From Natronomonas moolapensis 8.8.11 (GTDB lineage Archaea > Halobacteriota > Halobacteria > Halobacteriales > Haloarculaceae): DNA of 64,000 nucleotides. Location: positions 1,240,001-1,304,000 of the forward strand of contig NC_020388.1 in the NCBI RefSeq assembly GCF_000591055.1, written 5' to 3'. The notes under the pieces are model-generated. The model saw only the letters and a program-made list of their open reading frames with translations, was not told where the DNA came from and made no database searches. Made by a program: the position numbers and the translations under genes. Below are positions 1-64,000 of this stretch, piece by piece; the first letter of the stretch is position 1; each line of letters begins with the position of its first letter.

Positions 1-57
1 GCCCTCCCGTTCGCCCTGTTCGAGGGCGCTTCGGAGGGCCGCGCGGTCGGCACTCAT
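1..57 (-). CDS. Partial CDS, N-terminal 19 residues only
   Basis: An ATG on the minus strand at 57 opens a frame that runs off the left edge of the window. The visible residues begin MSADRAALRSALEQGE, which is hydrophilic and helical. There is too little to assign a family. It is transcribed away from the 206-886 gene region but on the same strand, about 150 bases downstream of that gene's stop, so the two could share a transcript. Confidence 0.55.
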   Translation of the reverse strand, partial: MSADRAALRSALEQGEREG

Positions 58-205
58 ACGCGAGTGAGTAACCCCCACACCGACAAAAGCTTTCCCCGGG
101 TAGCGGCGGAATCGGCAACGCTGCGGTCCCACGACGCTGTTTTGCCTCCGTTCGACCGGGAAGCGTTCGGGAGCGCTATGGACCATCCTGTACCTCCACG
201 GCGAC

Positions 206-886
206 CTACGCCGATGCCCGGAACCGATCGAGCGCCTCGAGGAATCCGTCCGCGAAGGCGGCCTCGGTCACCCCGTCGGCCGCCGCCATCGCCGTCTCGT
301 CGGCGTTCGCGACGGCGACGGAGTGGCCGACGCGTTCGAACAACTCGGCGTCGTTCTCGGAGTCCCCGACCGCGACGAACGATCCCGGATCGACATCGAG
401 TGTCGCCGCGGCCGTCTCGAGGCCCCGGCCCTTGTCGACGTCCGGGGCTTTGACGTGGTAGGCGTAGCCGGTGTCGACGACGACCATGCCGTGATCGGCG
501 GCGATGTCGACGAGGGGGTCGAGGGGTTGCTCGCGGGCGACGGCGAGTTCGGTCTCGCGCCAGCGGTTCGTCGGGTCGACCGACCCCCACCCGAGGTCGT
601 AGCCGGCCGCTATGTACGCCGCGCCGACGGCCTCTGCGCCCTCCGGATCGCCGTCGTAGACGACTGCGTCGGCCGACCCGACGTAGGTTGCGCCGCCGTT
701 CTCGGCAACGACGTTGATCGGAATGCCGACGAAATCGCACAGGCCGATCGGATACGGAAAGGATTTGCCGGTCGCGATCACGACCGGGGCGTCCCACGCC
801 CGAAGCGCGTCGAACACGCGGGGATCGATCGAGTCGTCGGGGCGGGTCAGCGTGCCGTCGATGTCGACGGCGAGCGGCGGAACCAT
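206..886 (-). CDS. Phosphoglycolate phosphatase, HAD superfamily
   Basis: This 226-residue protein is a soluble HAD hydrolase of the archaeal phosphoglycolate phosphatase type, expected to remove phosphate from 2-phosphoglycolate. Motif I is DIDGTLT near residue 8, where the first Asp is the nucleophile. Motif II is the ATGKS segment near residue 39, the conserved Lys lies in the DKGRG segment, and motif III/IV is GDSENDAELF near residue 173. The cap sits between motifs II and III, as in the type IIB family. Length matches the family. The ATG at 886 begins MVPPLAVDIDG, leaving the nucleophile only eight residues in, as usual. Substrate specificity is family-based and other sugar phosphates are possible. 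Confidence 0.88.
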   Translation of the reverse strand: MVPPLAVDIDGTLTRPDDSIDPRVFDALRAWDAPVVIATGKSFPYPIGLCDFVGIPINVVAENGGATYVGSADAVVYDGDPEGAEAVGAAYIAAGYDLGWGSVDPTNRWRETELAVAREQPLDPLVDIAADHGMVVVDTGYAYHVKAPDVDKGRGLETAAATLDVDPGSFVAVGDSENDAELFERVGHSVAVANADETAMAAADGVTEAAFADGFLEALDRFRASA

Positions 887-1005
887 CGGGCGGGGTTTCG
901 AGCGCCGGGCGTATCAACGCCCCGCTCGCGCGGCGGGCGACACGGACGCTCCGTGCGCCCGCGAGTCGGGGACAGATTTAGAACGCTCGGGACGCAAGGC
1001 CCGAT

Positions 1006-1203
1006 ATGAGCGTCGCGGGGCGCTGTGAGATCTGCGGGACCGGAGAGATCGAAGACGGCTGTGACCGTTGTGGGCAGTTGGTCTGTTCCGACCACTTCGA
1101 CGAATCGACCGGCCTCTGTACGGAGTGTCTCGCGGAGTTCGGCGAGGCCCCCGAGCGGGGCCGCGACGGCTACCCCGACGGGGTCGACGAGCACCGGTTC
1201 TAA
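1006..1203 (+). CDS. Small zinc-binding protein
   Basis: This 65-residue protein carries paired cysteines: C-x2-C at 8-11, C-x2-C at 19-22, then C27 with H30 and a last C-x2-C near 37-40. The spacing suggests one or two structural zinc sites, like the zinc-finger micro-proteins common in haloarchaea. The ATG at 1006 follows a CCCGAT context and lies 119 bases from the divergent phosphatase gene, which leaves room for a promoter. The C-terminal third is acidic and probably disordered. The function is unknown; a regulatory or protein-protein role is only a guess. Confidence 0.75.
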   Translation: MSVAGRCEICGTGEIEDGCDRCGQLVCSDHFDESTGLCTECLAEFGEAPERGRDGYPDGVDEHRF

Positions 1204-1250
1204 GCGTGACGAGGGGTATATATATTCGCGAGTCCGCTCGCGGTCGTCGA

Positions 1251-1363
1251 CGTATAAATGTCGGCCGTCGGTATATAAGTACTAGCCGCAGATATATAAA
1301 TAATAGCCATTAATATATAAATACGGACGTCGGTATATAAATATGTCTACTGACGTATAAATA
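1251..1363. repeat. Phased array of six TATA-like repeats, 20-21 bp period
   Basis: Six copies of a (T)ATATAA(A/G)T core begin at 1253, 1274, 1295, 1316, 1336 and 1356, so successive spacings are 21, 21, 21, 20 and 20 bases, close to two helical turns. The 10-12 bases between cores vary. The array lies between two convergent gene ends (1203 on plus, 1440 on minus), so ordinary promoter use for either neighbour is unlikely. A further TATATATAT run lies at about 1217. It could bind TATA-binding proteins or an architectural protein on one helix face, or be a tandem duplication relic. Confidence 0.75.
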
Positions 1364-1439
1364 CGACCGCCAGCGTACACGTTCCGGTCGTGCTGTCCGC
1401 GTCGCTTCGTGCCCCGCTCGGACGGCGAAAAACGGCGTC

Positions 1440-1724
1440 TCAGTCGATGTGGCCTTCGCGCCGGAGCTGCTCGGCGTCTTGGCTGTCGTAGCGCCACTCG
1501 ATGTTGGCTTTCTCGTCCTGCCAGTCCCACGGCTCGACGATGACGGTGTCGCCCTCCTCGATCCAGACGCGGTACTTCATGCGACCGGGGATCCGGCCCA
1601 TGCGGCTCTTGCCGTCCTCACACTGCACGCGGACGTGGTTCCCGCCGTCGTGCTGGGTGACGACCGCGAACAGCTCGTCGTCGTTGGGCATTCGCAAGTT
1701 CTTGCGCCCTGTCTCTTCGCTCAC
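1440..1724 (-). CDS. eif1A: Translation initiation factor aIF1A
   Basis: This 94-residue protein is the S1-like OB-fold initiation factor that binds the A site of the small ribosomal subunit. The RNLRMP-type N-terminal segment, the central [11 protein letters not shown] strand and the [16 protein letters not shown] segment are diagnostic. The start is taken as the GTG at 1724. An ATG one base upstream in sequence is out of frame and stops at once, and the next in-frame ATG (residue 12) would remove conserved residues. An AGGAGGT-like run lies about 13 bases upstream, which is far for a Shine-Dalgarno element; an AT-rich tract (CATATATAAAA) fills the gap. The central loop is somewhat divergent from typical aIF1A ([15 protein letters not shown]), so it may be one of several paralogues. 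Confidence 0.92.
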
Positions 1725-1915
1725 ATTTTATATATGTACCTCCAATATTAAAATGATGCGGGAGTAGTGAGACCTCGTAGCACGGACCATCAAACCCGCG
1801 ACCGCCGGCGAACGGGCCCGCGGCGCGAAACCACTCTCTCATCGCGGGTGTCACTCACATCCACTCCGGGGGCGTGTAACAACGCTTTAGCGGCTCGTTC
1901 GACTCCGTAGGTGTA

Positions 1916-3103
1916 ATGAGCTACACGATCGGACTCGTCGGCAAACCCTCCGTCGGCAAGTCCACCTTCTTCAACGCGGCGACGATGAACGACGTGCCCG
2001 AGGGCGCGTATCCCTTCACGACGATCGATCCCTCGGTCGGCGAGGCGTACGTCCGCGTCGAGTGCGCCGGCCCGGAGTTCGGCCACGACTGCACCCCGAA
2101 CCACGGCTACTGCGCCGACGGCGTCCGGTTCGTCCCGACGAAACTCGTCGACGTGGCGGGGCTCGTCCCCGGCGCCCACGAGGGCAAGGGTCTCGGCAAC
2201 CAGTTCCTCTCGGACCTCAACGAGGCGGACGTGTTGCTCCACGTCGTCGACTTCACCGGCCGAACCGACATGGAGGGCGAACCGACCGAGGGCCACGACC
2301 CCCGCGAGGACATCGACTTCCTCGAGAACGAACTCGACATGTGGTATCTCGACATCCTCGAGAAGGGGATCGAGCGCTACCGCTCGGGCTACGGCGGCGA
2401 GGAGCGGGCGATCGAGGCCGACCTCGCCGAGCAGATGTCGGCGTTCGGCATCAAAGAGGAAGCGCTCAAGCAGGTGATCCTCTCGCTCGATCTGGAACTC
2501 GATCCGGACGACTGGGCGGCGACGGATCGGGAGGCGCTGGCCCGGGAGATCCGGATCCGGACGAAACCGATGGTGATCGCGGCGAACAAAGCCGACACCG
2601 AGATCGCCCGGGAGAACTACGCCGAGATAACCGACGATCCGGCCTACGAGCATTTGACGGTCGTCCCCGTCTCGGCCCACGCCGAGAAGGCGCTCAAGAA
2701 CGGCGACGAAGCGGGCGTACTCGACTACCGCCCCGGCGACGGCGAGTTCGAAATCCTCGAATCGCTCCCCGAGGGGAAGGCCGCTGGCCTCGACCGGATT
2801 GCCGACTTCCTCGAAGAGTTCGGCGGTACGGGCGTCCAGCGCGCCATCGAGACGGCACTGTTCGAGGAGTTGGGCGCAATTGCGGTGTTCCCCGGGGCGC
2901 GAACGCCACAGGAGGACGGCTCCTTCCTGCAGGACTGTTTCGTCTTCCCCGGCGGTTCGACCGCCGAGGAGTTCGCCTACTTCCTGCACACCGACATCGG
3001 CGAGGGATTCCTGCACGCCCACGACGTCCGCACGGAGCGACAGATCGGCGCCGACACCGAGTTGTCCCACCGCGACGTGATCGAGATCACGACGACGAAC
3101 TGA
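1916..3103 (+). CDS. YchF/Obg-like nucleotide-binding protein
   Basis: This 395-residue protein is a TRAFAC-class ATPase/GTPase of the YchF family, a ribosome-associated factor. The P-loop GKPSVGKST lies at residues 8-16, the switch II region is DVAGLVPGAHEGKGLGNQFL near 80-100, and the base-recognition segment ANKAD lies near 224. The second half carries the TGS-type domain, with the FPGG and HTDIGEGF segments near the C-terminus. Length and order match archaeal YchF. It stands alone, followed 103 bases later by the P450 gene. Cellular role is inferred from the family only. Confidence 0.93.
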   Translation: MSYTIGLVGKPSVGKSTFFNAATMNDVPEGAYPFTTIDPSVGEAYVRVECAGPEFGHDCTPNHGYCADGVRFVPTKLVDVAGLVPGAHEGKGLGNQFLSDLNEADVLLHVVDFTGRTDMEGEPTEGHDPREDIDFLENELDMWYLDILEKGIERYRSGYGGEERAIEADLAEQMSAFGIKEEALKQVILSLDLELDPDDWAATDREALAREIRIRTKPMVIAANKADTEIARENYAEITDDPAYEHLTVVPVSAHAEKALKNGDEAGVLDYRPGDGEFEILESLPEGKAAGLDRIADFLEEFGGTGVQRAIETALFEELGAIAVFPGARTPQEDGSFLQDCFVFPGGSTAEEFAYFLHTDIGEGFLHAHDVRTERQIGADTELSHRDVIEITTTN

Positions 3104-3206
3104 GACTGCCGGCTGTACCCGTCGCGCGGTAGCCACGACACGAGTCGGTTCCGGAGGCGGCTGCCGGGCGCGAAAGCCCCAAGCCGACGAGGACCCAGAC
3201 GACGGT

Positions 3207-4547
3207 ATGGCATCACAACTCCCCGCGCCGCCCGAGGCGGGGTTGGTGAACGGCCTCCGCTTCGGGACCGACACGATCCGGTTTCTCGACGGGGTCCAGG
3301 CCCGCTACGACGACGGCATCAGTATCCCGATCCCGGGGCGGCCACCGCTCGTCGTCCTGACCGGTCCCGACCTCGTCGGCGAGGCCCTCGACCGGCCCGA
3401 GGACTTCCAGCGGGTCCCCGCACAGGACGCCGCGGCGATGATCGCCGAGCAGGGGTTGGTCCAAAGCGAGGGCGAGCTGTGGTCCCAACAGCGCTCGGTC
3501 GTCGCGCCGTCTTTCGGCGGCCGGCAGGTCACCGCCTACGCGAACACGACCGGCGAGCGGATCGAAGAGCGCGCAACGCGGTGGGCCGAGCGCGGCTCCC
3601 ACGAGACGGACCTCCATCGGCAAATGACGTCGCTGACGGTTCGGGTCGCAAGCGAAATCCTGCTCGGGACCGACATCGGCAAGGCCAGAGCCGATCAGTT
3701 CCACGAGTGGATGCGCATCGCGGGCGAGGAGTTCGAGTTCGGCATCGATACCGTCCTCCCGGAGTGGGTACCGACCTCGGTCTCGGAGGAGTTCCGCGAG
3801 GCCGCCACCGGCATCCGCGAGTTGAGCGAGGACCTCATACAGCAGCGCCGAGAGACGCTCTCGGAGGGGGAACGCCCCGACTCTATGGACATGCTCACGA
3901 TGCTCATCCGCGCGGAGGACGACCCCGACGTCGACTACCCGGCAAACCAGATCCGCGACGAGGTGGCGACGTTTCTCATCGCCGGCCACGAGACGACCGC
4001 TTTGAGCCTCAGCTACACCTTGAGTCTGCTCTCGTGGCACCCCGAGGCCCGCCGCCGCGTCCGCGAGGAGGCCCGCGACGTGCTCGGGGACGGCCCGCCG
4101 ACCCACGACGACCTCGCCGGGTTGACCTACACGAAGCGGGCCTACCGGGAGGCGCTCCGGTTGTATCCGCCCGCGTGGGCGATATTCCGACAGGCGGACG
4201 GCGACGTCGCGTTGGGCGAGTACACCGTCGAGGACGGCTCGGCCGTCGTCATGCCGTTGCGGTCGATCCACCGCGACAGCCGTCATTTCGAGGCCCCCGA
4301 AACGTTCGATCCGGACCGCTGGCAGCGGCGCGATCCGAACGCCGTCGACGCCTACCGGCCCTTCTCCAGCGGCCCCCACGCCTGTATCGGCCAGGGGTTC
4401 GCGCTGGCCGGCGCGACGCTCACGATCGCCCGGATCGTCGGCCAGTTCGATGTCGACGTCCCCGAGACGGCGCTGGAGGACCTCCGGTTGACCCCGACGT
4501 TGCGGCCCGAGGGTGGCGTTCGGGCGACGATCACGCCAGTCGAGTGA
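3207..4547 (+). CDS. Cytochrome P450
   Basis: This 446-residue soluble P450 has all core signatures. The I-helix oxygen-activation motif AGHETT is at 259-264, the K-helix E-x-x-R (EALR) at 315-318, a PERF-like FDPDRW segment near 367-372, and the haem loop FSSGPHACIGQ holds the cysteine ligand at residue 393. It has no N-terminal membrane anchor, so it should work in the cytoplasm with ferredoxin-type partners; none is next to it. The sequence resembles CYP102/CYP4-like class proteins in overall plan. The substrate cannot be told from sequence. It converges on the E1-alpha gene with a gap of only 31 bases. Confidence 0.95.
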   Translation: MASQLPAPPEAGLVNGLRFGTDTIRFLDGVQARYDDGISIPIPGRPPLVVLTGPDLVGEALDRPEDFQRVPAQDAAAMIAEQGLVQSEGELWSQQRSVVAPSFGGRQVTAYANTTGERIEERATRWAERGSHETDLHRQMTSLTVRVASEILLGTDIGKARADQFHEWMRIAGEEFEFGIDTVLPEWVPTSVSEEFREAATGIRELSEDLIQQRRETLSEGERPDSMDMLTMLIRAEDDPDVDYPANQIRDEVATFLIAGHETTALSLSYTLSLLSWHPEARRRVREEARDVLGDGPPTHDDLAGLTYTKRAYREALRLYPPAWAIFRQADGDVALGEYTVEDGSAVVMPLRSIHRDSRHFEAPETFDPDRWQRRDPNAVDAYRPFSSGPHACIGQGFALAGATLTIARIVGQFDVDVPETALEDLRLTPTLRPEGGVRATITPVE

Positions 4548-4578
4548 CCCCGGCGGCTCGCGCGGGGGCACGTCCGGA

Positions 4579-5697
4579 TTACTCCTCCGAGAGCGCCCCG
4601 TCGCCGTACTCCTCGCGGAGCTGTCGGAGGTACGCCCGCTGTTTTTGCACCCGCTCGGTCGGCTCCGCGTACGCGTCCGAAAAGAGGTCTTCGGGATCCG
4701 GTTCGGCGGCCGTCGCGCGGTCGATCGCCTCCGCGACCTCCCGTTCGACCTCGGCCTCGATCGCGTCGATCGACTCGTCGTCGAGCGTCCCGCGCCCGCG
4801 AAGATACGCCTCCAGCCGCGGGATCGGGTCCCAGCGCTTCCAGCGCTCGACCTCCTCGTCGTCGCGGTAGACGGAGGGGTCGTCGGCGGTCGTGTGGGCG
4901 CCGAAGCGGTACTGGACGGCCTCGACGAGCGTCGGTCGCGTCGCCCGGCCGCCGGCGCCCTCGGGCGGGCTTGCGTCGGGGTCGCGGGCCCGGTCGACGG
5001 CCTCGGTGAGGACCTCGTACGTCGCGAGGGGGTCCATCCCGTCGACGCGGACGCCGGGGAAGCCGTACGCCTCGGCCTTCGCCGCGAAGCTCCGGCTCGC
5101 GGTCTGGGCCTCGGCCGGTACCGAGATGGCCCAGTTGTTGTTGTTGCAGACGAACACCGCGGGCACGTCGAAGACGCCCGCGAAGTTCGCCCCCTCGTGG
5201 AAGTCGCCCTCGCTCGTCGCCCCCTCGCCGAAGTGACACACAACGACGGCGTCGTCGCCGCGGAGCTTCGACGCCCACGCCATCCCCGTCGCGTGGGGGA
5301 CGTGCGAGCCGATCGAGATGTTCAACGGCGCGACGTGGTGGTCGGTGAGCGTCGCGTTCCCCGCCTCCTGGCCCATCCAGTAGCGGACGTAGTCGGCGAG
5401 GCCGCCGCGGTCGATAACCGAACCGTGCTCGCGGTACTGATAAAACACCCAATCGTCCTCGGCGAGGGCGTACATCGAGCCGAACTGCGAGCCCTCCTGA
5501 CCGGCCGAGGAGGCGTAGGTGCCGACCCGACCCTGCCGCTGGAGGCTTATCATCCGTTCGTCGAAGTGCCGCGAGAGCTGCATATCGCGGTACAGCTCCC
5601 GGAGGCGGTCCTCGGCGAGCGGCGGCTCGTATCCGTCCTCGAGCGGCCGGCCGTCGGCGTCGAGCCGCCGGTGGAGATCCGCGTCCTCGAAGTCCAT
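4579..5697 (-). CDS. 2-oxoacid dehydrogenase E1 component, alpha subunit (orphan)
   Basis: This 372-residue thiamine-diphosphate enzyme subunit decarboxylates a 2-oxoacid and normally pairs with an E1-beta chain. The ThDP/Mg motif begins GEGATSEGDFHEG and ends CNNNNW, the expected GDG-(x about 27)-NN spacing. The HVAPLNISIGSH loop and the RFGAHTTADDPS phosphorylation-loop-like segment are also characteristic. The C-terminal 50 residues are helical and charged. Neither an E1-beta, an E2 nor an E3 gene lies on either side. The partner must be elsewhere. Acetoin, branched-chain or pyruvate specificity cannot be told. Confidence 0.88.
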   Translation of the reverse strand: MDFEDADLHRRLDADGRPLEDGYEPPLAEDRLRELYRDMQLSRHFDERMISLQRQGRVGTYASSAGQEGSQFGSMYALAEDDWVFYQYREHGSVIDRGGLADYVRYWMGQEAGNATLTDHHVAPLNISIGSHVPHATGMAWASKLRGDDAVVVCHFGEGATSEGDFHEGANFAGVFDVPAVFVCNNNNWAISVPAEAQTASRSFAAKAEAYGFPGVRVDGMDPLATYEVLTEAVDRARDPDASPPEGAGGRATRPTLVEAVQYRFGAHTTADDPSVYRDDEEVERWKRWDPIPRLEAYLRGRGTLDDESIDAIEAEVEREVAEAIDRATAAEPDPEDLFSDAYAEPTERVQKQRAYLRQLREEYGDGALSEE

Positions 5698-5798
5698 ACC
5701 GGCACAACCGACCCGAAGGACATAGCTCTGTGGACGGAGGCGCCGAAGTCGGATCCCGCCGCTCGCGGGGGAAACGGACCACGTGGAACCGAAACGTC

Positions 5799-5808
5799 AT
5801 ATATATAC
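5799..5808 (+). promoter_or_regulatory. TATA-like promoter element of the 41-residue membrane protein gene
   Basis: A CATATATATACC run lies about 27 bases before the ATG at 5832, the usual spacing for a leaderless haloarchaeal transcript. Confidence 0.5.
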
Positions 5809-5831
5809 CACTCACACGCCCCAACGCGAGT

Positions 5832-5957
5832 ATGAAGGACTATCAGGCAGCCGACGACGAACACCGCCTCTCCCCGGTCGTCATCGGAACGACCGCCGTT
5901 CTCGTGGCTACGTTTGCACTCGGCGTCCTGTATCAGCTCGTCGGCCTCGTTTTATAA
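5832..5957 (+). CDS. Small single-pass membrane protein, 41 residues
   Basis: The frame encodes a 41-residue protein with an acidic, charged N-terminal third (MKDYQAADDEHR) and one hydrophobic helix from about residue 14 to the C-terminus. It is preceded by a well-placed TATA element, and its ATG follows a CGAGT context common here. It is divergent from the E1-alpha gene and converges on elp3 with only 17 bases between the ends. Small tail-anchored proteins of this kind are frequent in haloarchaea. The function is unknown. Confidence 0.6.
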   Translation: MKDYQAADDEHRLSPVVIGTTAVLVATFALGVLYQLVGLVL

Positions 5958-5974
5958 ACGGTCCCCGTCCGAGC

Positions 5975-7660
5975 TCACCGATCGAGCCGCGTCGAGACGT
6001 ACGGGCCGTCCTGGTAGTAGCCGAGCTTCTCCCGGTAGTACTCCCGGGCGCCGATGCCCGAGATGACAGAGAGCTTCTCGAAGCCGGCCTCGGCAGCCAG
6101 CCGCTCGGCCGACGCGAGGAGCCGTCGGCCGTATCCCTGGTGTTGGTGGTCCTCGCCGCCAGCGTCGCCGACGGCGACCTCGCTCCCGTAGACGTGCAGC
6201 TCCCGGACCACGGCGGCGTCTTCGAGCTCCGGGCGGAGGGACTCGGCGGGAATCCCGTCGGCGGGATCGCCGGGGAACCGGAGCCGACAGAAGCCGACCA
6301 GGAGGTCGTTCTCGAAGTCCTCGATCGAAATGAAGTGTTCCGTCCCACCGGCGGCCTCGTAGGTGTGGACGTCTAGTTCGGTCCCGTCGGGGTCGGCGTC
6401 GTTCATTCCGACCTCGCGACACCGGATACACTCGCAGGTCCAGCCGTGTTCGTCCATCCGCTGTCTCGCCAGCTGGCGGAGGTTCGACTTCCAGACGCCG
6501 GCGTCGATGAAGTCCGCCGGGATGTCCCGCTGGACGCGTTGGAGGCGGGTGTAGCGGGGGATCATCGACTTGATTTCGGCGACGAGGTCGGCGGCTTCCT
6601 CGTTGGTGAGCGGGTCGTACTCGCCCTGGCGCCACATGTCGTAGGTGACGGTGTCGCGGACGACCAGCGTCGGGTAGATCTTCAGGTAGTCAGGGCGCCA
6701 GTCGACACTCTCGAACAGCTCCCGGAAGTCCTGCAGGCACATCTCCTTGGACATCCCGGGCTGGCCGGGCATCATGTGGAAGCCGACTTTGAAACCGGCG
6801 TTCCGGAGGCGTCGGTTCGCGTCGATCGAAGCCTGCACGCCGTGGCCGCGGTGCATCTCTCGGTTGATCCGCTCGTAGGTGGTCTGGACGCCCACTTCGA
6901 CTTTCGTCCCGCCCAGCCGCAGCATTCGGTCGATCTGCTCGGGATCACACCAGTCGGGTTTGGTCTCGAACGTCGTCCCGATGTTGCGGATCGCGTTCGT
7001 TTCGTTCTCGGCGATCACGTCCTCGAGATAGCGGAACTCGGTCGCGTCGGGATCGGGTTTGAACGACTCGGTCTCACTCGGCTCCGGGGCCGCATCGAGG
7101 TCGTAGTCGTTCATCGCCTCGAGGGCGCGCTTGAGGAACCACTCCTGATAGTCGTGGCTGCGGGCAGTCATCGTCCCGCCCATCAGGATCAACTCGACCT
7201 TGTCGACCGGATGACCGATCTTCCGGAGTTGATGGAGCCGCAGCGTCACCTGCCCGTAGGGGTCGTAGTCGTTTTGGACGCCGCGGGCGGCGGCCGGTTC
7301 GTGGCCCGTGTAGCTCTGCGAGGAGGAGAACTCCGAGGCCGGGCCGCCCGGACAGTAGAGACACTGGCCGTGCGGACAGGTGTGCGGCGACGTCATGATC
7401 GCGACCGGCGAGACGCCCGAGGCCGTCCGTACCGGCTTCCGCTGAAGCACCGGCTCGAGCTCCTCGCGGTGTCTCTCGGGGGCATACTCGAGCAGCTCCG
7501 TGTTTTTCGGTACCTTCGGCGCGGAGTGCTCCCGGCAGGCGTCCATCTTCGCGCGTTCGAGGTCGTCGCGGTCGATCTCGCCCGCCAGCAGGGACTCGAC
7601 GAGCGACTCACAGACGCGCTCGAAGGCCTCGGATTCGGCGGGGTCGGCGTCGGTGCTCAT
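5975..7660 (-). CDS. elp3: Elongator protein 3, tRNA uridine-34 carboxymethylation enzyme
   Basis: This 561-residue protein joins a radical-SAM domain to a C-terminal GNAT acetyltransferase domain, the Elp3 plan. It modifies U34 of tRNAs, starting synthesis of the 5-carboxymethyl side chain. The iron-sulfur motif is in the CPHGQCLYCPGG segment near residue 95-105. The GG-T-motif region LILMGGTMTARS follows, and the MMPGQPGMSKEMCLQDF segment is also typical. A zinc-binding CECIRCREVG stretch precedes the GNAT fold, whose acetyl-CoA loop is HQHQGYGRRLL near 515. Archaeal Elp3 works alone, without Elp1/2. The ATG at 7660 gives a standard N-terminus. Confidence 0.95.
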   Translation of the reverse strand: MSTDADPAESEAFERVCESLVESLLAGEIDRDDLERAKMDACREHSAPKVPKNTELLEYAPERHREELEPVLQRKPVRTASGVSPVAIMTSPHTCPHGQCLYCPGGPASEFSSSQSYTGHEPAAARGVQNDYDPYGQVTLRLHQLRKIGHPVDKVELILMGGTMTARSHDYQEWFLKRALEAMNDYDLDAAPEPSETESFKPDPDATEFRYLEDVIAENETNAIRNIGTTFETKPDWCDPEQIDRMLRLGGTKVEVGVQTTYERINREMHRGHGVQASIDANRRLRNAGFKVGFHMMPGQPGMSKEMCLQDFRELFESVDWRPDYLKIYPTLVVRDTVTYDMWRQGEYDPLTNEEAADLVAEIKSMIPRYTRLQRVQRDIPADFIDAGVWKSNLRQLARQRMDEHGWTCECIRCREVGMNDADPDGTELDVHTYEAAGGTEHFISIEDFENDLLVGFCRLRFPGDPADGIPAESLRPELEDAAVVRELHVYGSEVAVGDAGGEDHQHQGYGRRLLASAERLAAEAGFEKLSVISGIGAREYYREKLGYYQDGPYVSTRLDR

Positions 7661-7725
7661 TCGCTATGCGTACAGAGGGCGTCCGGGGGGAAATGGCTAG
7701 CGGTCGACCGTCGCCCGCGACCGGG

Positions 7726-9927
7726 TCAGGCCGACGGCGCCGCGATCGCCCCGGCGACTGCGTCGACAACGGCCTCGACGACCGCGTCGCGCTCGCCGGC
7801 GAGGAACTCGATCGTCGGCTGTCGGGTGCCGGGGTTCGAGACGCCGGCCCCTGGGACCGCGGTGTCGAGGTCTGCAACGACCGAATCGAGGTCGATCCCG
7901 CCGTCGGTCCGGAGGTGGAGTTCGTCGGTACCGACGCCGACGACGGCCGCCGAGTCGAGCCGCCGATCGAGTTCGTCGAGCAGGAGCCGCGTCGGCGGGA
8001 AGTCATAGCGGTGGGTGTGGGCGTCGGTGTCGAGGACGGTCACGCCGACGCCGTCGACGGTTCGCTCCTCGAGGTTCGGGACGACGGTGTCGAGTTCCGA
8101 ATCGAGTTTCGTCACGAACTGCTCGGAAACCTGTGCGGCGAGGCCCGTCCGCTTCTCGAACAGCAAGTCGATGATGAGTTCGCGTTTGTCCTCGTAGGAC
8201 TGATAGAACGCCTCCAGGGCGATCGCCTCGCGGAGCTGTTTCGTCGACTCCGCGTCGATGCCGGCGTCTGCGGCGAGGTCGACGTACGTCTGCGGGGCGT
8301 CGGCCCAGTAGCTGACCGCCGGCAGGTGGAGCAGGTCCCCTCTGACGTCGCCGTTGATCGCCGCGGCGAGCGTGGCCGCGACCGTCGAGGCGGTACGCGT
8401 TTCCGCGGTGACGAGCGAGTCGATCCGGTCGTCGACCGCCTTGTCCGCCGTCCGGCCGTCGATGACGACCCGCGGGGCGTCGTAGACGTCCAACAGGTCG
8501 AGACCGTCGGCGGAGGCGGCGGTCGATCCGGCGGCGGCGAAGACGAAAAGCGGGATCTTCTCGCCGTGGCGGTCCCGGTCGCCGAGCATCCGGGTCGCGT
8601 CCTTCGTCGCGTCGTTCATATCGTAGACGCCGTCCTCGAGCGGGCGGCGATCGAAGTAGTGATACACCGAGTCGGCCGTGCCGTGTTCGGACTCGACGAG
8701 AGGCAACACCGCCCGCTCTATGGCCGCGCCGGCGACGTAGCCGTCGGTCGTCGCGTCGTGTCTGACGACGATCGGGCGCGAGTCGATGACCGCACGCCGG
8801 ATCTCCGTGGCGACGGCCTCGACGTCGTCGACGATGGCGTCTATCTCGGGGTCGTCGGCGATCGGGTCGACGTCGTCGGGGCTGGCTCGGTCGTCAAGGG
8901 CCTCGTCCATCCGGGCCTCGACGGCATCGCCGGACGCCTCGGAGAGCGGTTCGATCGAGTCGGTCTCGACCTGTATCTCGCCGCGTCGGACCCGAGCTTC
9001 GCCCTCGAGGCGGACGACGTCGCCGGCTTCGATCTCGGGGTAGGCTCGCACGCCAGCTTCGACGAACGCCGCGCAGTCGACGACGCCCGTCTCGTCCTCG
9101 AGTTCGAAGACGGTCGGGCCCGAGGTCTGGCGGGCCGAGGCGACAATGCCCTCGAGGCGGACGACCTCGCCGACTCGGTCCTCGAGGGAGTCGACGGTGA
9201 CGCGCTCTCGGTCGGCGTCGGCCGTCGGGTCGTCCTCGCCAGAGGAGTCGGTGGCGATCTCGCTGAGTTCGGCGTCGCCGGGGTTGCCGCCGCTCTGTTC
9301 GTCCGCGCCGCCAGTCGTCCCCGGCTCGCCGGAGGTGGACTCGGCGTCGACGGGGTCCGTCTCGGTTTCGGTCTCTGGCTCGGACTCGGACTCTGCGTCC
9401 GCCCCGCTCTCGCCGCGTTCGTGTCCGTCGTCTTCGGTTTCGTCGTCCCCGGTTTCGTCGTCCCCGGTTTCGTCGTCCCCGGTTTCGTCGTCCCCGGTTT
9501 CGTCGTCCCCGGTCTCGTCGACTTCGTCGTCCCCGGTTTCGTCATCCCCGGTTTCGAGGAGGCTATCCCCCTCGGTCGTCTGGAGGAGGTGCCCACGGAA
9601 GTCCTCCGGCGTCTCCCGGATCGACCAATCGAGGTCGATGTCGCCGTTGTCGCGGACGTTGTTCACCTGGACGCAGACTTCGTCGCCGACCTCCCACTCG
9701 AGGCTCTCGAGCCGGCGGTCGAGTTTGCTCCGGTGGAGGAGGCCGGTGACGTTGCCGATGTTGACGAACACGCCGAAGTCGGCGTACCCGTCGACGCTCC
9801 CGACGTAGAAGCGCCCCGGCGTCAACTGCGATGGTTGATTCCCTTCGAACTCGAAGACGACGTCCTCCTGGTGGACCTCACAGATCGGTCCGTCGGTGGA
9901 CGTGCCGCAAATGATACAGCTACCCAT
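7726..9927 (-). CDS. RecJ/DHH-type protein with S1 and OB-fold domains
   Basis: This 733-residue protein starts with a zinc-knuckle-like CIICG...C..H segment (residues 4-19). An S1 RNA-binding domain follows (about 35-105), then an acidic low-complexity linker with ETGDD repeats (about 125-165) and an OB-fold (about 245-335). The C-terminal half resembles RecJ/DHH phosphoesterases. Haloarchaeal RecJ paralogues have this composition. I do not see an intact DHH triad: the RHDATTDG segment may be motif I, but the strand that should carry DHH reads VVIDGR, so nuclease activity is doubtful. The start is the ATG at 9927, because upstream in-frame sequence is arginine-rich and unlike coding DNA here. 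It could be a nucleic-acid-binding or structural replication/repair factor. Confidence 0.8.
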   Translation of the reverse strand: MGSCIICGTSTDGPICEVHQEDVVFEFEGNQPSQLTPGRFYVGSVDGYADFGVFVNIGNVTGLLHRSKLDRRLESLEWEVGDEVCVQVNNVRDNGDIDLDWSIRETPEDFRGHLLQTTEGDSLLETGDDETGDDEVDETGDDETGDDETGDDETGDDETGDDETEDDGHERGESGADAESESEPETETETDPVDAESTSGEPGTTGGADEQSGGNPGDAELSEIATDSSGEDDPTADADRERVTVDSLEDRVGEVVRLEGIVASARQTSGPTVFELEDETGVVDCAAFVEAGVRAYPEIEAGDVVRLEGEARVRRGEIQVETDSIEPLSEASGDAVEARMDEALDDRASPDDVDPIADDPEIDAIVDDVEAVATEIRRAVIDSRPIVVRHDATTDGYVAGAAIERAVLPLVESEHGTADSVYHYFDRRPLEDGVYDMNDATKDATRMLGDRDRHGEKIPLFVFAAAGSTAASADGLDLLDVYDAPRVVIDGRTADKAVDDRIDSLVTAETRTASTVAATLAAAINGDVRGDLLHLPAVSYWADAPQTYVDLAADAGIDAESTKQLREAIALEAFYQSYEDKRELIIDLLFEKRTGLAAQVSEQFVTKLDSELDTVVPNLEERTVDGVGVTVLDTDAHTHRYDFPPTRLLLDELDRRLDSAAVVGVGTDELHLRTDGGIDLDSVVADLDTAVPGAGVSNPGTRQPTIEFLAGERDAVVEAVVDAVAGAIAAPSA
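9436..9549. repeat. 15-bp tandem repeat inside the RecJ-like gene
   Basis: Five perfect copies of GGTTTCGTCGTCCCC occupy 9436-9510, followed by two changed copies to about 9549. On the coding (minus) strand each unit adds GDDET. The unit is a multiple of three, so copy-number change would alter linker length and keep the frame. Confidence 0.9.
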
Positions 9928-10048
9928 TAGTGGAATACAACAGTCGGGGCTTAAAACGGTTGTCGGAATCCATGCGGGGGCGGAATCCGGCAGGAGACGG
10001 CGTGGTCGGCGCACAAACCGCGTGGCTGGCGAACGCCGACAGGACCGG

Positions 10049-10630
10049 TCAGTCCTCGGCCCCGACGTTCTGCGTCGATTCGATCGTCCGGGGGTCCGGT
10101 TCGATCCGCGCGTACTCGACCATCCGCCGGCCGAGTACCTCGACGCGCTCGGCGACGTCGTCGTCGACGATCTCGTCGCCCTCGATTCGGGTCCGCGCCC
10201 CCGGGATCGCCACCTGGTGGGGGACAACCCAAGCGTCGAGCGCCCGACACACGGAGCGGAGGTGATCGAGCGTCGTCGTCGGGAACGAGCCGCCGGCGAC
10301 GCACAACAGCCCGACGGTCGTGTCCTCGAACTCGTCGAACCCGCAGTAATCGAGGGCGTTCTTCAGCGCCGAGGAGTACGAGCCGTGATACACCGGCGTG
10401 CCGAGGACGACCGCGTCGGCGGCGCCGACCCGCGCTCGGAGCGCCGACGCGTCGCCCGCCTCGTCCGCGTCGGCGTCGAACACCGGCAACGAGAGCTTCC
10501 GGAGGTCGATACAATCCGTCTCGACGCCGTCGAACGCCGCCGCTGCGGCCAGGGCGTGTCGACACGCCGGACGCGTGTAGCTTCCGTCCCGGAGGCTGCC
10601 GACGAGCGCCGCGATTCGGGAGTCGCTCAT
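10049..10630 (-). CDS. NADPH-dependent FMN reductase family protein
   Basis: This 193-residue flavodoxin-fold protein has the LVGSLRDGSYTR phosphate loop near residues 9-20, the central GTPVYHGSYSSALKNALDY segment near 80-98, and an LLCVAGGSF strand, all typical of the NADPH-dependent FMN reductase/azoreductase family. It should reduce FMN or quinone-type acceptors in the cytoplasm. The ATG at 10630 is preferred over an upstream GTG because it puts the phosphate loop at the usual distance. It is divergent from the dehydratase gene that starts at 10747. Confidence 0.9.
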   Translation of the reverse strand: MSDSRIAALVGSLRDGSYTRPACRHALAAAAAFDGVETDCIDLRKLSLPVFDADADEAGDASALRARVGAADAVVLGTPVYHGSYSSALKNALDYCGFDEFEDTTVGLLCVAGGSFPTTTLDHLRSVCRALDAWVVPHQVAIPGARTRIEGDEIVDDDVAERVEVLGRRMVEYARIEPDPRTIESTQNVGAED

Positions 10631-10746
10631 GGCCGTGCTATTGCGGCCGAACCCAAAGACGTCCGCGGTACGACCGCGTCCGGGGCGGGTGACTCCCATT
10701 CGGGTACGCGCGCCGGTCTTTTAACAGAGCGCGCCGAGGGCGGCGT

Positions 10747-11622
10747 ATGGACGTCATCGTCACCGGCGGGCGGGGGCGGACGGGTCGGTGGGTCCTCGAC
10801 CGCCTCGTCGACGCCCACGACGTGACCTGTCTCGACCGCAAGCATCCGGGGGCGGAGAGAGCACCGGGCGTCGAGTACCGCGCGCTCGATCTCACGGATC
10901 CCGGCGGGGTGCTCGACGTCGTCACCGGGATCGATCCCGACGCCGTGGTCCACTGGGCCGCCATCCCGGTCGCCGGCACGCACCCCGGGGTCGATCTCTA
11001 CCGGAACAACACGCTGTCGACCCACGCAGTCCTCACGGCTGCGGGCCGGGTCGGCGCGCGGGTGGTACAAGCCTCCTCCGACGGCGCGTACGGCTTCTTT
11101 TTTGCCGAGGAGACGCCACTGCCCGAGACGCTGCCGATTCCCGAGGAACACCCCCGCCGCCCCGAGGACCCCTACGGGCTATCGAAGGTCGTCGCCGAGG
11201 AGGTCGCCGCGACGGTCGCCCGCCGCGACGGCGTTCCGGTCGCGTCGCTGCGCCCGACGTGGATCCAGGAACCGGGCGAGTACCCCTGCCGGGACCCCGA
11301 CTACGTCGAGGACCGGTCGGCGGGTGCCGGGAACTTCTGGTCGTACGTCGACGTCCGGGACGTCGCCGACATGGTCGAACGCGCCCTCGAGGCCGACTTC
11401 GAGGGCCACGAGGCGTTCAACTGCGCCGGTCCCGACAACGCCCTCGGGGAACCGCTCGTCGGGTTGCTCGAGGCGCACTACGGGTCGGTCCCGACAGCGT
11501 GTCACGTCGAGGGCGACGCCGCGGCCTACGACACGAGCAAGGCCGAGCGTGTCCTCGGATGGACGCCCACGTGGTCGTGGCGCGAGGCAGCCGACGAACG
11601 GGTATCGCCGCCGGAGGTGTAG
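10747..11622 (+). CDS. NAD-dependent epimerase/dehydratase family protein
   Basis: This 291-residue extended short-chain dehydrogenase/reductase has an N-terminal Rossmann motif VTGGRGRTGRWV (residues 4-16). The NAD-binding DLTD and WAAIP segments follow, and the catalytic Y-x3-K is in PYGLSKVVAE near residue 142-151, with the upstream Ser in QASSDGAYG. The plan fits nucleotide-sugar epimerases or uronate/aldose dehydrogenases; the substrate is not clear. No sugar genes are adjacent, and it is flanked by a flavoprotein and mutY. The ATG gives the Rossmann loop directly after the first strand. Confidence 0.88.
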   Translation: MDVIVTGGRGRTGRWVLDRLVDAHDVTCLDRKHPGAERAPGVEYRALDLTDPGGVLDVVTGIDPDAVVHWAAIPVAGTHPGVDLYRNNTLSTHAVLTAAGRVGARVVQASSDGAYGFFFAEETPLPETLPIPEEHPRRPEDPYGLSKVVAEEVAATVARRDGVPVASLRPTWIQEPGEYPCRDPDYVEDRSAGAGNFWSYVDVRDVADMVERALEADFEGHEAFNCAGPDNALGEPLVGLLEAHYGSVPTACHVEGDAAAYDTSKAERVLGWTPTWSWREAADERVSPPEV

Positions 11623-11704
11623 CGGACTACCTCGGTGACACGCCCCCGAGGCACTCGGCCTGTGCCGCCCGTAGAGAGACGGCCGTCGAGAGCGCGGGCG
11701 TCAA

Positions 11705-12724
11705 CTATCGACGCAGCCGCGCTACCGTCTCCCCGCCCGTCTCCGTCGTCGTCACGAGGCCGTCCGACTCCAGGTCCGACAGCAGCCCGCGGAGCCACTC
11801 GCGGCCGTACTCGCCGTCGGGAGCGTAATCGACCCGGACACGCCGGCCGAGGTCGTCGATCGGCGACTCGCCGTACTCCCGCAGCGCCGACACCACGCGA
11901 CCCCGCATCTGGCGGCGGCTCCCCTCGAACTCGGGTTGGGTCGGCACGTCCGGGGCGCGGAAGTCGCCGGTTCCGTAGGCGTGACACCACTCGCGCCACG
12001 GACACCCGGCTTCGTCACACCGCGGTTGCTTCCCGCAGGCGACGCCGCCGAGTTCCATGATCGCGTTGTTCCAGACCCGCGAGTCGCCCTCGGGCAGCAG
12101 TTCGTCCGCGACGCGTTCGAACGCGTCGCTCTCGTCGGGGACGTCGAAGGCGCGGTACAGGACGCGTTTGACGTTCGTGTCGACGACCGCCCCGCCATCG
12201 TCGAAGGCGAAGGAGGCCACCGCGTCGGCGGTGTAGGGACCGACACCCATCAACTCCTGTAACCCTTCGGGGGTGTTCGGGAACTCGCCGTCGTGCTCGG
12301 AGACGACCTGTTCGGCCGCCTCGTGGAGGTACGTCGCGCGGTTGTTGTACCCGAGCGAGTGGTCGGTCCAGAGACCGACGACGTCGGCGCGATCCGCCGT
12401 CGCGAGCGCCTCGGCGGTCGGCCACCGCTCCGTGAACTCGCGCCAGGGCTCGACGACTCGGTCGAGTTGGGTCTGTTGGCTCATCACCTCCGAGACGAGG
12501 ATCGCATACGGGTCGTGGGTCTCGCGCCAGGGGTACTCGCGGTGGTCGGTCTCGTACCACTCGACGAGCGCCGCCCGGACCGACTCGACGTCGGCCGGGA
12601 GGGACGCCTCCGAATCGCCCCCGACGGCGATCGAGGCGTCGAGGTCGTCCTCGTCGGTTCGCGAGGCTCCGATGTCGCCCTCCTCTGTGGGGGGTGGCCC
12701 GCGGGACTCGTCGGCGTCGGTCAT
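11705..12724 (-). CDS. mutY: A/G-specific adenine DNA glycosylase MutY
   Basis: This 339-residue DNA glycosylase removes adenine mispaired with 8-oxoguanine. The catalytic Glu is in SEVMSQQTQ, the helix-hairpin-helix is GVGPYTADAV, and the catalytic Asp is in VDTNVKRVL. The iron-sulfur cysteines read C-x5-C-x4-C-x5-C (CGKQPRC...GCPWREWC), which differs from the C-x6-C-x2-C-x5-C of bacterial MutY but keeps four cysteines. There is no NUDIX-like recognition domain; instead the C-terminal 70 residues look like a winged helix. The start at 12724 follows a divergent promoter region shared with tenA. The first 55 residues are acidic and poorly conserved, so a later start cannot be excluded. Confidence 0.92.
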   Translation of the reverse strand: MTDADESRGPPPTEEGDIGASRTDEDDLDASIAVGGDSEASLPADVESVRAALVEWYETDHREYPWRETHDPYAILVSEVMSQQTQLDRVVEPWREFTERWPTAEALATADRADVVGLWTDHSLGYNNRATYLHEAAEQVVSEHDGEFPNTPEGLQELMGVGPYTADAVASFAFDDGGAVVDTNVKRVLYRAFDVPDESDAFERVADELLPEGDSRVWNNAIMELGGVACGKQPRCDEAGCPWREWCHAYGTGDFRAPDVPTQPEFEGSRRQMRGRVVSALREYGESPIDDLGRRVRVDYAPDGEYGREWLRGLLSDLESDGLVTTTETGGETVARLRR

Positions 12725-12869
12725 CGCGTACTCGTATCGGCGGCCGCCGCTTGGGTGTGACGGTCCGAGCGGGGCGGGCGAGGGGTCCGAAGGTCCGCCC
12801 GCCATTGCCGGATATACATCTGTTATACTATCAACGTATATTACGCTCGGAGCGGTAGTGCGGGGTAGC

Positions 12870-13529
12870 ATGGCGTTCAGCGACCGACTGCTCGAGGACG
12901 GAGCCCACATCTGGGAGGCACAGAAGGACCACCCATTCGTCGTGGAACTGGCGGAGGGGACCCTCGACGAGGCGGCGTTCCGGTACTGGATCGAACAGGA
13001 CTACCGATACCTGCTCGACTACGCCCGTCTGTTCGCGATCGCGGGGGCGAAAGCGCGCGAAGAGGCGACGATGACGGACCTGTTGGGCATCGCCCACAGC
13101 ACGCTGGACCACGAGATGGACCTCCACCGGGAGTTCGCCGCCGACTACGGGATCACCCGCGAGGACCTAGAGCGCGTCCGGAAGTCGCCGACCTGCGAGG
13201 CCTACACCGGGTTCTTGCTCCGGACGGCCTACGAGGGATCGATCGCGGAGATCGCCGCGGCGCTGTTTCCCTGCGGGCAGGGCTTTCTCGATATCGGCGA
13301 GCACGCGGCGGCCCTCGCGACGGAGGAACACCGATACACCCCCTGGATCGAGACGTACACGAGCGAGGAGTTCCGGGAAGTCGTCGGCCTGATGCGGGAG
13401 TTCGTCGACCGCTGTGGGGAGCGGTACCCGGGCGAACACGACGCGATGCGGGAGGCGTTTCTCACGAGCGCGCGCCTCGAGTACCGGTTCTGGGAGATGG
13501 CGTACACACAGGAGGAGTGGGGAATCTGA
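12870..13529 (+). CDS. tenA: TenA family thiaminase II
   Basis: This 219-residue all-helical protein matches TenA, which hydrolyses aminopyrimidine breakdown products to salvage the thiamine pyrimidine. Features include the HPFVVELAEGTLDEAAFRYWIEQD-type N-terminal helix pair (residues 21-45) and the DLYR-like DYRYL segment. The active-site cysteine lies in the ALFPCGQGF motif near 133, and a C-terminal EYRFWEMAY helix carries the conserved Glu and Trp. A TATA-like TTATACTATC lies about 45 bases upstream. No other thiamine gene is adjacent. The TenA_C type with a central Cys is favoured over TenA_E. Confidence 0.92.
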   Translation: MAFSDRLLEDGAHIWEAQKDHPFVVELAEGTLDEAAFRYWIEQDYRYLLDYARLFAIAGAKAREEATMTDLLGIAHSTLDHEMDLHREFAADYGITREDLERVRKSPTCEAYTGFLLRTAYEGSIAEIAAALFPCGQGFLDIGEHAAALATEEHRYTPWIETYTSEEFREVVGLMREFVDRCGERYPGEHDAMREAFLTSARLEYRFWEMAYTQEEWGI

Positions 13530-13554
13530 AACTGGGGCGTAGCGTCGGCTCTTT

Positions 13555-14262
13555 TTAAATCCCGGGAGCGATCCCGATACCGAGTAACTCCGCCACCGTC
13601 GAGACGGCCGCCTCCCAGACCGAAATGCCGGTCGCCATCGCCAGCGCCGTATCCGAGCCGAAGAAAAAGAACATCGCCGCGCCCCCGAGGTGTGCCTTCC
13701 GGACGTCGAAACGCCCCGCAAAGCGATGGAAAAAGAAGGCGTTGAGCAGGCTCACCGGGACGATGGCGAGCATTTCGCCGAGCCAGATCGCCGACCCGGC
13801 GGCGTACTGCGCGGCGAGACCGATGGTGACGAGTTGGGTCTTGTCGCCGAACTCGCCGGTCGCCATCATCACGAAGATCGGCAGAAAGGTTCCGAACCGC
13901 TCGGGCACCTCCCGGCCGAAGACGGATATCTCGCCGTCGATTCCGGGGACGCCGCCGTCGGTCGAGGGAGTTCCATCGTCGCTCCGCTCCGGCATCGACC
14001 GCAGCAGCAACACCCCGAACAACAAGAACAGGCCGGCGGTGATTCCGTCGAGCGCCAGCGGGGGGAGCGCGCGCTGGAGCGCCTGCCCGAACTGCACCTC
14101 TAGGGCGGTCCAGCCCGCGAAGGCGCTCGCGGCCGCAGCGACGACGACGAAGGGGTTGTACCGCGTCGAAAGCCCGGCGATGATGAACTGGACCTTTTCG
14201 CCGGGCAGGACCGCCAGTTGCGCCACGAAGGCGATTACCAACACCTCGAACCAGGCGGTCAT
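13555..14262 (-). CDS. TMEM165/GDT1 (UPF0016) family cation transporter
   Basis: This 235-residue protein has six to seven hydrophobic segments in two repeats, the plan of GDT1/TMEM165 exchangers that move Mn2+ or Ca2+ against protons. The second repeat holds an intact E-x-G-D-K-T motif (ATGEFGDKTQ, near residue 137). The first repeat, which should hold a matching E-x-G-D-K, reads AVLPGEKVQF, so one of the two acidic ion-binding motifs is degenerate. A loop of about 40 residues rich in Asp and Gly separates the halves. It converges on tenA, whose end lies 25 bases away, with an oligo-T run between them. Confidence 0.82.
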   Translation of the reverse strand: MTAWFEVLVIAFVAQLAVLPGEKVQFIIAGLSTRYNPFVVVAAAASAFAGWTALEVQFGQALQRALPPLALDGITAGLFLLFGVLLLRSMPERSDDGTPSTDGGVPGIDGEISVFGREVPERFGTFLPIFVMMATGEFGDKTQLVTIGLAAQYAAGSAIWLGEMLAIVPVSLLNAFFFHRFAGRFDVRKAHLGGAAMFFFFGSDTALAMATGISVWEAAVSTVAELLGIGIAPGI

Positions 14263-14398
14263 GTCGTGTTACCCCCGGTTGTCGATCGGTCGATCGTCCG
14301 CATTCGTCCCCGTGTATCCGGCTGTGGTCCTTAAGACTTGAGCTATGGGCGTTACTCACGAGCGAAACCGCTTTCCGGGCGCCGGCCCCACCGCGGGT

Positions 14399-14752
14399 AT
14401 GGGACTGGACGACCTTGCCGGCGACGTCGAAACCGCCTACGCCGAGCTGGGCGGGGAACTCGCGGTCGAACTCGACGCCGAGACGCGAAACGAACTGGCG
14501 ATGCTCGAGAGCGCCTACGATCCGGACGACGCCGACGAACTCCTCCGGCGGGCGGTCCACGTGCTGTTTCAAGACGCCGTCGAGACCGGCAACCTCGATT
14601 TCCACCTCCGAAGCGGCTACGACGTGACCTATGACGAGTATCTCAGCGGAATGACCTACGACGAGATGGCCGGCGGCGCCGGTGCCGGTGCCGGTGCCGG
14701 GAGTGGGGACGTCTTCGGGGGCGACGACAACGCGCGGCGGTATCAGTTCTGA
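14399..14752 (+). CDS. Conserved haloarchaeal hypothetical protein
   Basis: This 117-residue protein is acidic and helical, with an ELGGELAVELDAETRNELAM-like region near the start, a DELLRRAVHVLFQDAVETGNLDFHL helix pair in the middle and a Gly-Ala-rich tail (about residues 90-105) ending in ARRYQF. I see no catalytic motif or membrane segment. The ATG at 14399 is preferred to one at 14345, because the 18 extra residues are unlike the rest and a GGGTATG context is frequent at starts here. It is divergent from the GDT1 gene. Confidence 0.65.
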   Translation: MGLDDLAGDVETAYAELGGELAVELDAETRNELAMLESAYDPDDADELLRRAVHVLFQDAVETGNLDFHLRSGYDVTYDEYLSGMTYDEMAGGAGAGAGAGSGDVFGGDDNARRYQF

Positions 14753-14901
14753 CGGGGCGCTATGGATCGCAAGCACGACCGACGGCCGTGTTGGCGGCCC
14801 GCGTCGGCGGCCGGGGAACGGCGTCGGTGGTCCCACGAACTGAGACATGGCCCGCGGTTGATAACCGATCGACACGAACCCCGAGGGGAGACCCGGCACC
14901 T

Positions 14902-15417
14902 ATGACAGAAACGAGACAGCGGGTCCGATCCCACGTCGAAGCGAACCCGGGCGTCCATTTCAACGCGGTCAGCCGCGCGTTGGATATCGCGACGGGTCAG
15001 ACGCAGTACCACGTTCGCCGTCTCCTCAACGACGGAGCCCTCGACAGCCTCGAGGTGTGCGGCCGAACGCATTATTTCCCGACCGAATACTCCGAAACCG
15101 AACAGGCGGCGATCGCGCTGTTGCGCCGCGAGACGACGCGCGAACTCGTCGTGTTGCTGTTGGATCACGAGACGGACCGGCCCGACGAGTTGGCCGAGAC
15201 GGCGAACGTCGCCCGGAGCACGGTCGAGTGGCACCTCTCGAACCTCATCGAACACGGCCTGGCGGAGAAGGTCCGCGAGGGGCGGCGAGTCTCGGTCCGG
15301 CTCACCGAACCCGAGTTGCTCAGCGAGTTGCTCGTCGAGATCGACCCGAGCCTGCCGGATCGGCTCGTGGACCGCTTCTCGCGGCTCGTCGACTCGCTGC
15401 TCGAGCAGTCCGGGTGA
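14902..15417 (+). CDS. Transcriptional regulator with two winged-helix domains
   Basis: This 171-residue protein has two DNA-binding modules in series. The first (about residues 1-60) contains HFNAVSRALDIATGQTQYHVRRLL. The second (about 75-140) contains DELAETANVARSTVEWHLSNLIEHGLAEK. This tandem winged-helix plan is common among haloarchaeal regulators of metal and redox genes. It lies 91 bases upstream of nosL on the same strand, so control of the nos genes is a reasonable guess. A cysteine at about residue 53 (EVCGRTHYF) might sense redox or metal, but this is speculative. Confidence 0.82.
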   Translation: MTETRQRVRSHVEANPGVHFNAVSRALDIATGQTQYHVRRLLNDGALDSLEVCGRTHYFPTEYSETEQAAIALLRRETTRELVVLLLDHETDRPDELAETANVARSTVEWHLSNLIEHGLAEKVREGRRVSVRLTEPELLSELLVEIDPSLPDRLVDRFSRLVDSLLEQSG

Positions 15418-15508
15418 CGCCGGGAGCCGTTGTCGACACAGGATACGGACGGGACGTTTTCAGTATCGCACCAAACCGGCTATTCGTTCGGACCACGGAG
15501 ACGCGGGT

Positions 15509-16108
15509 ATGAACGGAACGCGGATCGACGCCGACGGGTGGACGCGCCGGACGGTCCTGACAGCGCTCGCGGCCGGTGGCGTGGGGTCACTCGCCGGGTG
15601 TCTCGGCGGCGGTCGGGGCGGCCCGGACCCCGTTTCGCTGAACGGGGGCCAGGCGTGCGATTACTGCAACATGCGGATCGAGATGCACCCGGGGCCGGTC
15701 GGGCAGTCTTTTTATACGGACGACCCGCCCGCCTCGCTCCCGGAGGACCGCGAGGACGGGATCGCGCGGTTCTGTAGTTCGACGTGTACGTACAACTACG
15801 TCCTCGAAAACGAACAGCGTGGCCACGAGCCGGCGGTCTCGTACGGGACCGATTACTCTAGCGTCGACTACGAGCTCAGATCGGACGGCGGGACGACTGT
15901 CATAAGCGCCCACCTCGGGGCCGAGTCGTTCGCCGACCTCCGCGACCTCACGTTCGTCGCCAACAGCGACGTCGAGGGCGCGATGGGCAACTCGCTCATC
16001 GGGTTCACCGACGGCGACGACGCCGAGTCCTTCGCCGGCGAACACGGCGGGGAGCTGTTGAGCCACGGCGACGTGACGCGGGAGGTCCTCTCGGCGCTCG
16101 GCGGGTAG
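15509..16108 (+). CDS. nosL: NosL family copper chaperone, Tat lipoprotein
   Basis: This 199-residue exported protein begins with a twin-arginine signal (R13-R14) and a lipobox LAGC ending at Cys31, so it should be lipid-anchored outside the membrane. The NosL metal site motif CDYCNM lies at 50-55, with a further FCSSTC near 92-97. The C-terminal half has the NosL repeat fold, ending FAGEHGGELLSHGDV. NosL delivers Cu(I) for assembly of nitrous oxide reductase. It sits downstream of a winged-helix regulator gene and converges on the two nosDFY modules, which supports the assignment. No nosZ is in the window. Confidence 0.9.
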   Translation: MNGTRIDADGWTRRTVLTALAAGGVGSLAGCLGGGRGGPDPVSLNGGQACDYCNMRIEMHPGPVGQSFYTDDPPASLPEDREDGIARFCSSTCTYNYVLENEQRGHEPAVSYGTDYSSVDYELRSDGGTTVISAHLGAESFADLRDLTFVANSDVEGAMGNSLIGFTDGDDAESFAGEHGGELLSHGDVTREVLSALGG

Positions 16109-16120
16109 CACTGGACGACG

Positions 16121-16130
16121 CTCTTTTTAT
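16121..16130 (+). terminator. Oligo-T terminator after nosL
   Basis: A CTCTTTTTAT run begins about 13 bases after the nosL stop, in the 100-base gap between convergent genes. Oligo-T tracts of this kind end archaeal transcripts. Two further TTTATAA motifs follow at about 16146 and 16168. Confidence 0.4.
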
Positions 16131-16208
16131 ATGCCCGGCGACGATTTATAAACAGTCCCGGGTCGTTTATAACCCACAGCGGTTACCCTCGGCGGCAGGT
16201 GCGAGCGT

Positions 16209-17117
16209 CTACCGACCGACGGCAAACGCCGCGGCCGCGAGCGATCCTGCCCACCAGACGAGCAGGCCGACCGCGCTGAAAAGCGGCGAAGCCGTCCGCG
16301 GGCCGGTGCCCGCAGTCACCGCGACGGTGGTTTCGAGCACCAGCCCGCGGTAGGCACTGAGCGGGCTGATCGCGAGCGATCCGACGAGCGATGACTCGGC
16401 GATCAGCCCGCGCGAGAGCGCGAACAGGAGACCGATGTCGGCCCCGAACAACAGGGCGAACAGCCCCAGACCCACGGCGGCGATCGCGGTGCGGGTCGTC
16501 GAGACGAGCGCTGAGATCGCGACGGCGATCGCGAGAAGCACCATCGCAAAGCAGGCGGTGAGCACGATGAACCGGAGGTACAGCCCCGGCGAGTCCGCCC
16601 CGGTGTGGGTGGCGTAAAAGACGGGACGGTACGACTCCGTGACGACGATCGGGAACGCGAGAAACGACAGCGCCGCGGTGACGATGCCGACGAGCCCGAG
16701 CGAGCGCCCGGCGTACGCCCCGAGGACGACCTGCCAGGGTTCGATCGGGTACGTCCGCAACACGTCGAGGACGCCGCGTCGGTCGTCGTCGAGGATCGTA
16801 CGGTAGCCGAACGCGAACGCGATGACTGGGATCAGAAGCTCCAGCGGCGTCAACAGGTCGATGATCGTCGAGACGTAGCCCACCTGAACGCCGCCGCCGA
16901 ACCACGCGATCCCGAGCAGCGTCCCCACGAAGCCGACCAACAGCGCGAGCGAGGACCACGTCAGGACCGCAGTCGAGAGCTCCCGCCGAACGACCGCCGA
17001 GAGGATCCGGGGGGCGGTCGGCCGCCGCCCGGCCGCTGTCGGTTCGGCCCCGCGCATCTCGGGTGTGTCGGCGTCGTCGTCGGCTGGCGCCTCGGGGGAT
17101 TCGGCCGGCGTGCTCAT
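16209..17117 (-). CDS. nosY: NosY-type ABC transporter permease, copy 1
   Basis: This 302-residue membrane protein has about six hydrophobic segments and matches NosY/ABC-2 permeases. The AGRSLGLVGIVTAALSF segment and the DDRRGVLDVLRTYPIEPWQ loop (near 120-140) are typical of the family, where the loop contacts the ATPase. With NosD and NosF it should form a transporter needed for copper-site maturation of nitrous oxide reductase. Its ATG overlaps the nosF stop as ATGA. An acidic, Ala/Asp-rich N-terminal extension of about 30 residues is absent from copy 2 at 20095. Confidence 0.87.
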   Translation of the reverse strand: MSTPAESPEAPADDDADTPEMRGAEPTAAGRRPTAPRILSAVVRRELSTAVLTWSSLALLVGFVGTLLGIAWFGGGVQVGYVSTIIDLLTPLELLIPVIAFAFGYRTILDDDRRGVLDVLRTYPIEPWQVVLGAYAGRSLGLVGIVTAALSFLAFPIVVTESYRPVFYATHTGADSPGLYLRFIVLTACFAMVLLAIAVAISALVSTTRTAIAAVGLGLFALLFGADIGLLFALSRGLIAESSLVGSLAISPLSAYRGLVLETTVAVTAGTGPRTASPLFSAVGLLVWWAGSLAAAAFAVGR

Positions 17118-17857
17118 GTTTCCCCCCGAACGCGGACGGTCCCGGCGTCGCCGGTGATGGCCGACTCGAACGCCCCGAGCAAGGAGTCAGCGCCGAGTTC
17201 CGCCCGGACGTCCGCGGGCGCGCCCAGTCGTGCGACCGAGCCGTCGTCGAGCAGCGCGACCCGATCCGCCGTCCGCTCGACCAACGAGAGGTCGTGCGAA
17301 CTGAGAAGCACCGCCGTTCCGGACGCGGTGAGCTCCTCGGCGACCTCGAAGATGCGGACGCTCATGCCCGGATCGAGACCGCTCGCGGGTTCGTCGAGGA
17401 CGATCAACGGGGGGTCCCCGACGGTCGCCTGTGCGATGCCGACGAGCCGCGTCATTCCGCCGGAGAGGGCCTCGACGTTCCGGTCGGCCGCCGCCCCCAG
17501 CCCGACCCGCTCGAGGCGCGCCACGGCGTCGGCTTCGGTCTCGCCGACGAGGGCAGCGTAGAACGTGAGCGCCTCCCGGACGGTCTGGCCCGGCCGGAAC
17601 GCGGGGCGCTGCTGGAGGTAGCCGATCGGGCGCGTCGCGTCGGGACCGCAGTAGCGCACCGTCCCGCCGCTCGGCTCGTGGAGGCCGACGATGGCCCGGA
17701 TGAGCGTCGTCTTACCCGAGCCGTTCGGGCCGATGATCGCGGTCACGTCGCCGGGGTCGACGTCCAACGAGACGTCGTCCAGCACGGTCACCCGACCGTA
17801 CGTGTGTTCTAGCTCTTCGATCGTCAGTATCGGTGTCGTTCGGTCCTGTTCGGTCAT
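17114..17857 (-). CDS. nosF: NosF-type ABC transporter ATP-binding protein, copy 1
   Basis: This 247-residue ATPase has a Walker A GPNGSGKTT near residue 44, the signature LSGGM near 139 and a Walker B IVLDEP followed by the D-loop (SGLD). The switch His is in SSHDLSL. It energises the NosY permease. The gene overlaps nosD before it and nosY after it by four bases each (ATGA). The stretch at 17371-17515 is nearly identical, without gaps, to the same part of copy 2 at 21221-21365, which suggests duplication with later gene conversion. Confidence 0.9.
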   Translation of the reverse strand: MTEQDRTTPILTIEELEHTYGRVTVLDDVSLDVDPGDVTAIIGPNGSGKTTLIRAIVGLHEPSGGTVRYCGPDATRPIGYLQQRPAFRPGQTVREALTFYAALVGETEADAVARLERVGLGAAADRNVEALSGGMTRLVGIAQATVGDPPLIVLDEPASGLDPGMSVRIFEVAEELTASGTAVLLSSHDLSLVERTADRVALLDDGSVARLGAPADVRAELGADSLLGAFESAITGDAGTVRVRGET

Positions 17858-19965
17858 CCTAAAGAGTCTCGCTCAATCGTCGTCCGGAGTATTGTTCGGT
17901 CGTCGTATTCGGGCCGATCGGTCGGTCGTCGTACTGTCTCGCTGTGTCGTGTCTCTGCGGGTGTGTCGCCGCTGGAGCGACAGATCGGTTCGATGTCAGT
18001 CCGCCCAGTCCGTTCGAACCACTCGGCGCGGACCGGCGCACAGCGCGGCGCGGTGTCGATCACTTCGTCGGCCCGCATTCCCGGGACTACCCCCTGGAAC
18101 CCGGCCAGCGCGGACAGCGCCGGTGCTTGTGCGAGCGTTCCGGCCCCGTCGACGCGGTGGAGCCGTCCGTCGACGGGGTCGGTCGGCGTGTAGGGACGTT
18201 CGACGACGGTGCCGTCTGTGGTCCCGATCGCGCCCTCCCAGTAGTTGCCCTCGCCGTCGTGGCTCCAGACGCGCAGCCGGCCGCTGGAGACGGCGACGTG
18301 GCGCTCATTGTCGACGAAGTCGTTGTGCGTGACGCGGTTCGTCGGCAACAGCGCCCACGTTTCGACGCCGTCGCGGTTGTCGGCGATCACGTTCCGCTCG
18401 ACGACGGAGGCGGTCGCCTCGATCCGCAGGCCGAGGTCGTTCTCGGCGAGGACGTTCCCCGCGACGTAGCTGTCCGTTCCGCCGACGCTGATTCCCGTCT
18501 CCGCGTCGCGTATCTCGTTGCCGAGGAGGGCGTTTCGCTCTGGTCCGGTCATCACGTAGATGCCGGCCGTCTCCTCGGTGGCGATGTCGTTGTCGGCGAC
18601 GAGCGCCCCGGAAGTGAACATCAGGTGGACGCCGTTTCGGTTCCCGCGCATCCGGTTGTCACGGATCACGATCCCGTCGGAACGGTGGGTGTAGACGCCG
18701 TCGAGGCCGCCGAGGAACGTCGAGCCCTCGACGACGCCCGGCGAGCGCATCGCCACGACGCCCATGTGACCCTCGCGGTAGTTCTCGCTGCCGACGACGG
18801 TCGTGTTCCGGACGACTGCCCCGGGTGACGCATAGAGGATGATCCCCGCGGCGTCCGTGTCGATATGCGTGTCGGTGACGAGGATGTTCCCGGCTCCCGA
18901 AACCTCGATCGCCGCGTCGCCTTGGGCGTAGTCATCCTCGATTTCGGCGTCCCAGGAGTCCTCGCCCTCGGCGTCGCCGTGGTTGTGACCGCCTCCACCG
19001 ACGTTGCTGCCGGCGTGGCCGTCGGTCACCGTCGGTCCCGGGGTGGAATCGCCAACACCGGAGACGTCAAGCCCCGCGAGCGCCGTCCGGTTCGCCGTGA
19101 CCGTGACGACGGTGCCGTTCCCGTCGCCAACGATCCGGGCGTCCCCGTCCGCCCGAAGCGTAACGGGGGTATCGATCTCGAGACGTTCGCGATACGTCCC
19201 CGCCGGCACGCGAACCGTCGTGTTCGGGGGGGCCGCCTCGACGGCCGAGCGGACCGTCGGTTCGTCCTCCCCGACGACCACGCTGACGGGGCGGTCGAGC
19301 AGCGAATCACGCGTTTCGACCGTCTCGTTGGCGTCCCGGCGCTGGTCCTCGGTCCGGTCTCGGACCGTGTCAGCGCCGTCTATTTCGATCGGCCGATCGA
19401 GCATGTCCGCCCAGTCTATCACGGTCCCACTGTATTCGTCTGCGAACGCCTCGGCCGAGGTGCGTGTGTCGAACGGTACTACGGCGTCGCCGGAGGTCGT
19501 CCGGGCCTCGCTATCGACGACGTAGAACGCCTCGTCGGCGGGCACCCAGCCGGGGGCGAACTCCGTCACCGGCAGCCGTTCGTCGTTCAATTCGACGCCG
19601 CTGTCGGTGTACTCGGTGACGTACACCGTGTTCGGAAAGCCGAACCGCTGTTCGTGGCTCGGCTGTCGCTGTTTTGCGACGAACGAGTCGATGCCGTAGT
19701 AGCCGACCACATAGGGATACTGCGAATAAAATACCTGCGCTCGCGGGAGTTCGATCCTGGCGTCGAAGCGCTCGTCGTCCTCCAACCGCATCTCGTCCTC
19801 GAGGGTCAACCCGACCGAGACCGTCTCGTCGAACGCGACCGGTTCGGGAGTCGCCGAACCGAAATCGACGACGAAGATGCCGGCCGCGAGGCCGACGACG
19901 ACGACGAGGACCGAGACCGTTGCGACGGTTCGGGTTTCGACTCTCGGCTGTGGCTCCGCCGACAT
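17854..19965 (-). CDS. nosD: NosD family copper-binding periplasmic protein, copy 1
   Basis: This 703-residue protein has an N-terminal hydrophobic signal/anchor (about residues 13-33). A segment to about 215 has a NosL-like C-terminal pattern (AFYVVDSEARTTSG, then VVPFDTR...AEAFADEYSG). A right-handed beta-helix of NosD/CASH repeats then runs from about 240 to 600, including the NGVHLMFTSG and NYWEG segments. NosD binds NosL or NosZ outside the cell and links them to NosFY. A His-rich stretch (GGGGHNHGDAEGED, near 325-338) is present here and absent from copy 2. The C-terminal 60 residues after the beta-helix are charged. Confidence 0.88.
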   Translation of the reverse strand: MSAEPQPRVETRTVATVSVLVVVVGLAAGIFVVDFGSATPEPVAFDETVSVGLTLEDEMRLEDDERFDARIELPRAQVFYSQYPYVVGYYGIDSFVAKQRQPSHEQRFGFPNTVYVTEYTDSGVELNDERLPVTEFAPGWVPADEAFYVVDSEARTTSGDAVVPFDTRTSAEAFADEYSGTVIDWADMLDRPIEIDGADTVRDRTEDQRRDANETVETRDSLLDRPVSVVVGEDEPTVRSAVEAAPPNTTVRVPAGTYRERLEIDTPVTLRADGDARIVGDGNGTVVTVTANRTALAGLDVSGVGDSTPGPTVTDGHAGSNVGGGGHNHGDAEGEDSWDAEIEDDYAQGDAAIEVSGAGNILVTDTHIDTDAAGIILYASPGAVVRNTTVVGSENYREGHMGVVAMRSPGVVEGSTFLGGLDGVYTHRSDGIVIRDNRMRGNRNGVHLMFTSGALVADNDIATEETAGIYVMTGPERNALLGNEIRDAETGISVGGTDSYVAGNVLAENDLGLRIEATASVVERNVIADNRDGVETWALLPTNRVTHNDFVDNERHVAVSSGRLRVWSHDGEGNYWEGAIGTTDGTVVERPYTPTDPVDGRLHRVDGAGTLAQAPALSALAGFQGVVPGMRADEVIDTAPRCAPVRAEWFERTGRTDIEPICRSSGDTPAETRHSETVRRPTDRPEYDDRTILRTTIERDSLG

Positions 19966-20094
19966 CAGTCGTTCACGCCCGGAGGTCCGGGCCGGACGGT
20001 ATTGTGTAATCTGGTGTCCGCGTCGAAAGCCAGAGACACGCCGACGCGTACGTCGGGACGGGCTGGAGCACTGGGCCGGAACACTGGGGCAGCC

Positions 20095-20967
20095 TCAGCG
20101 ATCCAGCGCGTCGGCCACCCGCGCGGAGAGTTCGCCGACACCGGCCCGGAGCCCCGCGAGCGGGCGGCGGTCGATACTGACGACGATCGAGCCGAGGCTC
20201 GCGAGCAGCCAGGCGGCGAGGCCGGCGACCGCAGCGGAGACGTCAATCGCAGCCCCCCGGTCGGTCGCCATGCCGACGACAGTTTCGAGGACGAGCCCCC
20301 GGTAGGCCGCGTTCGGGCTCGCCGCGAGCGCTGTCCCGAGGAAGTCGTCGCCGATCACGTCGGCCGAGAGTCCGGCGAGCGTCAACAGATCCCCGCCTGC
20401 GACGACCACGACGAGGACCGCAAGCGCGGCCGCGAGCGCCGCCCGTCCCGCCCGGACGAGCACCGATGCCGCCATCGCCATCGCCAATACGACGGCCCCG
20501 AAGCAGATCGTCAACGCGAGAAACCGGATGAAAAGCACCGGCGAGTCGACGCCGCCGTGGGTCGCGAACACCCGCGACTCGTGACCGCCGATCCACGAGA
20601 CGACGACGCCAACGACAGCGAGTGGGGCACCGATGATGCCCGCGAGGCCGACGAGCCGGCCGACGAAGACGCCCGCGACGAGCGAGCGTTTCGAGACGGG
20701 GTAACTCAGAAGCACCGACCGGTCGTCGTTGTCGCCGCCGAAGGCCCGGTAGCCGAGCGCGACGGCGACGAGCGGAACGAGCAACTCGAGCGGCAAGAGG
20801 AGATCGACCGCAGTCGGGACGTAGCCGCCCTCGAGGCCACCGCCGGCGCGGAGCGTCCCGGCGAACACGGCGAGGAGTCCGATCGCCAAGAGCAGATAGC
20901 TCCGGGTCCGAACGACCGTCGAGACCTCCCGCCACGCCACGGCCCAGAATATCTGACCGCGCCTCAT
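20095..20967 (-). CDS. nosY: NosY-type ABC transporter permease, copy 2
   Basis: This 290-residue permease has about six membrane segments and the DDRSVLLSYPVSKRSLVAG cytoplasmic loop near residue 75-95. It is homologous to the 16209-17117 permease throughout, for example in the HGGVDSPVLFIRFLALTICF segment, which matches HTGADSPGLYLRFIVLTACF there. It has no acidic N-terminal extension. Its start overlaps the stop of its nosF by four bases. It ends 129 bases before the nosD copy 1 start, so the two modules probably form one operon. Confidence 0.87.
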   Translation of the reverse strand: MRRGQIFWAVAWREVSTVVRTRSYLLLAIGLLAVFAGTLRAGGGLEGGYVPTAVDLLLPLELLVPLVAVALGYRAFGGDNDDRSVLLSYPVSKRSLVAGVFVGRLVGLAGIIGAPLAVVGVVVSWIGGHESRVFATHGGVDSPVLFIRFLALTICFGAVVLAMAMAASVLVRAGRAALAAALAVLVVVVAGGDLLTLAGLSADVIGDDFLGTALAASPNAAYRGLVLETVVGMATDRGAAIDVSAAVAGLAAWLLASLGSIVVSIDRRPLAGLRAGVGELSARVADALDR

Positions 20968-21689
20968 CGGTTCCCCCCGACGACCGCGACCGCGTCCGTG
21001 TCGCCGACGACGGCGTTCAACACGCCCCTGAGCGAATCGGTCTCGAAGCGCTCGCGCAGATCCACCAGGGAACCGATGGCAGCCACCGACCCGCGGTCCA
21101 ACACGACGACGGTGTCCGCCGTCGCCTCGACGAGCGCGAGGTCGTGGGAGCTGACGAGTACGGTCGTTCCCGATCCGGCCATCTCCGCGGCGGTCCCGAA
21201 GACGCTCTCGCTCATGTTCGGATCGAGACCACTCGCGGGTTCGTCGAGGACGATCAACGGCGGGTCCCCGACGGTCGCCTGCGCGATGCCGAGCAGTTGC
21301 CGCATCCCGCCCGAGAGAGCCTCGACGTTCCGGTCGGCCGCCGCCGCCAGCCCGACCCGCTCGAGCAACGGCTCCGGATCGCGACCGTCGAGCAACGACG
21401 AGTAGAACGCCAGCGTCTCGGCGGCGGTGAACCCGGGGCGGAACGTCGGCTCCTGTGGTAAATAACCGATCGGACGGTCGGTGTCGGGTCCCACATAGGA
21501 GACGACGCCGCTCGTCGGCCGGAGGTCACCGACGAGCGTTCGCAACAGGGTCGTCTTCCCGGAGCCGTTCGGGCCGATGACGGCCACGACCGACCCGGAG
21601 GGAATCGACGCCGACACGTCCGAGAGCACCTCGACCGATCCGAAGGACTTCGAAACCCCGTCGACGCGAAGCACGGGATCGTCGCTCAC
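20964..21689 (-). CDS. nosF: NosF-type ABC transporter ATP-binding protein, copy 2
   Basis: This 241-residue ATPase has Walker A GPNGSGKTT, the signature LSGGM, Walker B IVLDEP and the SSHDLAL switch His. The GTG at 21689 is chosen because it overlaps the nosD stop as GTGA, the pattern of translational coupling used elsewhere in this operon; another GTG three codons upstream is possible. It differs from copy 1 mainly at both ends, while the signature-to-Walker-B region is nearly the same. Confidence 0.9.
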   Translation of the reverse strand: MSDDPVLRVDGVSKSFGSVEVLSDVSASIPSGSVVAVIGPNGSGKTTLLRTLVGDLRPTSGVVSYVGPDTDRPIGYLPQEPTFRPGFTAAETLAFYSSLLDGRDPEPLLERVGLAAAADRNVEALSGGMRQLLGIAQATVGDPPLIVLDEPASGLDPNMSESVFGTAAEMAGSGTTVLVSSHDLALVEATADTVVVLDRGSVAAIGSLVDLRERFETDSLRGVLNAVVGDTDAVAVVGGNR

Positions 21690-23575
21690 GCGCCGCACAC
21701 CTCCGAGACCGTTGTGCGGCCGTCTGCGAGCCGTCGTGCGTTCTCGAGGCGAGTCGGGTTCGACGGCGTCGAGCGCGGGCTGGCGTCGACGACGCTCTCC
21801 CCGCGCATCCCCGGCGTGGAGCCCCGAAGCGCCCGGAGTCCCCGAACGATCGGCGCGTCGGCGAGCGTCCGGGCGGCTCCGGTTCGGTGGAGCCGACCGT
21901 CGACCGGGTCGGTCGGGCTGTAGCGCCTATCGAGGCCTTCGGCACCCGCCCAGTAGTTGCCCTCGCCGTTGTGGCTCCAGACGCGGAGCGGCCCGGTCGT
22001 CGCCCTGACGTGGCGCTCGTTGCCGACGACGTCGTTGCGGGTGACGACGCTCGTCGGGAAGACCGAGGAAGCGCGGAACCCCACCTCGTTCCCGACGACG
22101 GCGTTGTCGGCGTACAGGGAGTTTCGTGCGCTCGTCGAGACGCCCTGTCGGGTCCCGACGACAGTGTTGGCACCGACGTAGAGGTCGGAACCGCTCGTCA
22201 GAATCCCCCGCCTGGAGTCGGTGATGACGTTGTCTGCGATGGCGATCCCGGACGGACTCGTCATGACGACGACCCCCGAGAGGGCCTGTCCGGTCGCGCA
22301 GTTGCCGGCGAACAGCGCCTCCGAGGTGTACATAAAGTGCGTGCCGAACCGCCCCCCGATAAACTCGTTGTTTCGAACCGTGATCCCCGAAGATCGGTGG
22401 GTGTAGACGCCGTCGCGGCCGCCGTCGAACGTCGATCCTTGGACGACCGCAGGCGAACGGATCGCGGTGACGCTCATAAACCCGTCTTCCCACCGGTCGG
22501 TGCCGTTGACCCGGATGCCGTCGACGACCGCCCGGTCGGCGTCCCGGAGAACGACCCCCGAGGCGGGCGTTTCGATACCCACCCGGGCGACGAGCAGTCG
22601 GTCGACACCGTCCGCAGTGACGGCCGCGTCGGCGTACCCGTAGGCCTCCTCGGTCGCACGGTCCCAGTCGGCGCGGTCGGCGGCGACCGTTCTCTCGGGC
22701 TCCAGCGAGTCGCCAACCCCCTCGATCGAGACGCCGACGAGGGCGACGTCGTCCGCAGTGACGGTGACGACGCTGCCGTTCCCGTCGCCGACGATCGTCG
22801 CGTCTTCGCCGCTGATGGTCACGGGGTCGTCGACCTCGATCGGTCCCTCGTACGTGCCGGGTGGAAGTTGAACCGTCGCGTTCGCTCCCGCGTCGTCGAG
22901 GGCGGCTCGGAGCGTCGGGGCATCTTCGCCCACGACGACGCTGACGGGGCGGTCGAGCAGTTCCCGCGTCGACGCGACCGTCGCGTTCGCCTCGGTGTGC
23001 TGTGTCTCGACCCGATCGCGGGCGTTCGAGCCGTCCGCTCGAGGGGTCTCGAACTGCCCGTGGGCGGCCCAGGTGACGACCGAGCCGCCGTGAGATTCAG
23101 CGAAGTCGACCGCGTCCGCCCGGGCGTCGAACGCCAGCGTCGCCGGTCCCGACGGGGTTCTCGCGGCGCTGTCGACCACGAAGTAGGCGTCGTCGGCGTC
23201 GATCCACTGCCCGGAGTACTCACCGAGCGGGTAGCCGGACTCGTCGAGGGAGACGTCGGGGGGCGCGGCTTCGACGTGGACGGCCCGGGGATAGCCGAAC
23301 TGCTGTCTCACGAGGGGATCGTCGACTGCGGAGGCGGTCGTGCCGACGCCGCGGTAGCCGACGACGTAGGGGTACTGCGAGTACGCGACCTGCGCGCGCG
23401 GTGCGAACCGGCCCGAGCCGAGCAGGCGCTGCTCCTCTAGGGTCAATCCCATCGCGACGGTCCGGTCGAACTCCGCCGCCCCGGGGTCCGAAGCGTCCGG
23501 CGAGACGGCGAACGAGCCGGCCCCGACGAGGACGAGCAGACAGCACCCGACCGCGACGGCGACTCGAAGCGACAT
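21686..23575 (-). CDS. nosD: NosD family copper-binding periplasmic protein, copy 2
   Basis: This 629-residue protein starts with a hydrophobic signal/anchor (residues about 3-20). A NosL-like segment follows (AYFVVDSAARTPSGPAT near residue 125-140, then DFAESHGGSVVTW), and then NosD beta-helix repeats to about 545, ending in NYWAGAEG and a CGA C-terminus. The ATG at 23575 is preferred to one at 23602 because a TATA-like element at 23611-23620 is too close to the latter. It is the first gene of the nosDFY-nosDFY run. A conserved Cys near the C-terminus (VCGA here, PICRSS in copy 1) and a Cys in NCATGQA are candidates for metal binding; this is inference. Confidence 0.86.
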   Translation of the reverse strand: MSLRVAVAVGCCLLVLVGAGSFAVSPDASDPGAAEFDRTVAMGLTLEEQRLLGSGRFAPRAQVAYSQYPYVVGYRGVGTTASAVDDPLVRQQFGYPRAVHVEAAPPDVSLDESGYPLGEYSGQWIDADDAYFVVDSAARTPSGPATLAFDARADAVDFAESHGGSVVTWAAHGQFETPRADGSNARDRVETQHTEANATVASTRELLDRPVSVVVGEDAPTLRAALDDAGANATVQLPPGTYEGPIEVDDPVTISGEDATIVGDGNGSVVTVTADDVALVGVSIEGVGDSLEPERTVAADRADWDRATEEAYGYADAAVTADGVDRLLVARVGIETPASGVVLRDADRAVVDGIRVNGTDRWEDGFMSVTAIRSPAVVQGSTFDGGRDGVYTHRSSGITVRNNEFIGGRFGTHFMYTSEALFAGNCATGQALSGVVVMTSPSGIAIADNVITDSRRGILTSGSDLYVGANTVVGTRQGVSTSARNSLYADNAVVGNEVGFRASSVFPTSVVTRNDVVGNERHVRATTGPLRVWSHNGEGNYWAGAEGLDRRYSPTDPVDGRLHRTGAARTLADAPIVRGLRALRGSTPGMRGESVVDASPRSTPSNPTRLENARRLADGRTTVSEVCGA

Positions 23576-23610
23576 ACCCGGGGTAAGCCGATCGGCACGC
23601 ATATGCCGTC

Positions 23611-23620
23611 TGGTATAGTG
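23611..23620 (-). promoter_or_regulatory. TATA-like element upstream of the nosDFY operon
   Basis: The minus strand reads CACTATACCA about 37 bases before the ATG at 23575. A start site about 25 bases further on would leave a leader of roughly 12 bases. It decides between two candidate starts for nosD copy 2. Confidence 0.4.
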
Positions 23621-23979
23621 ATCGAATCGGCCGGGAGACGTCCCCGGGCCGCTTCCGGGTCGGCCGCACAGAACCGAGCGAATCCGGCACGCCCGGGACG
23701 GCCGACGGCGATGCCGGGAGAGCCGACAGCCGGCGTCTCGCACCCTTCGCGAACCGTCTTCGTCCCGCACTAACTTCGGGAGTTTTACACAACGTTACGA
23801 TCGCGTATTCGGCCGGTAGCCGACCGAAATGTACTGGTGCGCTAGCAGAATATACGCTCCCGGCCCGCCACAGGGTGTGGGAGACGGTTCGCCGGCGACG
23901 GCGATGGACCCCGCTGTGCGACACGCGGGATCCATCGGAACGGAGCGGCCACCTCACTGCGTTCGAAGCGGTGAGGCGG
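23621..23979. other. Intergenic stretch upstream of nosD copy 2
   Basis: About 360 bases separate the nosD promoter from the end of the TRAM-protein gene. The left part is GC-rich; 23761-23860 is richer in AT (for example GTTTTACACAACGTTACG). A short hairpin TCGGC-CGGTA-GCCGA lies at about 23803-23817. I see no supported gene. Confidence 0.4.
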
Positions 23980-24435
23980 TCACTCGTAGTAGCTGATCCG
24001 TTCGACGACTTCCGCGAACGCGACGGTCTCGGCGACGTCCGTGATCTCGACGACGACGCGCTCGCCCCGATCGGTGTCCGGAACGATGACGACGAACCCA
24101 CGTTCGACGCGGGTGATCCCATCGCCCTGTTCGCCGATGTCCTCGATTTCGACGCGCCGCCGGTCGCCCTCCTCGACCGGCGGACTCTGAGTCCCGTGCT
24201 CGGCGGGGGTTGGCTCGGATTCCGGCGGAGACGCCGGTTCCTCGTCGGCATTCGGGGTGTCCTCCGGGGACGCGGCGTCGGTCACCGCCGCGGGAAGAAT
24301 CGCCACACGATAGGTCCTTTCGGTGGCCAATCCCCCTAATTCCAGTTCTCGCTCCGGGACGTCGATGACGTAGGAGCCGTTCGTTTCCTCGATATCGGCC
24401 GCAAACAGACATTCGAGACGGTCTGAGATCTCCAT
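23980..24435 (-). CDS. TRAM domain protein
   Basis: This 151-residue protein has a C-terminal TRAM domain of about 60 residues: RRVEIEDIGEQGDGITRV, then GFVVIVPDT and GERVVVEITDV. TRAM is a small beta-barrel that binds RNA; in haloarchaea, stand-alone TRAM proteins act as RNA chaperones or cold-shock-like factors. The N-terminal 45 residues are separate and may form a short helix and strands. A Pro/Glu-rich linker (about 55-90) joins the parts. It lies 60 bases downstream of the pit gene on the same strand. Confidence 0.85.
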   Translation of the reverse strand: MEISDRLECLFAADIEETNGSYVIDVPERELELGGLATERTYRVAILPAAVTDAASPEDTPNADEEPASPPESEPTPAEHGTQSPPVEEGDRRRVEIEDIGEQGDGITRVERGFVVIVPDTDRGERVVVEITDVAETVAFAEVVERISYYE

Positions 24436-24495
24436 TCTCGTTTCACTTGAGGGCCATCACGCACTTGGTGTTTTCCACGCGGTTCGGAAAGTCCC

Positions 24496-25674
24496 TTACC
24501 ACACGAACCGAAACAGGACGGTGAAGGCGGCGTATGCCCCGACTGTCGAGAGGATCGGAACGACGTTCTGCATGACGATGACCCGGCCGGTCGTCGCGGG
24601 ATCGAATAGATCACCCGCGCTCGGGATTTCGTCGGGGTCCTCCTCGCCGATCTCGGGGGCCTCCTCGCCGGGGCGTTCGGCCGTCAGCGCGCCGACGGAG
24701 ACGTTTGTCTCCTCCTCGCCGCGGACGACCTCGGGGAGCGTCGACGTCCGCGTCGCCCGCCCCCATCCCAGCCCGACGATCGACGTCGTCGCGATAATGA
24801 CGAACGACGCCGGAATGCCAATGGCCGAGAGGCCGACCACGATCGTCGAAGAGATGACCGCGACCACGATGGCCGCTGTCAGCGGCAACTCGGTGATGTC
24901 GTTGCCGAGCGTATCGAGCGTCCGGCGGGCGATCGTGAACGCGCCGACGGCGACGGCCCCACACCCGAGCAGGATCATCGAGTCGATGTCGACGCCGGCC
25001 CCGACCAGCGGCGCGATCGCGTTCGCGATGTTCGAGGTCCCCGACGAGAAAGCCATCAGACAGCCGATCGAGACGACGACGACGGCCCCGGCGAGCTCGC
25101 GTCGGGTGGTGTTCGGCCCCGTCACGGGGCGGGGGAGGACGCCGGTCCGATCGATCTCGACCAGCGGCCCCGGCGTCGAGGTGATCGCCACCCACTCGTT
25201 GATCCGGGTATAAAAATACCGACCGATCATCCCCGACACCCAGAAGCCGACGATTGGGGCGACGATCCACCAGACGGCGATCTCGCCCATCACGACCCAA
25301 TCGAGCGCACCCGTCGCGACGCCCAGACCGGCGATAGCGCCGACCGCGGTCATGGAAGTCGATGCAGGTACGCCGTAGTAGTTCCCGACAAACAGCGCCC
25401 CGCCAATAAAAAAGAGTACGACGATGCTCGATTCGATCGTGAACACGCCGGGGTCGGTGACGAGTTCGTTCCCCAGCGTGTCGACGACCTGCCGGCCGAT
25501 CGTCCACCCGCCGATCAGGAAAAAAACGGCCATCAGCGCGGCTGCCCCCGTCTTCGAGATCGCGTCCGCCCCCACCGCCGGCCCGAAAGCAGGGCCAGTC
25601 GTCGCCCCGCCGATGTTGAAACCGACGAACAGCGAGACGGCAACGCCGACGCCGAGTAAGAGGAATTCGAACAC
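24496..25674 (-). CDS. PiT family inorganic phosphate transporter
   Basis: This 392-residue transporter has about ten membrane segments in two inverted halves. Each half carries the PiT signature: GFNIGGATTGPAFGPAVGA near residue 18-36 and SSGTSNIANAIAPLVGAG near 210-228. A cytoplasmic acidic loop of about 60 residues lies before the last helix (EEETNVSVGALTAERPGEEAPE, about 318-360). It should take up phosphate with H+ or Na+. The signatures depart from the usual GxND pattern (N-I-G-G rather than N-D-x-A), so the transported ion may differ. No PhoU-like gene is adjacent. Confidence 0.85.
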   Translation of the reverse strand: MFEFLLLGVGVAVSLFVGFNIGGATTGPAFGPAVGADAISKTGAAALMAVFFLIGGWTIGRQVVDTLGNELVTDPGVFTIESSIVVLFFIGGALFVGNYYGVPASTSMTAVGAIAGLGVATGALDWVVMGEIAVWWIVAPIVGFWVSGMIGRYFYTRINEWVAITSTPGPLVEIDRTGVLPRPVTGPNTTRRELAGAVVVVSIGCLMAFSSGTSNIANAIAPLVGAGVDIDSMILLGCGAVAVGAFTIARRTLDTLGNDITELPLTAAIVVAVISSTIVVGLSAIGIPASFVIIATTSIVGLGWGRATRTSTLPEVVRGEEETNVSVGALTAERPGEEAPEIGEEDPDEIPSAGDLFDPATTGRVIVMQNVVPILSTVGAYAAFTVLFRFVW

Positions 25675-25848
25675 AGTCGTCGAACGCGCCGGACATTCTT
25701 AAACGGCCCCATATCGACTGCCTCCGAGGCGGCGCCGGAGCCGTCACGGCGGACCCGAGACCGCCGATCCGGATGGATGGCTTTTCCCGTTCCGGGGGCG
25801 ACATTCGGGTATGTTCTCGAGGAAGACTGCCGGCGGGAGTGACTGCCG

Positions 25849-26676
25849 ATGAACCCGAGACGGGTCGATTTCATCGTTGATCTCGCATACGGCGTCGCGA
25901 TTCTCGCAGCGATCACGCTGATCGCCGTCGTCGGAACGGGCATCGGCATCGCGTTCGGGATCGGTGTGATCGTCTCCTACGTGATTCACATCGTCTGGAA
26001 GATGTCGCGTTTCGACCCCGAGTGGATGACGAGAGAGGTCGCCGAACGCGTCGAAGAGACCGTCGGCAAGGAGGTCGAAAAGACGGTCGGCGATACCGTC
26101 GAGAAGACGGTCGGTGACACGGTCAGCAAGGAGGTCGAGAAGACGGTCGGCGACACGGTCAGCAAGGAGGTCGAAAAGACGGTCGGCGATACGGTCAGCA
26201 AGGAGGTCGAAAAGACGGTCGGCGATACGGTCAGCAAGGAAGTCGAAAAGACGGTCGGCGATACGGTTAGCAAGGAAGTCGAAAAGACGGTCGGCGACAC
26301 AGTCAGCAAGGAAGTCGAGAAAACGGTCAGCGATACCGTCGAGGAGACGGTCGGTGACACGGTCGAGGAGACTGTCGGCGAAACCGTCGAGGAGAAAGTC
26401 GAAGAAACCGTCGAAAAGACCGTCGAGGAGACGGTCGGTGACACGGTCGAAGAGACTGTCGAGGAGACCGTCGGCGAAACCGTCGAGGAGAAAGTCGAAG
26501 AAACCGTCGAGGAGACGGTCGGTGACACTGTCGAGGAGACCGTCGACGAAACCGTCGAGGAGAAAGTCGAGCAAACGGTGGGCGAAACGGTCGACGAGAA
26601 GGTCGAAGAGAAAGTCGAGCAGACGGTCAAAGAGACCATCGACGGCGAGGACGGGACGGACGACGCCAATACGTAG
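25849..26676 (+). CDS. Membrane protein with strict four-residue valine repeats
   Basis: This 275-residue protein begins with two hydrophobic segments (about 9-29 and 31-50). From residue 64 to 264, every fourth residue is Val (Ile at the last), 51 positions in a row. The residues between are nearly all Thr, Glu, Lys, Asp, Gly and Ser, as in TVSKEVEKTVGD, repeated six times near residues 91-162. A period of exactly four does not fit the heptad of ordinary coiled coils. The gene is recently expanded at DNA level (36-bp units). It ends DGEDGTDDANT. I do not recognise a family; a membrane-anchored rod or fibre is likely, by inference. Confidence 0.75.
   Translation: MNPRRVDFIVDLAYGVAILAAITLIAVVGTGIGIAFGIGVIVSYVIHIVWKMSRFDPEWMTREVAERVEETVGKEVEKTVGDTVEKTVGDTVSKEVEKTVGDTVSKEVEKTVGDTVSKEVEKTVGDTVSKEVEKTVGDTVSKEVEKTVGDTVSKEVEKTVSDTVEETVGDTVEETVGETVEEKVEETVEKTVEETVGDTVEETVEETVGETVEEKVEETVEETVGDTVEETVDETVEEKVEQTVGETVDEKVEEKVEQTVKETIDGEDGTDDANT
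26109..26340. repeat. 36-bp tandem repeats in the valine-repeat gene
   Basis: About six near-identical 36-bp units encode TVSKEVEKTVGD. Copies differ mainly at third positions (for example AAG GAG or AAG GAA), so the array is under selection for the protein. Related but looser repeats go on to about 26640. Long antisense frames are open only because the repeat lacks stops. Confidence 0.85.
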
Positions 26677-26944
26677 GCGATACCGGACTCGTCGCCCGCG
26701 CGCACCGCGGCGAACTGCGGGGCGCTACGGGGACCACTCTACCTCGCAGCCCACGCGAAAAGCCCGGTGAGTACAATCCCGCCCACGGACGTCAGAGAGT
26801 CAGCCAACCCGGGCCAATAGCGTTCGGGTCCGACGGTCGAAACGCCCGTGAGTCGTCGTTTTAGCCCCGGAGACGAGCGCGGGGCGTCGTCCCGTTCGGG
26901 CCCCGTACGCGGTGTGGCGTATGCGAGGACGGCTACGACTACGG
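26677..26944. other. Intergenic stretch with no supported gene
   Basis: The 268 bases between the valine-repeat gene and the convergent stress-protein gene hold no frame with a good start and no clear repeat. A minus-strand open stretch near 26745-26860 encodes a short hydrophobic tail but has no ATG or GTG in a good place. Confidence 0.4.
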
Positions 26945-27364
26945 CTACCGGACGACAGTGACGGGGACCGGCGACCGGCGGACGACCGTCCGTGCGACGT
27001 CGCCGACGAGCAGTCGGTCGGCGAGGCCCCCGCTGTGGCTTCCCAGGACGACCGCGTCGAACTCCGAGGCCGACTCCACGATCGTCCGGGCCGGTGGCCC
27101 GACCGCCACCGCGGTCGAGACGTCGCGATCCGCTTCGGCCGCGATGTCGTGGGCGCGCTCTAGCGTCTCCGAGGCGTGCTCGCGAGCCGCTACCTGGGGA
27201 TCGTCGGCGAGCGCGAGGGTGGTCGCGTCGCCCATCATCGAGGACGGCCCTCCGACGACGTGGAGGACGGTGACGTCCGCGTCCGGGTGGATCTCGAGGG
27301 CATATCGGAGCGCGCGTTCGGCCATCTCCGAGTCGTCTATCGGCACCAGCACGCGGGAAGTCAT
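26945..27364 (-). CDS. UspA family universal stress protein
   Basis: This 139-residue protein has the UspA fold: the first strand RVLVPIDDSE, the middle VTVLHVVGG strand, and the ATP-binding C-terminal G-x2-G-x9-G(S/T) pattern, here GSHSGGLADRLLVGDVARTVVRRS. Presence of this motif suggests nucleotide binding. The ATG at 27364 is preferred because it starts directly before the first strand. It is a single cytoplasmic Usp domain. Its partner is unknown; it sits between the valine-repeat gene and the metallophosphoesterase gene. Confidence 0.92.
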   Translation of the reverse strand: MTSRVLVPIDDSEMAERALRYALEIHPDADVTVLHVVGGPSSMMGDATTLALADDPQVAAREHASETLERAHDIAAEADRDVSTAVAVGPPARTIVESASEFDAVVLGSHSGGLADRLLVGDVARTVVRRSPVPVTVVR

Positions 27365-27463
27365 ATCGGTGCTACGACAACTACATGGTTGAATGTTTTT
27401 GTGCACGGCAGTCGCGATCGGGGGCCGACGAGTGCCGTCGCCGTCAAGACCCCACCCGCCGGA

Positions 27464-28858
27464 TCACTCGTCGGTCGTGGCTCGCCCGAGCGTGGCCGTT
27501 TCGTCGTTCACCCGTCGCCCACCGTCGGATCGCCCCTCGATGAACTGCCGGTCCGGCAGCGTCACCACGGGCTCTCGGCCCACGGTCAAAAAGCGCTCGG
27601 TGCGCGTGAGTTCCTCGGTCGAGGGACTCGGCTTCGAGATCTGCTCGTACTCGACCGCGACCCCGCCGTCCTCGGCGGCGATGCGGACGGCCGGCAACTG
27701 ATACGACGGATAGAACACCGGCGGCAGGACGCCGATGACGCCGTCCCGACGGTGGAGGCGCTTGAGCCACGTCCCGGTGTTGACGAGCAGTCCGCCCTCG
27801 ACGGCCCGCGTCATCGGACGGTGGGTGTGGCCGTAACAGAAGATCGCCGTTTCGGGGCGCTCCTCGAAGACGTCCCTGGCGGCCTCGACGTAGGGTTCCT
27901 CCGCGTCGACGGTGAGTTCGGTCTCGAACACGCCGAAGCGGTCGACCGTCTTCCGGACGTCGCGTCTAATGAAGTACAGCGGGATCGCGACGAGCAACAG
28001 GAGCCCCGCGACGGCGACGTTGAGAACGAGGAGGAACCACGCCGCCGTTCCCGCCCGCCCGAACTGATCGAGGAAAGCCGCCGTGCGCTCGACCGGCATC
28101 GACCACACGCCCGCGAGATCCAGTCCCGCCCCGACCGCGAGCAGGGCGCTCACGTTGAACAACAACAGAAACGGGACCAGCGAATACCGCAACAGCGGGT
28201 TCATCTCGCGATAAAAGTACTTCGAGAGGATCCACACCGGCATTCGCTCGGTGGGGGTGACCGCCTGGACGTCCTTCAGCCAGTTGTACCGACCGCGATC
28301 GGACAGCTGGCCAGCCCGGCTGGTAACGAGCGTGTTATAATAGTAGCCCAGCGGCGTCGCGTGGGGGTTGCCCCACTCGGCGATACGGTTGTTGGGATCG
28401 CGCTGGTGGCCGTGCTCGAAGTGGATCGTCCGGTCGCCGACTCGTCGGGTGATCGATTGCTCGGGAACGAGGTCGACGTTGTACGCCGCGAAACGCTCGA
28501 CGTACTCGTCGTAGGCGGCGAGTTCGTGGTCGTGGTTCCCCGGCAACAGCGTGACCGGTACGTTTTCGCCCGTTTCGCGAAGCGCTGCAAAGAGCTCCGG
28601 ATACGTTTCCTCGAGGAGCTCGAACTTCTCGATGCCCTCGGCCGTCGTGAACTCCCAGAGGCCGAAGGCGTCGCCGTTGATCACCAACTCGGCGTCCTCG
28701 TCGGTGGTCGCCAGCCGGTCGAGAAAGCCGAGCAACTCGGGGAGGGACTCGGCCTCCTCGAGTTGCTCGTCCCCGCCGATGTGGAGGTCGCTGATGACGT
28801 AGTAGACCCGGTCGTCGGGGGCGCCGGCGCGCTCCCGACCGTCGGCGCCGTCAGTCAT
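27464..28858 (-). CDS. Membrane-associated metallophosphoesterase
   Basis: This 464-residue calcineurin-type phosphoesterase has the metal motifs DLHIGGD (residues 24-30), NGDAFG (near 60), GNHDHE (near 108), HFEHGHQRD (near 147) and the last GHTHRPM (near 357). Two hydrophobic segments between the fourth and fifth motifs (about 225-250 and 275-305) suggest an inserted membrane hairpin. That plan recalls lipid-linked phosphatases of the UDP-diacylglucosamine hydrolase type. It is divergent from the archaetidylserine decarboxylase gene, so a lipid or membrane-sugar substrate is plausible but unproven. The start is the ATG at 28858. Confidence 0.85.
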   Translation of the reverse strand: MTDGADGRERAGAPDDRVYYVISDLHIGGDEQLEEAESLPELLGFLDRLATTDEDAELVINGDAFGLWEFTTAEGIEKFELLEETYPELFAALRETGENVPVTLLPGNHDHELAAYDEYVERFAAYNVDLVPEQSITRRVGDRTIHFEHGHQRDPNNRIAEWGNPHATPLGYYYNTLVTSRAGQLSDRGRYNWLKDVQAVTPTERMPVWILSKYFYREMNPLLRYSLVPFLLLFNVSALLAVGAGLDLAGVWSMPVERTAAFLDQFGRAGTAAWFLLVLNVAVAGLLLLVAIPLYFIRRDVRKTVDRFGVFETELTVDAEEPYVEAARDVFEERPETAIFCYGHTHRPMTRAVEGGLLVNTGTWLKRLHRRDGVIGVLPPVFYPSYQLPAVRIAAEDGGVAVEYEQISKPSPSTEELTRTERFLTVGREPVVTLPDRQFIEGRSDGGRRVNDETATLGRATTDE

Positions 28859-29010
28859 TAGCTGAGGGGTGGATGCCGCGGCGAAAAGGTGTTGCGCTCC
28901 GGTCGCCCCTCGCGTGCCGTGGATCGTTCGGCGACCGAATCCGGTACCGCGTTCGTGAGCGCTCCCGTCCGACCGTAACGGCCTTGTCGCTTCCCCCGGT
29001 GGGACAGACC

Positions 29011-29637
29011 GTGCTCTCATCGATCCCGGAGGTCGTTGCGCTCCCGTCGGTCGCACCCGGCGCGTGGCGACTCGCCCGGCCCCCGCTTCTCGCCGCCGTC
29101 GCGCTCGCGTTCGTGAGTCCACCGCTGGCCGTCGGTTGTCTGCTCGCCGCCGGCGTGGCGCTTTGGTTCCACCGCGACCCCCGGCGCTCGCCGCCGCCGT
29201 CGGGAGTCGTCGCCCCCGCGGACGGCCGGGTGTCTGTCGTCCGCCGGGAGGGCGACCGCGTCCGCGTCGCGGTGTTCATGAACGTCACCGACGTCCACGT
29301 CAACCGCGCGCCCGTCGGCGGGACCGTCGAGACGGTCGAACACACGCCCGGGAGACACCTCCCCGCGTTCAGCAAGGACTCAGAACGCAACGAGCGCGTC
29401 CGAATCGACCTCTCCGGGTACGAGGTGACGCTCGTCGCGGGCGCGGTCGCCCGCCGGATTCATCCCTACGTCGAGGGGGGCGAGACGCTTGCCCGCGGGG
29501 ACCGGATCGGCCACATCTCCTTCGGATCGCGGGCCGACGTACTCTTTCCCCCGGAGTACGACCCCGGCGACGTCCGCGTGATCGAGGGCCAGCGCGTCCG
29601 GGCCGGCGAGACGGTGCTCGCCGCTCGTGACGGCTGA
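29011..29637 (+). CDS. Archaetidylserine decarboxylase (PssD-like)
   Basis: This protein of about 208 residues belongs to the phosphatidylserine decarboxylase family. It should convert archaetidylserine to archaetidylethanolamine in the membrane. The HRDP segment after one or two hydrophobic helices, VAPADGRVSVV, FMNVTDVHVNRAP and the self-cleavage site in GHISFGSRADVLFP (Ser of FGS, in place of LGST) are clear. In haloarchaea this enzyme is tied to archaeosortase-dependent lipid attachment. The start is uncertain: I chose the GTG at 29011, 12 residues before the conserved APGAWR segment. An upstream in-frame ATG at 28873 would add 46 Arg-rich residues unlike family members. Confidence 0.85.
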   Translation: MLSSIPEVVALPSVAPGAWRLARPPLLAAVALAFVSPPLAVGCLLAAGVALWFHRDPRRSPPPSGVVAPADGRVSVVRREGDRVRVAVFMNVTDVHVNRAPVGGTVETVEHTPGRHLPAFSKDSERNERVRIDLSGYEVTLVAGAVARRIHPYVEGGETLARGDRIGHISFGSRADVLFPPEYDPGDVRVIEGQRVRAGETVLAARDG

Positions 29638-29743
29638 CTCGCCACGACCGCCCGGTATCGACGACCGCACCGTCGTTTCGATCCCTCGGCCGGCGGCACC
29701 CGAACCGCCCCCCTTTTGCCGGTGCCGTCCGAACCCCATTGCG

Positions 29744-30214
29744 ATGACAGAGCGAAGCGACATCGCGCCCGAGACGCTCCACGTCGGTCTCGACCCCGAG
29801 GGCGTCGAGGTGGAGTACGTCGACGGCCGATCGGTCTTCTATCACGGCATCCCGCGGAAGCGCGAGGGAAGCGTTGTCTGCCCGCCCGGCCGCGACGTCC
29901 ACGTCCTCGTCACTTCGCCCGACGGGACCGAAGGCGTCATGATGTATGTCAACGACCGGACCACCGCGGACGGGATCCTCGAGTCGACGGGCGTGGGCCG
30001 GATCGTCCTCGAACGCGACGAGACGGCGTCGCTGTTCCCCGGGGTCGACGCGGAAAACCACGGCTACCGGGTCGAGATTTCGGCCGATCCGGACGTCGCC
30101 CGCGGTCGGGTGTTCGTCTTCGCCGAGGACGAGACTGGCGAAGCCGCCTACGAACTCGTCGCCGACGCAGGGAAAAAAAGCGACTGCGACACCGAGGACG
30201 GGAGCGACGCCTGA
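29744..30214 (+). CDS. Haloarchaeal conserved protein, DUF5796-like
   Basis: This 156-residue acidic protein has mostly beta-strand pattern: ETLHVGLDPEGVEVEYVDGR, then FYHGIPRK, a VHVLVTSPD strand and a GVGRIVLERDETASLFPG segment. These agree with my memory of the haloarchaeal DUF5796 family, whose function is unknown. The tail is Lys/Asp-rich and probably disordered. Its stop TGA overlaps the next ATG (TGATG), so the two genes are translationally coupled. I could not confirm the family by search. Confidence 0.72.
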   Translation: MTERSDIAPETLHVGLDPEGVEVEYVDGRSVFYHGIPRKREGSVVCPPGRDVHVLVTSPDGTEGVMMYVNDRTTADGILESTGVGRIVLERDETASLFPGVDAENHGYRVEISADPDVARGRVFVFAEDETGEAAYELVADAGKKSDCDTEDGSDA

Positions 30215-30465
30215 TGCCGCTCGAGAAGGGCTGGGAACCGCTCGAACGGTCGACGATCGGAGCGGTGCCGGACCGCTATGGCGTCTACGAACTCGGGGGC
30301 ACGGACGGAACCGTTCTGTCGGTCGAGCACGGGCCGTTGCGGAGCGAACTGAAGGAGGCCCTCGCCTACGGTGACGCGGCGCGGGTCCGCTGGCGGCCGA
30401 CACAGAACCGCGCCGAGGCCGAACGACTGGTCGCAGAACACCGCGAGCGGATGGAGTCGCGGTAG
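30214..30465 (+). CDS. Small conserved haloarchaeal protein
   Basis: This 83-residue protein reads DRYGVYELGGTDGTVLSVEHGPLRSEL in its first half and has two helices in the second half with NRAEAERLVAEHRERM. The YGVYELG plus VLSVE arrangement recalls the first strands of a GIY-YIG-like fold, but no catalytic set is visible. It overlaps the preceding gene by one base (TGATG) and converges on the 44-residue gene with 15 bases between ends. The function is unknown. Confidence 0.7.
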   Translation: MPLEKGWEPLERSTIGAVPDRYGVYELGGTDGTVLSVEHGPLRSELKEALAYGDAARVRWRPTQNRAEAERLVAEHRERMESR

Positions 30466-30480
30466 CGTTCCGTGTGTGGC

Positions 30481-30615
30481 TTACTGGATATAACTCGGCT
30501 CCTCGGCGTCGCAGTTCTCCTCGTGTTGGGCCGCGTCCTCGCGGCTGTCGAACAACAGACCGCACTTTTCGCACTCGTACCACGTGTTCCCGTCTCGCTC
30601 TGTGGTCGCGACCAT
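30481..30615 (-). CDS. Small zinc-finger-like protein, 44 residues
   Basis: A complete frame from an ATG at 30615 to a TAA encodes 44 residues. It holds a WYECEKCG knuckle (C15, C18), then H31 and C35 (AAQHEENCD), a C-x2-C-x12-H-x3-C arrangement like a C2HC zinc finger. The tail ends EEPSYIQ. Similar small proteins are widespread in haloarchaea. A TATA-like CGTTATACC lies about 25-30 bases upstream on the same strand. Its role is unknown; DNA, RNA or protein binding are all possible. Confidence 0.75.
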   Translation of the reverse strand: MVATTERDGNTWYECEKCGLLFDSREDAAQHEENCDAEEPSYIQ

Positions 30616-30742
30616 ACATCGACGTGGAACATCGGACGGTATAACGGTTGCCCCGGCGTCGGGTGGTCAGTTCCCGAACGCCCCCACCGCGTAGGCCACC
30701 CGCGGTCGGAACGGTAAAACGGCGCGCGGCTCGAATGGAGGT

Positions 30743-32896
30743 ATGACCCGGCAGGTCACGCTGACGGTGAAGGGTGCGGAAAAACGGGACGCGGGACGCG
30801 GCGTCGCCCGCCTGCCGGAGTCCGCGCGGCGCGCCCTCGGCGTGTTGAGTGGCGACACGGTGGTGATAGAGGGCGAACGCCGGACGGTGGCGAAAGCCTG
30901 GCCCGCGGGCGGGAGCGACGGGATCGTCCGCATCGATGCCGAGACCCGTGCCAACGCGGGCGTCAACGTCGGCGAGACCGTCACCGTGGGACCGGTATCG
31001 ATCGCCGAGGCGGACCGGGTCGTCGTCGAGATCCCCGTGCGTGCCGACGACGACGTACTCGAATCGATTGCGGGGGACCTCCGGGATCGACCGCTTCACT
31101 CCGGCGAGACGGTACGGCTCGAACGGCCGGGCGTCCGTGCGATGGTCGTAGAGACGGCCCCGGACGGGACCGTCCGAGTCACCGGAAACACGACCGTTCG
31201 GGTGCGGGAACGCCCCGGAACCGGCGACGACCGGTCGGACGGAGCGGCGTCCGGATCGACCGCCGATCGGGATCAAACCGTGCCGGAACCAGCCGCCGAG
31301 GCGACTTATGAGGACATCGGTGGGCTGGACGAGGAACTCGAACAGGTCAGAGAGATGATCGAGTTGCCCCTCTCGGAGCCGGAGCTCTTCCGGAAACTCG
31401 GCATCGATCCGCCCTCCGGGGTCCTCCTGTACGGGCCGCCCGGGACCGGCAAGACGCTCATCGCGAAGGCGGTCGCCAACGAGGTCGACGCCCACTTCGA
31501 GGTGATCGACGGCCCCGAAATCGTCTCGAAGTACAAAGGCGAAAGCGAAGAACGGCTCCGGGAGACGTTCGAACGGGCGATCGAGAACCAGCCGTCGGTC
31601 GTCTTCGTCGACGAGATCGACTCCATCGCCGGCACGAGAGACGAGGACGCCGACATGGAAAACCGGGTCGTCGCGCAGCTTCTGACGCTCATGGACGGCC
31701 TCGAGGACCGCGGACAGGTCATCGTCGTCGGCGCGACGAACCGCGTCGACGCGATCGATCCCGCCCTGCGGCGCGGCGGGCGCTTCGACCGGGAGATCGA
31801 AATCGGCGCGCCCGACGAGTCGGGCCGCCGGGAGATCCTCGACGTCCACACCCGCGGGATGCCGCTCGCCGACGACGTCGACCTCGACGCGCTCGCCGCC
31901 AGAACCCACGGCTTCGTCGGCGCGGACGTCCACGCCCTCGTCACGGAGGCCGCCATGCGCGCGCTTCGGGGCCGCGAGGGCCGCGAGGACCTCGTGGTCA
32001 CCCAGGCCGACGTCGAGACCGCCCTCACCGCCGTCGACCCCTCGACGATGCGCGAGTACGTCGCCGAGACGCCCGAGGCGACTTTCGACGACGTCGGCGG
32101 CCTCGAGGCGGCAAAGCGGGTGCTCACCGAGGCCGTCGAGTGGCCCCTCGCCTACGGTGCGCTCTTCGAGGCGACGAACACCGATCCGCCTTCCGGGGTC
32201 CTCCTGTACGGGCCGCCCGGGACCGGCAAGACCCTCCTCGCCCGGGCGCTCGCCGGCGAGAGCGAGGTGAACTTCGTCTCCGTCGCCGGGCCGGAACTGC
32301 TCGACAAGTACGTCGGCGAATCGGAGAAGGCCGTCCGGGAGGTGTTCGACCGTGCCCGTCAGGCCGCCCCATCGATCGTCTTCTTCGACGAGATCGACGC
32401 GCTGGCCGGGGTCCGCGGGGACGCGAGCGAGGCCACCGAACGCGTCGTCTCCCAGCTGCTCGCCGAACTCGACGGGCTGGCGGCGGCCCCGAACGTCGTC
32501 GTCCTCGCGGCGACGAACCGCATCGACGCGATCGACCCCGCGTTGCTCCGCCCCGGCCGATTCGAATCCCACGTCGAGGTGCCGATCCCCGACCGGGCGG
32601 CCAGACGCGAGATCCTGTCGGTCCACGCCGCCGGCAAGCCGCTCGGCGAGGACGTCGACCTCGATGCCGTCGCCGATCGGACCGAGGGTCTCTCCGGGGC
32701 GGAACTCGAATCCGTGGTCCGGGCGGCGTCGATGCGGGCGATCCGGGAGGTGGCTGACGAACTCGGTCCCGAGGCAGCCACGGAGCGTGCCGACGAGATC
32801 GAGATCGAAGCGGCGCACCTCGAGGCGGCGCTGGCGGGGATCGGAGAGGCCGAAAACGGTGCGCGATCGAAAACAGGCGATCGGACGAGCGACTGA
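30743..32896 (+). CDS. CDC48/VAT-type AAA ATPase
   Basis: This 717-residue ATPase has an N-terminal double-psi barrel (about 3-85) and a second substrate-binding domain (about 90-160). Two AAA domains follow. The first has GPPGTGKTLIAKAVA with Walker B VFVDEID; the second has GPPGTGKTLLARALA with FFDEIDAL. Each has its sensor ATNR and Arg finger region. It should unfold proteins for the proteasome or extract them from complexes. The C-terminus lacks a clear HbYX motif (it ends KTGDRTSD). Haloarchaea have several CDC48 paralogues and this one is slightly short, so it may be a secondary copy. Confidence 0.93.
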   Translation: MTRQVTLTVKGAEKRDAGRGVARLPESARRALGVLSGDTVVIEGERRTVAKAWPAGGSDGIVRIDAETRANAGVNVGETVTVGPVSIAEADRVVVEIPVRADDDVLESIAGDLRDRPLHSGETVRLERPGVRAMVVETAPDGTVRVTGNTTVRVRERPGTGDDRSDGAASGSTADRDQTVPEPAAEATYEDIGGLDEELEQVREMIELPLSEPELFRKLGIDPPSGVLLYGPPGTGKTLIAKAVANEVDAHFEVIDGPEIVSKYKGESEERLRETFERAIENQPSVVFVDEIDSIAGTRDEDADMENRVVAQLLTLMDGLEDRGQVIVVGATNRVDAIDPALRRGGRFDREIEIGAPDESGRREILDVHTRGMPLADDVDLDALAARTHGFVGADVHALVTEAAMRALRGREGREDLVVTQADVETALTAVDPSTMREYVAETPEATFDDVGGLEAAKRVLTEAVEWPLAYGALFEATNTDPPSGVLLYGPPGTGKTLLARALAGESEVNFVSVAGPELLDKYVGESEKAVREVFDRARQAAPSIVFFDEIDALAGVRGDASEATERVVSQLLAELDGLAAAPNVVVLAATNRIDAIDPALLRPGRFESHVEVPIPDRAARREILSVHAAGKPLGEDVDLDAVADRTEGLSGAELESVVRAASMRAIREVADELGPEAATERADEIEIEAAHLEAALAGIGEAENGARSKTGDRTSD

Positions 32897-32934
32897 ACGT
32901 CCGCATCGGCCGTCTCCTGGAACGCTGAGGCGAC

Positions 32935-33080
32935 ACCGACGCCGGAGACGCAAGCCAAATTGACCTCCTGCTCCGCGTAAACGCGGAGGAATCCGACAAT
33001 CGGATTCGGGCGGTTGTCGCCCTTTGGTTCCAACCCGCACTCGGAGGGAACCGGCGGCACACCGGAGGTATGCGCTTGCA
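32935..33080 (-). mobile_element. Remnant of an IS200/IS605 (IS1341-type) right end, no tnpB
   Basis: On the minus strand this stretch reads GGATTCCTCCGCGTTTACGCG and then GAGCAGGAGGTCAA, which agrees with the conserved 3' tail of haloarchaeal tnpB elements as I remember it. The region folds into serial hairpins: CTCCGCGT-AA-ACGCGGAG (32971-32988), GAATCCGA-CAA-TCGGATTC (32989-33007), GGGCG-GTTGT-CGCCC (33008-33022) and GGTTCC...GGAACC. In intact elements this part encodes the guide-type RNA of TnpB. No tnpB or tnpA frame is left. Assignment rests on memory, not on a search. Confidence 0.5.
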
Positions 33081-33108
33081 TCTCTATCATCCGAATTAAT
33101 ACGAAGCG

Positions 33109-34746
33109 TTGATATTCACGCTAATAGTGATCCTCCAGAGCTCTCCCAGCACATTTGCGACTGGTCTAACCGTTCTGGTTGGGCTGGTAGCATGTGCGCT
33201 CCCTGTGTGGCTACGAGTAGTTCGGTGGCCCCAGCTGCGCGAGCAACATGCTGATTTAGCTGTCCCGTTTATCATCACAACGGTACTGTTTGGGGTGCTT
33301 GTTGTCTCCTTTCCTGTGTATAAAGGCATCATACCGCCAGACGCTTACGCGCTGTTGACTCTGGTAATCTTGGCGGCAGTACTGGTTCCATGGGCTGTAT
33401 TTTGCCTCAGGTACACCGGACGAGATCACCTCCTGACGAATCGTCGAATCGGTGTTGTCAGCACTGTACTCTATCTGTTCGTCGCTGTATTCATGCTGGG
33501 TGTCACAGACACCATTCCGGGATCGACGCCATTGACCATCCTGTTGGGTATCGGGGTAGTAGGCCTGCTTGGCGGGGCATTTGCAATCGTCGGGATCGTA
33601 TTACTCTCCACGTACCGAGACGCCGAAGTCCCCATGCGACAGAGTCTGGCACTGGTGCTTCCACTCGTTGTGCTAATGATGGCAGCGCAGGGACTTGGTG
33701 CTGACCCCAACACGCGAACAATAGCTAACACCACCGTATTGGCGGTTGCTACCGGATCACTGTGGATAGCTGTCACCCGATACGATGTGCTTACTCGCAG
33801 GCCGGGGACAAGTCGTCTGGGCCTTCGCTCGGTGGTGACCGAGATGGACGAGGCGGTCTTGATAATCAATACCGATGAAAACATCATCAACGCGAACGCG
33901 GCGGCAACAGCCCTGTTTGGCTCGGATATCGTCGGTGAATCCTTCGAAACCGTTTTTGAGCAATCAGTCTCGTCAGTGCGTGCGTGTAATACACTCGAAC
34001 ATTCGACTACAAGCGGGACTCAGACGTTTGACCCCCGCGTGTCTAGTATAACTGGCGGCAGCGGTCAGCGACTGGGCATTACCATCACCCTCATTGATGT
34101 GACTGACCGTGAAATGCGACGCCAGCGGATCGAGGTTCTCAATCGAATTCTCAGACATAACGTCCGAAATGATCTTGACGTCGTCTTAGCCAATTCGAAT
34201 CACATCTCAGACGACGATATCCGCTCAACGATCACGAGCACACTCCAAAAAACGCTTCGGCTAAGCGCAAAGGCCCGTGAGGCTGAGGAGGTGATGAACA
34301 CTGTTACGACCTCGCCGGAGGAATTCGATCTTGCGGCTCTCGCAATGACTGTAGCCGACGGGTTTCGATCTGACGACCCGAGTGGAGAGATTACGGTTGA
34401 GGCAGCCGATATCCAGATCGTATCCCACCAGCCTGTTGTTCGACGGATCCTCTATGAGCTGGTGGAAAATGCACTGAAGCACTCTGACACCGACGCCCCC
34501 CGTGTCCAGATTACCGTTCGAGAGGATTCGGATGGGCACACCGAACTCGTCGTCGCTGACAACGGTCCCGGCATCCCGGAGTTGGAGCAAGAAGCCGTGG
34601 CCGATGGACGCGAGACCCAACTCAACCATGGCCGCGGAATCGGACTCTGGTTTGTGAACTGGGCTGTCACTCAACTGGGCGGTGAACTTGAGTTCGATCA
34701 GAACAACCCAACCGGTAGTATCGTCACTGTTCGACTATGTGATTGA
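33109..34746 (+). CDS. Membrane-bound PAS sensor histidine kinase
   Basis: This protein of about 545 residues has six or seven hydrophobic segments in the first 225 residues (7TM-type sensor). A PAS domain follows (about 240-330), then a HisKA helix with the phosphoacceptor His in RILRHNVRNDLDV, and an HATPase domain with ELVENALKHSD (N box), DNGPGIPE (G1) and GRGIGLWFV (G2). There is no ATG near the start. TTG at 33109 or GTG at 33127 are the choices, and an in-frame stop lies just upstream at 33097. The GC content is visibly lower than in the neighbours, and it follows a transposon-end remnant. It may be acquired and possibly 5'-trimmed. Confidence 0.85.
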   Translation: MIFTLIVILQSSPSTFATGLTVLVGLVACALPVWLRVVRWPQLREQHADLAVPFIITTVLFGVLVVSFPVYKGIIPPDAYALLTLVILAAVLVPWAVFCLRYTGRDHLLTNRRIGVVSTVLYLFVAVFMLGVTDTIPGSTPLTILLGIGVVGLLGGAFAIVGIVLLSTYRDAEVPMRQSLALVLPLVVLMMAAQGLGADPNTRTIANTTVLAVATGSLWIAVTRYDVLTRRPGTSRLGLRSVVTEMDEAVLIINTDENIINANAAATALFGSDIVGESFETVFEQSVSSVRACNTLEHSTTSGTQTFDPRVSSITGGSGQRLGITITLIDVTDREMRRQRIEVLNRILRHNVRNDLDVVLANSNHISDDDIRSTITSTLQKTLRLSAKAREAEEVMNTVTTSPEEFDLAALAMTVADGFRSDDPSGEITVEAADIQIVSHQPVVRRILYELVENALKHSDTDAPRVQITVREDSDGHTELVVADNGPGIPELEQEAVADGRETQLNHGRGIGLWFVNWAVTQLGGELEFDQNNPTGSIVTVRLCD

Positions 34747-34772
34747 AGACGAACGCGCCCGGAGGTCCGAAT

Positions 34773-36059
34773 ATGTCAGACGACGCGAGGCCGCCGGCCG
34801 ATGACGAGGCGGAAACGAGACCGGACGAGGAGTCGATCCCGGCGCCGTCGACCGAGCGCGTCCTCGATCTCGCGACCGAGCTTCTCTCGTTCGACACGCG
34901 GAACCCTCCGGGGGAGACGCGCGTCCTCCTCGAGTGGCTCGAGGGCCTCCTCTCGGATCTCGGCCTCGAGACCGAACTCGTTGCGACCGATCCGGCGAAG
35001 CCGAACGTGCTCGCGACGCTGCCCGGGAGAGCCGACCGGACGCTTCTGTACAACGGCCACGTCGACACGGTGCCGTTCGACGGCGACGAGTGGTGCTTCG
35101 ATCCCCTCGGCGAGCGCGCCGGAGAGCGCCTCTACGGGCGCGGCGCGACCGACATGAAGGGTCCCCTGGCGGCGATGATACACGCGATGGAGACATTCGT
35201 CGGTGCCAAAACCGAGCCGCCGGTCGATCTGGCCATCGCGGTCGTGAGCGACGAGGAGACCGGCGGCTCGGCCGGCGTCGGAACCCTCCTCGACCGGGGC
35301 GTCGTCGACGCCGACGCGTGCGTCATCGGCGAGACGACCTGTTCGAACGGCCGCCACTCGGTCACCGTCGCGGACCGCGGGAGCATCTGGTTGACTCTCG
35401 AAGCCGAGGGGACGGCGGCCCACGGCTCCCGCCCCGCCCTCGGCGAGAACGCGATCGACCGGCTCTGGGCCGCCATCACCGCCATCAGGACCCGACTCCC
35501 CGCCCGCGAACTCGAGCTGCCGGCGGGGTTCGGGCCGATCCTCGAGGAGTCGATCGCCCACTACGAGCCGTCGATGGGCGAGACGGCGGCCCGGGAGCTG
35601 TTCGAGCACCCGACCGTCAACCTCGGAACGATCGAGGGCGGCGACAGCGTCAACACGGTGCCGAGCGCCGCGAGCGCCCGACTCGACGTCCGCCTGACTG
35701 CGGGCGTCGAGACGAGCGAGATCCTCGCGGACGTCCGCGGGTGTCTCGCCGACTGCCCGGGGGTCACGGTCGCCGACGCGAGCTGGTCGGTCGGGACGCA
35801 CGAGCCCGTCGAGAGCCCGCTCGTCGAGGCGACCACGGCGACCGCCGGGCGCGTCGTCGACGCCCCGGTCCGTCGCCGGAGCGCGACCGGCGGCGGCGAC
35901 GCCAAGGCGTTCCGCAACGCGGGAATCCCGACCGTCGATTTCGCGTTCGGCACCGACACCGTCCACGCCGTCGACGAGTATATCACGGTCGAGGCGCTCG
36001 CGCGGAACGCCGCGGTCTTCACCCGGTTGCCGGCCGTCTGGGCAGCATCGATCGCGTGA
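34773..36059 (+). CDS. M20 family metallopeptidase/deacylase
   Basis: This 428-residue enzyme belongs to the ArgE/DapE/CPG2 group. Zinc ligands and catalytic residues are in YNGHVDTVP (near 96-104), GRGATDMKG (near 128), SDEETGG (near 159) and VIGET (near 186). The last His is in DTVHAVDEYI. A dimerisation domain occupies about 200-320. It hydrolyses N-acyl amino acids or a succinyl/peptide substrate. dapD lies 20 kb away, so a DapE role is possible but cannot be shown. GGAGGT lies six bases before the ATG, a good Shine-Dalgarno element that fixes the start. Confidence 0.87.
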   Translation: MSDDARPPADDEAETRPDEESIPAPSTERVLDLATELLSFDTRNPPGETRVLLEWLEGLLSDLGLETELVATDPAKPNVLATLPGRADRTLLYNGHVDTVPFDGDEWCFDPLGERAGERLYGRGATDMKGPLAAMIHAMETFVGAKTEPPVDLAIAVVSDEETGGSAGVGTLLDRGVVDADACVIGETTCSNGRHSVTVADRGSIWLTLEAEGTAAHGSRPALGENAIDRLWAAITAIRTRLPARELELPAGFGPILEESIAHYEPSMGETAARELFEHPTVNLGTIEGGDSVNTVPSAASARLDVRLTAGVETSEILADVRGCLADCPGVTVADASWSVGTHEPVESPLVEATTATAGRVVDAPVRRRSATGGGDAKAFRNAGIPTVDFAFGTDTVHAVDEYITVEALARNAAVFTRLPAVWAASIA

Positions 36060-36080
36060 CCGCGCGGCCGGGAGAGCTGT

Positions 36081-36090
36081 TTATATACGC
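36081..36090 (+). promoter_or_regulatory. TATA-like element of the thioredoxin gene
   Basis: TTATATACGC lies about 16-20 bases before the ATG at 36101. It supports a leaderless transcript; if spacing to the start site is the usual 25 bases, translation may begin at the in-frame GTG at 36113 instead. Confidence 0.4.
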
Positions 36091-36100
36091 CGGACCCGTT

Positions 36101-36490
36101 ATGTCGGGCGTCGTGAGCGATAGCAACTCGGCCGAGCGAACCGAACACGAGTGGCCGGTCGAACTCGCCGACGGACGGGCGCTCGAAGCGTTCGTTTCCG
36201 GATCCGACGCCGCGTTAGTCGAGTTCTACACCGAGGGATGTGGCATCTGTCGGAGTATGGAACCGGTACTCGGGAACCTCGCCCGGGAGCTCGACGCCCC
36301 CGTCGGGTATATAAACCCCCGGGACGACCAGCCACTCGTCGAGCGCTTCGACGTCCGGAGCGTCCCGCTTTTCGTCTGTTTCGTCGACGGCGACCCGGTC
36401 GCCCGCCGCTCGGAGGGATTTATAAGTGGCGACGATCTCGCGGCCTGGGTCCGGAGGCACGCGGACGGCGGCGAGCGGAATCCGGCCTGA
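36101..36490 (+). CDS. Thioredoxin family protein
   Basis: This 129-residue thioredoxin fold has the active site GCGICRSM near residues 45-52, a C-G-I-C variant of CGPC. The cis-Pro is in SVPLFVCF, and the final GDDLAAWV helix is typical. The first 25 residues are polar and not part of the fold, and there is no signal peptide, so it acts in the cytoplasm as a disulfide reductant. The CGIC motif should shift the redox potential relative to CGPC. It lies 42 bases after the M20 peptidase gene and converges on the geranylgeranyl reductase gene. Confidence 0.9.
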   Translation: MSGVVSDSNSAERTEHEWPVELADGRALEAFVSGSDAALVEFYTEGCGICRSMEPVLGNLARELDAPVGYINPRDDQPLVERFDVRSVPLFVCFVDGDPVARRSEGFISGDDLAAWVRRHADGGERNPA

Positions 36491-36513
36491 CGGGGCCTCC
36501 GCCGGCTGTCGGC

Positions 36514-37887
36514 TCAGTATTTCGGCTCCGCGCCCGTGAGTTCGTAGACCTCGTCCATGACGGCGTCGCGGCGCGAGCGCCACAAGTCGAGCCCGCCGCT
36601 CGTCGCCGGGTAGTCGTCGTACACCGATTTGAGCTCGGTCGCGAGGTCGTTGAGTTTCTTCAACTCGAACAGCGTCGACCAGTGGCCGAACGTCTTGACC
36701 GCGGTCTTGATCTTCAGCGGCCACCCCATCGAAGTGGTTCCCTCCAAGGCGAGCGCGTCGGCGAGCTGTTGGCCCGGCATTGCACTCACGATGTCGACGA
36801 GTTCGTCGACGTCGTAGGTACCGCCCCAGATGTTGTACAGGTCCATCGCGGCGAAGCGCTTGCCGAAGTCCGTCTGGACGCGGCGGTTGTACTCCCAGAG
36901 GGCGTCCTCGTCGTCGGCGCGGCCGTCTGCGATGGCGTCCATCGCGGCCTCGGCGGCCCACGTGCCGGCCTTCGCCGCGCCCGGGATCCCGCCGCCGGTA
37001 CAGGGGTTGACGTGGGCGGCAGCGTCGCCGACGGCCATGTAGCCGGGTGCGATCGCCGAGTCGTAGGGCCGCCGGGTCGGCAGCGCCGCCCCGAGTTTGT
37101 CTTTCACCGTCGCGCCCTCGAACTCCTCGCGGTTCCGGACGTCGCGTTTGAGGTGTTCGACCAGTTTCATCGGCTCCTTGTTCATCTGGAAACCCAACCC
37201 GACGTTGATTTCCGTCGACGTCCGCGGGAAGTACCACAGGTAGCCGAGTTCGGCGGTCGGTTTGAACACGATGGCGTTGTCCCACTCGACGGGCTCGTCG
37301 AGTTCGATGACCTCCCGGTAGGCCGAGCAGAACTGCTGATAGTTGACGTTCGTATCGAAGGTCGTCCCCTCGAAGTCGGTCCGGTCCTGCAACAGCGACA
37401 GCGATCCCGCCGCGTCGAGGACCACGTCGGCCTCGTACTCGACGACTGAACCGCGCTTCGTCGCGGTGACGCCCGTCACCGCGCCGTTTTGGACGACGTC
37501 CTGGACGACCGTCTCGTAGTGGATCTCGGCACCGGCGCGGTCGGCCTCCTCTAAAAGGACCTCGCCGTAGCGCTTGCGGTCGACGATCGCGCCCTTACCG
37601 CCGCGGAACCCGATATCGAGGTTCGTGTCGGTCTTGGGGTTCTCGAAGCGGGCGAGCGTGATCTCTCGGTTTGTGAACGACTCCTCGCGTAGATACTCGA
37701 GATCGATGACGTCGGGGAACGTGCTGGTTCCTTTTATTGCATCGCCGCAGGCGATCCGGCCGCCGTCCTCCTCGGTCTTCCGCTCGAGGAGGGCCACGTC
37801 GAGGCCCTCTCGGGCCGCCGTCGCCGCGGCGAAACATCCCGACGTTCCACCGCCCACGACGACGATGTCGTACGATTCGGGGGGCAT
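36514..37887 (-). CDS. Geranylgeranyl reductase family flavoprotein
   Basis: This 457-residue flavoprotein has the FAD Rossmann motif VVVGGGTSGCFAA at residues 8-20 and the family signature YMAVGDAAAHVNPCTGGGI near 305-323. The YxWYFPR-like motif (YLWYFPRT) lies near 215. Archaeal members hydrogenate the isoprenoid chains of digeranylgeranylglycerolipids to give saturated archaeol; others act on geranylgeranyl groups. The C-terminal 120 residues are the family's helical cap. The ATG at 37887 sets the Rossmann motif at the N-terminus. It is divergent from, and about 130 bases away from, the broken MFS gene. Confidence 0.9.
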   Translation of the reverse strand: MPPESYDIVVVGGGTSGCFAAATAAREGLDVALLERKTEEDGGRIACGDAIKGTSTFPDVIDLEYLREESFTNREITLARFENPKTDTNLDIGFRGGKGAIVDRKRYGEVLLEEADRAGAEIHYETVVQDVVQNGAVTGVTATKRGSVVEYEADVVLDAAGSLSLLQDRTDFEGTTFDTNVNYQQFCSAYREVIELDEPVEWDNAIVFKPTAELGYLWYFPRTSTEINVGLGFQMNKEPMKLVEHLKRDVRNREEFEGATVKDKLGAALPTRRPYDSAIAPGYMAVGDAAAHVNPCTGGGIPGAAKAGTWAAEAAMDAIADGRADDEDALWEYNRRVQTDFGKRFAAMDLYNIWGGTYDVDELVDIVSAMPGQQLADALALEGTTSMGWPLKIKTAVKTFGHWSTLFELKKLNDLATELKSVYDDYPATSGGLDLWRSRRDAVMDEVYELTGAEPKY

Positions 37888-38022
37888 ATGCTCGGCTTTA
37901 TGCGGTCCCACGTAAATAACCCATCAGTTGCGGTTGTTTTAAAACGGGTACCCACCGGGCTTTTTATATTACCGCGTACGAGTGATTTAATTCCTCTGGG
38001 ACCCCAGTATGTATTTCGTAGT

Positions 38023-38404
38023 CTACCCTTTTTTCGAGCGTGCGCGCTCCTGCCGCCCGCGAACAGCCAGCGCCGCCGTGAGCAGGCACTCGGCTCCCAA
38101 CAGCGCAACGAGCGCACCGAAGCCGACAGCCCACCCCGTCACGTCCAATAGTGTCCCGACGACGACGCTGCCGAGCGCGCCCAGCGACCTGGAGACGGTG
38201 CGGACGAGCCCGAACCGCGACACGTGCTCGCCGGAGCTGAGGCTGTCGACGAACCGCGCTTGCACCGGCGCGCCCCACGACATCGCCACGCCGGCGAGCG
38301 GGATCGTCGCGGCGGCGGCCACCCCGGAACCGGCGACGAGGACGCCGTAGCCGACCGCACCGTTCGCCGACCCGATCGGCGAGCACGCCGTTCGGGAGCT
38401 GCGA
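38023..38404 (-). pseudogene. Remnant of an MFS transporter gene, frameshifted and internally deleted
   Basis: Read on the minus strand, 38404-38360 encodes SQLPNGVLADRVGER, the loop-2/3 signature (motif A) of major facilitator transporters. A second frame from about 38370 down to 38023 encodes the last part of such a transporter (SWGAPVQARFVDSLSSGEH, then two helices and a basic tail). The two parts are in different frames (offset 1), and about 250 residues that should lie between are missing. No start for the combined gene is seen. The C-terminal piece (99 residues from a GTG at 38322) might be translated but cannot transport. Confidence 0.7.
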
Positions 38405-38553
38405 GAGCGACGTGTCGATACGCCACGCGGCGGCGGCTCCCGTCGCGACGGAGACCTCCTTTCAATCCGGCCCCGCGATCATCGAGCGTCCGGGGTCGTG
38501 GTTTTACCGGTCATCCACAACCGTTTTCGCGTCGAGGCCGCAACCCCGAGGCG

Positions 38554-39378
38554 ATGACACAGCAAGCGCTCGTTCCGGACCGGACCGGAATGCCGGGACT
38601 CGGACTCGGAACGTGGCAAAACGAGGCCCCCGACACCTGTGCCGAATCCGTCCGAACCGCTCTAGAAGCCGGGTACAGACACGTCGATACGGCCCAGATC
38701 TACGGCAACGAGGCGGCGGTCGGCCGCGGCATCGCCGCCGCTGACATCGACCGCGAGGACGTCTTCCTCGCGACGAAAGTCTGGATCGACAGCCTCGCCC
38801 ACGACGACGTGCTCGAATCCACCGAGGAGAGCCTCGAAAAACTCGGCACGGAGTACGTCGACCTGCTGTACGTCCACTGGCCGGCGGGCGAGTACGAACC
38901 CGAGGCGACGCTGTCGGCCTTCGAGCAACTGCGGGAGTCGGGTGCGATCGACCGCATTGGCGTCTCGAACTTCGAGCCGAGCCACGTCGAGACCGCCCAG
39001 TCGGTCGTCGACGCGCCGATTTTCGCCAACCAAGTCGAGATGCACCCGCTTCTCCCACAGCGCGAGCTCCGGGCGTTCTGTGCGGACGCCGGCGTCGAGT
39101 TGGTCGCGTACTCGCCGCTGGCCCGCGGCGACGTCTTCGACGTGGACGTCCTCTCGGACATCGCCGACGACCGCGGGGTCAGCGAGGCGCAGGTCAGCCT
39201 CGCGTGGCTCCGCGCGAAGGACGTCACGCCGATTCCGAAGGCGACCGGCGCGGATCACATCCGCGACAACTGGGCGTCGCTGGAGCTCGAGTTGACCGAC
39301 GAGGAGGTCGGACGCATCGACGGCATCGACGCCGAACGCCGACAGGTCGATCCCGACTTCGCCCCGGCGGCGTGGTGA
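38554..39378 (+). CDS. Aldo/keto reductase
   Basis: This 274-residue TIM-barrel oxidoreductase has the AKR tetrad. The Asp and Tyr are in HVDTAQIYGNE (near 45-55), the Lys is in LATKVWID (near 73), and the His is in LLYVHWPAG (near 106). NADPH contacts include PIPKATGADHI near 230. It should reduce aldehydes or ketones; 2,5-diketo-D-gluconate-type reductases have this plan. The ATG at 38554 gives a normal N-terminus. It lies just beyond the MFS remnant. Confidence 0.92.
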   Translation: MTQQALVPDRTGMPGLGLGTWQNEAPDTCAESVRTALEAGYRHVDTAQIYGNEAAVGRGIAAADIDREDVFLATKVWIDSLAHDDVLESTEESLEKLGTEYVDLLYVHWPAGEYEPEATLSAFEQLRESGAIDRIGVSNFEPSHVETAQSVVDAPIFANQVEMHPLLPQRELRAFCADAGVELVAYSPLARGDVFDVDVLSDIADDRGVSEAQVSLAWLRAKDVTPIPKATGADHIRDNWASLELELTDEEVGRIDGIDAERRQVDPDFAPAAW

Positions 39379-39513
39379 GGCGTCCGACGCGGTGCTGCCG
39401 ACAGCGTCGTGAGACGTCCGACGCGACGCTCGACCTCCGGCGTGTGACAGCCGATCCGCCCTCGAGACGCGGAGGCCGGAAGCTATTTTTACGCCCGAGG
39501 GGAGGAACGGAGT

Positions 39514-40263
39514 ATGACCGAAGGCGGCCTCGTCGAGGGGATGAAAGTCGACGTCGTCCGGCTCCACGAGACGTGGATGGAACTCGTCTTTCCCCGTCAG
39601 CGAACCGCCGTCCACACGGTCCTCGGGAAGTGGCGCCCCCGGACCACCGGCGACCGGATCAAATACCGACTCTGGGGTGTGGTGGGCGTGCCGCTCGTTG
39701 CGCTGCTCTATCCGCTGTTGCTCGTCGGGTTCGGCGTTCGGTTCAACGCCCGCCGCCTCGACAGCGCGACCGCACGCCTGGGCGTGATCGGCGTCGTCCT
39801 CGTCACCACGTTGATCTGGGGCGGGCTGACGGCGCTGGCCAGACTCCGGCTCGATTTCGGCGGCGTCGTCGCCGTCGGCGCGGCCAGCGCCGTGGCGGTC
39901 GTTTCGGCCGGGCTCGCGGCGGTGTTCGTCCGCAGCGGGGGTCGCGGGACGACCGTCGCGCTCGCGTACCCGTTCGCGATGAACGCCGTCTTTCTCCCGC
40001 CGGTTGTCGCGGCGCTGTACGACCCGTCGCTGAGCGGCGTCTTGGAACGCAGCGAGGCCCTCGCGATCTTCCTGCTCGATCGTTTTTTGTACGTCGGCGG
40101 AATCAACGAGTACCTGCGGGCGAGCTTCAGCCTCGAGGGTGTCGGCGTCGTGTTGATGTGGGTCGGAATCGCGACTCCTCTGGGGTGGCTCTTCGGTCTC
40201 GTGGTCTCCCTCGCGGACCTGATCCGCCCGCAGTCGGGTGACGACGCCGGCGATGACTTTTGA
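39514..40263 (+). CDS. Haloarchaeal multi-pass membrane protein
   Basis: This 249-residue protein has a polar N-terminal 45 residues and about five hydrophobic segments (near 52-72, 88-108, 115-138, 150-170 and 205-228). It ends in an acidic tail DDAGDDF. I see no transport or catalytic motif. A TATTTTTACG element lies about 30 bases before the ATG. Its stop lies nine bases before the end of the convergent M42 peptidase gene. The function is unknown. Confidence 0.7.
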   Translation: MTEGGLVEGMKVDVVRLHETWMELVFPRQRTAVHTVLGKWRPRTTGDRIKYRLWGVVGVPLVALLYPLLLVGFGVRFNARRLDSATARLGVIGVVLVTTLIWGGLTALARLRLDFGGVVAVGAASAVAVVSAGLAAVFVRSGGRGTTVALAYPFAMNAVFLPPVVAALYDPSLSGVLERSEALAIFLLDRFLYVGGINEYLRASFSLEGVGVVLMWVGIATPLGWLFGLVVSLADLIRPQSGDDAGDDF

Positions 40264-40272
40264 GTCGGGCGA

Positions 40273-41334
40273 TCAGAGCGTGTAGTCGTGCGTCCCGTCC
40301 TCCGTCCGCAACGCTGCGACGAGCAACTCGATCGCCGCGTCGAGGTCGCCGCCGTGGACGCTTTCAGTCGGCGTGTGCAGGTACCGCGTCGGGATCGAAA
40401 TCGCGCCCGCGGGACGGGCACCGCCGGCGCGCTGGAGGCCGCCCGTGTCGGTCCCGCCGGCAGGCAACACCTCGAGTTGGTGGTTGATCCCGCGATCCTC
40501 GGCCACCCCTCGGAGCCGTCGGTTGAGCTTGTGGTTCGTGACGACACTCGAGTCTTTCAGTTTGATCGCCGCCCCCTCGCCGAGTCGGGTCACCTGCTCG
40601 CCGGCCTCGAAACCGGGGACGTCGTTTGCGACCGTCGTATCCAGGTTGTAGACGAGGTCCGGGTCGAGATCGACGCCGAGCGCCGAGGCCCCCCGGAGGC
40701 CGACCTCCTCTTGGGTCGTCGCGGCGAAGTGGATCGTCGCGTCGGGGTCGTCGATCCGGCGGGCCGCCTCGATCGCCGCGAGCACCGACACCCGGTTATC
40801 CAGGGACTTGCCGGTGACGAACTCGCCGACGCGTTCGGTCCGGCCGTCCATCGTGACGAGGTCGCCAACGGAGACCCGCTCCGCGACCGTCTCGGCGTCG
40901 AGACCGAGATCGACCCGGGCGTCGCCGACCGCCCGTTCGGCTTTCTTTTGTTCGTCGGTCAGCGTGTGCGGCGGGACCGCGCCGATCACACCCGGACAAT
41001 CGCCGGTCTCCGTGTGGACCGTGACTCGCTGCGCCCGGAGGATACGCGGGTCCCATCCGCCGAGGGCGTCGAGTTCGAGAAAGCCATCGTCGTCGACGTG
41101 TTTCACCATGAACCCGATCTCGTCGATGTGGGTCGCTACGACGACCTCGTAGGCGGGGTCGGAGCCCTCGATAGTGCCGAGGAGGTTACCCATCGAATCC
41201 GACCGGAGCCGGTCGACGTGACCGTCGAGTTCCGCGCGGACCCGTGCTCGAATTTTGTCCTCGTAGCCCGGCACGCCGGGCGTCTCGACAAGGTCCGCGA
41301 GCAGTTCGTCGTCGAACGCGAAGTCGGTCGACAT
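40273..41334 (-). CDS. M42 family metallopeptidase (TET-like aminopeptidase)
   Basis: This 353-residue enzyme belongs to the M42 glutamyl aminopeptidase/TET group. Metal and catalytic residues are in ATHIDEIGFMV (near 68-78), NLDTTVANDVPG (near 235), TTQEEVGLRGA (near 209-219), GGTDTGGLQ (near 299) and RYLHTPTESVH (near 325). These enzymes form large dodecameric cages that trim peptides from the proteasome. The ATG at 41334 begins MSTDFAFDDELLADLVETPG, typical for the family. It works in the cytoplasm. Confidence 0.92.
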   Translation of the reverse strand: MSTDFAFDDELLADLVETPGVPGYEDKIRARVRAELDGHVDRLRSDSMGNLLGTIEGSDPAYEVVVATHIDEIGFMVKHVDDDGFLELDALGGWDPRILRAQRVTVHTETGDCPGVIGAVPPHTLTDEQKKAERAVGDARVDLGLDAETVAERVSVGDLVTMDGRTERVGEFVTGKSLDNRVSVLAAIEAARRIDDPDATIHFAATTQEEVGLRGASALGVDLDPDLVYNLDTTVANDVPGFEAGEQVTRLGEGAAIKLKDSSVVTNHKLNRRLRGVAEDRGINHQLEVLPAGGTDTGGLQRAGGARPAGAISIPTRYLHTPTESVHGGDLDAAIELLVAALRTEDGTHDYTL

Positions 41335-41410
41335 ACCCGAACATCGGGGCGGGCAGTTTATAAACCGTCGCGCTCGGCACCGCCGCTTCGAGGGGCGCGC
41401 TCGCCACCGA

Positions 41411-42130
41411 TTACTTAAACGGTGCAACGGACTCCGGGAGGCAGTACGTCTCGATCCACCCGGCCCGCGACAGCGTCACCGGGCCGCCGGCATCGACGGT
41501 CGCCTCACGGCGGCCGTCGACGAGCAACTCGACCGGCGTCTCGTCGCGTTCGACGGAGAGCCGGACGGACGCGAGCGGGAGCACCCAGTGATCGATCGAG
41601 GTCGCAAAGGGCGCGATCGGCACCACGCTCGCGACCCCGGTGCCGGACGCGACGACGGGACCGCCGGCGCTTCGGTTGTAACCGGCGCTCCCAGCCGGCG
41701 TGGAGGCGACGACGCCGTCGGCACGGAACCGCGCCACCCGATCGCCGTCGCTGTGGACGGCGAACTCGGAGATTCGGGCCGGTTCGGCGGCCGCGAGCGC
41801 GACGTCGAACATCGCTCGAACAGGTGCGACCGAGCCGGCCACCTCGACGACCGGGTGTCGCACTGTCGGCGGATCGTTCCCGAGGGCCCGTTCGATCGCG
41901 GGTTCGAGTCGGTCGAACGGGACCGCCCGGACGCCCGGATCGTCACCGACCGTCAACACCGGTACCTCGGGGACCGACCGGGCGAGATCGACGATCGCGT
42001 CCTCGCCGGCGGCGGCGACGAACCGAACCGATCCGAACGCCGCCGGCTCCCCGATTGGCTCCCCACCGGCGGCCTCGACGGCCGAGGCCAACCGTCCATC
42101 GCCGACGACACCGACGCGCTGTCCGCTCAT
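41411..42130 (-). CDS. NAD kinase-like protein with degenerate GGDG motif
   Basis: This 239-residue protein has the NAD-kinase core signature RADGVVASTPAGSAGYNRSAGGP (near 138-160) and the following beta-sandwich with VVPIAPFATSIDHWVL. The N-terminal domain is short. Where NAD kinases have GGDGT, it reads VAAAGEDAIVD (near 37-47). It could have lost phosphoryl transfer and kept nucleotide binding, or use a shifted acidic residue. Haloarchaea often carry two NAD-kinase homologues, one canonical and one like this. The gene stands 76 bases from the M42 gene on the same strand. Confidence 0.75.
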   Translation of the reverse strand: MSGQRVGVVGDGRLASAVEAAGGEPIGEPAAFGSVRFVAAAGEDAIVDLARSVPEVPVLTVGDDPGVRAVPFDRLEPAIERALGNDPPTVRHPVVEVAGSVAPVRAMFDVALAAAEPARISEFAVHSDGDRVARFRADGVVASTPAGSAGYNRSAGGPVVASGTGVASVVPIAPFATSIDHWVLPLASVRLSVERDETPVELLVDGRREATVDAGGPVTLSRAGWIETYCLPESVAPFK

Positions 42131-42295
42131 CTACCGGAATAAGGGCCGGGGGAGTAAAAAGTCCCGCCGTCGTCGGATGCGTCCGTGGCCCGCTACTGCG
42201 GTCACACCGAGGCACATTGAGTCGCTTTCCGCGAAGCCGGCGGGTCCCACCGGCGATCCGCGCTGTCGTCGGAGGATCGCTCGCTTCGGGGGTCT

Positions 42296-42352
42296 CGAGA
42301 CGACGGCGGTACCGACCGAGACGACGGCGGCACCGACCGAGACGACGGCGGA
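42296..42352. repeat. Short 21-bp tandem repeat
   Basis: About 2.5 copies of a CGAGACGACGGCGG(T/C)ACCGAC unit lie in the gap between the NAD-kinase-like gene and the end of the sensor kinase gene. It has no clear role. Confidence 0.7.
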
Positions 42353-42377
42353 AGCCGGGGAATCCCTCGTCGGTGCG

Positions 42378-44210
42378 TCACTCGACTGTCGGGAGTTTCA
42401 CGACGAAGACCGACCCCTCCGGCTCGTTGTCCTCGACCCACACCTCGCCACCGTAGCCGGTGACGAGTGTGTCCACGAGATACAGCCCCATCCCGGTGCC
42501 GGCGCTATCGAGCCCCTTTCGCCCCTTTCCGAAGACGGTCTCTTTTTGCTCGTCGGGGATGCCCGGACCGTTGTCCGCGATCCGTACGGTCACCGCCCCG
42601 TCCCGTTCGGTCGCCGTGATCGTCACCTCGGGCACGGCCTTGTCGTTGTGCTGGATCGCGTTTTTGATGAGGTTCTCGAAGACGGACGGAAACATCCCGT
42701 CCGCGGTGACGTGAACCGAGGAGAGCCGGGCCTCATACGAGATCACCGGCTCGGGATACGAGGATCGGATCTCGCTGATTTTGCTTTCGAGCGTCGCTCC
42801 GAGGGGAACCCGTCGCGTTTCGCTCGAATCCGAGAGCAAGACGTCGGCTATGTCCCGAGCCGTCTGTGTGAGCTCGACGGCGTGTCGGGCACTCTCCAAT
42901 ACCGTCGCTGCGTGTTGGCTCGCCTCCTCGCCGTCACACGAATCCTTGAGAAGCTCCGCGTACGAGGTGACGAGCTGGAGGTCGTTGCGCACGTCGTGTC
43001 TGAGCACCTGGTTCAGTATTTCGAGCGTATCGCGCTGCTCTTCGAGCGTTCGCTCGTACTGTTTTCGTTCTGTGATGTCTCTCACAAGTTCGTGCAAGAC
43101 CGGGTCGCCGTCCAAGTAGAACCGGCTGAGCTTCACCTCGACCGGAAACTCCGTCCCGTCGTTCCGCGTGTGAACCCACTCGAAGGACGCTTCCCCCTCC
43201 TCGAGGGCGGCCTCGATGTGATCCTTCGCGGCTGTTTTCGAGTCCGCCCCGTCGGGCTGTGTCTCCGGCGATAGCTCCCAGGGGGTCCGCTCGGTGAACG
43301 CCTCGACGGAGTCAAATCCGAACAGCTCTAGGGCCCTCTCGTTGCAATCGAAGAATCCATCCTCGTCGAGGAGCACGACCGCGTCACGGGCGTCCTCGAA
43401 CAGGCTCCGATACTTGGCTTCGCGGTTTTCGAGCTCCCGTTCGTACTGCGTTTGTTCCGTGATGTCCAACTCGGCGCCGACGATCTCCGGTTCGCCCCCG
43501 TACTCGATGCGGCTGCCGTGTAACTCGATGTCGATCCGTTCGCCGTCCTTGGTCAGCCCGACCGTCCGGTACTGGATCTCGTCGACTCCCTGTTCGAGAC
43601 GCCGCTGGAGGTTCTCCTCGACCCGCTCGCGCTCTTCGGGGGCGACGAGGTCCAGCACCGACATTCCGACGACGGATTCGCGGTCGTACCCGTGTACCTC
43701 CGCGAGTTTCGGATTGACGTAGACGAACTCGCCGTCGCGTATGACGTAGATGCCGACGAGGTTCTGTTCGACGAGTTCTCGGTACCGACGCCGTGTCGCG
43801 TCGCGTTCCCGATCGGTTCGGAACGTCTCGACCGCCCGGTCGATCCGGTCTCTCACCGCGGGAAACTGCTCGATTCCGCTGTCCTTCCCGAAGTAGTCGG
43901 TGACACCCGCCGAGATGGCGTTGCTGGCTATCTCCTCGCTCCCCTCGCCGGCGAAAAGAAAAAACGGGAGGCCGAGGCCCCGATCGCGGACGGTCTCGAG
44001 GAACTCGATGCCGGTTCCCTCGGGCAGATCGTACGCAGCGACGACGCAGTCGAAGTCCGTCTCGGCGAGACGGCCGATTCCCTCGCTCGCATCCGTCGCC
44101 GTATCGGCCTCGAAACCGTCGCATCGTCCGAGGCGATCGATGAACGTTTCGGTGAAGTCCCGGTCGTCGTCGACGCAGAGAACGCGGATCGCATCGGAGT
44201 CCCCCTCCAT
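42378..44210 (-). CDS. Cytoplasmic PAS histidine kinase with a pseudo-receiver domain
   Basis: This 610-residue protein has an N-terminal receiver-like domain (1-125), two PAS domains (about 135-255 and 262-385), a HisKA helix with the phosphoacceptor His in QVLRHDVRNDLQ, and an HATPase domain (NLIKNAIQHND, DNGPGIPDEQ, GTGMGLYLV). The receiver keeps the acidic pocket (CVDDDRD) and the Lys (DYFGKDSG). Its phosphoacceptor Asp position reads CVVAAYDLP (Ala in place of Asp), and the conserved Thr reads FAGEG (Ala). The receiver is thus unlikely to be phosphorylated. There is no membrane segment. No partner regulator gene is adjacent. Confidence 0.9.
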   Translation of the reverse strand: MEGDSDAIRVLCVDDDRDFTETFIDRLGRCDGFEADTATDASEGIGRLAETDFDCVVAAYDLPEGTGIEFLETVRDRGLGLPFFLFAGEGSEEIASNAISAGVTDYFGKDSGIEQFPAVRDRIDRAVETFRTDRERDATRRRYRELVEQNLVGIYVIRDGEFVYVNPKLAEVHGYDRESVVGMSVLDLVAPEERERVEENLQRRLEQGVDEIQYRTVGLTKDGERIDIELHGSRIEYGGEPEIVGAELDITEQTQYERELENREAKYRSLFEDARDAVVLLDEDGFFDCNERALELFGFDSVEAFTERTPWELSPETQPDGADSKTAAKDHIEAALEEGEASFEWVHTRNDGTEFPVEVKLSRFYLDGDPVLHELVRDITERKQYERTLEEQRDTLEILNQVLRHDVRNDLQLVTSYAELLKDSCDGEEASQHAATVLESARHAVELTQTARDIADVLLSDSSETRRVPLGATLESKISEIRSSYPEPVISYEARLSSVHVTADGMFPSVFENLIKNAIQHNDKAVPEVTITATERDGAVTVRIADNGPGIPDEQKETVFGKGRKGLDSAGTGMGLYLVDTLVTGYGGEVWVEDNEPEGSVFVVKLPTVE

Positions 44211-44289
44211 ACCCCTATCTGTCCGGTATATGTGATAAATAACCGGGGTTGCAGCCGGCTCGGAGCTCCAGATCCGCGAGCGGGGTGCG

Positions 44290-44694
44290 CTACTCGCCGC
44301 GGACGCCGGTCGCGTCGAAACCGAGTTCCTCCACGCCCTCGACGATCGCCGCCTGGTCGGCGTCGGCCTCGTAATAAAACACCACGTCGTAGGTCCCCTC
44401 GCGCATCAGCTGTTGGCACTCCCAGACGAACTCCTCGCCGTCGAGCGTGAGCCCCTGGTGTTGGTTGATGCCGAACGACTCGTCATCGTTGCCGGAGTAG
44501 ACGTAGGTGTCGGTCGGCTCGATCCCCGCCGCCTCCGAGATGAGGTTGCCGACGTCGAGAGTGGCCTGATGGAGCGTCGGCTCCTCGTCGCTCGTCAGAT
44601 TGGTGTCGACGATCACACCGTTGAGCCGTATCTCGCCCGGTTCGAGAAGCGCCTTCGTCCGCCGATACAGGTCGTCGTCGATGGGTTCGGCCAT
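44290..44694 (-). CDS. Conserved haloarchaeal protein, DUF5778-like
   Basis: This 134-residue acidic protein contains DDDLYRRTKALLEPGEI, a TYVYSGNDD segment and NQHQGLTLDGEEFVWECQQLMREGTYDVVFYYE. The last part agrees with my memory of the haloarchaeal DUF5778 family, which has no known function. I see no membrane segment or catalytic motif. The ATG at 44694 is preferred to an upstream GTG that would add 12 residues. It is divergent from uppS with 95 bases between the starts. Confidence 0.7.
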   Translation of the reverse strand: MAEPIDDDLYRRTKALLEPGEIRLNGVIVDTNLTSDEEPTLHQATLDVGNLISEAAGIEPTDTYVYSGNDDESFGINQHQGLTLDGEEFVWECQQLMREGTYDVVFYYEADADQAAIVEGVEELGFDATGVRGE

Positions 44695-44789
44695 GTCGGA
44701 GCCATCGCCACCGACGCTAATACGCGTCACGGTCCCCGCCGATCCGCAGAAAACAAGACTGATTGCGCCGGGGGGGATAGATCCGATGA

Positions 44790-45695
44790 ATGCTTCAGCG
44801 CCTCCGGGGACTCACACGGCGGCTCTACGAGCGCGTGCTCGAACGTGAGGTCGCCGGCGTGCCGGCACACGTCGCGGTGATCCAAGACGGAAACCGCCGG
44901 TACGCGCGCGAACACGGCGAGGAGACGACCGACGGGCACCGAGCGGGCGCGGACACGACCGAGCGCGTCCTCGAGTGGTGTGCCGACCTCGGCGTCGAGG
45001 AGTTGACCCTGTACGCCTTCTCGACGGAGAACTTCGAGCGCCCTCCCGAGGAGCGCGAAGCGCTGTTCGACCTCATCGCCGAGAAGCTCCGGACGTTCGC
45101 GGACCGCCCCGAAGTCCACGACCGCGGCGTCCGGATCCGGGCGATCGGAGAGACCGAACGCCTGCCACAGCGGGTCCGCGAGGCGGTCGCCTACGCCGAG
45201 GGACGCACCGACGACCACGACGCCTTCCGGTTGAACGTCGCACTAGCCTACGGCGGCCGCGCCGAACTGCTCGGCGTCGCCCGGGACGTCGCTCGCTCGG
45301 CGGCGGCGGGCGAGTGCGATCCGGGGGATGTGACCGTCGAGACGATCGAGGACCGCCTCACGACCGGACCGACGCGGGACGTCGATCTCATCATCCGGAC
45401 CGGCGGGGCCGAACGGACGTCAAATTTCCTGCCCTGGCACGCCAACGGCAACGAGGCCGCCGTCTACTTCTGTGCCCCGTACTGGCCGGAGTTCTCGCGG
45501 ATCGATTTCCTGCGGGCGATCCGGACCTACGAGTCGCGCCGGGAGTCGTGGCGAAAGAGCCGCGCCCAGCGGGCGGCGGCGCTGGTCCGGGCCGCCGGGG
45601 ACGACCTAGAGGGATCCGGCGGGGTCGCCGGGATACGATCCCTCGATCGGAGCGATCCCGAGGACTCGGGCGACCACGATGCGCCACTCGGGTGA
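44790..45695 (+). CDS. uppS: cis-Prenyltransferase (polyprenyl diphosphate synthase), catalytic-type subunit
   Basis: This 301-residue protein matches cis-prenyltransferases, which extend allylic diphosphates with isopentenyl diphosphate to make the dolichol-type lipid carrier. The catalytic P-loop AHVAVIQDGNRRYAR has Asp33-Gly-Asn-Arg. LTLYAFSTENFERP, ALAYGGRAEL, DLIIRTGGAERTSNFLPW and NEAAVYFCAPYWPEF are all present. The C-terminus departs from bacterial UppS: the R-R-F-G (RxG) motif is replaced by YESRRESWRKSR, and a tail of about 45 residues follows. A second paralogue that has the RxG but lacks the P-loop lies at 46918-47526. Confidence 0.93.
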   Translation: MLQRLRGLTRRLYERVLEREVAGVPAHVAVIQDGNRRYAREHGEETTDGHRAGADTTERVLEWCADLGVEELTLYAFSTENFERPPEEREALFDLIAEKLRTFADRPEVHDRGVRIRAIGETERLPQRVREAVAYAEGRTDDHDAFRLNVALAYGGRAELLGVARDVARSAAAGECDPGDVTVETIEDRLTTGPTRDVDLIIRTGGAERTSNFLPWHANGNEAAVYFCAPYWPEFSRIDFLRAIRTYESRRESWRKSRAQRAAALVRAAGDDLEGSGGVAGIRSLDRSDPEDSGDHDAPLG

Positions 45696-45738
45696 ACCGG
45701 CCGCCGATGTTGGCCAACGGTCGGCCGATATATGCGGA

Positions 45739-45748
45739 TTTTTATCGG
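45739..45748 (+). promoter_or_regulatory. TATA-like element of the UPF0104 gene
   Basis: A TTTTTATCGG run lies about 27-35 bases before the ATG at 45774. It favours that start over an ATG at 45732 that lies upstream of it. Confidence 0.4.
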
Positions 45749-45773
45749 TTGCGGACGGATGCAGCACCTACCG

Positions 45774-46754
45774 ATGCGGGACAAGGTGAAACCGTTACTC
45801 AGCCTAGTTGCGGCGGGCCTCGCGTTCGCGGGGATCGTCCTCTTTGTTGACCTGTCGGAGACGTTTGCGGTCGTCCGCGACTCGGATCGACGATACGTCT
45901 CCGTCCTGTTCGTCTCCATGACGGTCGCGACGCTCATGCGGGGGTACGTCTACGTTCGGTTGCTCTCACTCGTCGGGTTCGACGGCGGGCTACGCCGCGG
46001 GCTGTGGCTGTTTTTGGTGTATACGGTGTTCCGGTACACCCTGCCGTACGCTATGGCCGGCACGCAGACGGTGCTGGCGTATCTCTCCTCGCGAGACGAA
46101 CGCGTCGACGTAGAACACGCGTTCGGCGCGGTGTTGGTCGCCGACATTCTGGTGTACGTGCCGCACTTCACGCTGGGCGCCGTCGGCATCGCTGCCTATA
46201 GCGGCGCCGTACCGGACGGCACGCTCGTCTCGACCGGACTGCTCCTCGGAGGCCTCGTTGCGGTGCTGTGTCTCGGATACTACCAGCGCTGGATCGTCTA
46301 CCGGGCGTTCGAGCGCGTGACGGACCTCGCGAACGCCGTGTTGACCCGCGTCGGGGGGACCTCGACCGTCGGTGGGGCGTCGCGCGTGTCGTCGTTCTAC
46401 GAGTCGATCGACAGGATCTCCGCGAGCCGCCGGGCGACTGCGAGCGGGGTCGTGTTCGGACATCTTGGAATGGCCTTTTTGATGCTCCCGCTCACCGTCG
46501 CCGGATACGCGGTCGGCGTGACCATTCCGATCGAACTCGCGGCCGGCATCGTGATGACGACGAAGTTCTCTGGCGTTCTCCCCACACCGGGCGGAGTGGG
46601 CGGAATAGAGGCCATCATGATCGCGATGCTCGTCGGCGTCGGGGATATCGGGGGCGCGAGTGCCGCCGCCGTGACGCTTCTGTACCGGCTCTCGACGTAC
46701 TGGTATCTGCTTTTGCTCGGCGGGATCGCCGCGCTCCCGTTCGTACGGGGCTGA
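45774..46754 (+). CDS. UPF0104/LPG-synthase TM-region family membrane protein
   Basis: This 326-residue protein has about eight hydrophobic segments. It shows the UPF0104 pattern with RLLSLVGFDGGLRRGLWLFLVYTVFRYTLPYA near residue 60-90 and KFSGVLPTPGGVGGIEAIMI near 270-290. The P-x-P-G-G-x-G-x-x-E motif is the family signature. Members include the flippase domain of MprF and putative lipid-carrier transporters. Its place between two prenyltransferase genes suggests work on polyprenyl-phosphate lipids, by inference. It ends 22 bases before the first 52-bp repeat. Confidence 0.82.
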   Translation: MRDKVKPLLSLVAAGLAFAGIVLFVDLSETFAVVRDSDRRYVSVLFVSMTVATLMRGYVYVRLLSLVGFDGGLRRGLWLFLVYTVFRYTLPYAMAGTQTVLAYLSSRDERVDVEHAFGAVLVADILVYVPHFTLGAVGIAAYSGAVPDGTLVSTGLLLGGLVAVLCLGYYQRWIVYRAFERVTDLANAVLTRVGGTSTVGGASRVSSFYESIDRISASRRATASGVVFGHLGMAFLMLPLTVAGYAVGVTIPIELAAGIVMTTKFSGVLPTPGGVGGIEAIMIAMLVGVGDIGGASAAAVTLLYRLSTYWYLLLLGGIAALPFVRG

Positions 46755-46775
46755 GAACGGACTGTGCGCGAGTCC

Positions 46776-46931
46776 GGATGCCGACTCGCTTCGCTCGCCG
46801 CCCAGGGCTCGGCCTACCGGCCGAACCGGATGCCGACTCGCTTCGCTCGCCGCCCAGGGCTCGGCCTACCGGCCGAACCGGATGCCGACTCGCTTCGCTC
46901 GCCGCCCAGGGCTCGGCCTACCGGCCGAACC
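46776..46931. repeat. Three perfect tandem copies of a 52-bp unit
   Basis: The unit begins GGATGCCGACTCGCTTCGCT and ends GGCCTACCGGCCGAACC. Copies start at 46776, 46828 and 46880 with no mismatch. Each holds a hairpin TCGGCC-TACC-GGCCGA. The last copy overlaps the 3' end of the convergent prenyltransferase-like gene and encodes its final R-F-G-R and stop on the minus strand. The other two copies lie between the two convergent gene ends. It may act as a bidirectional terminator or be a recent slippage product. Confidence 0.95.
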
Positions 46932-47526
46932 GACGCTTTCGTTCCTGAAAATCGCGAACTGCGCGCAGGAAGTCGCGGCGTCTGAAGTCCCGCCAGTTGA
47001 CGTCGGTGAAGTACAACTCGGAGTACACCGACTGCCAGATGAGGAAATCCGAGAGCCGCTCGGCCCCGGTCTTGATCACCAGATCGGGCGGGGACTGAAA
47101 AACGAGCCGGCGTTCGATCTCGCTTTCGTCGATCTCGTCGGGATCGAGTCGTCCCTCGGCGGCGTCCGCCGCGATCCGCTGAACGGCGGACGCGAACTCC
47201 TGGCGACCGCCGAGGCCGATGCTCACCTGCACCGGGGCGTCGGCCACCAGTTCGGCACCCGGCTCGCGGATCGCGACCGGCCGAGGGGTTTCGAGACCGG
47301 ACAGCGCCGTCCGAAGCGTCGGGACCACGGCCTCGTCGAGGACGCTCACGTAGATCAACACCTCCTCGATGCCGACCTCGAACGCCCACCGGAGGAACGA
47401 CGAGAGCGTATCGTATGCACCCTGCTCGAGGAGGTCATGTTCGGTGGTGACCAAAGCGATCCGCCCCGGAACATCTTCCCCGCTCAACCGGATCCGGGCG
47501 GCGAGATAGCGGTCGTACAGGCCCAC
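46918..47526 (-). CDS. cis-Prenyltransferase-like protein lacking the catalytic loop (NgBR-like)
   Basis: This 202-residue protein has the C-terminal half of a cis-prenyltransferase: [37 protein letters not shown] and a last helix ending KRRFGR. The last part is the RxG motif of bacterial UppS and eukaryotic NgBR/Nus1. The N-terminal half keeps the fold ([21 protein letters not shown]) but has no D-G-N-x-R loop: the matching place reads [18 protein letters not shown]. It should not be active alone. Beside a catalytic paralogue that lacks RxG, it looks like the accessory chain of a heteromer. The start is a GTG at 47526, divergent from the DUF92 gene by 84 bases. Confidence 0.85.
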
Positions 47527-47609
47527 GACCCTACATTCGCCGCCGGCGTTCTCAACGTGTCGATCCGCCCTTCGGGAAGATTAAGTGATCAACGGGGATA
47601 CCTCGGGTC

Positions 47610-48938
47610 GTGACCGGGGACATCTCTCGCGCCGTCGGCTACCTCCTCGTCGGGAGTCTGGCGTTCGTCGCCCCGGTGCTCGAGGGGCGCGTCGACGACA
47701 CACTCGCCGCGGTCGGCACCGTTTCGCCCTTCGTCCTCCTCGCGACGATTGCACTCGCCTCGAAACGGGGACCGATGTTCGAGTTCTTCGCCCGCCACGG
47801 CGACCGGAAGGCCGAACGGCTCTACAGCCTCGCGTCGTTCGCACTCGCCGTCTGCGCGCTCGCGGTGCTTTTCGCCGCGCTGGATCTCCCACTGGCCGCG
47901 TTTGTCGCGTCGGTGTTCGTCCTGACCGCCGGCAACCTCGGCCAGCGACTCGCGGCGGCCCGCGTGCCCGCCCCCATCGTCGGCGCCGCCGCCTTCTGTG
48001 TGCTCGGGACGGCAGCCGGCGTCGCGGCGGTGTTCGTCGCTGGGGCACTCGGCGGCACCGTCCCCGCCCCCGAAACTGTCGTGTTCGTCACCGCCAGCGG
48101 CGCGATCGTCGGGGCGATCGTCAGGGCCACCCTCTCGCCGTTCGACGACACTTCCGTGCTGTTGTCGGTCGCGCTCGTCGTCTGGTTTCTGCTCGGGCTG
48201 GCCCCTGTCTCGGGGCCGACACCGGTCGCGGTCGGCCTCGCCGCTACGGTCGCGTTGGGCTATGCCGCCTACGCGCTCGGCACCGCCTCAACGAGCGGGA
48301 CGCTCAGCGGCGTACTGCTGTCGCTTTGGGCGGTCGTCCTCGGCGGCTACGGCTGGTTCGCCCTGCTCGTCACGTTCTTCGGGCTGGGCGGGCTGGCTTC
48401 GAAGTACCGATACGATGAAAAGCTCAAGCGGGGTATCGCCGAGGAGAACGAGGGGGCCCGGGACGGCAGCAACGTGCTGGCGAACTCCGCAGTCGCCCTC
48501 CTCGCCGTCGTCGCCTACGCCGCCTCCGGAACGCTCGGCGTCGACCCCCTCGTCTTCCAGTTCGTCTTCGCCGGCGCGGTCGCGGCGGCGCTGGCCGACA
48601 CGTTCTCGAGTGAGTTCGGCGGCCTCTTCGACTCCCCGCGGCTGGTCACGACGCTCGATCCCGTCCCCGCCGGAACCGACGGCGCCGTCACCTGGCAGGG
48701 CGCACTCGCCGGGGGGATCGGCGCCGGCCTCATCGCCACCCTCGCCGTCGGTTTCTTTGCATTCGGCCCCGCCGCGGCGCTCGTGGTTCTCGGAACGGGG
48801 TTCCTCGGGATGGTCGTCGACAGCGTCCTCGGGGCGACGCTGGAAGGCGGGCGGGTCGGCAACCAGAGCGTCAACCTGCTCGCGACGCTCTCGGCCGGCG
48901 TCGTCGCCGGCACCGTCGCCGTCGCCTCGTTCGTATGA
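47610..48938 (+). CDS. DUF92/TMEM19 family membrane protein
   Basis: This 442-residue protein has about 11-12 hydrophobic segments. The second half is the DUF92/TMEM19 domain: LGGLASKYRYDEKLKRGIAEENEGARDG (near 258-285), ADTFSSEFGGLFD (near 330) and GNQSVNLLATLSAG near the C-terminus. Plant VTE6 of this family phosphorylates phytyl phosphate. The first half (about 1-230) is extra membrane sequence and may be a fused dolichol-kinase-like part. Together with the prenyltransferase pair this suggests polyprenyl (pyro)phosphate metabolism, by inference. It starts with GTG and overlaps the next gene by four bases. Confidence 0.82.
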   Translation: MTGDISRAVGYLLVGSLAFVAPVLEGRVDDTLAAVGTVSPFVLLATIALASKRGPMFEFFARHGDRKAERLYSLASFALAVCALAVLFAALDLPLAAFVASVFVLTAGNLGQRLAAARVPAPIVGAAAFCVLGTAAGVAAVFVAGALGGTVPAPETVVFVTASGAIVGAIVRATLSPFDDTSVLLSVALVVWFLLGLAPVSGPTPVAVGLAATVALGYAAYALGTASTSGTLSGVLLSLWAVVLGGYGWFALLVTFFGLGGLASKYRYDEKLKRGIAEENEGARDGSNVLANSAVALLAVVAYAASGTLGVDPLVFQFVFAGAVAAALADTFSSEFGGLFDSPRLVTTLDPVPAGTDGAVTWQGALAGGIGAGLIATLAVGFFAFGPAAALVVLGTGFLGMVVDSVLGATLEGGRVGNQSVNLLATLSAGVVAGTVAVASFV

Positions 48939-49339
48939 TCCGGGCGATGACGACGGTGGATCGGCCGGCCGTCCGGCGTCTGCAGGATCACCTCGCCTAC
49001 GCCGATCCGGACCTCGTCGGCGCCGCCGTCACAGGGCCGTTTCTCGGCCGCGTCGCCGTCGATGGTGATCGGGTCGTGGGGTACGCGATCGCGCTTCCGG
49101 CGCGCTCGACGGCGCTCTCGGAACTCGTCGTCGCGCCACACGCGCGAGAAACGGGCCACGGCCGGGCGCTCGTCGAGTCGGTCGCGTCCGATAACACAGA
49201 GCGGATCGTCGTCACGACGCCGGTCGAACGCGAGTCGGCCAGGCGGTTCTACGACGCCATCGGGTTCGAGCTCGACGCCCGACGGCCTGGCTTCTACGCC
49301 GACGGTGCGGACGCGCTACGCCTCGTTCGACGCCAGTAA
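48935..49339 (+). CDS. GNAT family N-acetyltransferase
   Basis: This 134-residue protein has the GNAT fold. Strands around VVGYAIALP and LSELVVAPHARETGHGRALVESV give the acetyl-CoA loop R/Q-x-x-G-x-G/A (here RETGHGRA, near 65-72), and a C-terminal SARRFYDAIGFELDARRPGFY is typical. It overlaps the DUF92 gene stop by four bases, so the two are coupled, and its 3' end overlaps dnaG on the other strand by 24 bases. The substrate is unknown. Confidence 0.88.
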   Translation: MIRAMTTVDRPAVRRLQDHLAYADPDLVGAAVTGPFLGRVAVDGDRVVGYAIALPARSTALSELVVAPHARETGHGRALVESVASDNTERIVVTTPVERESARRFYDAIGFELDARRPGFYADGADALRLVRRQ

Positions 49340-50860
49340 CTGATCGACGGTGCGTATCCGAACGCTCGTCGGTCGTTTGACGAACTCCCCGGTCGAGGCG
49401 GCGACCACGTGTTCGACGCCGCGCTGTGCCGCGACGTCGAGAAGCCGTTGGTCGAGTTCGGCGTCGACGACGACCGCCGTGGGGACTGGCTCCGCGTCGA
49501 CGAGTCGCTCGAACGCCGCCGCCGCGTCGCCGGACGACAACACGCCGTACTCCGCATCGAGCAGGTGAACCCGACCAGAACTCTCGCCGATAACCGCCCG
49601 GGTATGCCCGCGAAGTGTGTCCGGTTGCGCCGGGGGCCGCCCGTCGTCGGTCGCCTCGTCGGTGTCGTCGGTCGCCTCGTCGGTGTCGTCGGTCGCCTCG
49701 TCGGTGTCCGCGTGATCGGTGTCGTCAGCGGCGTCGGCGCTGCCCCGCGCTTCGGCGCTATCGGCCGACTCTCCGGCGTCCGCTGTCGTGGGCTCCTCCG
49801 ACGTCCGCTGCGTGGCGCCTTCGGGTGAGGCCTCGACCGCGGTGGCGTCCGCGGCCTCGGCCTCGACGGCGTTATCGCTCCCGGTCGACGTGGGGTGGCC
49901 GCTGTCCGAGGGGCGCCCCGCCGGCGCGTCGGGGTCCGCGTTCACAGTTGCGGACCCGGCGGTGTCGCTGGCCCGGTCTATGGCCGTATCGCCGTCCGAC
50001 GCCTCGGTGTCCTCGCCCGAGGCGGCGGCTTCGGTCGATCGGCCGGCCGCTTCGGCCGCCTCGAAGCGCTCGTAGGGGACCTTTTCGCGAAGCGCGGTCA
50101 TCACCTCGTGTCGGTCGAGGTCCTCGACCGAGCGGTCCTCGGGCGCCCGCGCGACGTAATCGATGTCGCCGACCTGTGCCAACTCCCGTCGGATGAGTTC
50201 ACCGCCGCGGTCACCGTCCAGAAAGGCGGTAACGGTTCGGGACTCGGTCAGTTCGGCGATCTGCTCGGGGACGTTCGTCCCCTCGACGGCGACGGCGTTC
50301 TTGATTCCGTACTGCAACAGCGTAAGCACGTCCGAGCGCCCCTCGACGACGATGATCGCGTCTGAGTCGGCGACGCGCGGGCCCGCGGGGAGTTCCTCGT
50401 ACTCGGTGATGTCCTCGATTCTGACGGCTTGTCGGACTTCCTCGACCAAGTCGCTACTCGAGCGTATCGACTCGTCGAAGGCGCTTCCGAACAGTACCTT
50501 CGCACGCTCGACGACCTGGCGACGTCTGGCCGCCCGAACGTCCTCGATCTTTCTGACCTCGATCGTCGACCGGCAGGGGCCGACCCGATCGATCGTCTCT
50601 AGGGCCGCCCCGAGGATGGCCGTCTCGACCCGATCGAGGCTCGTCGCGATGGTGATCCGGCCGAACGACTGGCCGTTCTGGGAGTCGATCTCGACGTCGA
50701 TCCGTCCGACCTTCGAGGAGTCCTGTAGCTCACGGAGGTCGAGTTCGTCGCCGAGAAGGCCCTCGGTCTGGCCGAAGACCGCCCCGACGACGTCGGAGCG
50801 TTCGACGATCCCCTCCGCCGTGATGTCCGCGTGTACGAGATATTTGGCTGTGTCTTGCAT
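49316..50860 (-). CDS. dnaG: Archaeal DnaG primase
   Basis: This 514-residue protein is the archaeal DnaG, a TOPRIM protein associated with the exosome and possibly priming. The N-terminal helical domain starts MQDTAKYLVHADITAEG. The TOPRIM domain begins AIIVVEGRSDVLTLL (near 170-185) and continues through AFLDGDRGG (near 213). An acidic, low-complexity linker with TDEATDD repeats (about 270-420) precedes a conserved C-terminal domain of about 90 residues (LLDAEYGVLSSGDA). The linker is longer than usual. The ATG at 50860 is the standard start. Confidence 0.95.
   Translation of the reverse strand: MQDTAKYLVHADITAEGIVERSDVVGAVFGQTEGLLGDELDLRELQDSSKVGRIDVEIDSQNGQSFGRITIATSLDRVETAILGAALETIDRVGPCRSTIEVRKIEDVRAARRRQVVERAKVLFGSAFDESIRSSSDLVEEVRQAVRIEDITEYEELPAGPRVADSDAIIVVEGRSDVLTLLQYGIKNAVAVEGTNVPEQIAELTESRTVTAFLDGDRGGELIRRELAQVGDIDYVARAPEDRSVEDLDRHEVMTALREKVPYERFEAAEAAGRSTEAAASGEDTEASDGDTAIDRASDTAGSATVNADPDAPAGRPSDSGHPTSTGSDNAVEAEAADATAVEASPEGATQRTSEEPTTADAGESADSAEARGSADAADDTDHADTDEATDDTDEATDDTDEATDDGRPPAQPDTLRGHTRAVIGESSGRVHLLDAEYGVLSSGDAAAAFERLVDAEPVPTAVVVDAELDQRLLDVAAQRGVEHVVAASTGEFVKRPTSVRIRTVDQLLASNEA
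49643..49705. repeat. 21-bp tandem repeat in the dnaG linker
   Basis: Three copies of GTCGTCGGTCGCCTCGTCGGT encode TDEATDD on the minus strand. The unit length keeps the frame. Confidence 0.9.
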
Positions 50861-51023
50861 TGATGAACTGCCCGTCACCGGGCGATAGTGATGGTAATTG
50901 ATCCATGAGTGACCCCATGGGTGGTTTAAATACGGCCGTTCGGACGTATAAATGATGCGGCACGGCTCGGCGTTGCCGGAGGCTCTCTCTACCCGTCACC
51001 GCCACGCAGCCACGGAGTAGCCT

Positions 51024-51031
51024 TTTAATCG
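51024..51031 (+). promoter_or_regulatory. TATA-like element of the pspA gene
   Basis: TTTTAATC lies about 27 bases before the ATG at 51055, the usual place for a leaderless haloarchaeal promoter. Two further AT-rich boxes (TTTAAATAC at about 50926, ACGTATAAAT at about 50944) lie between pspA and dnaG. Confidence 0.4.
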
Positions 51032-51054
51032 CTGGGGCCACAAAGAGTCGGTAT

Positions 51055-51882
51055 ATGGGCATCCTCTCGCGGGCATCGTACGTCATCCGATCGAAAGTAA
51101 ACGCCGTCCTGAATCGCGCGGAAGATCCCCACGAGACGCTCGATTACTCCTACGAGCAACTCCGGGACGAACTCCAGGACGTAAAAAAGGGGATCGCGGA
51201 TCTGACGACACAAAAGAAGCGACTGGAGATACAAAAGCGCCGCCTCGAGGAGAACGTCGAAAAACACAACGAACAGGCCAGACAGGCCGTCGAACAGGAC
51301 CGCGACGACCTCGCGCGCCGGGCCCTCGAAAAAAAGAAACAGAAGATGAGCCAGATCGAGGATCTCGAGACCCAGATCGCGGACCTCCAGAACACCCAAG
51401 ACAGCCTCGTCGAAAAGAAAGACACCCTCCAGCGCCGCATCGAGGAGTTCCGGACCGAAAAGGAAACGATGAAGGCCCGCCACGAAGCCGCCGAGGCGAG
51501 CGCCCGGGTCAGCGAGGCGATGACGGGGGCCGGCGACGAGATGGAAAACGTCTCTCGCTCGATCGAGCGCGCTCGCGATCAGACCGAGGACATGGAAGCC
51601 CGCGCCGCCGCGATGGACGAACTCGAGGACAGCGGGGCCTTCGAGAGCGCGCTCTCCGACGAGAGCGACCTCGAGCGGGAACTCGACGAACTGCGGGACG
51701 ACGGGGAAGTCGAGGCCGAACTGGAGACGCTGAAATCGGAGGCCGGGACGGGCGGCGGTGGCGGCGACAGCACTGGCGGCGGCGACGTCGACATCGAGCT
51801 CGACGACGACGCCGAGTCAGTCGCGGCCGACCCGGAGGTCGAGGCCGAACTCGACGACATCAAACGCGACGAAGAGCAATAA
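51055..51882 (+). CDS. pspA: PspA/IM30 family membrane-stress protein
   Basis: This 275-residue protein has the PspA/ESCRT-III-like plan: an amphipathic start MGILSRASYVIRSKVNAVLNR, then DPHETLDYSYEQL, and a long charged coiled coil (about 30-190) with KKRLEIQKRRLEENVEKH. The last 80 residues are acidic with a Gly-rich segment (GTGGGGGDSTGGG). It should assemble on membranes under stress. It is the only gene of the family here, with no PspC or regulator beside it. Confidence 0.92.
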   Translation: MGILSRASYVIRSKVNAVLNRAEDPHETLDYSYEQLRDELQDVKKGIADLTTQKKRLEIQKRRLEENVEKHNEQARQAVEQDRDDLARRALEKKKQKMSQIEDLETQIADLQNTQDSLVEKKDTLQRRIEEFRTEKETMKARHEAAEASARVSEAMTGAGDEMENVSRSIERARDQTEDMEARAAAMDELEDSGAFESALSDESDLERELDELRDDGEVEAELETLKSEAGTGGGGGDSTGGGDVDIELDDDAESVAADPEVEAELDDIKRDEEQ

Positions 51883-51929
51883 CGATCGACACGTCGTCCG
51901 GCACGTGCGAGGACGACACGACAGGCCCA

Positions 51930-52080
51930 GTACGCGGCGGTGACATCTTCCGCGGCGTAAGCGGAGCGGGATCGAAGATCCCGCAGGCAACCGGGCGACG
52001 CCCGACGACGGCGCGGGGTCCCTCGACAGAGGGGCTCCAGCCTGCTGTTAGTCGGGGGTCGGACGGACTCCCGCGGTCGC
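51930..52080 (-). mobile_element. Possible second IS200/IS605-type right-end remnant
   Basis: On the minus strand 51975-51941 reads GATCCCGCTCCGCTTACGCC followed by GCGGAAGATGTCA, similar to the conserved tail of haloarchaeal tnpB elements (compare the 32935 remnant). The stretch has serial hairpins: TCCGC-ggcgtaa-GCGGA, GCGGGATC-GAA-GATCCCGC (51966-51984), GGGCG-A-CGCCC (51993-52003) and CCCTC-GACA-GAGGG. No transposase frame is present. It may be an orphan structured RNA from TnpB. Confidence is limited as it rests on memory of the family. Confidence 0.38.
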
Positions 52081-52133
52081 CAGCCATCGGGCGTCAGCGA
52101 CCCCCGTGTGTGAACGAACACCACGAGCGATAC

Positions 52134-52217
52134 TACAGTAGCGATCGGAAGACACTGCACACTCGATCGCACGACAGCAGTGCGATCGATGTGTAATCAC
52201 TTCCGATGGTTACTATA
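52134..52217. repeat. 84-base imperfect inverted repeat (long hairpin)
   Basis: The left arm (52134-52172) and right arm (52180-52217) are complementary around a seven-base loop GACAGCA. The apical nine pairs CGATCGCAC/GTGCGATCG are perfect, and further out AGTA.C.ATCGGAA matches with few mismatches and bulges. It lies between the transposon-end remnant and the HAH_0734 gene. It might be a MITE, a processed RNA or a strong terminator. No frame crosses it convincingly. Confidence 0.75.
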
Positions 52218-52349
52218 ACTGGTGGCGTTCCAGACCGGCCATCTCCGGTGGTCTGTGCCACGGGGCGTACGCGAGTCACGCCCGGCCTGAACGTCGGGAT
52301 TCGACCGCTGAATCACAATAGCGCGCGAGCCGGGGGATCGGCCCCCAGT

Positions 52350-52619
52350 TCAGGCGGCCGCCGGATCGCCGCTCGCCCGGACGACGGTGATCGACTCGGC
52401 GTCGACCGCTTCGGTGTCGAGCCGCATCGGGACGAAGTTCCGCCGCTCGAAGTCTTCGCGTTCGTCGGCGGTGCCGATCGTACACCACAGTTGCACCTCT
52501 TCGGGGCCGTGCCACTCGCCCTGTCTCGAAATCCCGAAACAGACGAACTCCTCGCCGTCAAGCTCGATGACGGCACCCTTTCGGATGCCCGGGTCGCCGC
52601 GTACGATGAGTTTTTTCAT
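52350..52619 (-). CDS. HAH_0734-type haloarchaeal protein
   Basis: This 89-residue protein begins [22 protein letters not shown] and has [17 protein letters not shown] and ITVVRASGD segments. These match my memory of a small conserved haloarchaeal family named after HAH_0734. The N-terminal strand and the EWHGP motif are the most conserved. The function is not known. It is divergent from rpl44e with 142 bases between, a place where related haloarchaea keep the same neighbour. Confidence 0.75.
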
Positions 52620-52761
52620 GCGTGTGGTTCGTCCGAACCCGATTTAAGCGCTTCGAACCGTGGGATCCGGGTGCTGCGGCGCCGGCCGGACGGGGGGTTC
52701 CGGATCGGGGAAATAAAAACCAAACCCGTTTTAACCCACCGTCCACTACCAGTCGGTACTT

Positions 52762-53043
52762 ATGGAGATGCCACGCCGGTTCAACACGTACTGCCCGCAC
52801 TGCCACACACACCACGAACACGAGGTCGAGAAGGTCCGGACGGGCCGTTCCTCCGGGACGAAGTGGGACGCCCGCCGAACCCGCCGCGGGAAGGCGGTGA
52901 TCGGGAACGCCGGCCGGTTCTCGAAGGTGCCGGGTGGCGACAAGCCGACGAAGAAGACCGACCTGAAGTATCGCTGCGGCGAGTGCGGCAAGGCCCACCT
53001 CAGAGAGGGATGGCGTGCCGGTCGGCTCATCTTCCAGGAGTAA
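52762..53043 (+). CDS. rpl44e: Ribosomal protein L44e
   Basis: This 93-residue large-subunit protein has the L44e zinc site: [15 protein letters not shown] at the N-terminus (C11, C14) and [15 protein letters not shown] near the C-terminus. The central basic part [23 protein letters not shown] contacts rRNA. Its stop lies two bases before the S27e start, the classic archaeal order. Length is normal. Confidence 0.97.
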
Positions 53044-53045
53044 CG

Positions 53046-53219
53046 ATGCCGGGAACGTTCATTCGCGTCCGCTGTGACGACTGCGAGAACGAACAGGTCG
53101 TGTTCAGCAAGGCAGCGAACGCGGTCGACTGTGCGGTCTGTGGATCGACGCTTGCGACGCCGACCGGCGGCGAGGCCGACCTCCACACCGAGGTCGTCGA
53201 GACCGTCGAAGCGCGATAG
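53046..53219 (+). CDS. rps27e: Ribosomal protein S27e
   Basis: This 57-residue small-subunit protein has the S27e zinc ribbon: [16 protein letters not shown] and then [16 protein letters not shown]. Four cysteines at about 10, 13, 29 and 32 bind zinc. It starts two bases after the L44e stop and is followed by aIF2-alpha 58 bases later. Both the length and the pair order are normal. Confidence 0.96.
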
Positions 53220-53277
53220 ATATCGGCCGGCGGGCGACAACGGTGGTTTTATTCTCGTCAGACGGATACCTTCGGGT

Positions 53278-54078
53278 ATGAAATACAGCGGCTGGCCCAC
53301 CCCCGGTGAACTCGTCGTCGGACGCGTCGACGAGATCGAGGATTTCGGCGTCTTCGTGGATCTAGAGGAGTACGAGAACAAACGCGGGCTGGTCCACGTC
53401 AGCGAGGTCGCTTCCGGGTGGATCAAGAACGTCCGCGATCACGTCAACACCGACCAGATGGTCGTCTGCAAGGTGCTCGACGTCGACGAGAGCGCCCAAC
53501 AGGTCGATCTCTCGATCAAGGACGTCAACGATCACCAGCGCTCCGACAAGATCCAGGAGTGGAAGAACGACCAGAAGGCCGACAAGTGGATGGAGATCGC
53601 CTTCGGCGAGGGGATCGAGGACGACGACTTCCGCCGGGTCGCCAACGAACTCATCGACGAACACGGATCCCTCTATGCCGGCTTCGAGCAGGCAGCTATC
53701 CACGGTCCCGAAGCGATCTCGGGGACGGACCTCGGCGACGAAGAAGTCGATGCGATCGTCGAGACGGCCCGCGAGAACGTCTCGGTCCCGTACGTCACTG
53801 TCACCGGCTACGTCGATTTGGAGGCGCCGGGAGGCGAGGGCGTCGAGGATATCCGCGGGGCGCTGTCGGCCGCCGAGGGCAACGGCGAGATCCCCGAGGA
53901 GATCGACCTCGACGTGACCTACGTCGGCTCGCCGGAGTACCGGATCCGCGTACAGGCGCCCAACTACAAGACCGCCGAGGACGAACTAGAAGCCAGTGCC
54001 GGACGCGCCAGCGAGACCATCGAGGCGACCGGCGGGTCGGCCGAGTTCCACCGCGAGCGTCGAACCGACGAGGAGTAG
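53278..54078 (+). CDS. eif2a: Translation initiation factor aIF2, alpha subunit
   Basis: This 266-residue protein has an S1 domain ([35 protein letters not shown], residues 11-45, in pieces), a helical middle domain, and the C-terminal alpha-beta domain that binds aIF2-gamma ([21 protein letters not shown], near 172-190). With beta and gamma it carries initiator tRNA to the ribosome. The ATG at 53278 follows a CGGGT context and puts the S1 fold at its normal place. It is part of the L44e-S27e-aIF2alpha-Nop10-PAC2 operon. Confidence 0.96.
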
Positions 54079-54082
54079 GCAG

Positions 54083-54262
54083 ATGGCCAAATCCGACATC
54101 CGCGTTTGCTCGGCGTGGGAGCGCGAGCACGACCGGCCGGTGTACACGCTCTCTGGGCGCTGTCCCGAGTGCGGTTCCCCGGCCGAAAACAGCGCGCCGG
54201 CACCGTTCGACCCCGCGGATCCCTACGGCGAGTACCGCCGGCGCGCGCGACGGCGTGACTGA
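54083..54262 (+). CDS. nop10: H/ACA RNP protein Nop10
   Basis: This 59-residue protein has the Nop10 zinc ribbon and linker: VCSAWE in the first strand, YTLSGRCPECGSPAENSAPAPFDPADPYGEYRR in pieces. It joins Cbf5, Gar1 and L7Ae in guide-dependent pseudouridylation. Where the first zinc knuckle often has C-x2-C, only C9 is seen at the N-terminus, as in several archaeal Nop10s. It starts five bases after the aIF2-alpha stop codon. Confidence 0.94.
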   Translation: MAKSDIRVCSAWEREHDRPVYTLSGRCPECGSPAENSAPAPFDPADPYGEYRRRARRRD

Positions 54263-54326
54263 CAGCGGACGGACGACCCGCCACGGATCGCCGTGCTCTT
54301 ATGTCGGTGGCCGCCCAGTGGTTCGC

Positions 54327-55076
54327 ATGGACGAGTTCGACATCGATCGGCTCTCGACACCCGATCTCGACGATCCCGTACTGATCGAGGGGCTGCCCGG
54401 CGTCGGCCACGTCGGGAAGCTGGCCGCCGAACACCTCCTCGAGGAGTTCGACGCCGAGTTGGTGCGTCGGATCCACTCCGAGCATTTCCCGCCGCAGGTC
54501 ACCGTCGAGGAGGGTCGGACCCAGTTGGCCTCCGCGGAGATGTACGCGATCCGCGACGCCGAACGCGATCTGCTCGTGTTGACCGGCGATCACCAGGCCG
54601 GCGACGGGCCGGGGCACTACCGCCTCACGGAGACGATCCTCGACGTGGCGGCCTCGTTCGACGTCGCACAGGTGTATGCCCTCGGGGGGATCCCGACCGG
54701 CGAGCTGGTCGATGAACCGGCCGTCGTCGGCGCGGCGACCGCCGACGAGGAGATCGAATCGCTCGAGACCTTCGGCGTCGAGTTCCGCGAGAACGAACCC
54801 GCAGGCGGCATCGTCGGCGTCTCCGGACTCCTGCTCGGGCTGGGCGAGCGGCGTGGCTTCGAGGCTGCCTGCCTGATGGGCGAGACGAGCGGCTACCTCG
54901 TCGACCCCAAGAGCGCCCGAGTCGTCCTGGAGACACTCGAGGCCGCGGTGCCGTTCGAGGTCGGCTACGACACCCTCTCCGAGCGCGCCGAGGAGATGGA
55001 GGCGGTAATCAAACGTATCCGACAGATGGAACAGGGTACGACACCGAGTGAGGAAGACCTGAGGTACATCGGATGA
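54327..55076 (+). CDS. PAC2 family protein (proteasome assembly chaperone-like)
   Basis: This 249-residue protein matches the PAC2 fold: DPVLIEGLPGVGHVGKLAAEHLLEEF (near 16-40), LLVLTGDHQA (near 82), VYALGGIPTG (near 112) and GVSGLLLGLGERRGFEAACLMGET (near 160-185), in pieces. Members are thought to help proteasome assembly. It ends with coiled-coil-like RIRQMEQG and the motif RYIG. It is the last conserved gene of the aIF2-alpha operon and overlaps the next gene by four bases. Confidence 0.9.
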   Translation: MDEFDIDRLSTPDLDDPVLIEGLPGVGHVGKLAAEHLLEEFDAELVRRIHSEHFPPQVTVEEGRTQLASAEMYAIRDAERDLLVLTGDHQAGDGPGHYRLTETILDVAASFDVAQVYALGGIPTGELVDEPAVVGAATADEEIESLETFGVEFRENEPAGGIVGVSGLLLGLGERRGFEAACLMGETSGYLVDPKSARVVLETLEAAVPFEVGYDTLSERAEEMEAVIKRIRQMEQGTTPSEEDLRYIG

Positions 55077-55318
55077 GCCGCGTTCCAGTCACCGACGCTG
55101 TCGTCGAACAGCTCCGGGACGTCCTCGAGGCCGACCTCATCGACCACGAGCTCAACCACATGGGAGCGGGCTTTGCGGCCCGGGATCTCGGCCACGAGGA
55201 GTTGGCGCAGTTCGTCCACGAGGCAGACGCCGCGACCTACTACGAGGCGCTCGACCGCGCACGCGAGCGGGTCGACGACGAGGGGACCGCGGACGTCGGA
55301 TCCGACCCGGACGCCTGA
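55073..55318 (+). CDS. Small hypothetical protein after the PAC2 gene
   Basis: This 81-residue acidic protein has helices VTDAVVEQLRDVLEADLIDHEL and DAATYYEALDRARERVDDE in pieces, with a GAGFAARDLGHEELAQFVH segment between. It overlaps the PAC2 stop as ATGA, so it is translated with that operon. No known motif is seen. It is helical and soluble, and possibly a partner of the PAC2 protein. Confidence 0.65.
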   Translation: MSRVPVTDAVVEQLRDVLEADLIDHELNHMGAGFAARDLGHEELAQFVHEADAATYYEALDRARERVDDEGTADVGSDPDA

Positions 55319-55340
55319 CGCCGGGCGAACCGGACGCGCG

Positions 55341-55384
55341 ACTCCGATTCCGGCTCCGATTCCGGTTCCGTTTCGGGTTCGAGA
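55341..55384. repeat. Short 12-bp degenerate repeat
   Basis: CTCCGATTCCGG occurs twice and is followed by two altered copies (TTCCGTTTCGGG and a half unit), just after the small gene at 55073-55318. It is non-coding and has no clear role. Confidence 0.6.
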
Positions 55385-55472
55385 GCAAATCCAGTGTGCC
55401 GAGACCGAGGGGTAGGCGCAAGCGGGACAGATTCCAACAGAGCCAAGTTCGTCGTTTCCGTCGGTTTTGACG

Positions 55473-56309
55473 ATGAGTGTACTCCGCGAGGACATCGAGG
55501 ACTTACAGCGGCGCTACGAGGAGGGGCTGGCCGCCGAGGCGGTCGGGGCCGACGAGCGCGCCCTCCTCGACGAGTTTCTGACCGCCCTCGAGGCTGGCGA
55601 GATCCGCGCCGCCGAGCGCGAGGACGGCGGGTGGGCCGCCAACAGCTGGGTCAAACAGGGCATCCTGCTCAACTTCGGGCTTCGGGAAATCGAGACGCAC
55701 ACGCACGGCGGCGTCGACTACCACGACGTCCTCCCGCTCAGGGGGACCGGCGACCTCCCGGGGCGCGGTACCCGGAACACGCCGGACGGCACCGTCGTCC
55801 GCCGCGGGGCCTACGTCGGTGGCGACGCGATTTTGATGAGCCCCGCCTTCGTCAACATCGGCGCGTACGTCGGCGACGGCACGTTGGTCGACTCCTGTGA
55901 CACCGTCGGCTCGGCGGCCCAGATCGGTGACAACGTCAAACTGGGTGCGAACACGCTGATCGGCGGCGTCCTCGAACCCGTCGAGGCCGCGCCCGTGGTC
56001 GTCGAGGACGACGTCTCCCTCGGGGCCGGCTGTCGCGTCACGAGCGGGTTCGTCGTCGGCGAAGGCAGCGTCGTCGGCGAAAACACGCTGTTGACCCCGC
56101 GGATCCCGGTGTACGATCTGGTCGAAGAGGAGATCGTTTACGGCGAGCTTCCGCCCGAACGGCGGGCGTTCAGCCGGTTCGTCGAATCGAGCGTCGGCGA
56201 ACACGACCTTTTCGACGGCGGGGCGTACAAACCCGCCGTCGTCGCCACCGACGTCGGAGCGGAAACCCTGGAAGCGACCGAACGCGAGGACGCCCTTCGG
56301 GACAACTGA
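55473..56309 (+). CDS. dapD: Tetrahydrodipicolinate N-succinyltransferase
   Basis: This 278-residue enzyme adds a succinyl group to tetrahydrodipicolinate in the lysine/diaminopimelate pathway. It has an N-terminal helical part (about 1-80) and a left-handed beta-helix of hexapeptide repeats (about 95-240) such as IGAYVGDGTLVDSCDTVG and NVKLGANTLIGG. The VVEDDVSLGAGCRV and GYVVGEG-like segments are typical. The gene stands alone; other dap genes are not in the window. The ATG at 55473 is chosen over an upstream TTG. Confidence 0.9.
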   Translation: MSVLREDIEDLQRRYEEGLAAEAVGADERALLDEFLTALEAGEIRAAEREDGGWAANSWVKQGILLNFGLREIETHTHGGVDYHDVLPLRGTGDLPGRGTRNTPDGTVVRRGAYVGGDAILMSPAFVNIGAYVGDGTLVDSCDTVGSAAQIGDNVKLGANTLIGGVLEPVEAAPVVVEDDVSLGAGCRVTSGFVVGEGSVVGENTLLTPRIPVYDLVEEEIVYGELPPERRAFSRFVESSVGEHDLFDGGAYKPAVVATDVGAETLEATEREDALRDN

Positions 56310-56554
56310 GGCGGGCTTCGGAACGACCGAAACGCCCTTTGGGGCGAGTGAGGCGCAAGGTATCGACGCCCGGCGCGAGGCCGCGTTCGGCGCGGCGCCC
56401 CCCGGGATTCGGCCTCGACCTGTCAGGTTATGTATGATCTGCTGACCGCGTTAGACAATAACAATCCATTATATTCTTTTAATAATACAAACAGTTTACT
56501 CAATATTAACATTATAATTCATAACAGTTTTGTACCCGTCGCTGCTCCGATCAG
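56310..56554. other. Intergenic region with AT-rich control segment before aceA
   Basis: The first half is GC-rich and structured. From about 56428 to 56535 the sequence turns AT-rich, for example ATTATATTCTTTTAATAATA and ATTAACATTATAATTCATAA. This is the lowest-GC stretch of the window and probably holds the aceA promoter and operators. I cannot define single boxes with confidence. Confidence 0.45.
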
Positions 56555-56644
56555 ATGCACACGATGAGCGAACGAGAAACCGAGCCACGGCGCGGCAGCA
56601 CGATCGAAGCGCCGGCGCCGGCCTCCGGTGACTCGCGCTCATAG
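56555..56644 (+). CDS. Possible 29-residue leader ORF upstream of aceA
   Basis: ATG at 56555 (or 56564) opens a frame of 29 residues beginning [16 protein letters not shown] and ending at TAG 56644, 14 bases before the aceA start. It is preceded by the AT-rich promoter region, so it would be on the aceA mRNA. It might be a regulatory leader or chance; residues are Arg/Glu/Pro/Ala-rich with no fold expected. Confidence 0.3.
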
Positions 56645-56658
56645 GAACACGATATACC

Positions 56659-57726
56659 ATGGCACACGACAACGACGGAACGGACGAGGTCGCGAGCCGA
56701 GTTCAAAACACCGAGTCGATCACACGAGACGTTGACAATCCCGCCGCCCGCGAACTCCGCGAGAAGTTCGACGAGCAGGACTTCACGTTCGCGCCCGGCC
56801 TGTATCACGCTCTCGACGCCCGGCTGGCCGAGATGGCCGGTCTCGACGCCGCGTACATGTCCGGCTACTCGACGGTTCTGGGCCAGTTCGGCTTCCCGGA
56901 CCTCGAGATGGTCACGATGACCGAAATGGTCGAGAACGCAAAGCGCATCGTCGAAGCGACGAACCTGCCGGTCGTCGCCGACTGCGACACCGGCTACGGC
57001 GGCGTCCACAACGTTCGCCGTGCCGTCCGCGAGTACGAGAAGGCCGGCGTCGCCGCCGTCCACATCGAGGACCAGACGACCCCGAAACGTTGCGGGCACA
57101 TCGCCGGCAAGCAGATCGTCCCGCGCGACGAGGCCGAGGCACGCTTCTCGGCGGCTGTCGACGCCAAACAGTCCGAAGACACCGTCATCATCGCCCGGAC
57201 GGACGCCTACGGCTCCGCCAACGGCGACTGGGAGGAACACCTCGAGCGCGGCCGCATCTACGCCGACGCCGGCGTCGACCTGGTCTGGCCCGAGATGCCG
57301 GACCCCTCGCGCGAGGACGCCGTCAATTACGCCGAGACGATCCACGAGACCCACCCCGACCTGGATCTCGCGTTTAATTACTCGAGCTCTTTCGCGTGGT
57401 CCGAGGAGACGGACCCGCTCACGTTCCAGGAACTCGGTGACCTCGGCTACCAGTACATCTTCATCACGCTGTACGCGCTGCACTCCGGCGCACACGCGGT
57501 CTACGAGGACATGAAGAACATCTCGGAGAACGACGAGGCGGCCCAGTGGGACCTCGAGGACCGCTATCTCGGCCACGAGACCGAGAGTCACCACGAGCTC
57601 TCGTTCGTCTCGCGCTTCCAGGACATCGAAGCGCAGTTCGACCCCGAGGCGAAGGCCCGGATGGAACAGTCCGCGGGCTTCACCGAGGAGGAGAGCGACC
57701 CGGTGACCTCCGGCGACGACGACTGA
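56659..57726 (+). CDS. aceA: Isocitrate lyase
   Basis: This 355-residue TIM-barrel enzyme splits isocitrate into glyoxylate and succinate in the glyoxylate shunt. The catalytic loop is KRCGH (near 138-142), the Mg-binding ADCDTGYGG lies near 109-117, the HIEDQ segment near 131, and [13 protein letters not shown] near 170-182. The length is that of the short haloarchaeal type, a sister of the PEP mutase/isocitrate lyase group. Malate synthase follows 207 bases downstream on the same strand, which confirms the role. Acetate and fatty-acid growth would need it. Confidence 0.94.
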
Positions 57727-57933
57727 GGAGACACCGCCGCTTTGGGACGCAACGGGAGGGAGTGGGCGCAGCTTTCAGGGGACGGGAGCGCACCCCCGCG
57801 ACCCGGCGAGACGCACGGTGTGGGTCGCTGTGGACCCTTTTTTCGAGCGCCCGAATCGATCCATAGCGTGGCGACTCGCGAAACGATTCGGCCAGGTTTA
57901 ATACGCCCCCTCGTGTCACTCCAACCGACCGAT

Positions 57934-59244
57934 ATGACGGAACTCGACAAGCGAACCCACGAGCGGACGTTCGTCCGGACCTTCTTTACCACCCCGACGG
58001 CGGTCGAAGGCGAGGACGACTCGGCGAAGATGCTGGAAGGTGCCGCGGGCCTCAGCGGGATGGAGGCACCCGACGTCTGGGTGCCGGACAACGAGGACGC
58101 CACCGCGCCGAACATGCGCGACGAGGGCGCACAGAACATCATCGACGTCGTCTCCGAACACGGCGCCGACTACCCCGGCGAGATCCACCCGCGCGTCGTC
58201 TGGCACCGCGATAGCCCCTCGACGCGGTATCAGGGCTTCCAACGCATGCTCGAGATCGCAGACCCCGAGAACGGAGCCATCGAGCACATCGACGGGTTCG
58301 TCGTCCCCGAGGTCGGCGACATCGACGACTGGAAAAAAGCCGACGAGTTCCTGACGATCATCGAGAACGAGTACGGCTTCGATGAGGGCTCGATCAAGAT
58401 GTCCGTCATCATCGAGAGCGGCCAGTCCGAACTCGGTATGGAGAAGCTCCGCGACGAGATGGGCAAGCCGACGAACAACCTCGAGCGCCTGTTCATGCTC
58501 GTGATCGGCGAGGTCGACTACACGAAGGACGCCCGCGCCATCACGCCGACGGGCGCGCTGCCGGCGTGGCCCGAACTCCGTCACAACACCTCCCGTGCGG
58601 CGAGCGCCGCGGGGCTCATTTCCGTCGACGGTCCCTACGACGACATCCGCGACGTCGAGGGCTACCGAGAGCGCATGACCGACAACCAGGCCAAGGGAAT
58701 GCTCGGCATCTGGTCGCTCACCCCCGGGCAGGTCGTCGAGGCCAACAAGTCCGCGCTCCCGCCCGCGGAGGGCTACTGGCTTCTCGACGCCGACGGCCGC
58801 GAGGTCGAACTCGAAAGCGTCGACGGCGTCGAAGTGTATGACGGAGACCGCGTCTCCCTCGAGGAGACCGACGGCGGCTACGTCCTCTCGGTCGGCACCG
58901 ACGACCTCGAACTCGACGAGGACGAACTCACGCAGGAGTTGCTCGACCTCCTCGATTACGTTCCGAGCATGGACGACATCGTCGACTCCATGGAGGAGTT
59001 CGAGGCCGCCAAGGAGGCCGGCAAGGGCGCGATCGCGATGACCCAGGCCGCGACCGTCGAAATCGACGGCGTGCAGGTCGATATCAGCAGCGATCGGATG
59101 TGGGACGAGGCCACCTACCAGGCGCTTCAGACCCCGATCACGCTGTTCCAGGACGTCTACGAGAACCGCCCCGACCAACACGAGGGGCTCGCCGAACTCT
59201 ACAGCGAGGACGTCGTCGAGCGCGCGATGGACGTCGGGAACTGA
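57934..59244 (+). CDS. aceB: Malate synthase, haloarchaeal type
   Basis: This 436-residue enzyme condenses glyoxylate with acetyl-CoA. It belongs to the short haloarchaeal class (AceB of the citrate-lyase beta/HpcH-like fold) rather than the larger A or G isoforms. Evidence is the RTFFTTPTAVEG N-terminus, DVWVPDNEDATAPNM (near 47-61), HPRVVWHRDSP, VVPEVGDIDDW and the MSVIIESGQSELGM segment with the metal-binding Glu. A C-terminal domain of about 150 residues is specific to the group. It lies after aceA. The ATG at 57934 is the first plausible start after the promoter. Confidence 0.92.
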   Translation: MTELDKRTHERTFVRTFFTTPTAVEGEDDSAKMLEGAAGLSGMEAPDVWVPDNEDATAPNMRDEGAQNIIDVVSEHGADYPGEIHPRVVWHRDSPSTRYQGFQRMLEIADPENGAIEHIDGFVVPEVGDIDDWKKADEFLTIIENEYGFDEGSIKMSVIIESGQSELGMEKLRDEMGKPTNNLERLFMLVIGEVDYTKDARAITPTGALPAWPELRHNTSRAASAAGLISVDGPYDDIRDVEGYRERMTDNQAKGMLGIWSLTPGQVVEANKSALPPAEGYWLLDADGREVELESVDGVEVYDGDRVSLEETDGGYVLSVGTDDLELDEDELTQELLDLLDYVPSMDDIVDSMEEFEAAKEAGKGAIAMTQAATVEIDGVQVDISSDRMWDEATYQALQTPITLFQDVYENRPDQHEGLAELYSEDVVERAMDVGN

Positions 59245-59345
59245 CGGGCGGCGTCGGACTCCGAGGGTCGGTTCGCGACCGTTTTATATTCCAAACCCCC
59301 GTTCCGTACCGGTGGTGCTTTTTTCGACCGTCACGAAGCGGCAGT

Positions 59346-59990
59346 ATGCTCAGATACGTGACGACGAACGAGGGGAAAGTCCGGGAGGCAGAGGCGTACC
59401 TCGGCGACGAGGTCGCCGCTTTCGAGTACGACTACACGGAGATCCAGGCCGACTCCTTGGAGGCGGTCGCCGCCCAAGGGGCGCGCGAAGCATACGAACA
59501 CGTCGACGGACCGGTGATCGTCGACGACGCGGGGCTGTACCTCGAGGGATTCGATGGCTTTCCCGGCCCCTATTCGGCGTACGTCGAGAACACACTCGGC
59601 ATCGAGCGCGTCGGCCGACTCGCCCGACGGGAGAACGCGCGGCGGGCGAAGTTCCGGTGTGTGATCGCCTACTGCGACGGCGAGCCCTTCGAGGCCTCCC
59701 CCGAACCGGTCGACGTCGAGGACCGCCGGGGTCGGGACCTCGACGCCGACGACCGGGCGACGGCGGCGACGGACGACACCGTCGTCGGCTCCGGCCTACC
59801 GGTGAAACTCTTCGCCGGAGCGGTCCCGGGGCGGATCGTCGAACCCCGCGGTGACGGTGGGTTCGGTTACGACCCGATCTTCGAACACGACGGAACGACG
59901 TTCGCCGAAATGGGTTCCGAAAAAAAGAACGCCGTCTCACACCGCGGGCGGGCGCTCGGGAAGTTCGCCGAGTGGTTCGCCGAGCGATAG
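59346..59990 (+). CDS. XTP/dITP diphosphatase (ITPA/RdgB family)
   Basis: This 214-residue enzyme clears non-canonical purine triphosphates. Motifs are VTTNEGKVREAEAYL (substrate loop, residues 4-18), VDDAGLYLEGFDGFPGPYSAYV (near 59-80), GDGGFGYDPIFEHDG (near 168-182) and EKKNAVSHRGRALG (near 193-206). An insertion of about 35 Asp/Arg-rich residues (about 120-155) is not common in the family. The ATG at 59346 is standard. It lies 101 bases after aceB. Confidence 0.92.
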   Translation: MLRYVTTNEGKVREAEAYLGDEVAAFEYDYTEIQADSLEAVAAQGAREAYEHVDGPVIVDDAGLYLEGFDGFPGPYSAYVENTLGIERVGRLARRENARRAKFRCVIAYCDGEPFEASPEPVDVEDRRGRDLDADDRATAATDDTVVGSGLPVKLFAGAVPGRIVEPRGDGGFGYDPIFEHDGTTFAEMGSEKKNAVSHRGRALGKFAEWFAER

Positions 59991-60029
59991 CCCCACAAAT
60001 CCCGCCGGCGGTCGACAATCGCCCCCGCG

Positions 60030-60506
60030 TCAGCGTGGCTCCCGGTCCGGCCCCGGATACGATCCCTCGAAAGCGAGTTCGTACAGCGCCGCCGGGTCGA
60101 CGACCGCGAGAAACGCCTCGGGCGATCGGACGCTGACCTCGAAGTGGTCGCGCAGCGTGGCGCCGGCCTCGGCGCTCCGGAGGCGCTCGTCGAACGTGAC
60201 GATCTGGGAGGCGTTCCCGCGATAGGCGGCCGCGAGCACCGGCCGGTCGTCGGGGGGCTGTTCGACGACGACGGCGAGGTCGTCGACCGCCGCGCGCCAC
60301 TCGTCGGCCAGCGCCCGGTCGGCGAGTGACTCGACGACGCCCCGCGTCGCCTCAAGCAGCGGCTCGGTCGCGACCAACTCGAGCCAAGAGTGCGATCTGA
60401 GCACGTCCATCGTGTCCCTGGCCGCGCCGCCGACGAGGAGGTCGGCCGCGAGTACGTCTGCGTCGGCGACAACGCGGGTCGGGTCGGGTGCGTGGCGCTC
60501 ACTCAC
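60030..60506 (-). CDS. PIN-like domain protein
   Basis: This 158-residue protein begins with RVVADADVLAADLLVGGAAR, the first strand and acidic pair of a PIN-like nuclease fold. A second acidic segment ADEWRAAVDDL lies near 88, and QIVTFDERLRS near 123 fits the last acidic strand. PIN proteins cut RNA; many are toxins. It starts with GTG and overlaps the small gene 60499-60594 by eight bases. The family may be a stand-alone PIN rather than VapC, since the usual VapB-type antitoxin is missing. Confidence 0.7.
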   Translation of the reverse strand: MSERHAPDPTRVVADADVLAADLLVGGAARDTMDVLRSHSWLELVATEPLLEATRGVVESLADRALADEWRAAVDDLAVVVEQPPDDRPVLAAAYRGNASQIVTFDERLRSAEAGATLRDHFEVSVRSPEAFLAVVDPAALYELAFEGSYPGPDREPR

Positions 60507-60594
60507 GCTCGCGACGCCCCCGGAGGGCCGCCCCTATCGCGTCGGTCTCGACCTCGTACGCCTCGGCCCGCTCGAACAGGTCGGCCCATGGCAT
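60499..60594 (-). CDS. 31-residue protein overlapping the PIN-like gene
   Basis: The frame from ATG 60594 to TGA 60499 encodes MPWADLFERAEAYEVET and a helical, charged tail ending GRRERE. It overlaps the PIN-like gene by eight bases (GTGAGTGAGC), which suggests coupling. The motif WADLFERAEAYEV could be an amphipathic helix that binds the PIN domain. I have seen similar short frames before such genes in haloarchaea, but cannot prove it from this sequence. Confidence 0.5.
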   Translation of the reverse strand: MPWADLFERAEAYEVETDAIGAALRGRRERE

Positions 60595-60632
60595 AGTTCC
60601 TCCGAGTCGTCGCTCGGACAAAAGCCTCTCCC

Positions 60633-61727
60633 TCAGGTCCACTGCGATCCCCGCTGTTCGAGTTGCCACCAGGCGATCCCGGCGACGAACGCGACGCCGA
60701 CGTTCGTGAGCACTGCCAGCGCGCCGACCGCGATGACGAACAGCGGCCGGTCCGTCGATCCCAGCGCCACCCTCGCCAGCGAGGCAGCGACGACCACCAA
60801 CAGCACGCCCAAAAGCGCCATCGGAAAGGCGACGAGCAGGCCGGCGACGAGCGCGAGGGCGAAATAAAAGCCCCCGGCGAGGAGGTTCGCCGTCCCCGTC
60901 CGCGCGCCGAAGGCGTGTTTCCCGGCGAGGCCGCCCGAACCGTGACACATCGGGAGCGCCCCGAGTGGCACCGCAACGAGGTTCATAACGCCCATGCTTT
61001 CGGCGAGTCGGTCCGGCGAGACGTCGGCGTCGTAGAGATCCGAGAGGAGCAACGACGTGGCGATGGCGGCGTTGCCGACCGTCATCGCGAGTTGTGCGAG
61101 AACGCCCTCGGCCGCGCCGGCCGACACCGTCGGCCCGCCGGCCGGGAAGACGGCGACTTCGGGGAGCGTCGGTGCCGGCACGCCGACCGAGCCGACGGCC
61201 CAGAGCCCGCCGGCGGCGAGGACCACGAGCGCGACGGCCCGCCGGGAGACGGCGGCGACGGCGAGCGCGAGGACGGCCCCCCCAGCGGCCACCGTGGGGG
61301 ACGTGGCGACGGGATCGAGGGCCGCGACGACGAGCAGGCAGGCGACGGCGAACTGCACGCCCCGAACCACCGGTTCGCCGACGAGGTGGCTGATCGCCGA
61401 CAGCCACCCCCGCCAGCCGGCAACGAGCAACAGCACCCCGGCGAGGAGCCCAGCCGCCACGAGTTCGCCGTGGGAGATCGATCCCGCGACGGCGAGACCG
61501 GCGAGGGCCTTCATCGGCTCGACCGAGAGCGGGACGCCGTAGGCCATCCCCCAGACGGCCTGAAAGACGGCGAACCCGGCCAAGACGTGTGGGAGTGACG
61601 CCGGCGTCAGGAGGCCGAGCGCGACGACCAACGGCAACACCGTAATCGAATCTCCTATCGCACCGGTCGCCTCGCCGATGCCGGACCCAAACCGGTTCCC
61701 GACCCTCTCCCGGTCTAAAACGGACAC
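60633..61727 (-). CDS. MOT1-type molybdate/sulfate transporter
   Basis: This 364-residue protein has ten or more hydrophobic segments. It carries the MOT1 signatures: IGDSITVLPLVVALGLLTPASLPHVL near the N-terminus and ALPMCHGSGGLAGKHAFGARTG near residue 255-277. MOT1 members of the SLC26/SulP superfamily without STAS domain take up molybdate. No molybdenum-cofactor genes lie near. The ATG at 61727 is followed by MSVLDRERVGNRFGSGIGEATGAIGDS, which fits the family start. Confidence 0.88.
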   Translation of the reverse strand: MSVLDRERVGNRFGSGIGEATGAIGDSITVLPLVVALGLLTPASLPHVLAGFAVFQAVWGMAYGVPLSVEPMKALAGLAVAGSISHGELVAAGLLAGVLLLVAGWRGWLSAISHLVGEPVVRGVQFAVACLLVVAALDPVATSPTVAAGGAVLALAVAAVSRRAVALVVLAAGGLWAVGSVGVPAPTLPEVAVFPAGGPTVSAGAAEGVLAQLAMTVGNAAIATSLLLSDLYDADVSPDRLAESMGVMNLVAVPLGALPMCHGSGGLAGKHAFGARTGTANLLAGGFYFALALVAGLLVAFPMALLGVLLVVVAASLARVALGSTDRPLFVIAVGALAVLTNVGVAFVAGIAWWQLEQRGSQWT

Positions 61728-62149
61728 AGTATGTCTTGTACGGGCGTATTATAAGATTCTTTCCCGAGGCAGAATCGATTCAACGGATACGAACGCGAAA
61801 CTATTAATAGTTACTAATCGCGGCTCGGGCGAAAAACGCGAGCGCTGTCGAGCAGTTCGGGACCGAACGTGTTATCGAAGCGATACGCCCCGAAGTCGGA
61901 TCCGGAGCCACACACCCGTCTGACGCGGATCTATACGTGTCGACGCTGTGCCGTCCGATGGGCGCACTCCGATCAGATCGGATTTTCCCCCCATCCTCCC
62001 CACGCGCCCGGTTTTTGTCGGCCGGGACTGGTTTGTCGACGAGCGCCGGTTGGGTCGCCGGCCGCGTCCGTGTTCCGTCCGGCCGCGCCGACCGGCAACG
62101 ACGTACCCGGCGAACGAGGGCTCGAACGCACCCCCGTTCGGCGGGGGTA
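61728..62149. other. Intergenic region with a 12-bp palindrome
   Basis: The region between the MOT1 gene and the TFB-like gene is about 450 bases. It holds a perfect palindrome ACTATTAATAGT at 61800-61811, followed by TTACTAATCG, in an AT-rich part (61741-61820) that also has ATTATAAGATTC at about 61749, likely the MOT1 promoter. The rest is GC-rich. No supported gene is seen. Confidence 0.5.
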
Positions 62150-62158
62150 TTTATATAT
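62150..62158 (+). promoter_or_regulatory. TATA-like element of the TFB-like gene
   Basis: TTTATATATC lies about 27 bases before the ATG at 62181, which fits a leaderless promoter. Confidence 0.5.
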
Positions 62159-62180
62159 CGCGACGCCCCTGGTTGCGAGT

Positions 62181-62489
62181 ATGTACCGCGCGCGCGACCA
62201 CGTCGAGAACGAGCGGTGGCTGGCCGACATCGACGACGCCGCCGAACGCCTCGGGCTGAGCGGCGAGGCGAAATCGCGGGCGACGGACCTGTTTCTCTCG
62301 ACGGTGCCGGGGCCGGATCGCTCGAAGCGGGCGACGGTGGCGGCCAGTCTCTACGCCGGCGCGCTCGTCGCCGGCGAGGGGCGCTCTCAGGCGGCGGTCG
62401 CGGACGCCGTCGGCGTCTCGCGGCTGACCGTCCAGGGGCGATGGAAGGAGCTTCTGGCGGCGGCTGGGCTCGAGCCACCACAGTGGTAG
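62181..62489 (+). CDS. Small TFB-like protein, one cyclin repeat
   Basis: This 102-residue protein resembles one cyclin-fold repeat of transcription factor B: WLADIDDAAERLGLSGEAKSRA, a SKRATVAASLYAGALVAGE helix and a C-terminal helix-turn-helix AAVADAVGVSRLTVQGRWKELL. It lacks the zinc ribbon and B-reader of full TFB, so it cannot recruit polymerase the usual way. It might bind DNA or compete with TFB. Similar short proteins are annotated TFB-family in haloarchaea. It lies 105 bases before aglB on the same strand. Confidence 0.78.
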   Translation: MYRARDHVENERWLADIDDAAERLGLSGEAKSRATDLFLSTVPGPDRSKRATVAASLYAGALVAGEGRSQAAVADAVGVSRLTVQGRWKELLAAAGLEPPQW

Positions 62490-62594
62490 CGGGACGCCCG
62501 GGATGTGGACCGGTGGATCGACGCCCGCCGGGTTCGGCCCCGTCCGAGACCCAATGGAAAAGGCTTATGCGGGTTTTGACAGTGTGTTCGGGCA

Positions 62595-64000
62595 ATGAGT
62601 CAGCGGTTCGAAGCGCTCGAAGAGCGACTCGCGGAGTACGAGTCGCAGATCGATTCCGTCTATCGTCTGTATCACATCCCCGTTCTCGTGGCCCTCATGG
62701 CGTTTATGCTGTGGGTTCGGGTACGCAACTACACGAACCACATCGGCCCGAGTGGCGAACCGCTCTACACCGGCAACGACGGGTACTACCACTACCGGTC
62801 CGTGAACTACGTGCTCGAGCACTACCCGTACACAATGCCGTTCGACCCCTGGACCGGGTTCGACGCCGGGAGACGGGCCGGGCAGTTCGGAACGATTTTC
62901 GATCAGGCGGTGGCGACGGCTGCGCTCGTCGTCGGACTCGGGTCGCCGTCCCAGGAGACGGTCGTCACGGTCACGCTGTTCGCCGCGCCGGTGATCGCGA
63001 CGCTGTGTGCGATTCCGATGTACTACGTGGGCACGCGACTCGGCGGTCGCTTCGGCGGTATCGTCGCCGTGGTCGTCCTCGCGTTGACGCCGGGGTCGTT
63101 CCTCACGCGGAGCGTCGCGGGGTCGTTCGACCACCAGATCGCCGAGGTGTTCTTCTCGCTCGTCGTCCTCGCGGTCGGCATGAAGCTCCTCGCCGTCGCC
63201 CAACGCGAGGCCCCGATCTACGAGTTCGTCCGGACGCGTGAGTTCGAGCTACTCCGTCGGCCGGTCGCGTGGGGGCTCGCTCTCGGCGTCGTGCTCACGT
63301 TGGCCGTGCTCAACTGGCCGCCAGCGATCTTCCTGTTCGGGCTGTTCGGGATTTTCCTCTTTTTTGCCCTCTCGCTCGAGTTCCTCCGGGGACACAGCCC
63401 GGACCACATCGCCATCCCCACGGTCGTCGCGATGGTGACGGCGGCGGTCCTGATCGTCCCCTTCCTGCAGACAACCGGGCTCCAGCCGACCGATTACTCG
63501 ATCGCACACCCCTTGCTCGCGACGGCCGTCGCCGCGGGGACGGCGTTCATGGCCGGGGTGGCCCGACTGTGGGAGCGACAGGAGCTGCCCCGAGCGGCGT
63601 ACCCGTTCGGCGTCGCCGGTGCCGGTCTCGTCGGGGCCGGCGTCCTCGCCGTTGTCTCGCCCGACACGCTCGGCTTCTTCCTCTCGCAACTCGAGCGCGT
63701 CGCCGGGCTCGGAACGACCGACACGGTCGCGACCATCGGCGAAGCGCAGGCTCCGAGGGATCCGCTCGGGCTCTTTTATCGGAACTACGGCCTCGGATTT
63801 TATACGGCGGTTCTGGGCGTGTTGCTCGTCGTGTATCGGGTCGTCTCGCGGACGCGGCCCCGGGCGGACTACCTGCTGATCGCGGTCTACGGGGCGCTCA
63901 TGCTCCTGTTCACCCTGACACAGAACCGCTTCGAGATCCACTTCGTGGTCGCGGTCGCCGCCGCAAACGCCTACGTCGTCGGCTGGATCTACCAGTTCGT
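62595..64000 (+). CDS. aglB: Oligosaccharyltransferase AglB (partial, 3' end outside window)
   Basis: The frame from ATG 62595 is open to the window edge (about 468 residues of a protein that is usually 800-1000). It has a cytoplasmic helix, then a membrane segment (LVALMAFMLWVRV). The first external loop has the GNDGYYHYRSVNYVLEHYP motif (metal-binding Asp). About ten more helices follow, with the second motif SFDHQIAEVFFSLVV and later TIGEAQAP (TIxE-like) and the RNYGLGFYT segment. AglB moves glycan from dolichol phosphate or diphosphate to Asn. It is missing the C-terminal WWDYG domain, which lies beyond the window. Confidence 0.9.
   Translation, partial: MSQRFEALEERLAEYESQIDSVYRLYHIPVLVALMAFMLWVRVRNYTNHIGPSGEPLYTGNDGYYHYRSVNYVLEHYPYTMPFDPWTGFDAGRRAGQFGTIFDQAVATAALVVGLGSPSQETVVTVTLFAAPVIATLCAIPMYYVGTRLGGRFGGIVAVVVLALTPGSFLTRSVAGSFDHQIAEVFFSLVVLAVGMKLLAVAQREAPIYEFVRTREFELLRRPVAWGLALGVVLTLAVLNWPPAIFLFGLFGIFLFFALSLEFLRGHSPDHIAIPTVVAMVTAAVLIVPFLQTTGLQPTDYSIAHPLLATAVAAGTAFMAGVARLWERQELPRAAYPFGVAGAGLVGAGVLAVVSPDTLGFFLSQLERVAGLGTTDTVATIGEAQAPRDPLGLFYRNYGLGFYTAVLGVLLVVYRVVSRTRPRADYLLIAVYGALMLLFTLTQNRFEIHFVVAVAAANAYVVGWIYQF

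Follow-up and report, generated by a model that had tools for sequence, protein, structure and literature searches.

Complementary motif loss in two neighbouring haloarchaeal cis-prenyltransferase paralogues points to a heteromeric enzyme

Two cis-prenyltransferase paralogues encoded close together in the genome of Natronomonas moolapensis have each lost a motif that the other keeps, and the two chains very probably make up an obligate heteromeric enzyme. The product would be the polyprenyl diphosphate from which the dolichyl-phosphate glycan carrier is made, with the C-terminus of the non-catalytic partner completing the active site. A heteromeric enzyme had been proposed in an initial annotation of the window, a stretch of 64,000 nucleotides, and the proposal is supported here because the two genes co-occur, their complementary motif loss is conserved, both are under purifying selection, and they are orthologous to a pair in Methanosarcina mazei. 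Taken together, these lines of evidence predict that the haloarchaeal chains form a complex, with a geometry like that of related dimers.

The gene pair at the Natronomonas moolapensis locus

Features of the locus are listed in Table 1. The catalytic chain scores 234 bits against the uppS model TIGR00055 (cut-off 110), and its translation contains IQDGNRRYA and, toward the C-terminus, YESRRESWRKS. Residue D33 of this chain is equivalent to D26 of the Escherichia coli enzyme and to D34 of human DHDDS, and the substrate-binding residues of DHDDS (D34, R37, R38, R85, R205, R211, S213) all have identical counterparts in it (D33, R36, R37, R84, R203, R209, S211). The partner matches PF01255 by its C-terminal half alone (profile 117-219, E=3e-29) and, at 95.7 bits, falls below the TIGR00055 cut-off of 109.6, so that family models register it only as a partial UppS. 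Its C-terminus reads ERKRRFGR followed by the stop codon, and its N-terminus consists of a short polar helix with the first strand directly after it, leaving no N-terminal transmembrane segment of the kind that characterizes NgBR.

Table 1. Features of the cis-prenyltransferase locus, in window coordinates.
Feature	Position	Strand	Details
Catalytic cis-prenyltransferase subunit	44790..45695	+	301 aa; PF01255 E=8e-69 over profile 1-216
Catalytic loop I-Q-D-G-N-R-R	44880..44900	+	Residues 31-37, from translation
RRESW in the RxG position (RxG absent)	45537..45551	+	
C-terminal extension of the catalytic chain	45552..45692	+	AlphaFold2: start prolongs the last helix; residues 275-301 predicted disordered
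Flippase-like membrane protein	45732..46754	+	TIGR00374/PF03706; between the catalytic and partner genes
Partner (non-catalytic) subunit	46918..47526	-	202 aa; GTG start
R-F-G (RxG) motif of the partner	46924..46932	-	One more residue, then the stop codon
Degenerate loop of the partner	47428..47457	-	Residues 24-33; family consensus tERDLL
DUF92 membrane protein	47610..48938	+	PF01940; conserved neighbour of the partner gene, oriented head-to-head

Both open reading frames, with the motifs kept and lost in each, are those described in the initial annotation, which had the coordinates, the lost loop and the RRFGR end of the second gene right and left out its strand: the gene lies on the minus strand, and a plus-strand reading is meaningless. 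The two genes are thus convergent, with 1.2 kb and one flippase-like gene between them. An operon was considered and rejected, the genes being on opposite strands. None of the other haloarchaeal loci searched contained a match to the flippase-like gene, and it is at most a putative part of the system. A gene of the STT3/AglB type does begin at 62595, as had been annotated, and is truncated by the end of the window. AglB would be a plausible user of the pair's product, although a distance of 15 kb is by itself no proof of a link.

The closed 2.9-Mb genome encodes no PF01255 proteins other than these two, and a PF01255 search accordingly returned no second complete UppS with both loop and RxG. 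Such an enzyme, together with a lack of co-conservation, had been named as grounds for abandoning the heteromer; the genome has none, and the pair is co-conserved, as described below.

Motif split, proposed mechanism and likeness to known enzymes

We aligned 123 catalytic and 117 partner chains from across the phylum Halobacteriota, using E. coli UppS (NC_000913) as the reference for numbering. D26, G27, N28, R30, S71, R77, R194, R200 and S202 are invariant in all 123 catalytic chains, every one of which lacks RxG. Conversely, the equivalents of N28, R77 and H43 are gone from all 117 partners, which without exception have R239, R241, G244, Y211 and E213. The partner C-terminus is R-x-G plus exactly one residue in 116 of the 117 and K-F-G plus one residue in the other. 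Loop and RxG therefore do not stand together on one chain, as they do in homodimeric UppS, since the loop is absent from all partners, and a split this close to absolute over 117 partners and 123 catalytic chains is not a matter of chance. The M. mazei pair has the same complementary division of DGN loop and RxG. Only two residues are invariant in the phylum-wide alignment of the partner's N-terminal half.

In the mechanism that we propose, the catalytic chain would bind Mg2+ and the allylic diphosphate through D26, N28, R29/R30 and R77, would hold the phosphates of IPP with R194, R200 and S202 (E. coli numbering in both cases), with the S1 and S2 sites, like the elongation tunnel, lying in this chain. 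The partner, without a diphosphate-binding loop, would pair with it through the shared dimer face and put its C-terminal R-x-G-x-COOH in trans into the active site of the catalytic chain, in the way that the two chains of the UppS homodimer serve each other and NgBR serves DHDDS. On this scheme there would be a single working site per heterodimer. A medium-length polyprenyl diphosphate is the predicted product, which dephosphorylation and reduction would convert to dolichyl phosphate for glycosylation.

The closest parallel to this arrangement is human DHDDS/NgBR (yeast Rer2/Nus1, plant Lew1-type), in which a catalytic chain that has DGNRR, a C-terminal extension and no RxG is joined by a loop-less pseudo-enzyme chain ending in R-x-G plus one residue. 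Human NgBR ends R290-L291-G292-K293, one residue past RxG; the backbone of G292 and L291 binds the S2 phosphate in the DHDDS complex, and the carboxylate of the C-terminal K293 touches R37 and R85 of DHDDS (PMC7573591). The systems differ in the N-terminal membrane segment of NgBR, which the archaeal partner lacks, in the low sequence similarity of these two proteins, and in chain length, the eukaryotic complex making C85-100 products versus C45-50 for the M. mazei relative. Homodimeric UppS (from E. coli, and from Thermoplasmatota and other archaea) shares fold and reaction with the pair, both of whose chains probably derive from UppS, and in archaeal UppS the stop codon also falls one residue past RxG; here, however, loop and RxG are on one chain, encoded by one gene instead of two.

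RxG is not strictly needed in all cis-prenyltransferases: the canonical motif is missing from yeast Nus1 (PMC7573591), and the M. mazei enzyme MM_0014 ends in ITLGG. The absence of RxG is thus by itself no proof that a lone catalytic chain would be inactive.

AlphaFold2 models of the two chains have mean pLDDT values of 86 (partner) and 79 (catalytic chain). The catalytic model, with a helix at residues 237-273 and pLDDT below 50 at 275-301, aligns to DHDDS and UppS with Z 26-28. For the partner model, Z against cis-prenyltransferases is 13-15, and NgBR, UppS and DHDDS are tied (for NgBR, 7pay_B, Z 13.8 and rmsd 4.4 with 178 residues aligned over 1-202), and neither Foldseek nor VIA-align searches with it separated NgBR from UppS and DHDDS as the nearest structure. 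Some elements of the catalytic fold past the second strand are missing from the partner model; NgBR, too, is poorer in helices and strands than DHDDS (PMC7573591). Sequence profiles are more discriminating, placing the partner at E 1e-29 to UppS versus E 2.5e-6 to NUS1/NgBR (profile 15-202), whereas a profile of its N-terminal half alone, run against the PDB, retrieved no cis-prenyltransferase or NUS1 chain (best E 0.47, unrelated). That the partner would work like NgBR is well supported, and the likeness appears to be one of mechanism, its sequence being much nearer to UppS than to NgBR. The eukaryote-like split of the initial annotation is best taken as a parallel in mechanism.

Occurrence, gene order and origin

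We searched 194 Halobacteria genomes from 65 genera. The partner is present in every one (E 1.7e-36 or better, well apart from the matches to C-terminal halves of catalytic chains at 1e-12 to 1e-20), and at least two PF01255 proteins are present in 193, the single exception being a 120-contig draft with the partner only. The co-occurrence of the two proteins and the persistence of the split are thus borne out in haloarchaea, and the split is kept phylum-wide. Additional catalytic-type paralogues in some genomes (G060, G067, G097, G104, G147, G148) were weighed as possible complete UppS enzymes; those read (from G060, G067, G104 and G147) also lack RxG.

Within the genus, pairwise dN/dS is 0.09-0.16 for the partner gene versus 0.14-0.23 for the catalytic gene. 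The low partner values and the universal presence of the gene exclude decay, which the initial annotation had already judged less likely from the locus.

Gene order was sampled in 75 Halobacteria genomes over 63 genera. The catalytic and partner genes lie within 10 kb of each other in 60 of these, always tail-to-tail, and far apart in the other 15; given the convergent orientation and the separated cases, co-transcription is not the rule. The typical order is DUF5778< CAT> <PAR DUF92> (GNAT>) <DnaG, where CAT and PAR are the catalytic and partner genes and arrowheads give the strand, and the DUF92 gene adjoins the partner gene in 62/64 two-gene loci and 11/18 partner-only loci.

Beyond the haloarchaea, a profile of haloarchaeal partners was run against 148 genomes sampled across Halobacteriota and picked out clear partners in 137, all at E 1e-29 or better. 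Three further genomes encode shorter, divergent partners that still end in RRFG plus one residue. The profile had no match in five genomes of one family (f17) and in one incomplete genome, and a PF01255 search of two of the f17 genomes and of the incomplete one found both chains absent. Outside Halobacteria the two genes are linked in 16 of the sampled genomes, convergently every time.

Thermoplasmatota, the sister phylum, present a different picture: a match turns up in 55 of 60 genomes, for the most part to one full-length protein, and in all 20 of the enzymes read the chain that has IMDGNRR also ends in RxG plus one residue. Seven more archaeal UppS proteins likewise combine the loop with a terminal RxG plus one residue (in one case K-R-Y-G-K). 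Set against these single complete enzymes, the pair has the look of a duplication followed by subfunctionalisation. In our tree the partners form one clade (SH-aLRT 99) and the catalytic chains another (93); the tree leaves out eukaryotic sequences, and the branching order of the partner clade, the catalytic clade and the complete enzymes is unsettled in it. The simplest history, reasoning from sequences, would be that a complete UppS was duplicated no later than the base of Halobacteriota and that the copies then underwent complementary loss.

A different origin, fully compatible with heteromeric function, would make the archaeal partner a true orthologue of NgBR/Nus1, with the eukaryotic split descending from the archaeal one. 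The logic of loss is the same in both, the partner C-terminus extends one residue past RxG just as in the RLGK of NgBR, and NUS1 aligns over the whole partner in both the profile and the structural comparison. We consider this origin unlikely, however, since the profile match to UppS is far closer, the structural match to NgBR is no better than that to UppS or DHDDS, and the sister-phylum archaea read have a single complete enzyme.

A broader proposal is that the two-chain enzyme is obligate throughout Halobacteriota (haloarchaea, Methanosarcinia, Methanomicrobia, Archaeoglobi and others) and arose once, through complementary loss, from a complete single-chain archaeal UppS, independently of the eukaryotic DHDDS/NgBR split. 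We judge the case for this to be evenly balanced. If true, the same broken-symmetry enzyme would have been invented twice in parallel, and the archaeal case would break the rule that a heteromeric enzyme makes long chains.

The Methanosarcina mazei pair and alternative roles for the partner

According to PMC8131916, the M. mazei enzyme MM_0014, a homodimer that catalyses C- and O-prenylation, has two paralogues in that organism. These, MM_0618 and MM_1083, together constitute a heteromeric enzyme with C45-50 products (Emi et al. 2019, cited therein) and are the likely source of the glycosyl carrier lipid of the organism. Among the 31 Methanosarcina genomes that we searched, the partner is present in 31 and the catalytic chain in 30, the exception being 60% complete, and a third, shorter cis-prenyltransferase occurs in 12-13. 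In one genome (G344) this third protein differs from MM_0014 (PDB 7caq) only in its start codon and in one internal residue close to the end, and we therefore took the genome to be M. mazei. Apart from this protein the genome encodes only two cis-prenyltransferases, one a catalytic chain lacking RxG and the other a partner that ends in QRRYGK, so that MM_0618 and MM_1083 are, by elimination, the orthologues of the window pair. Consistent with this, the window and M. mazei chains fall in the same two clades of the tree, one each, with identities of 46% over 261 residues (catalytic) and 43% over 200 (partner). The window pair would thus be tied, by elimination, to a CHARACTERISED enzyme, M. mazei MM_0618/MM_1083. 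Gene spacing and locus numbers suggest that the catalytic chain is MM_0618 and the partner MM_1083. Both chains are orthologous and share the motif split, but the M. mazei genes lie ~0.55 Mb apart, whereas those of haloarchaea are mostly tail-to-tail neighbours.

These data bear on whether the partner is needed for catalysis at all. The catalytic chain might be a self-sufficient homodimer, as UppS is, or a weak one, as DHDDS is when alone, with the partner a dispensable helper in allostery or membrane recruitment; DHDDS alone does show low activity (PMC7573591), and some cis-prenyltransferases, the MM_0014 homodimer among them, function without RxG. A helper role of this kind nonetheless seems quite improbable to us when RxG is gone from 123/123 catalytic chains and kept (with R or K first), plus one residue, in 117/117 partners, when the partner is found in every Halobacteria genome searched, and when the M. 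mazei orthologues are reported in PMC8131916 as a heteromeric enzyme. Hardly credible is the further idea that the two are separate enzymes, or one a decaying duplicate, and that the partner (for instance as a carrier or regulator of polyprenyl phosphate) adds nothing to the active site: its N-terminal half is indeed very divergent and alone matches no solved structure, and its constant neighbour is a DUF92 membrane protein without an assigned role, but conservation in the partner is highest at the residues that cross the dimer in UppS and in NgBR, its dN/dS is low, family f17 lacks both chains together, and the M. mazei pair is described in that same source as one enzyme.

The obligate heteromer, the reading that we prefer, gives a function to a protein so far classed as a partial UppS and corrects the view, likely to be taken, of two UppS genes in haloarchaea that duplicate each other's role. 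It also points to the likely maker of the dolichyl-phosphate carrier that N-glycosylation uses in Haloferax, the best archaeal genetic model, where the catalytic chain assayed singly should fail. Small, soluble and without a membrane segment, the pair offers a tractable model of the activation of DHDDS by NgBR, and for tracing the evolution of an obligate heteromer sister archaea supply the ancestral state in their intact single-chain enzymes. The initial annotation knew of no description in haloarchaea, and our literature search, with most subscription journals outside it, likewise found none of the haloarchaeal pair or of its phylum-wide motif fixation. The heteromeric principle in archaea, on the other hand, is already known from M. 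mazei (PMC8131916); what may be new is its extension, at the level of motifs, to haloarchaea and across the phylum.

The additional enzyme of M. mazei stands apart from the pair. MM_0014 belongs to the same superfamily and at times shares a genome with the two chains, but it occupies its own long branch (SH-aLRT 100) outside both, with an IPDGNRRW loop and a DITLGG end.

Genes beside the partner gene

The gene for the partner, the non-catalytic cis-prenyltransferase chain, lies head-to-head with a DUF92 gene in 73 of the 82 haloarchaeal loci that carry it. The plant phytyl-phosphate kinase VTE6 is also a member of PF01940, and for this reason we regard the DUF92 protein of N. moolapensis as a candidate for a role in polyprenyl-phosphate metabolism. 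In N. moolapensis a flippase-like gene separates the two subunit genes; searches of further haloarchaeal loci found no match to it. In the draft genome G183 (locus L191), the partner gene is broken across two frames, reflecting either a frameshift or an assembly error; DUF92 adjoins it here too.

Features at the subunit loci (coordinates within the window or the named locus)
Feature	Position	Strand	Context
Flippase-like membrane protein (TIGR00374)	45732-46754	+	N. moolapensis, between catalytic and partner genes
DUF92/TIGR00297 membrane protein (PF01940)	47610-48938	+	N. moolapensis, head-to-head with partner gene
Split partner gene	2396-2995, 2475-2972		L191
Overlap of convergent subunit frames	2816-2836		L264
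Overlap of convergent subunit frames	3235-3282		L267
Overlap of convergent subunit frames	3222-3228		L275

Additional cis-prenyltransferase chains

A few haloarchaea (G060, G067, G097, G104, G147, G148) encode one partner and a second catalytic-type chain, which also lacks RxG wherever its sequence was read (G060, G067, G104, G147). By analogy with yeast, in which Nus1 is common to Rer2 and Srt1, a single partner may serve both catalytic chains. Two full-length cis-prenyltransferases occur in a few Thermoplasmatota (G399, G400, G415, G416, G420), and because one of each pair aligns to the profile only up to position 215-218 of 219, this chain perhaps lacks RxG. These two-chain genomes are possible intermediates or parallel splits.

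Absent partners and overlapping frames

The partner was not found in five genomes of the Halobacteriota family f17 (G200, G209, G218, G227, G234). For G200 and G218, a PF01255 search showed that they lack cis-prenyltransferases altogether. In some methanogens and their relatives, the convergent catalytic and partner open frames overlap at their 3' ends.
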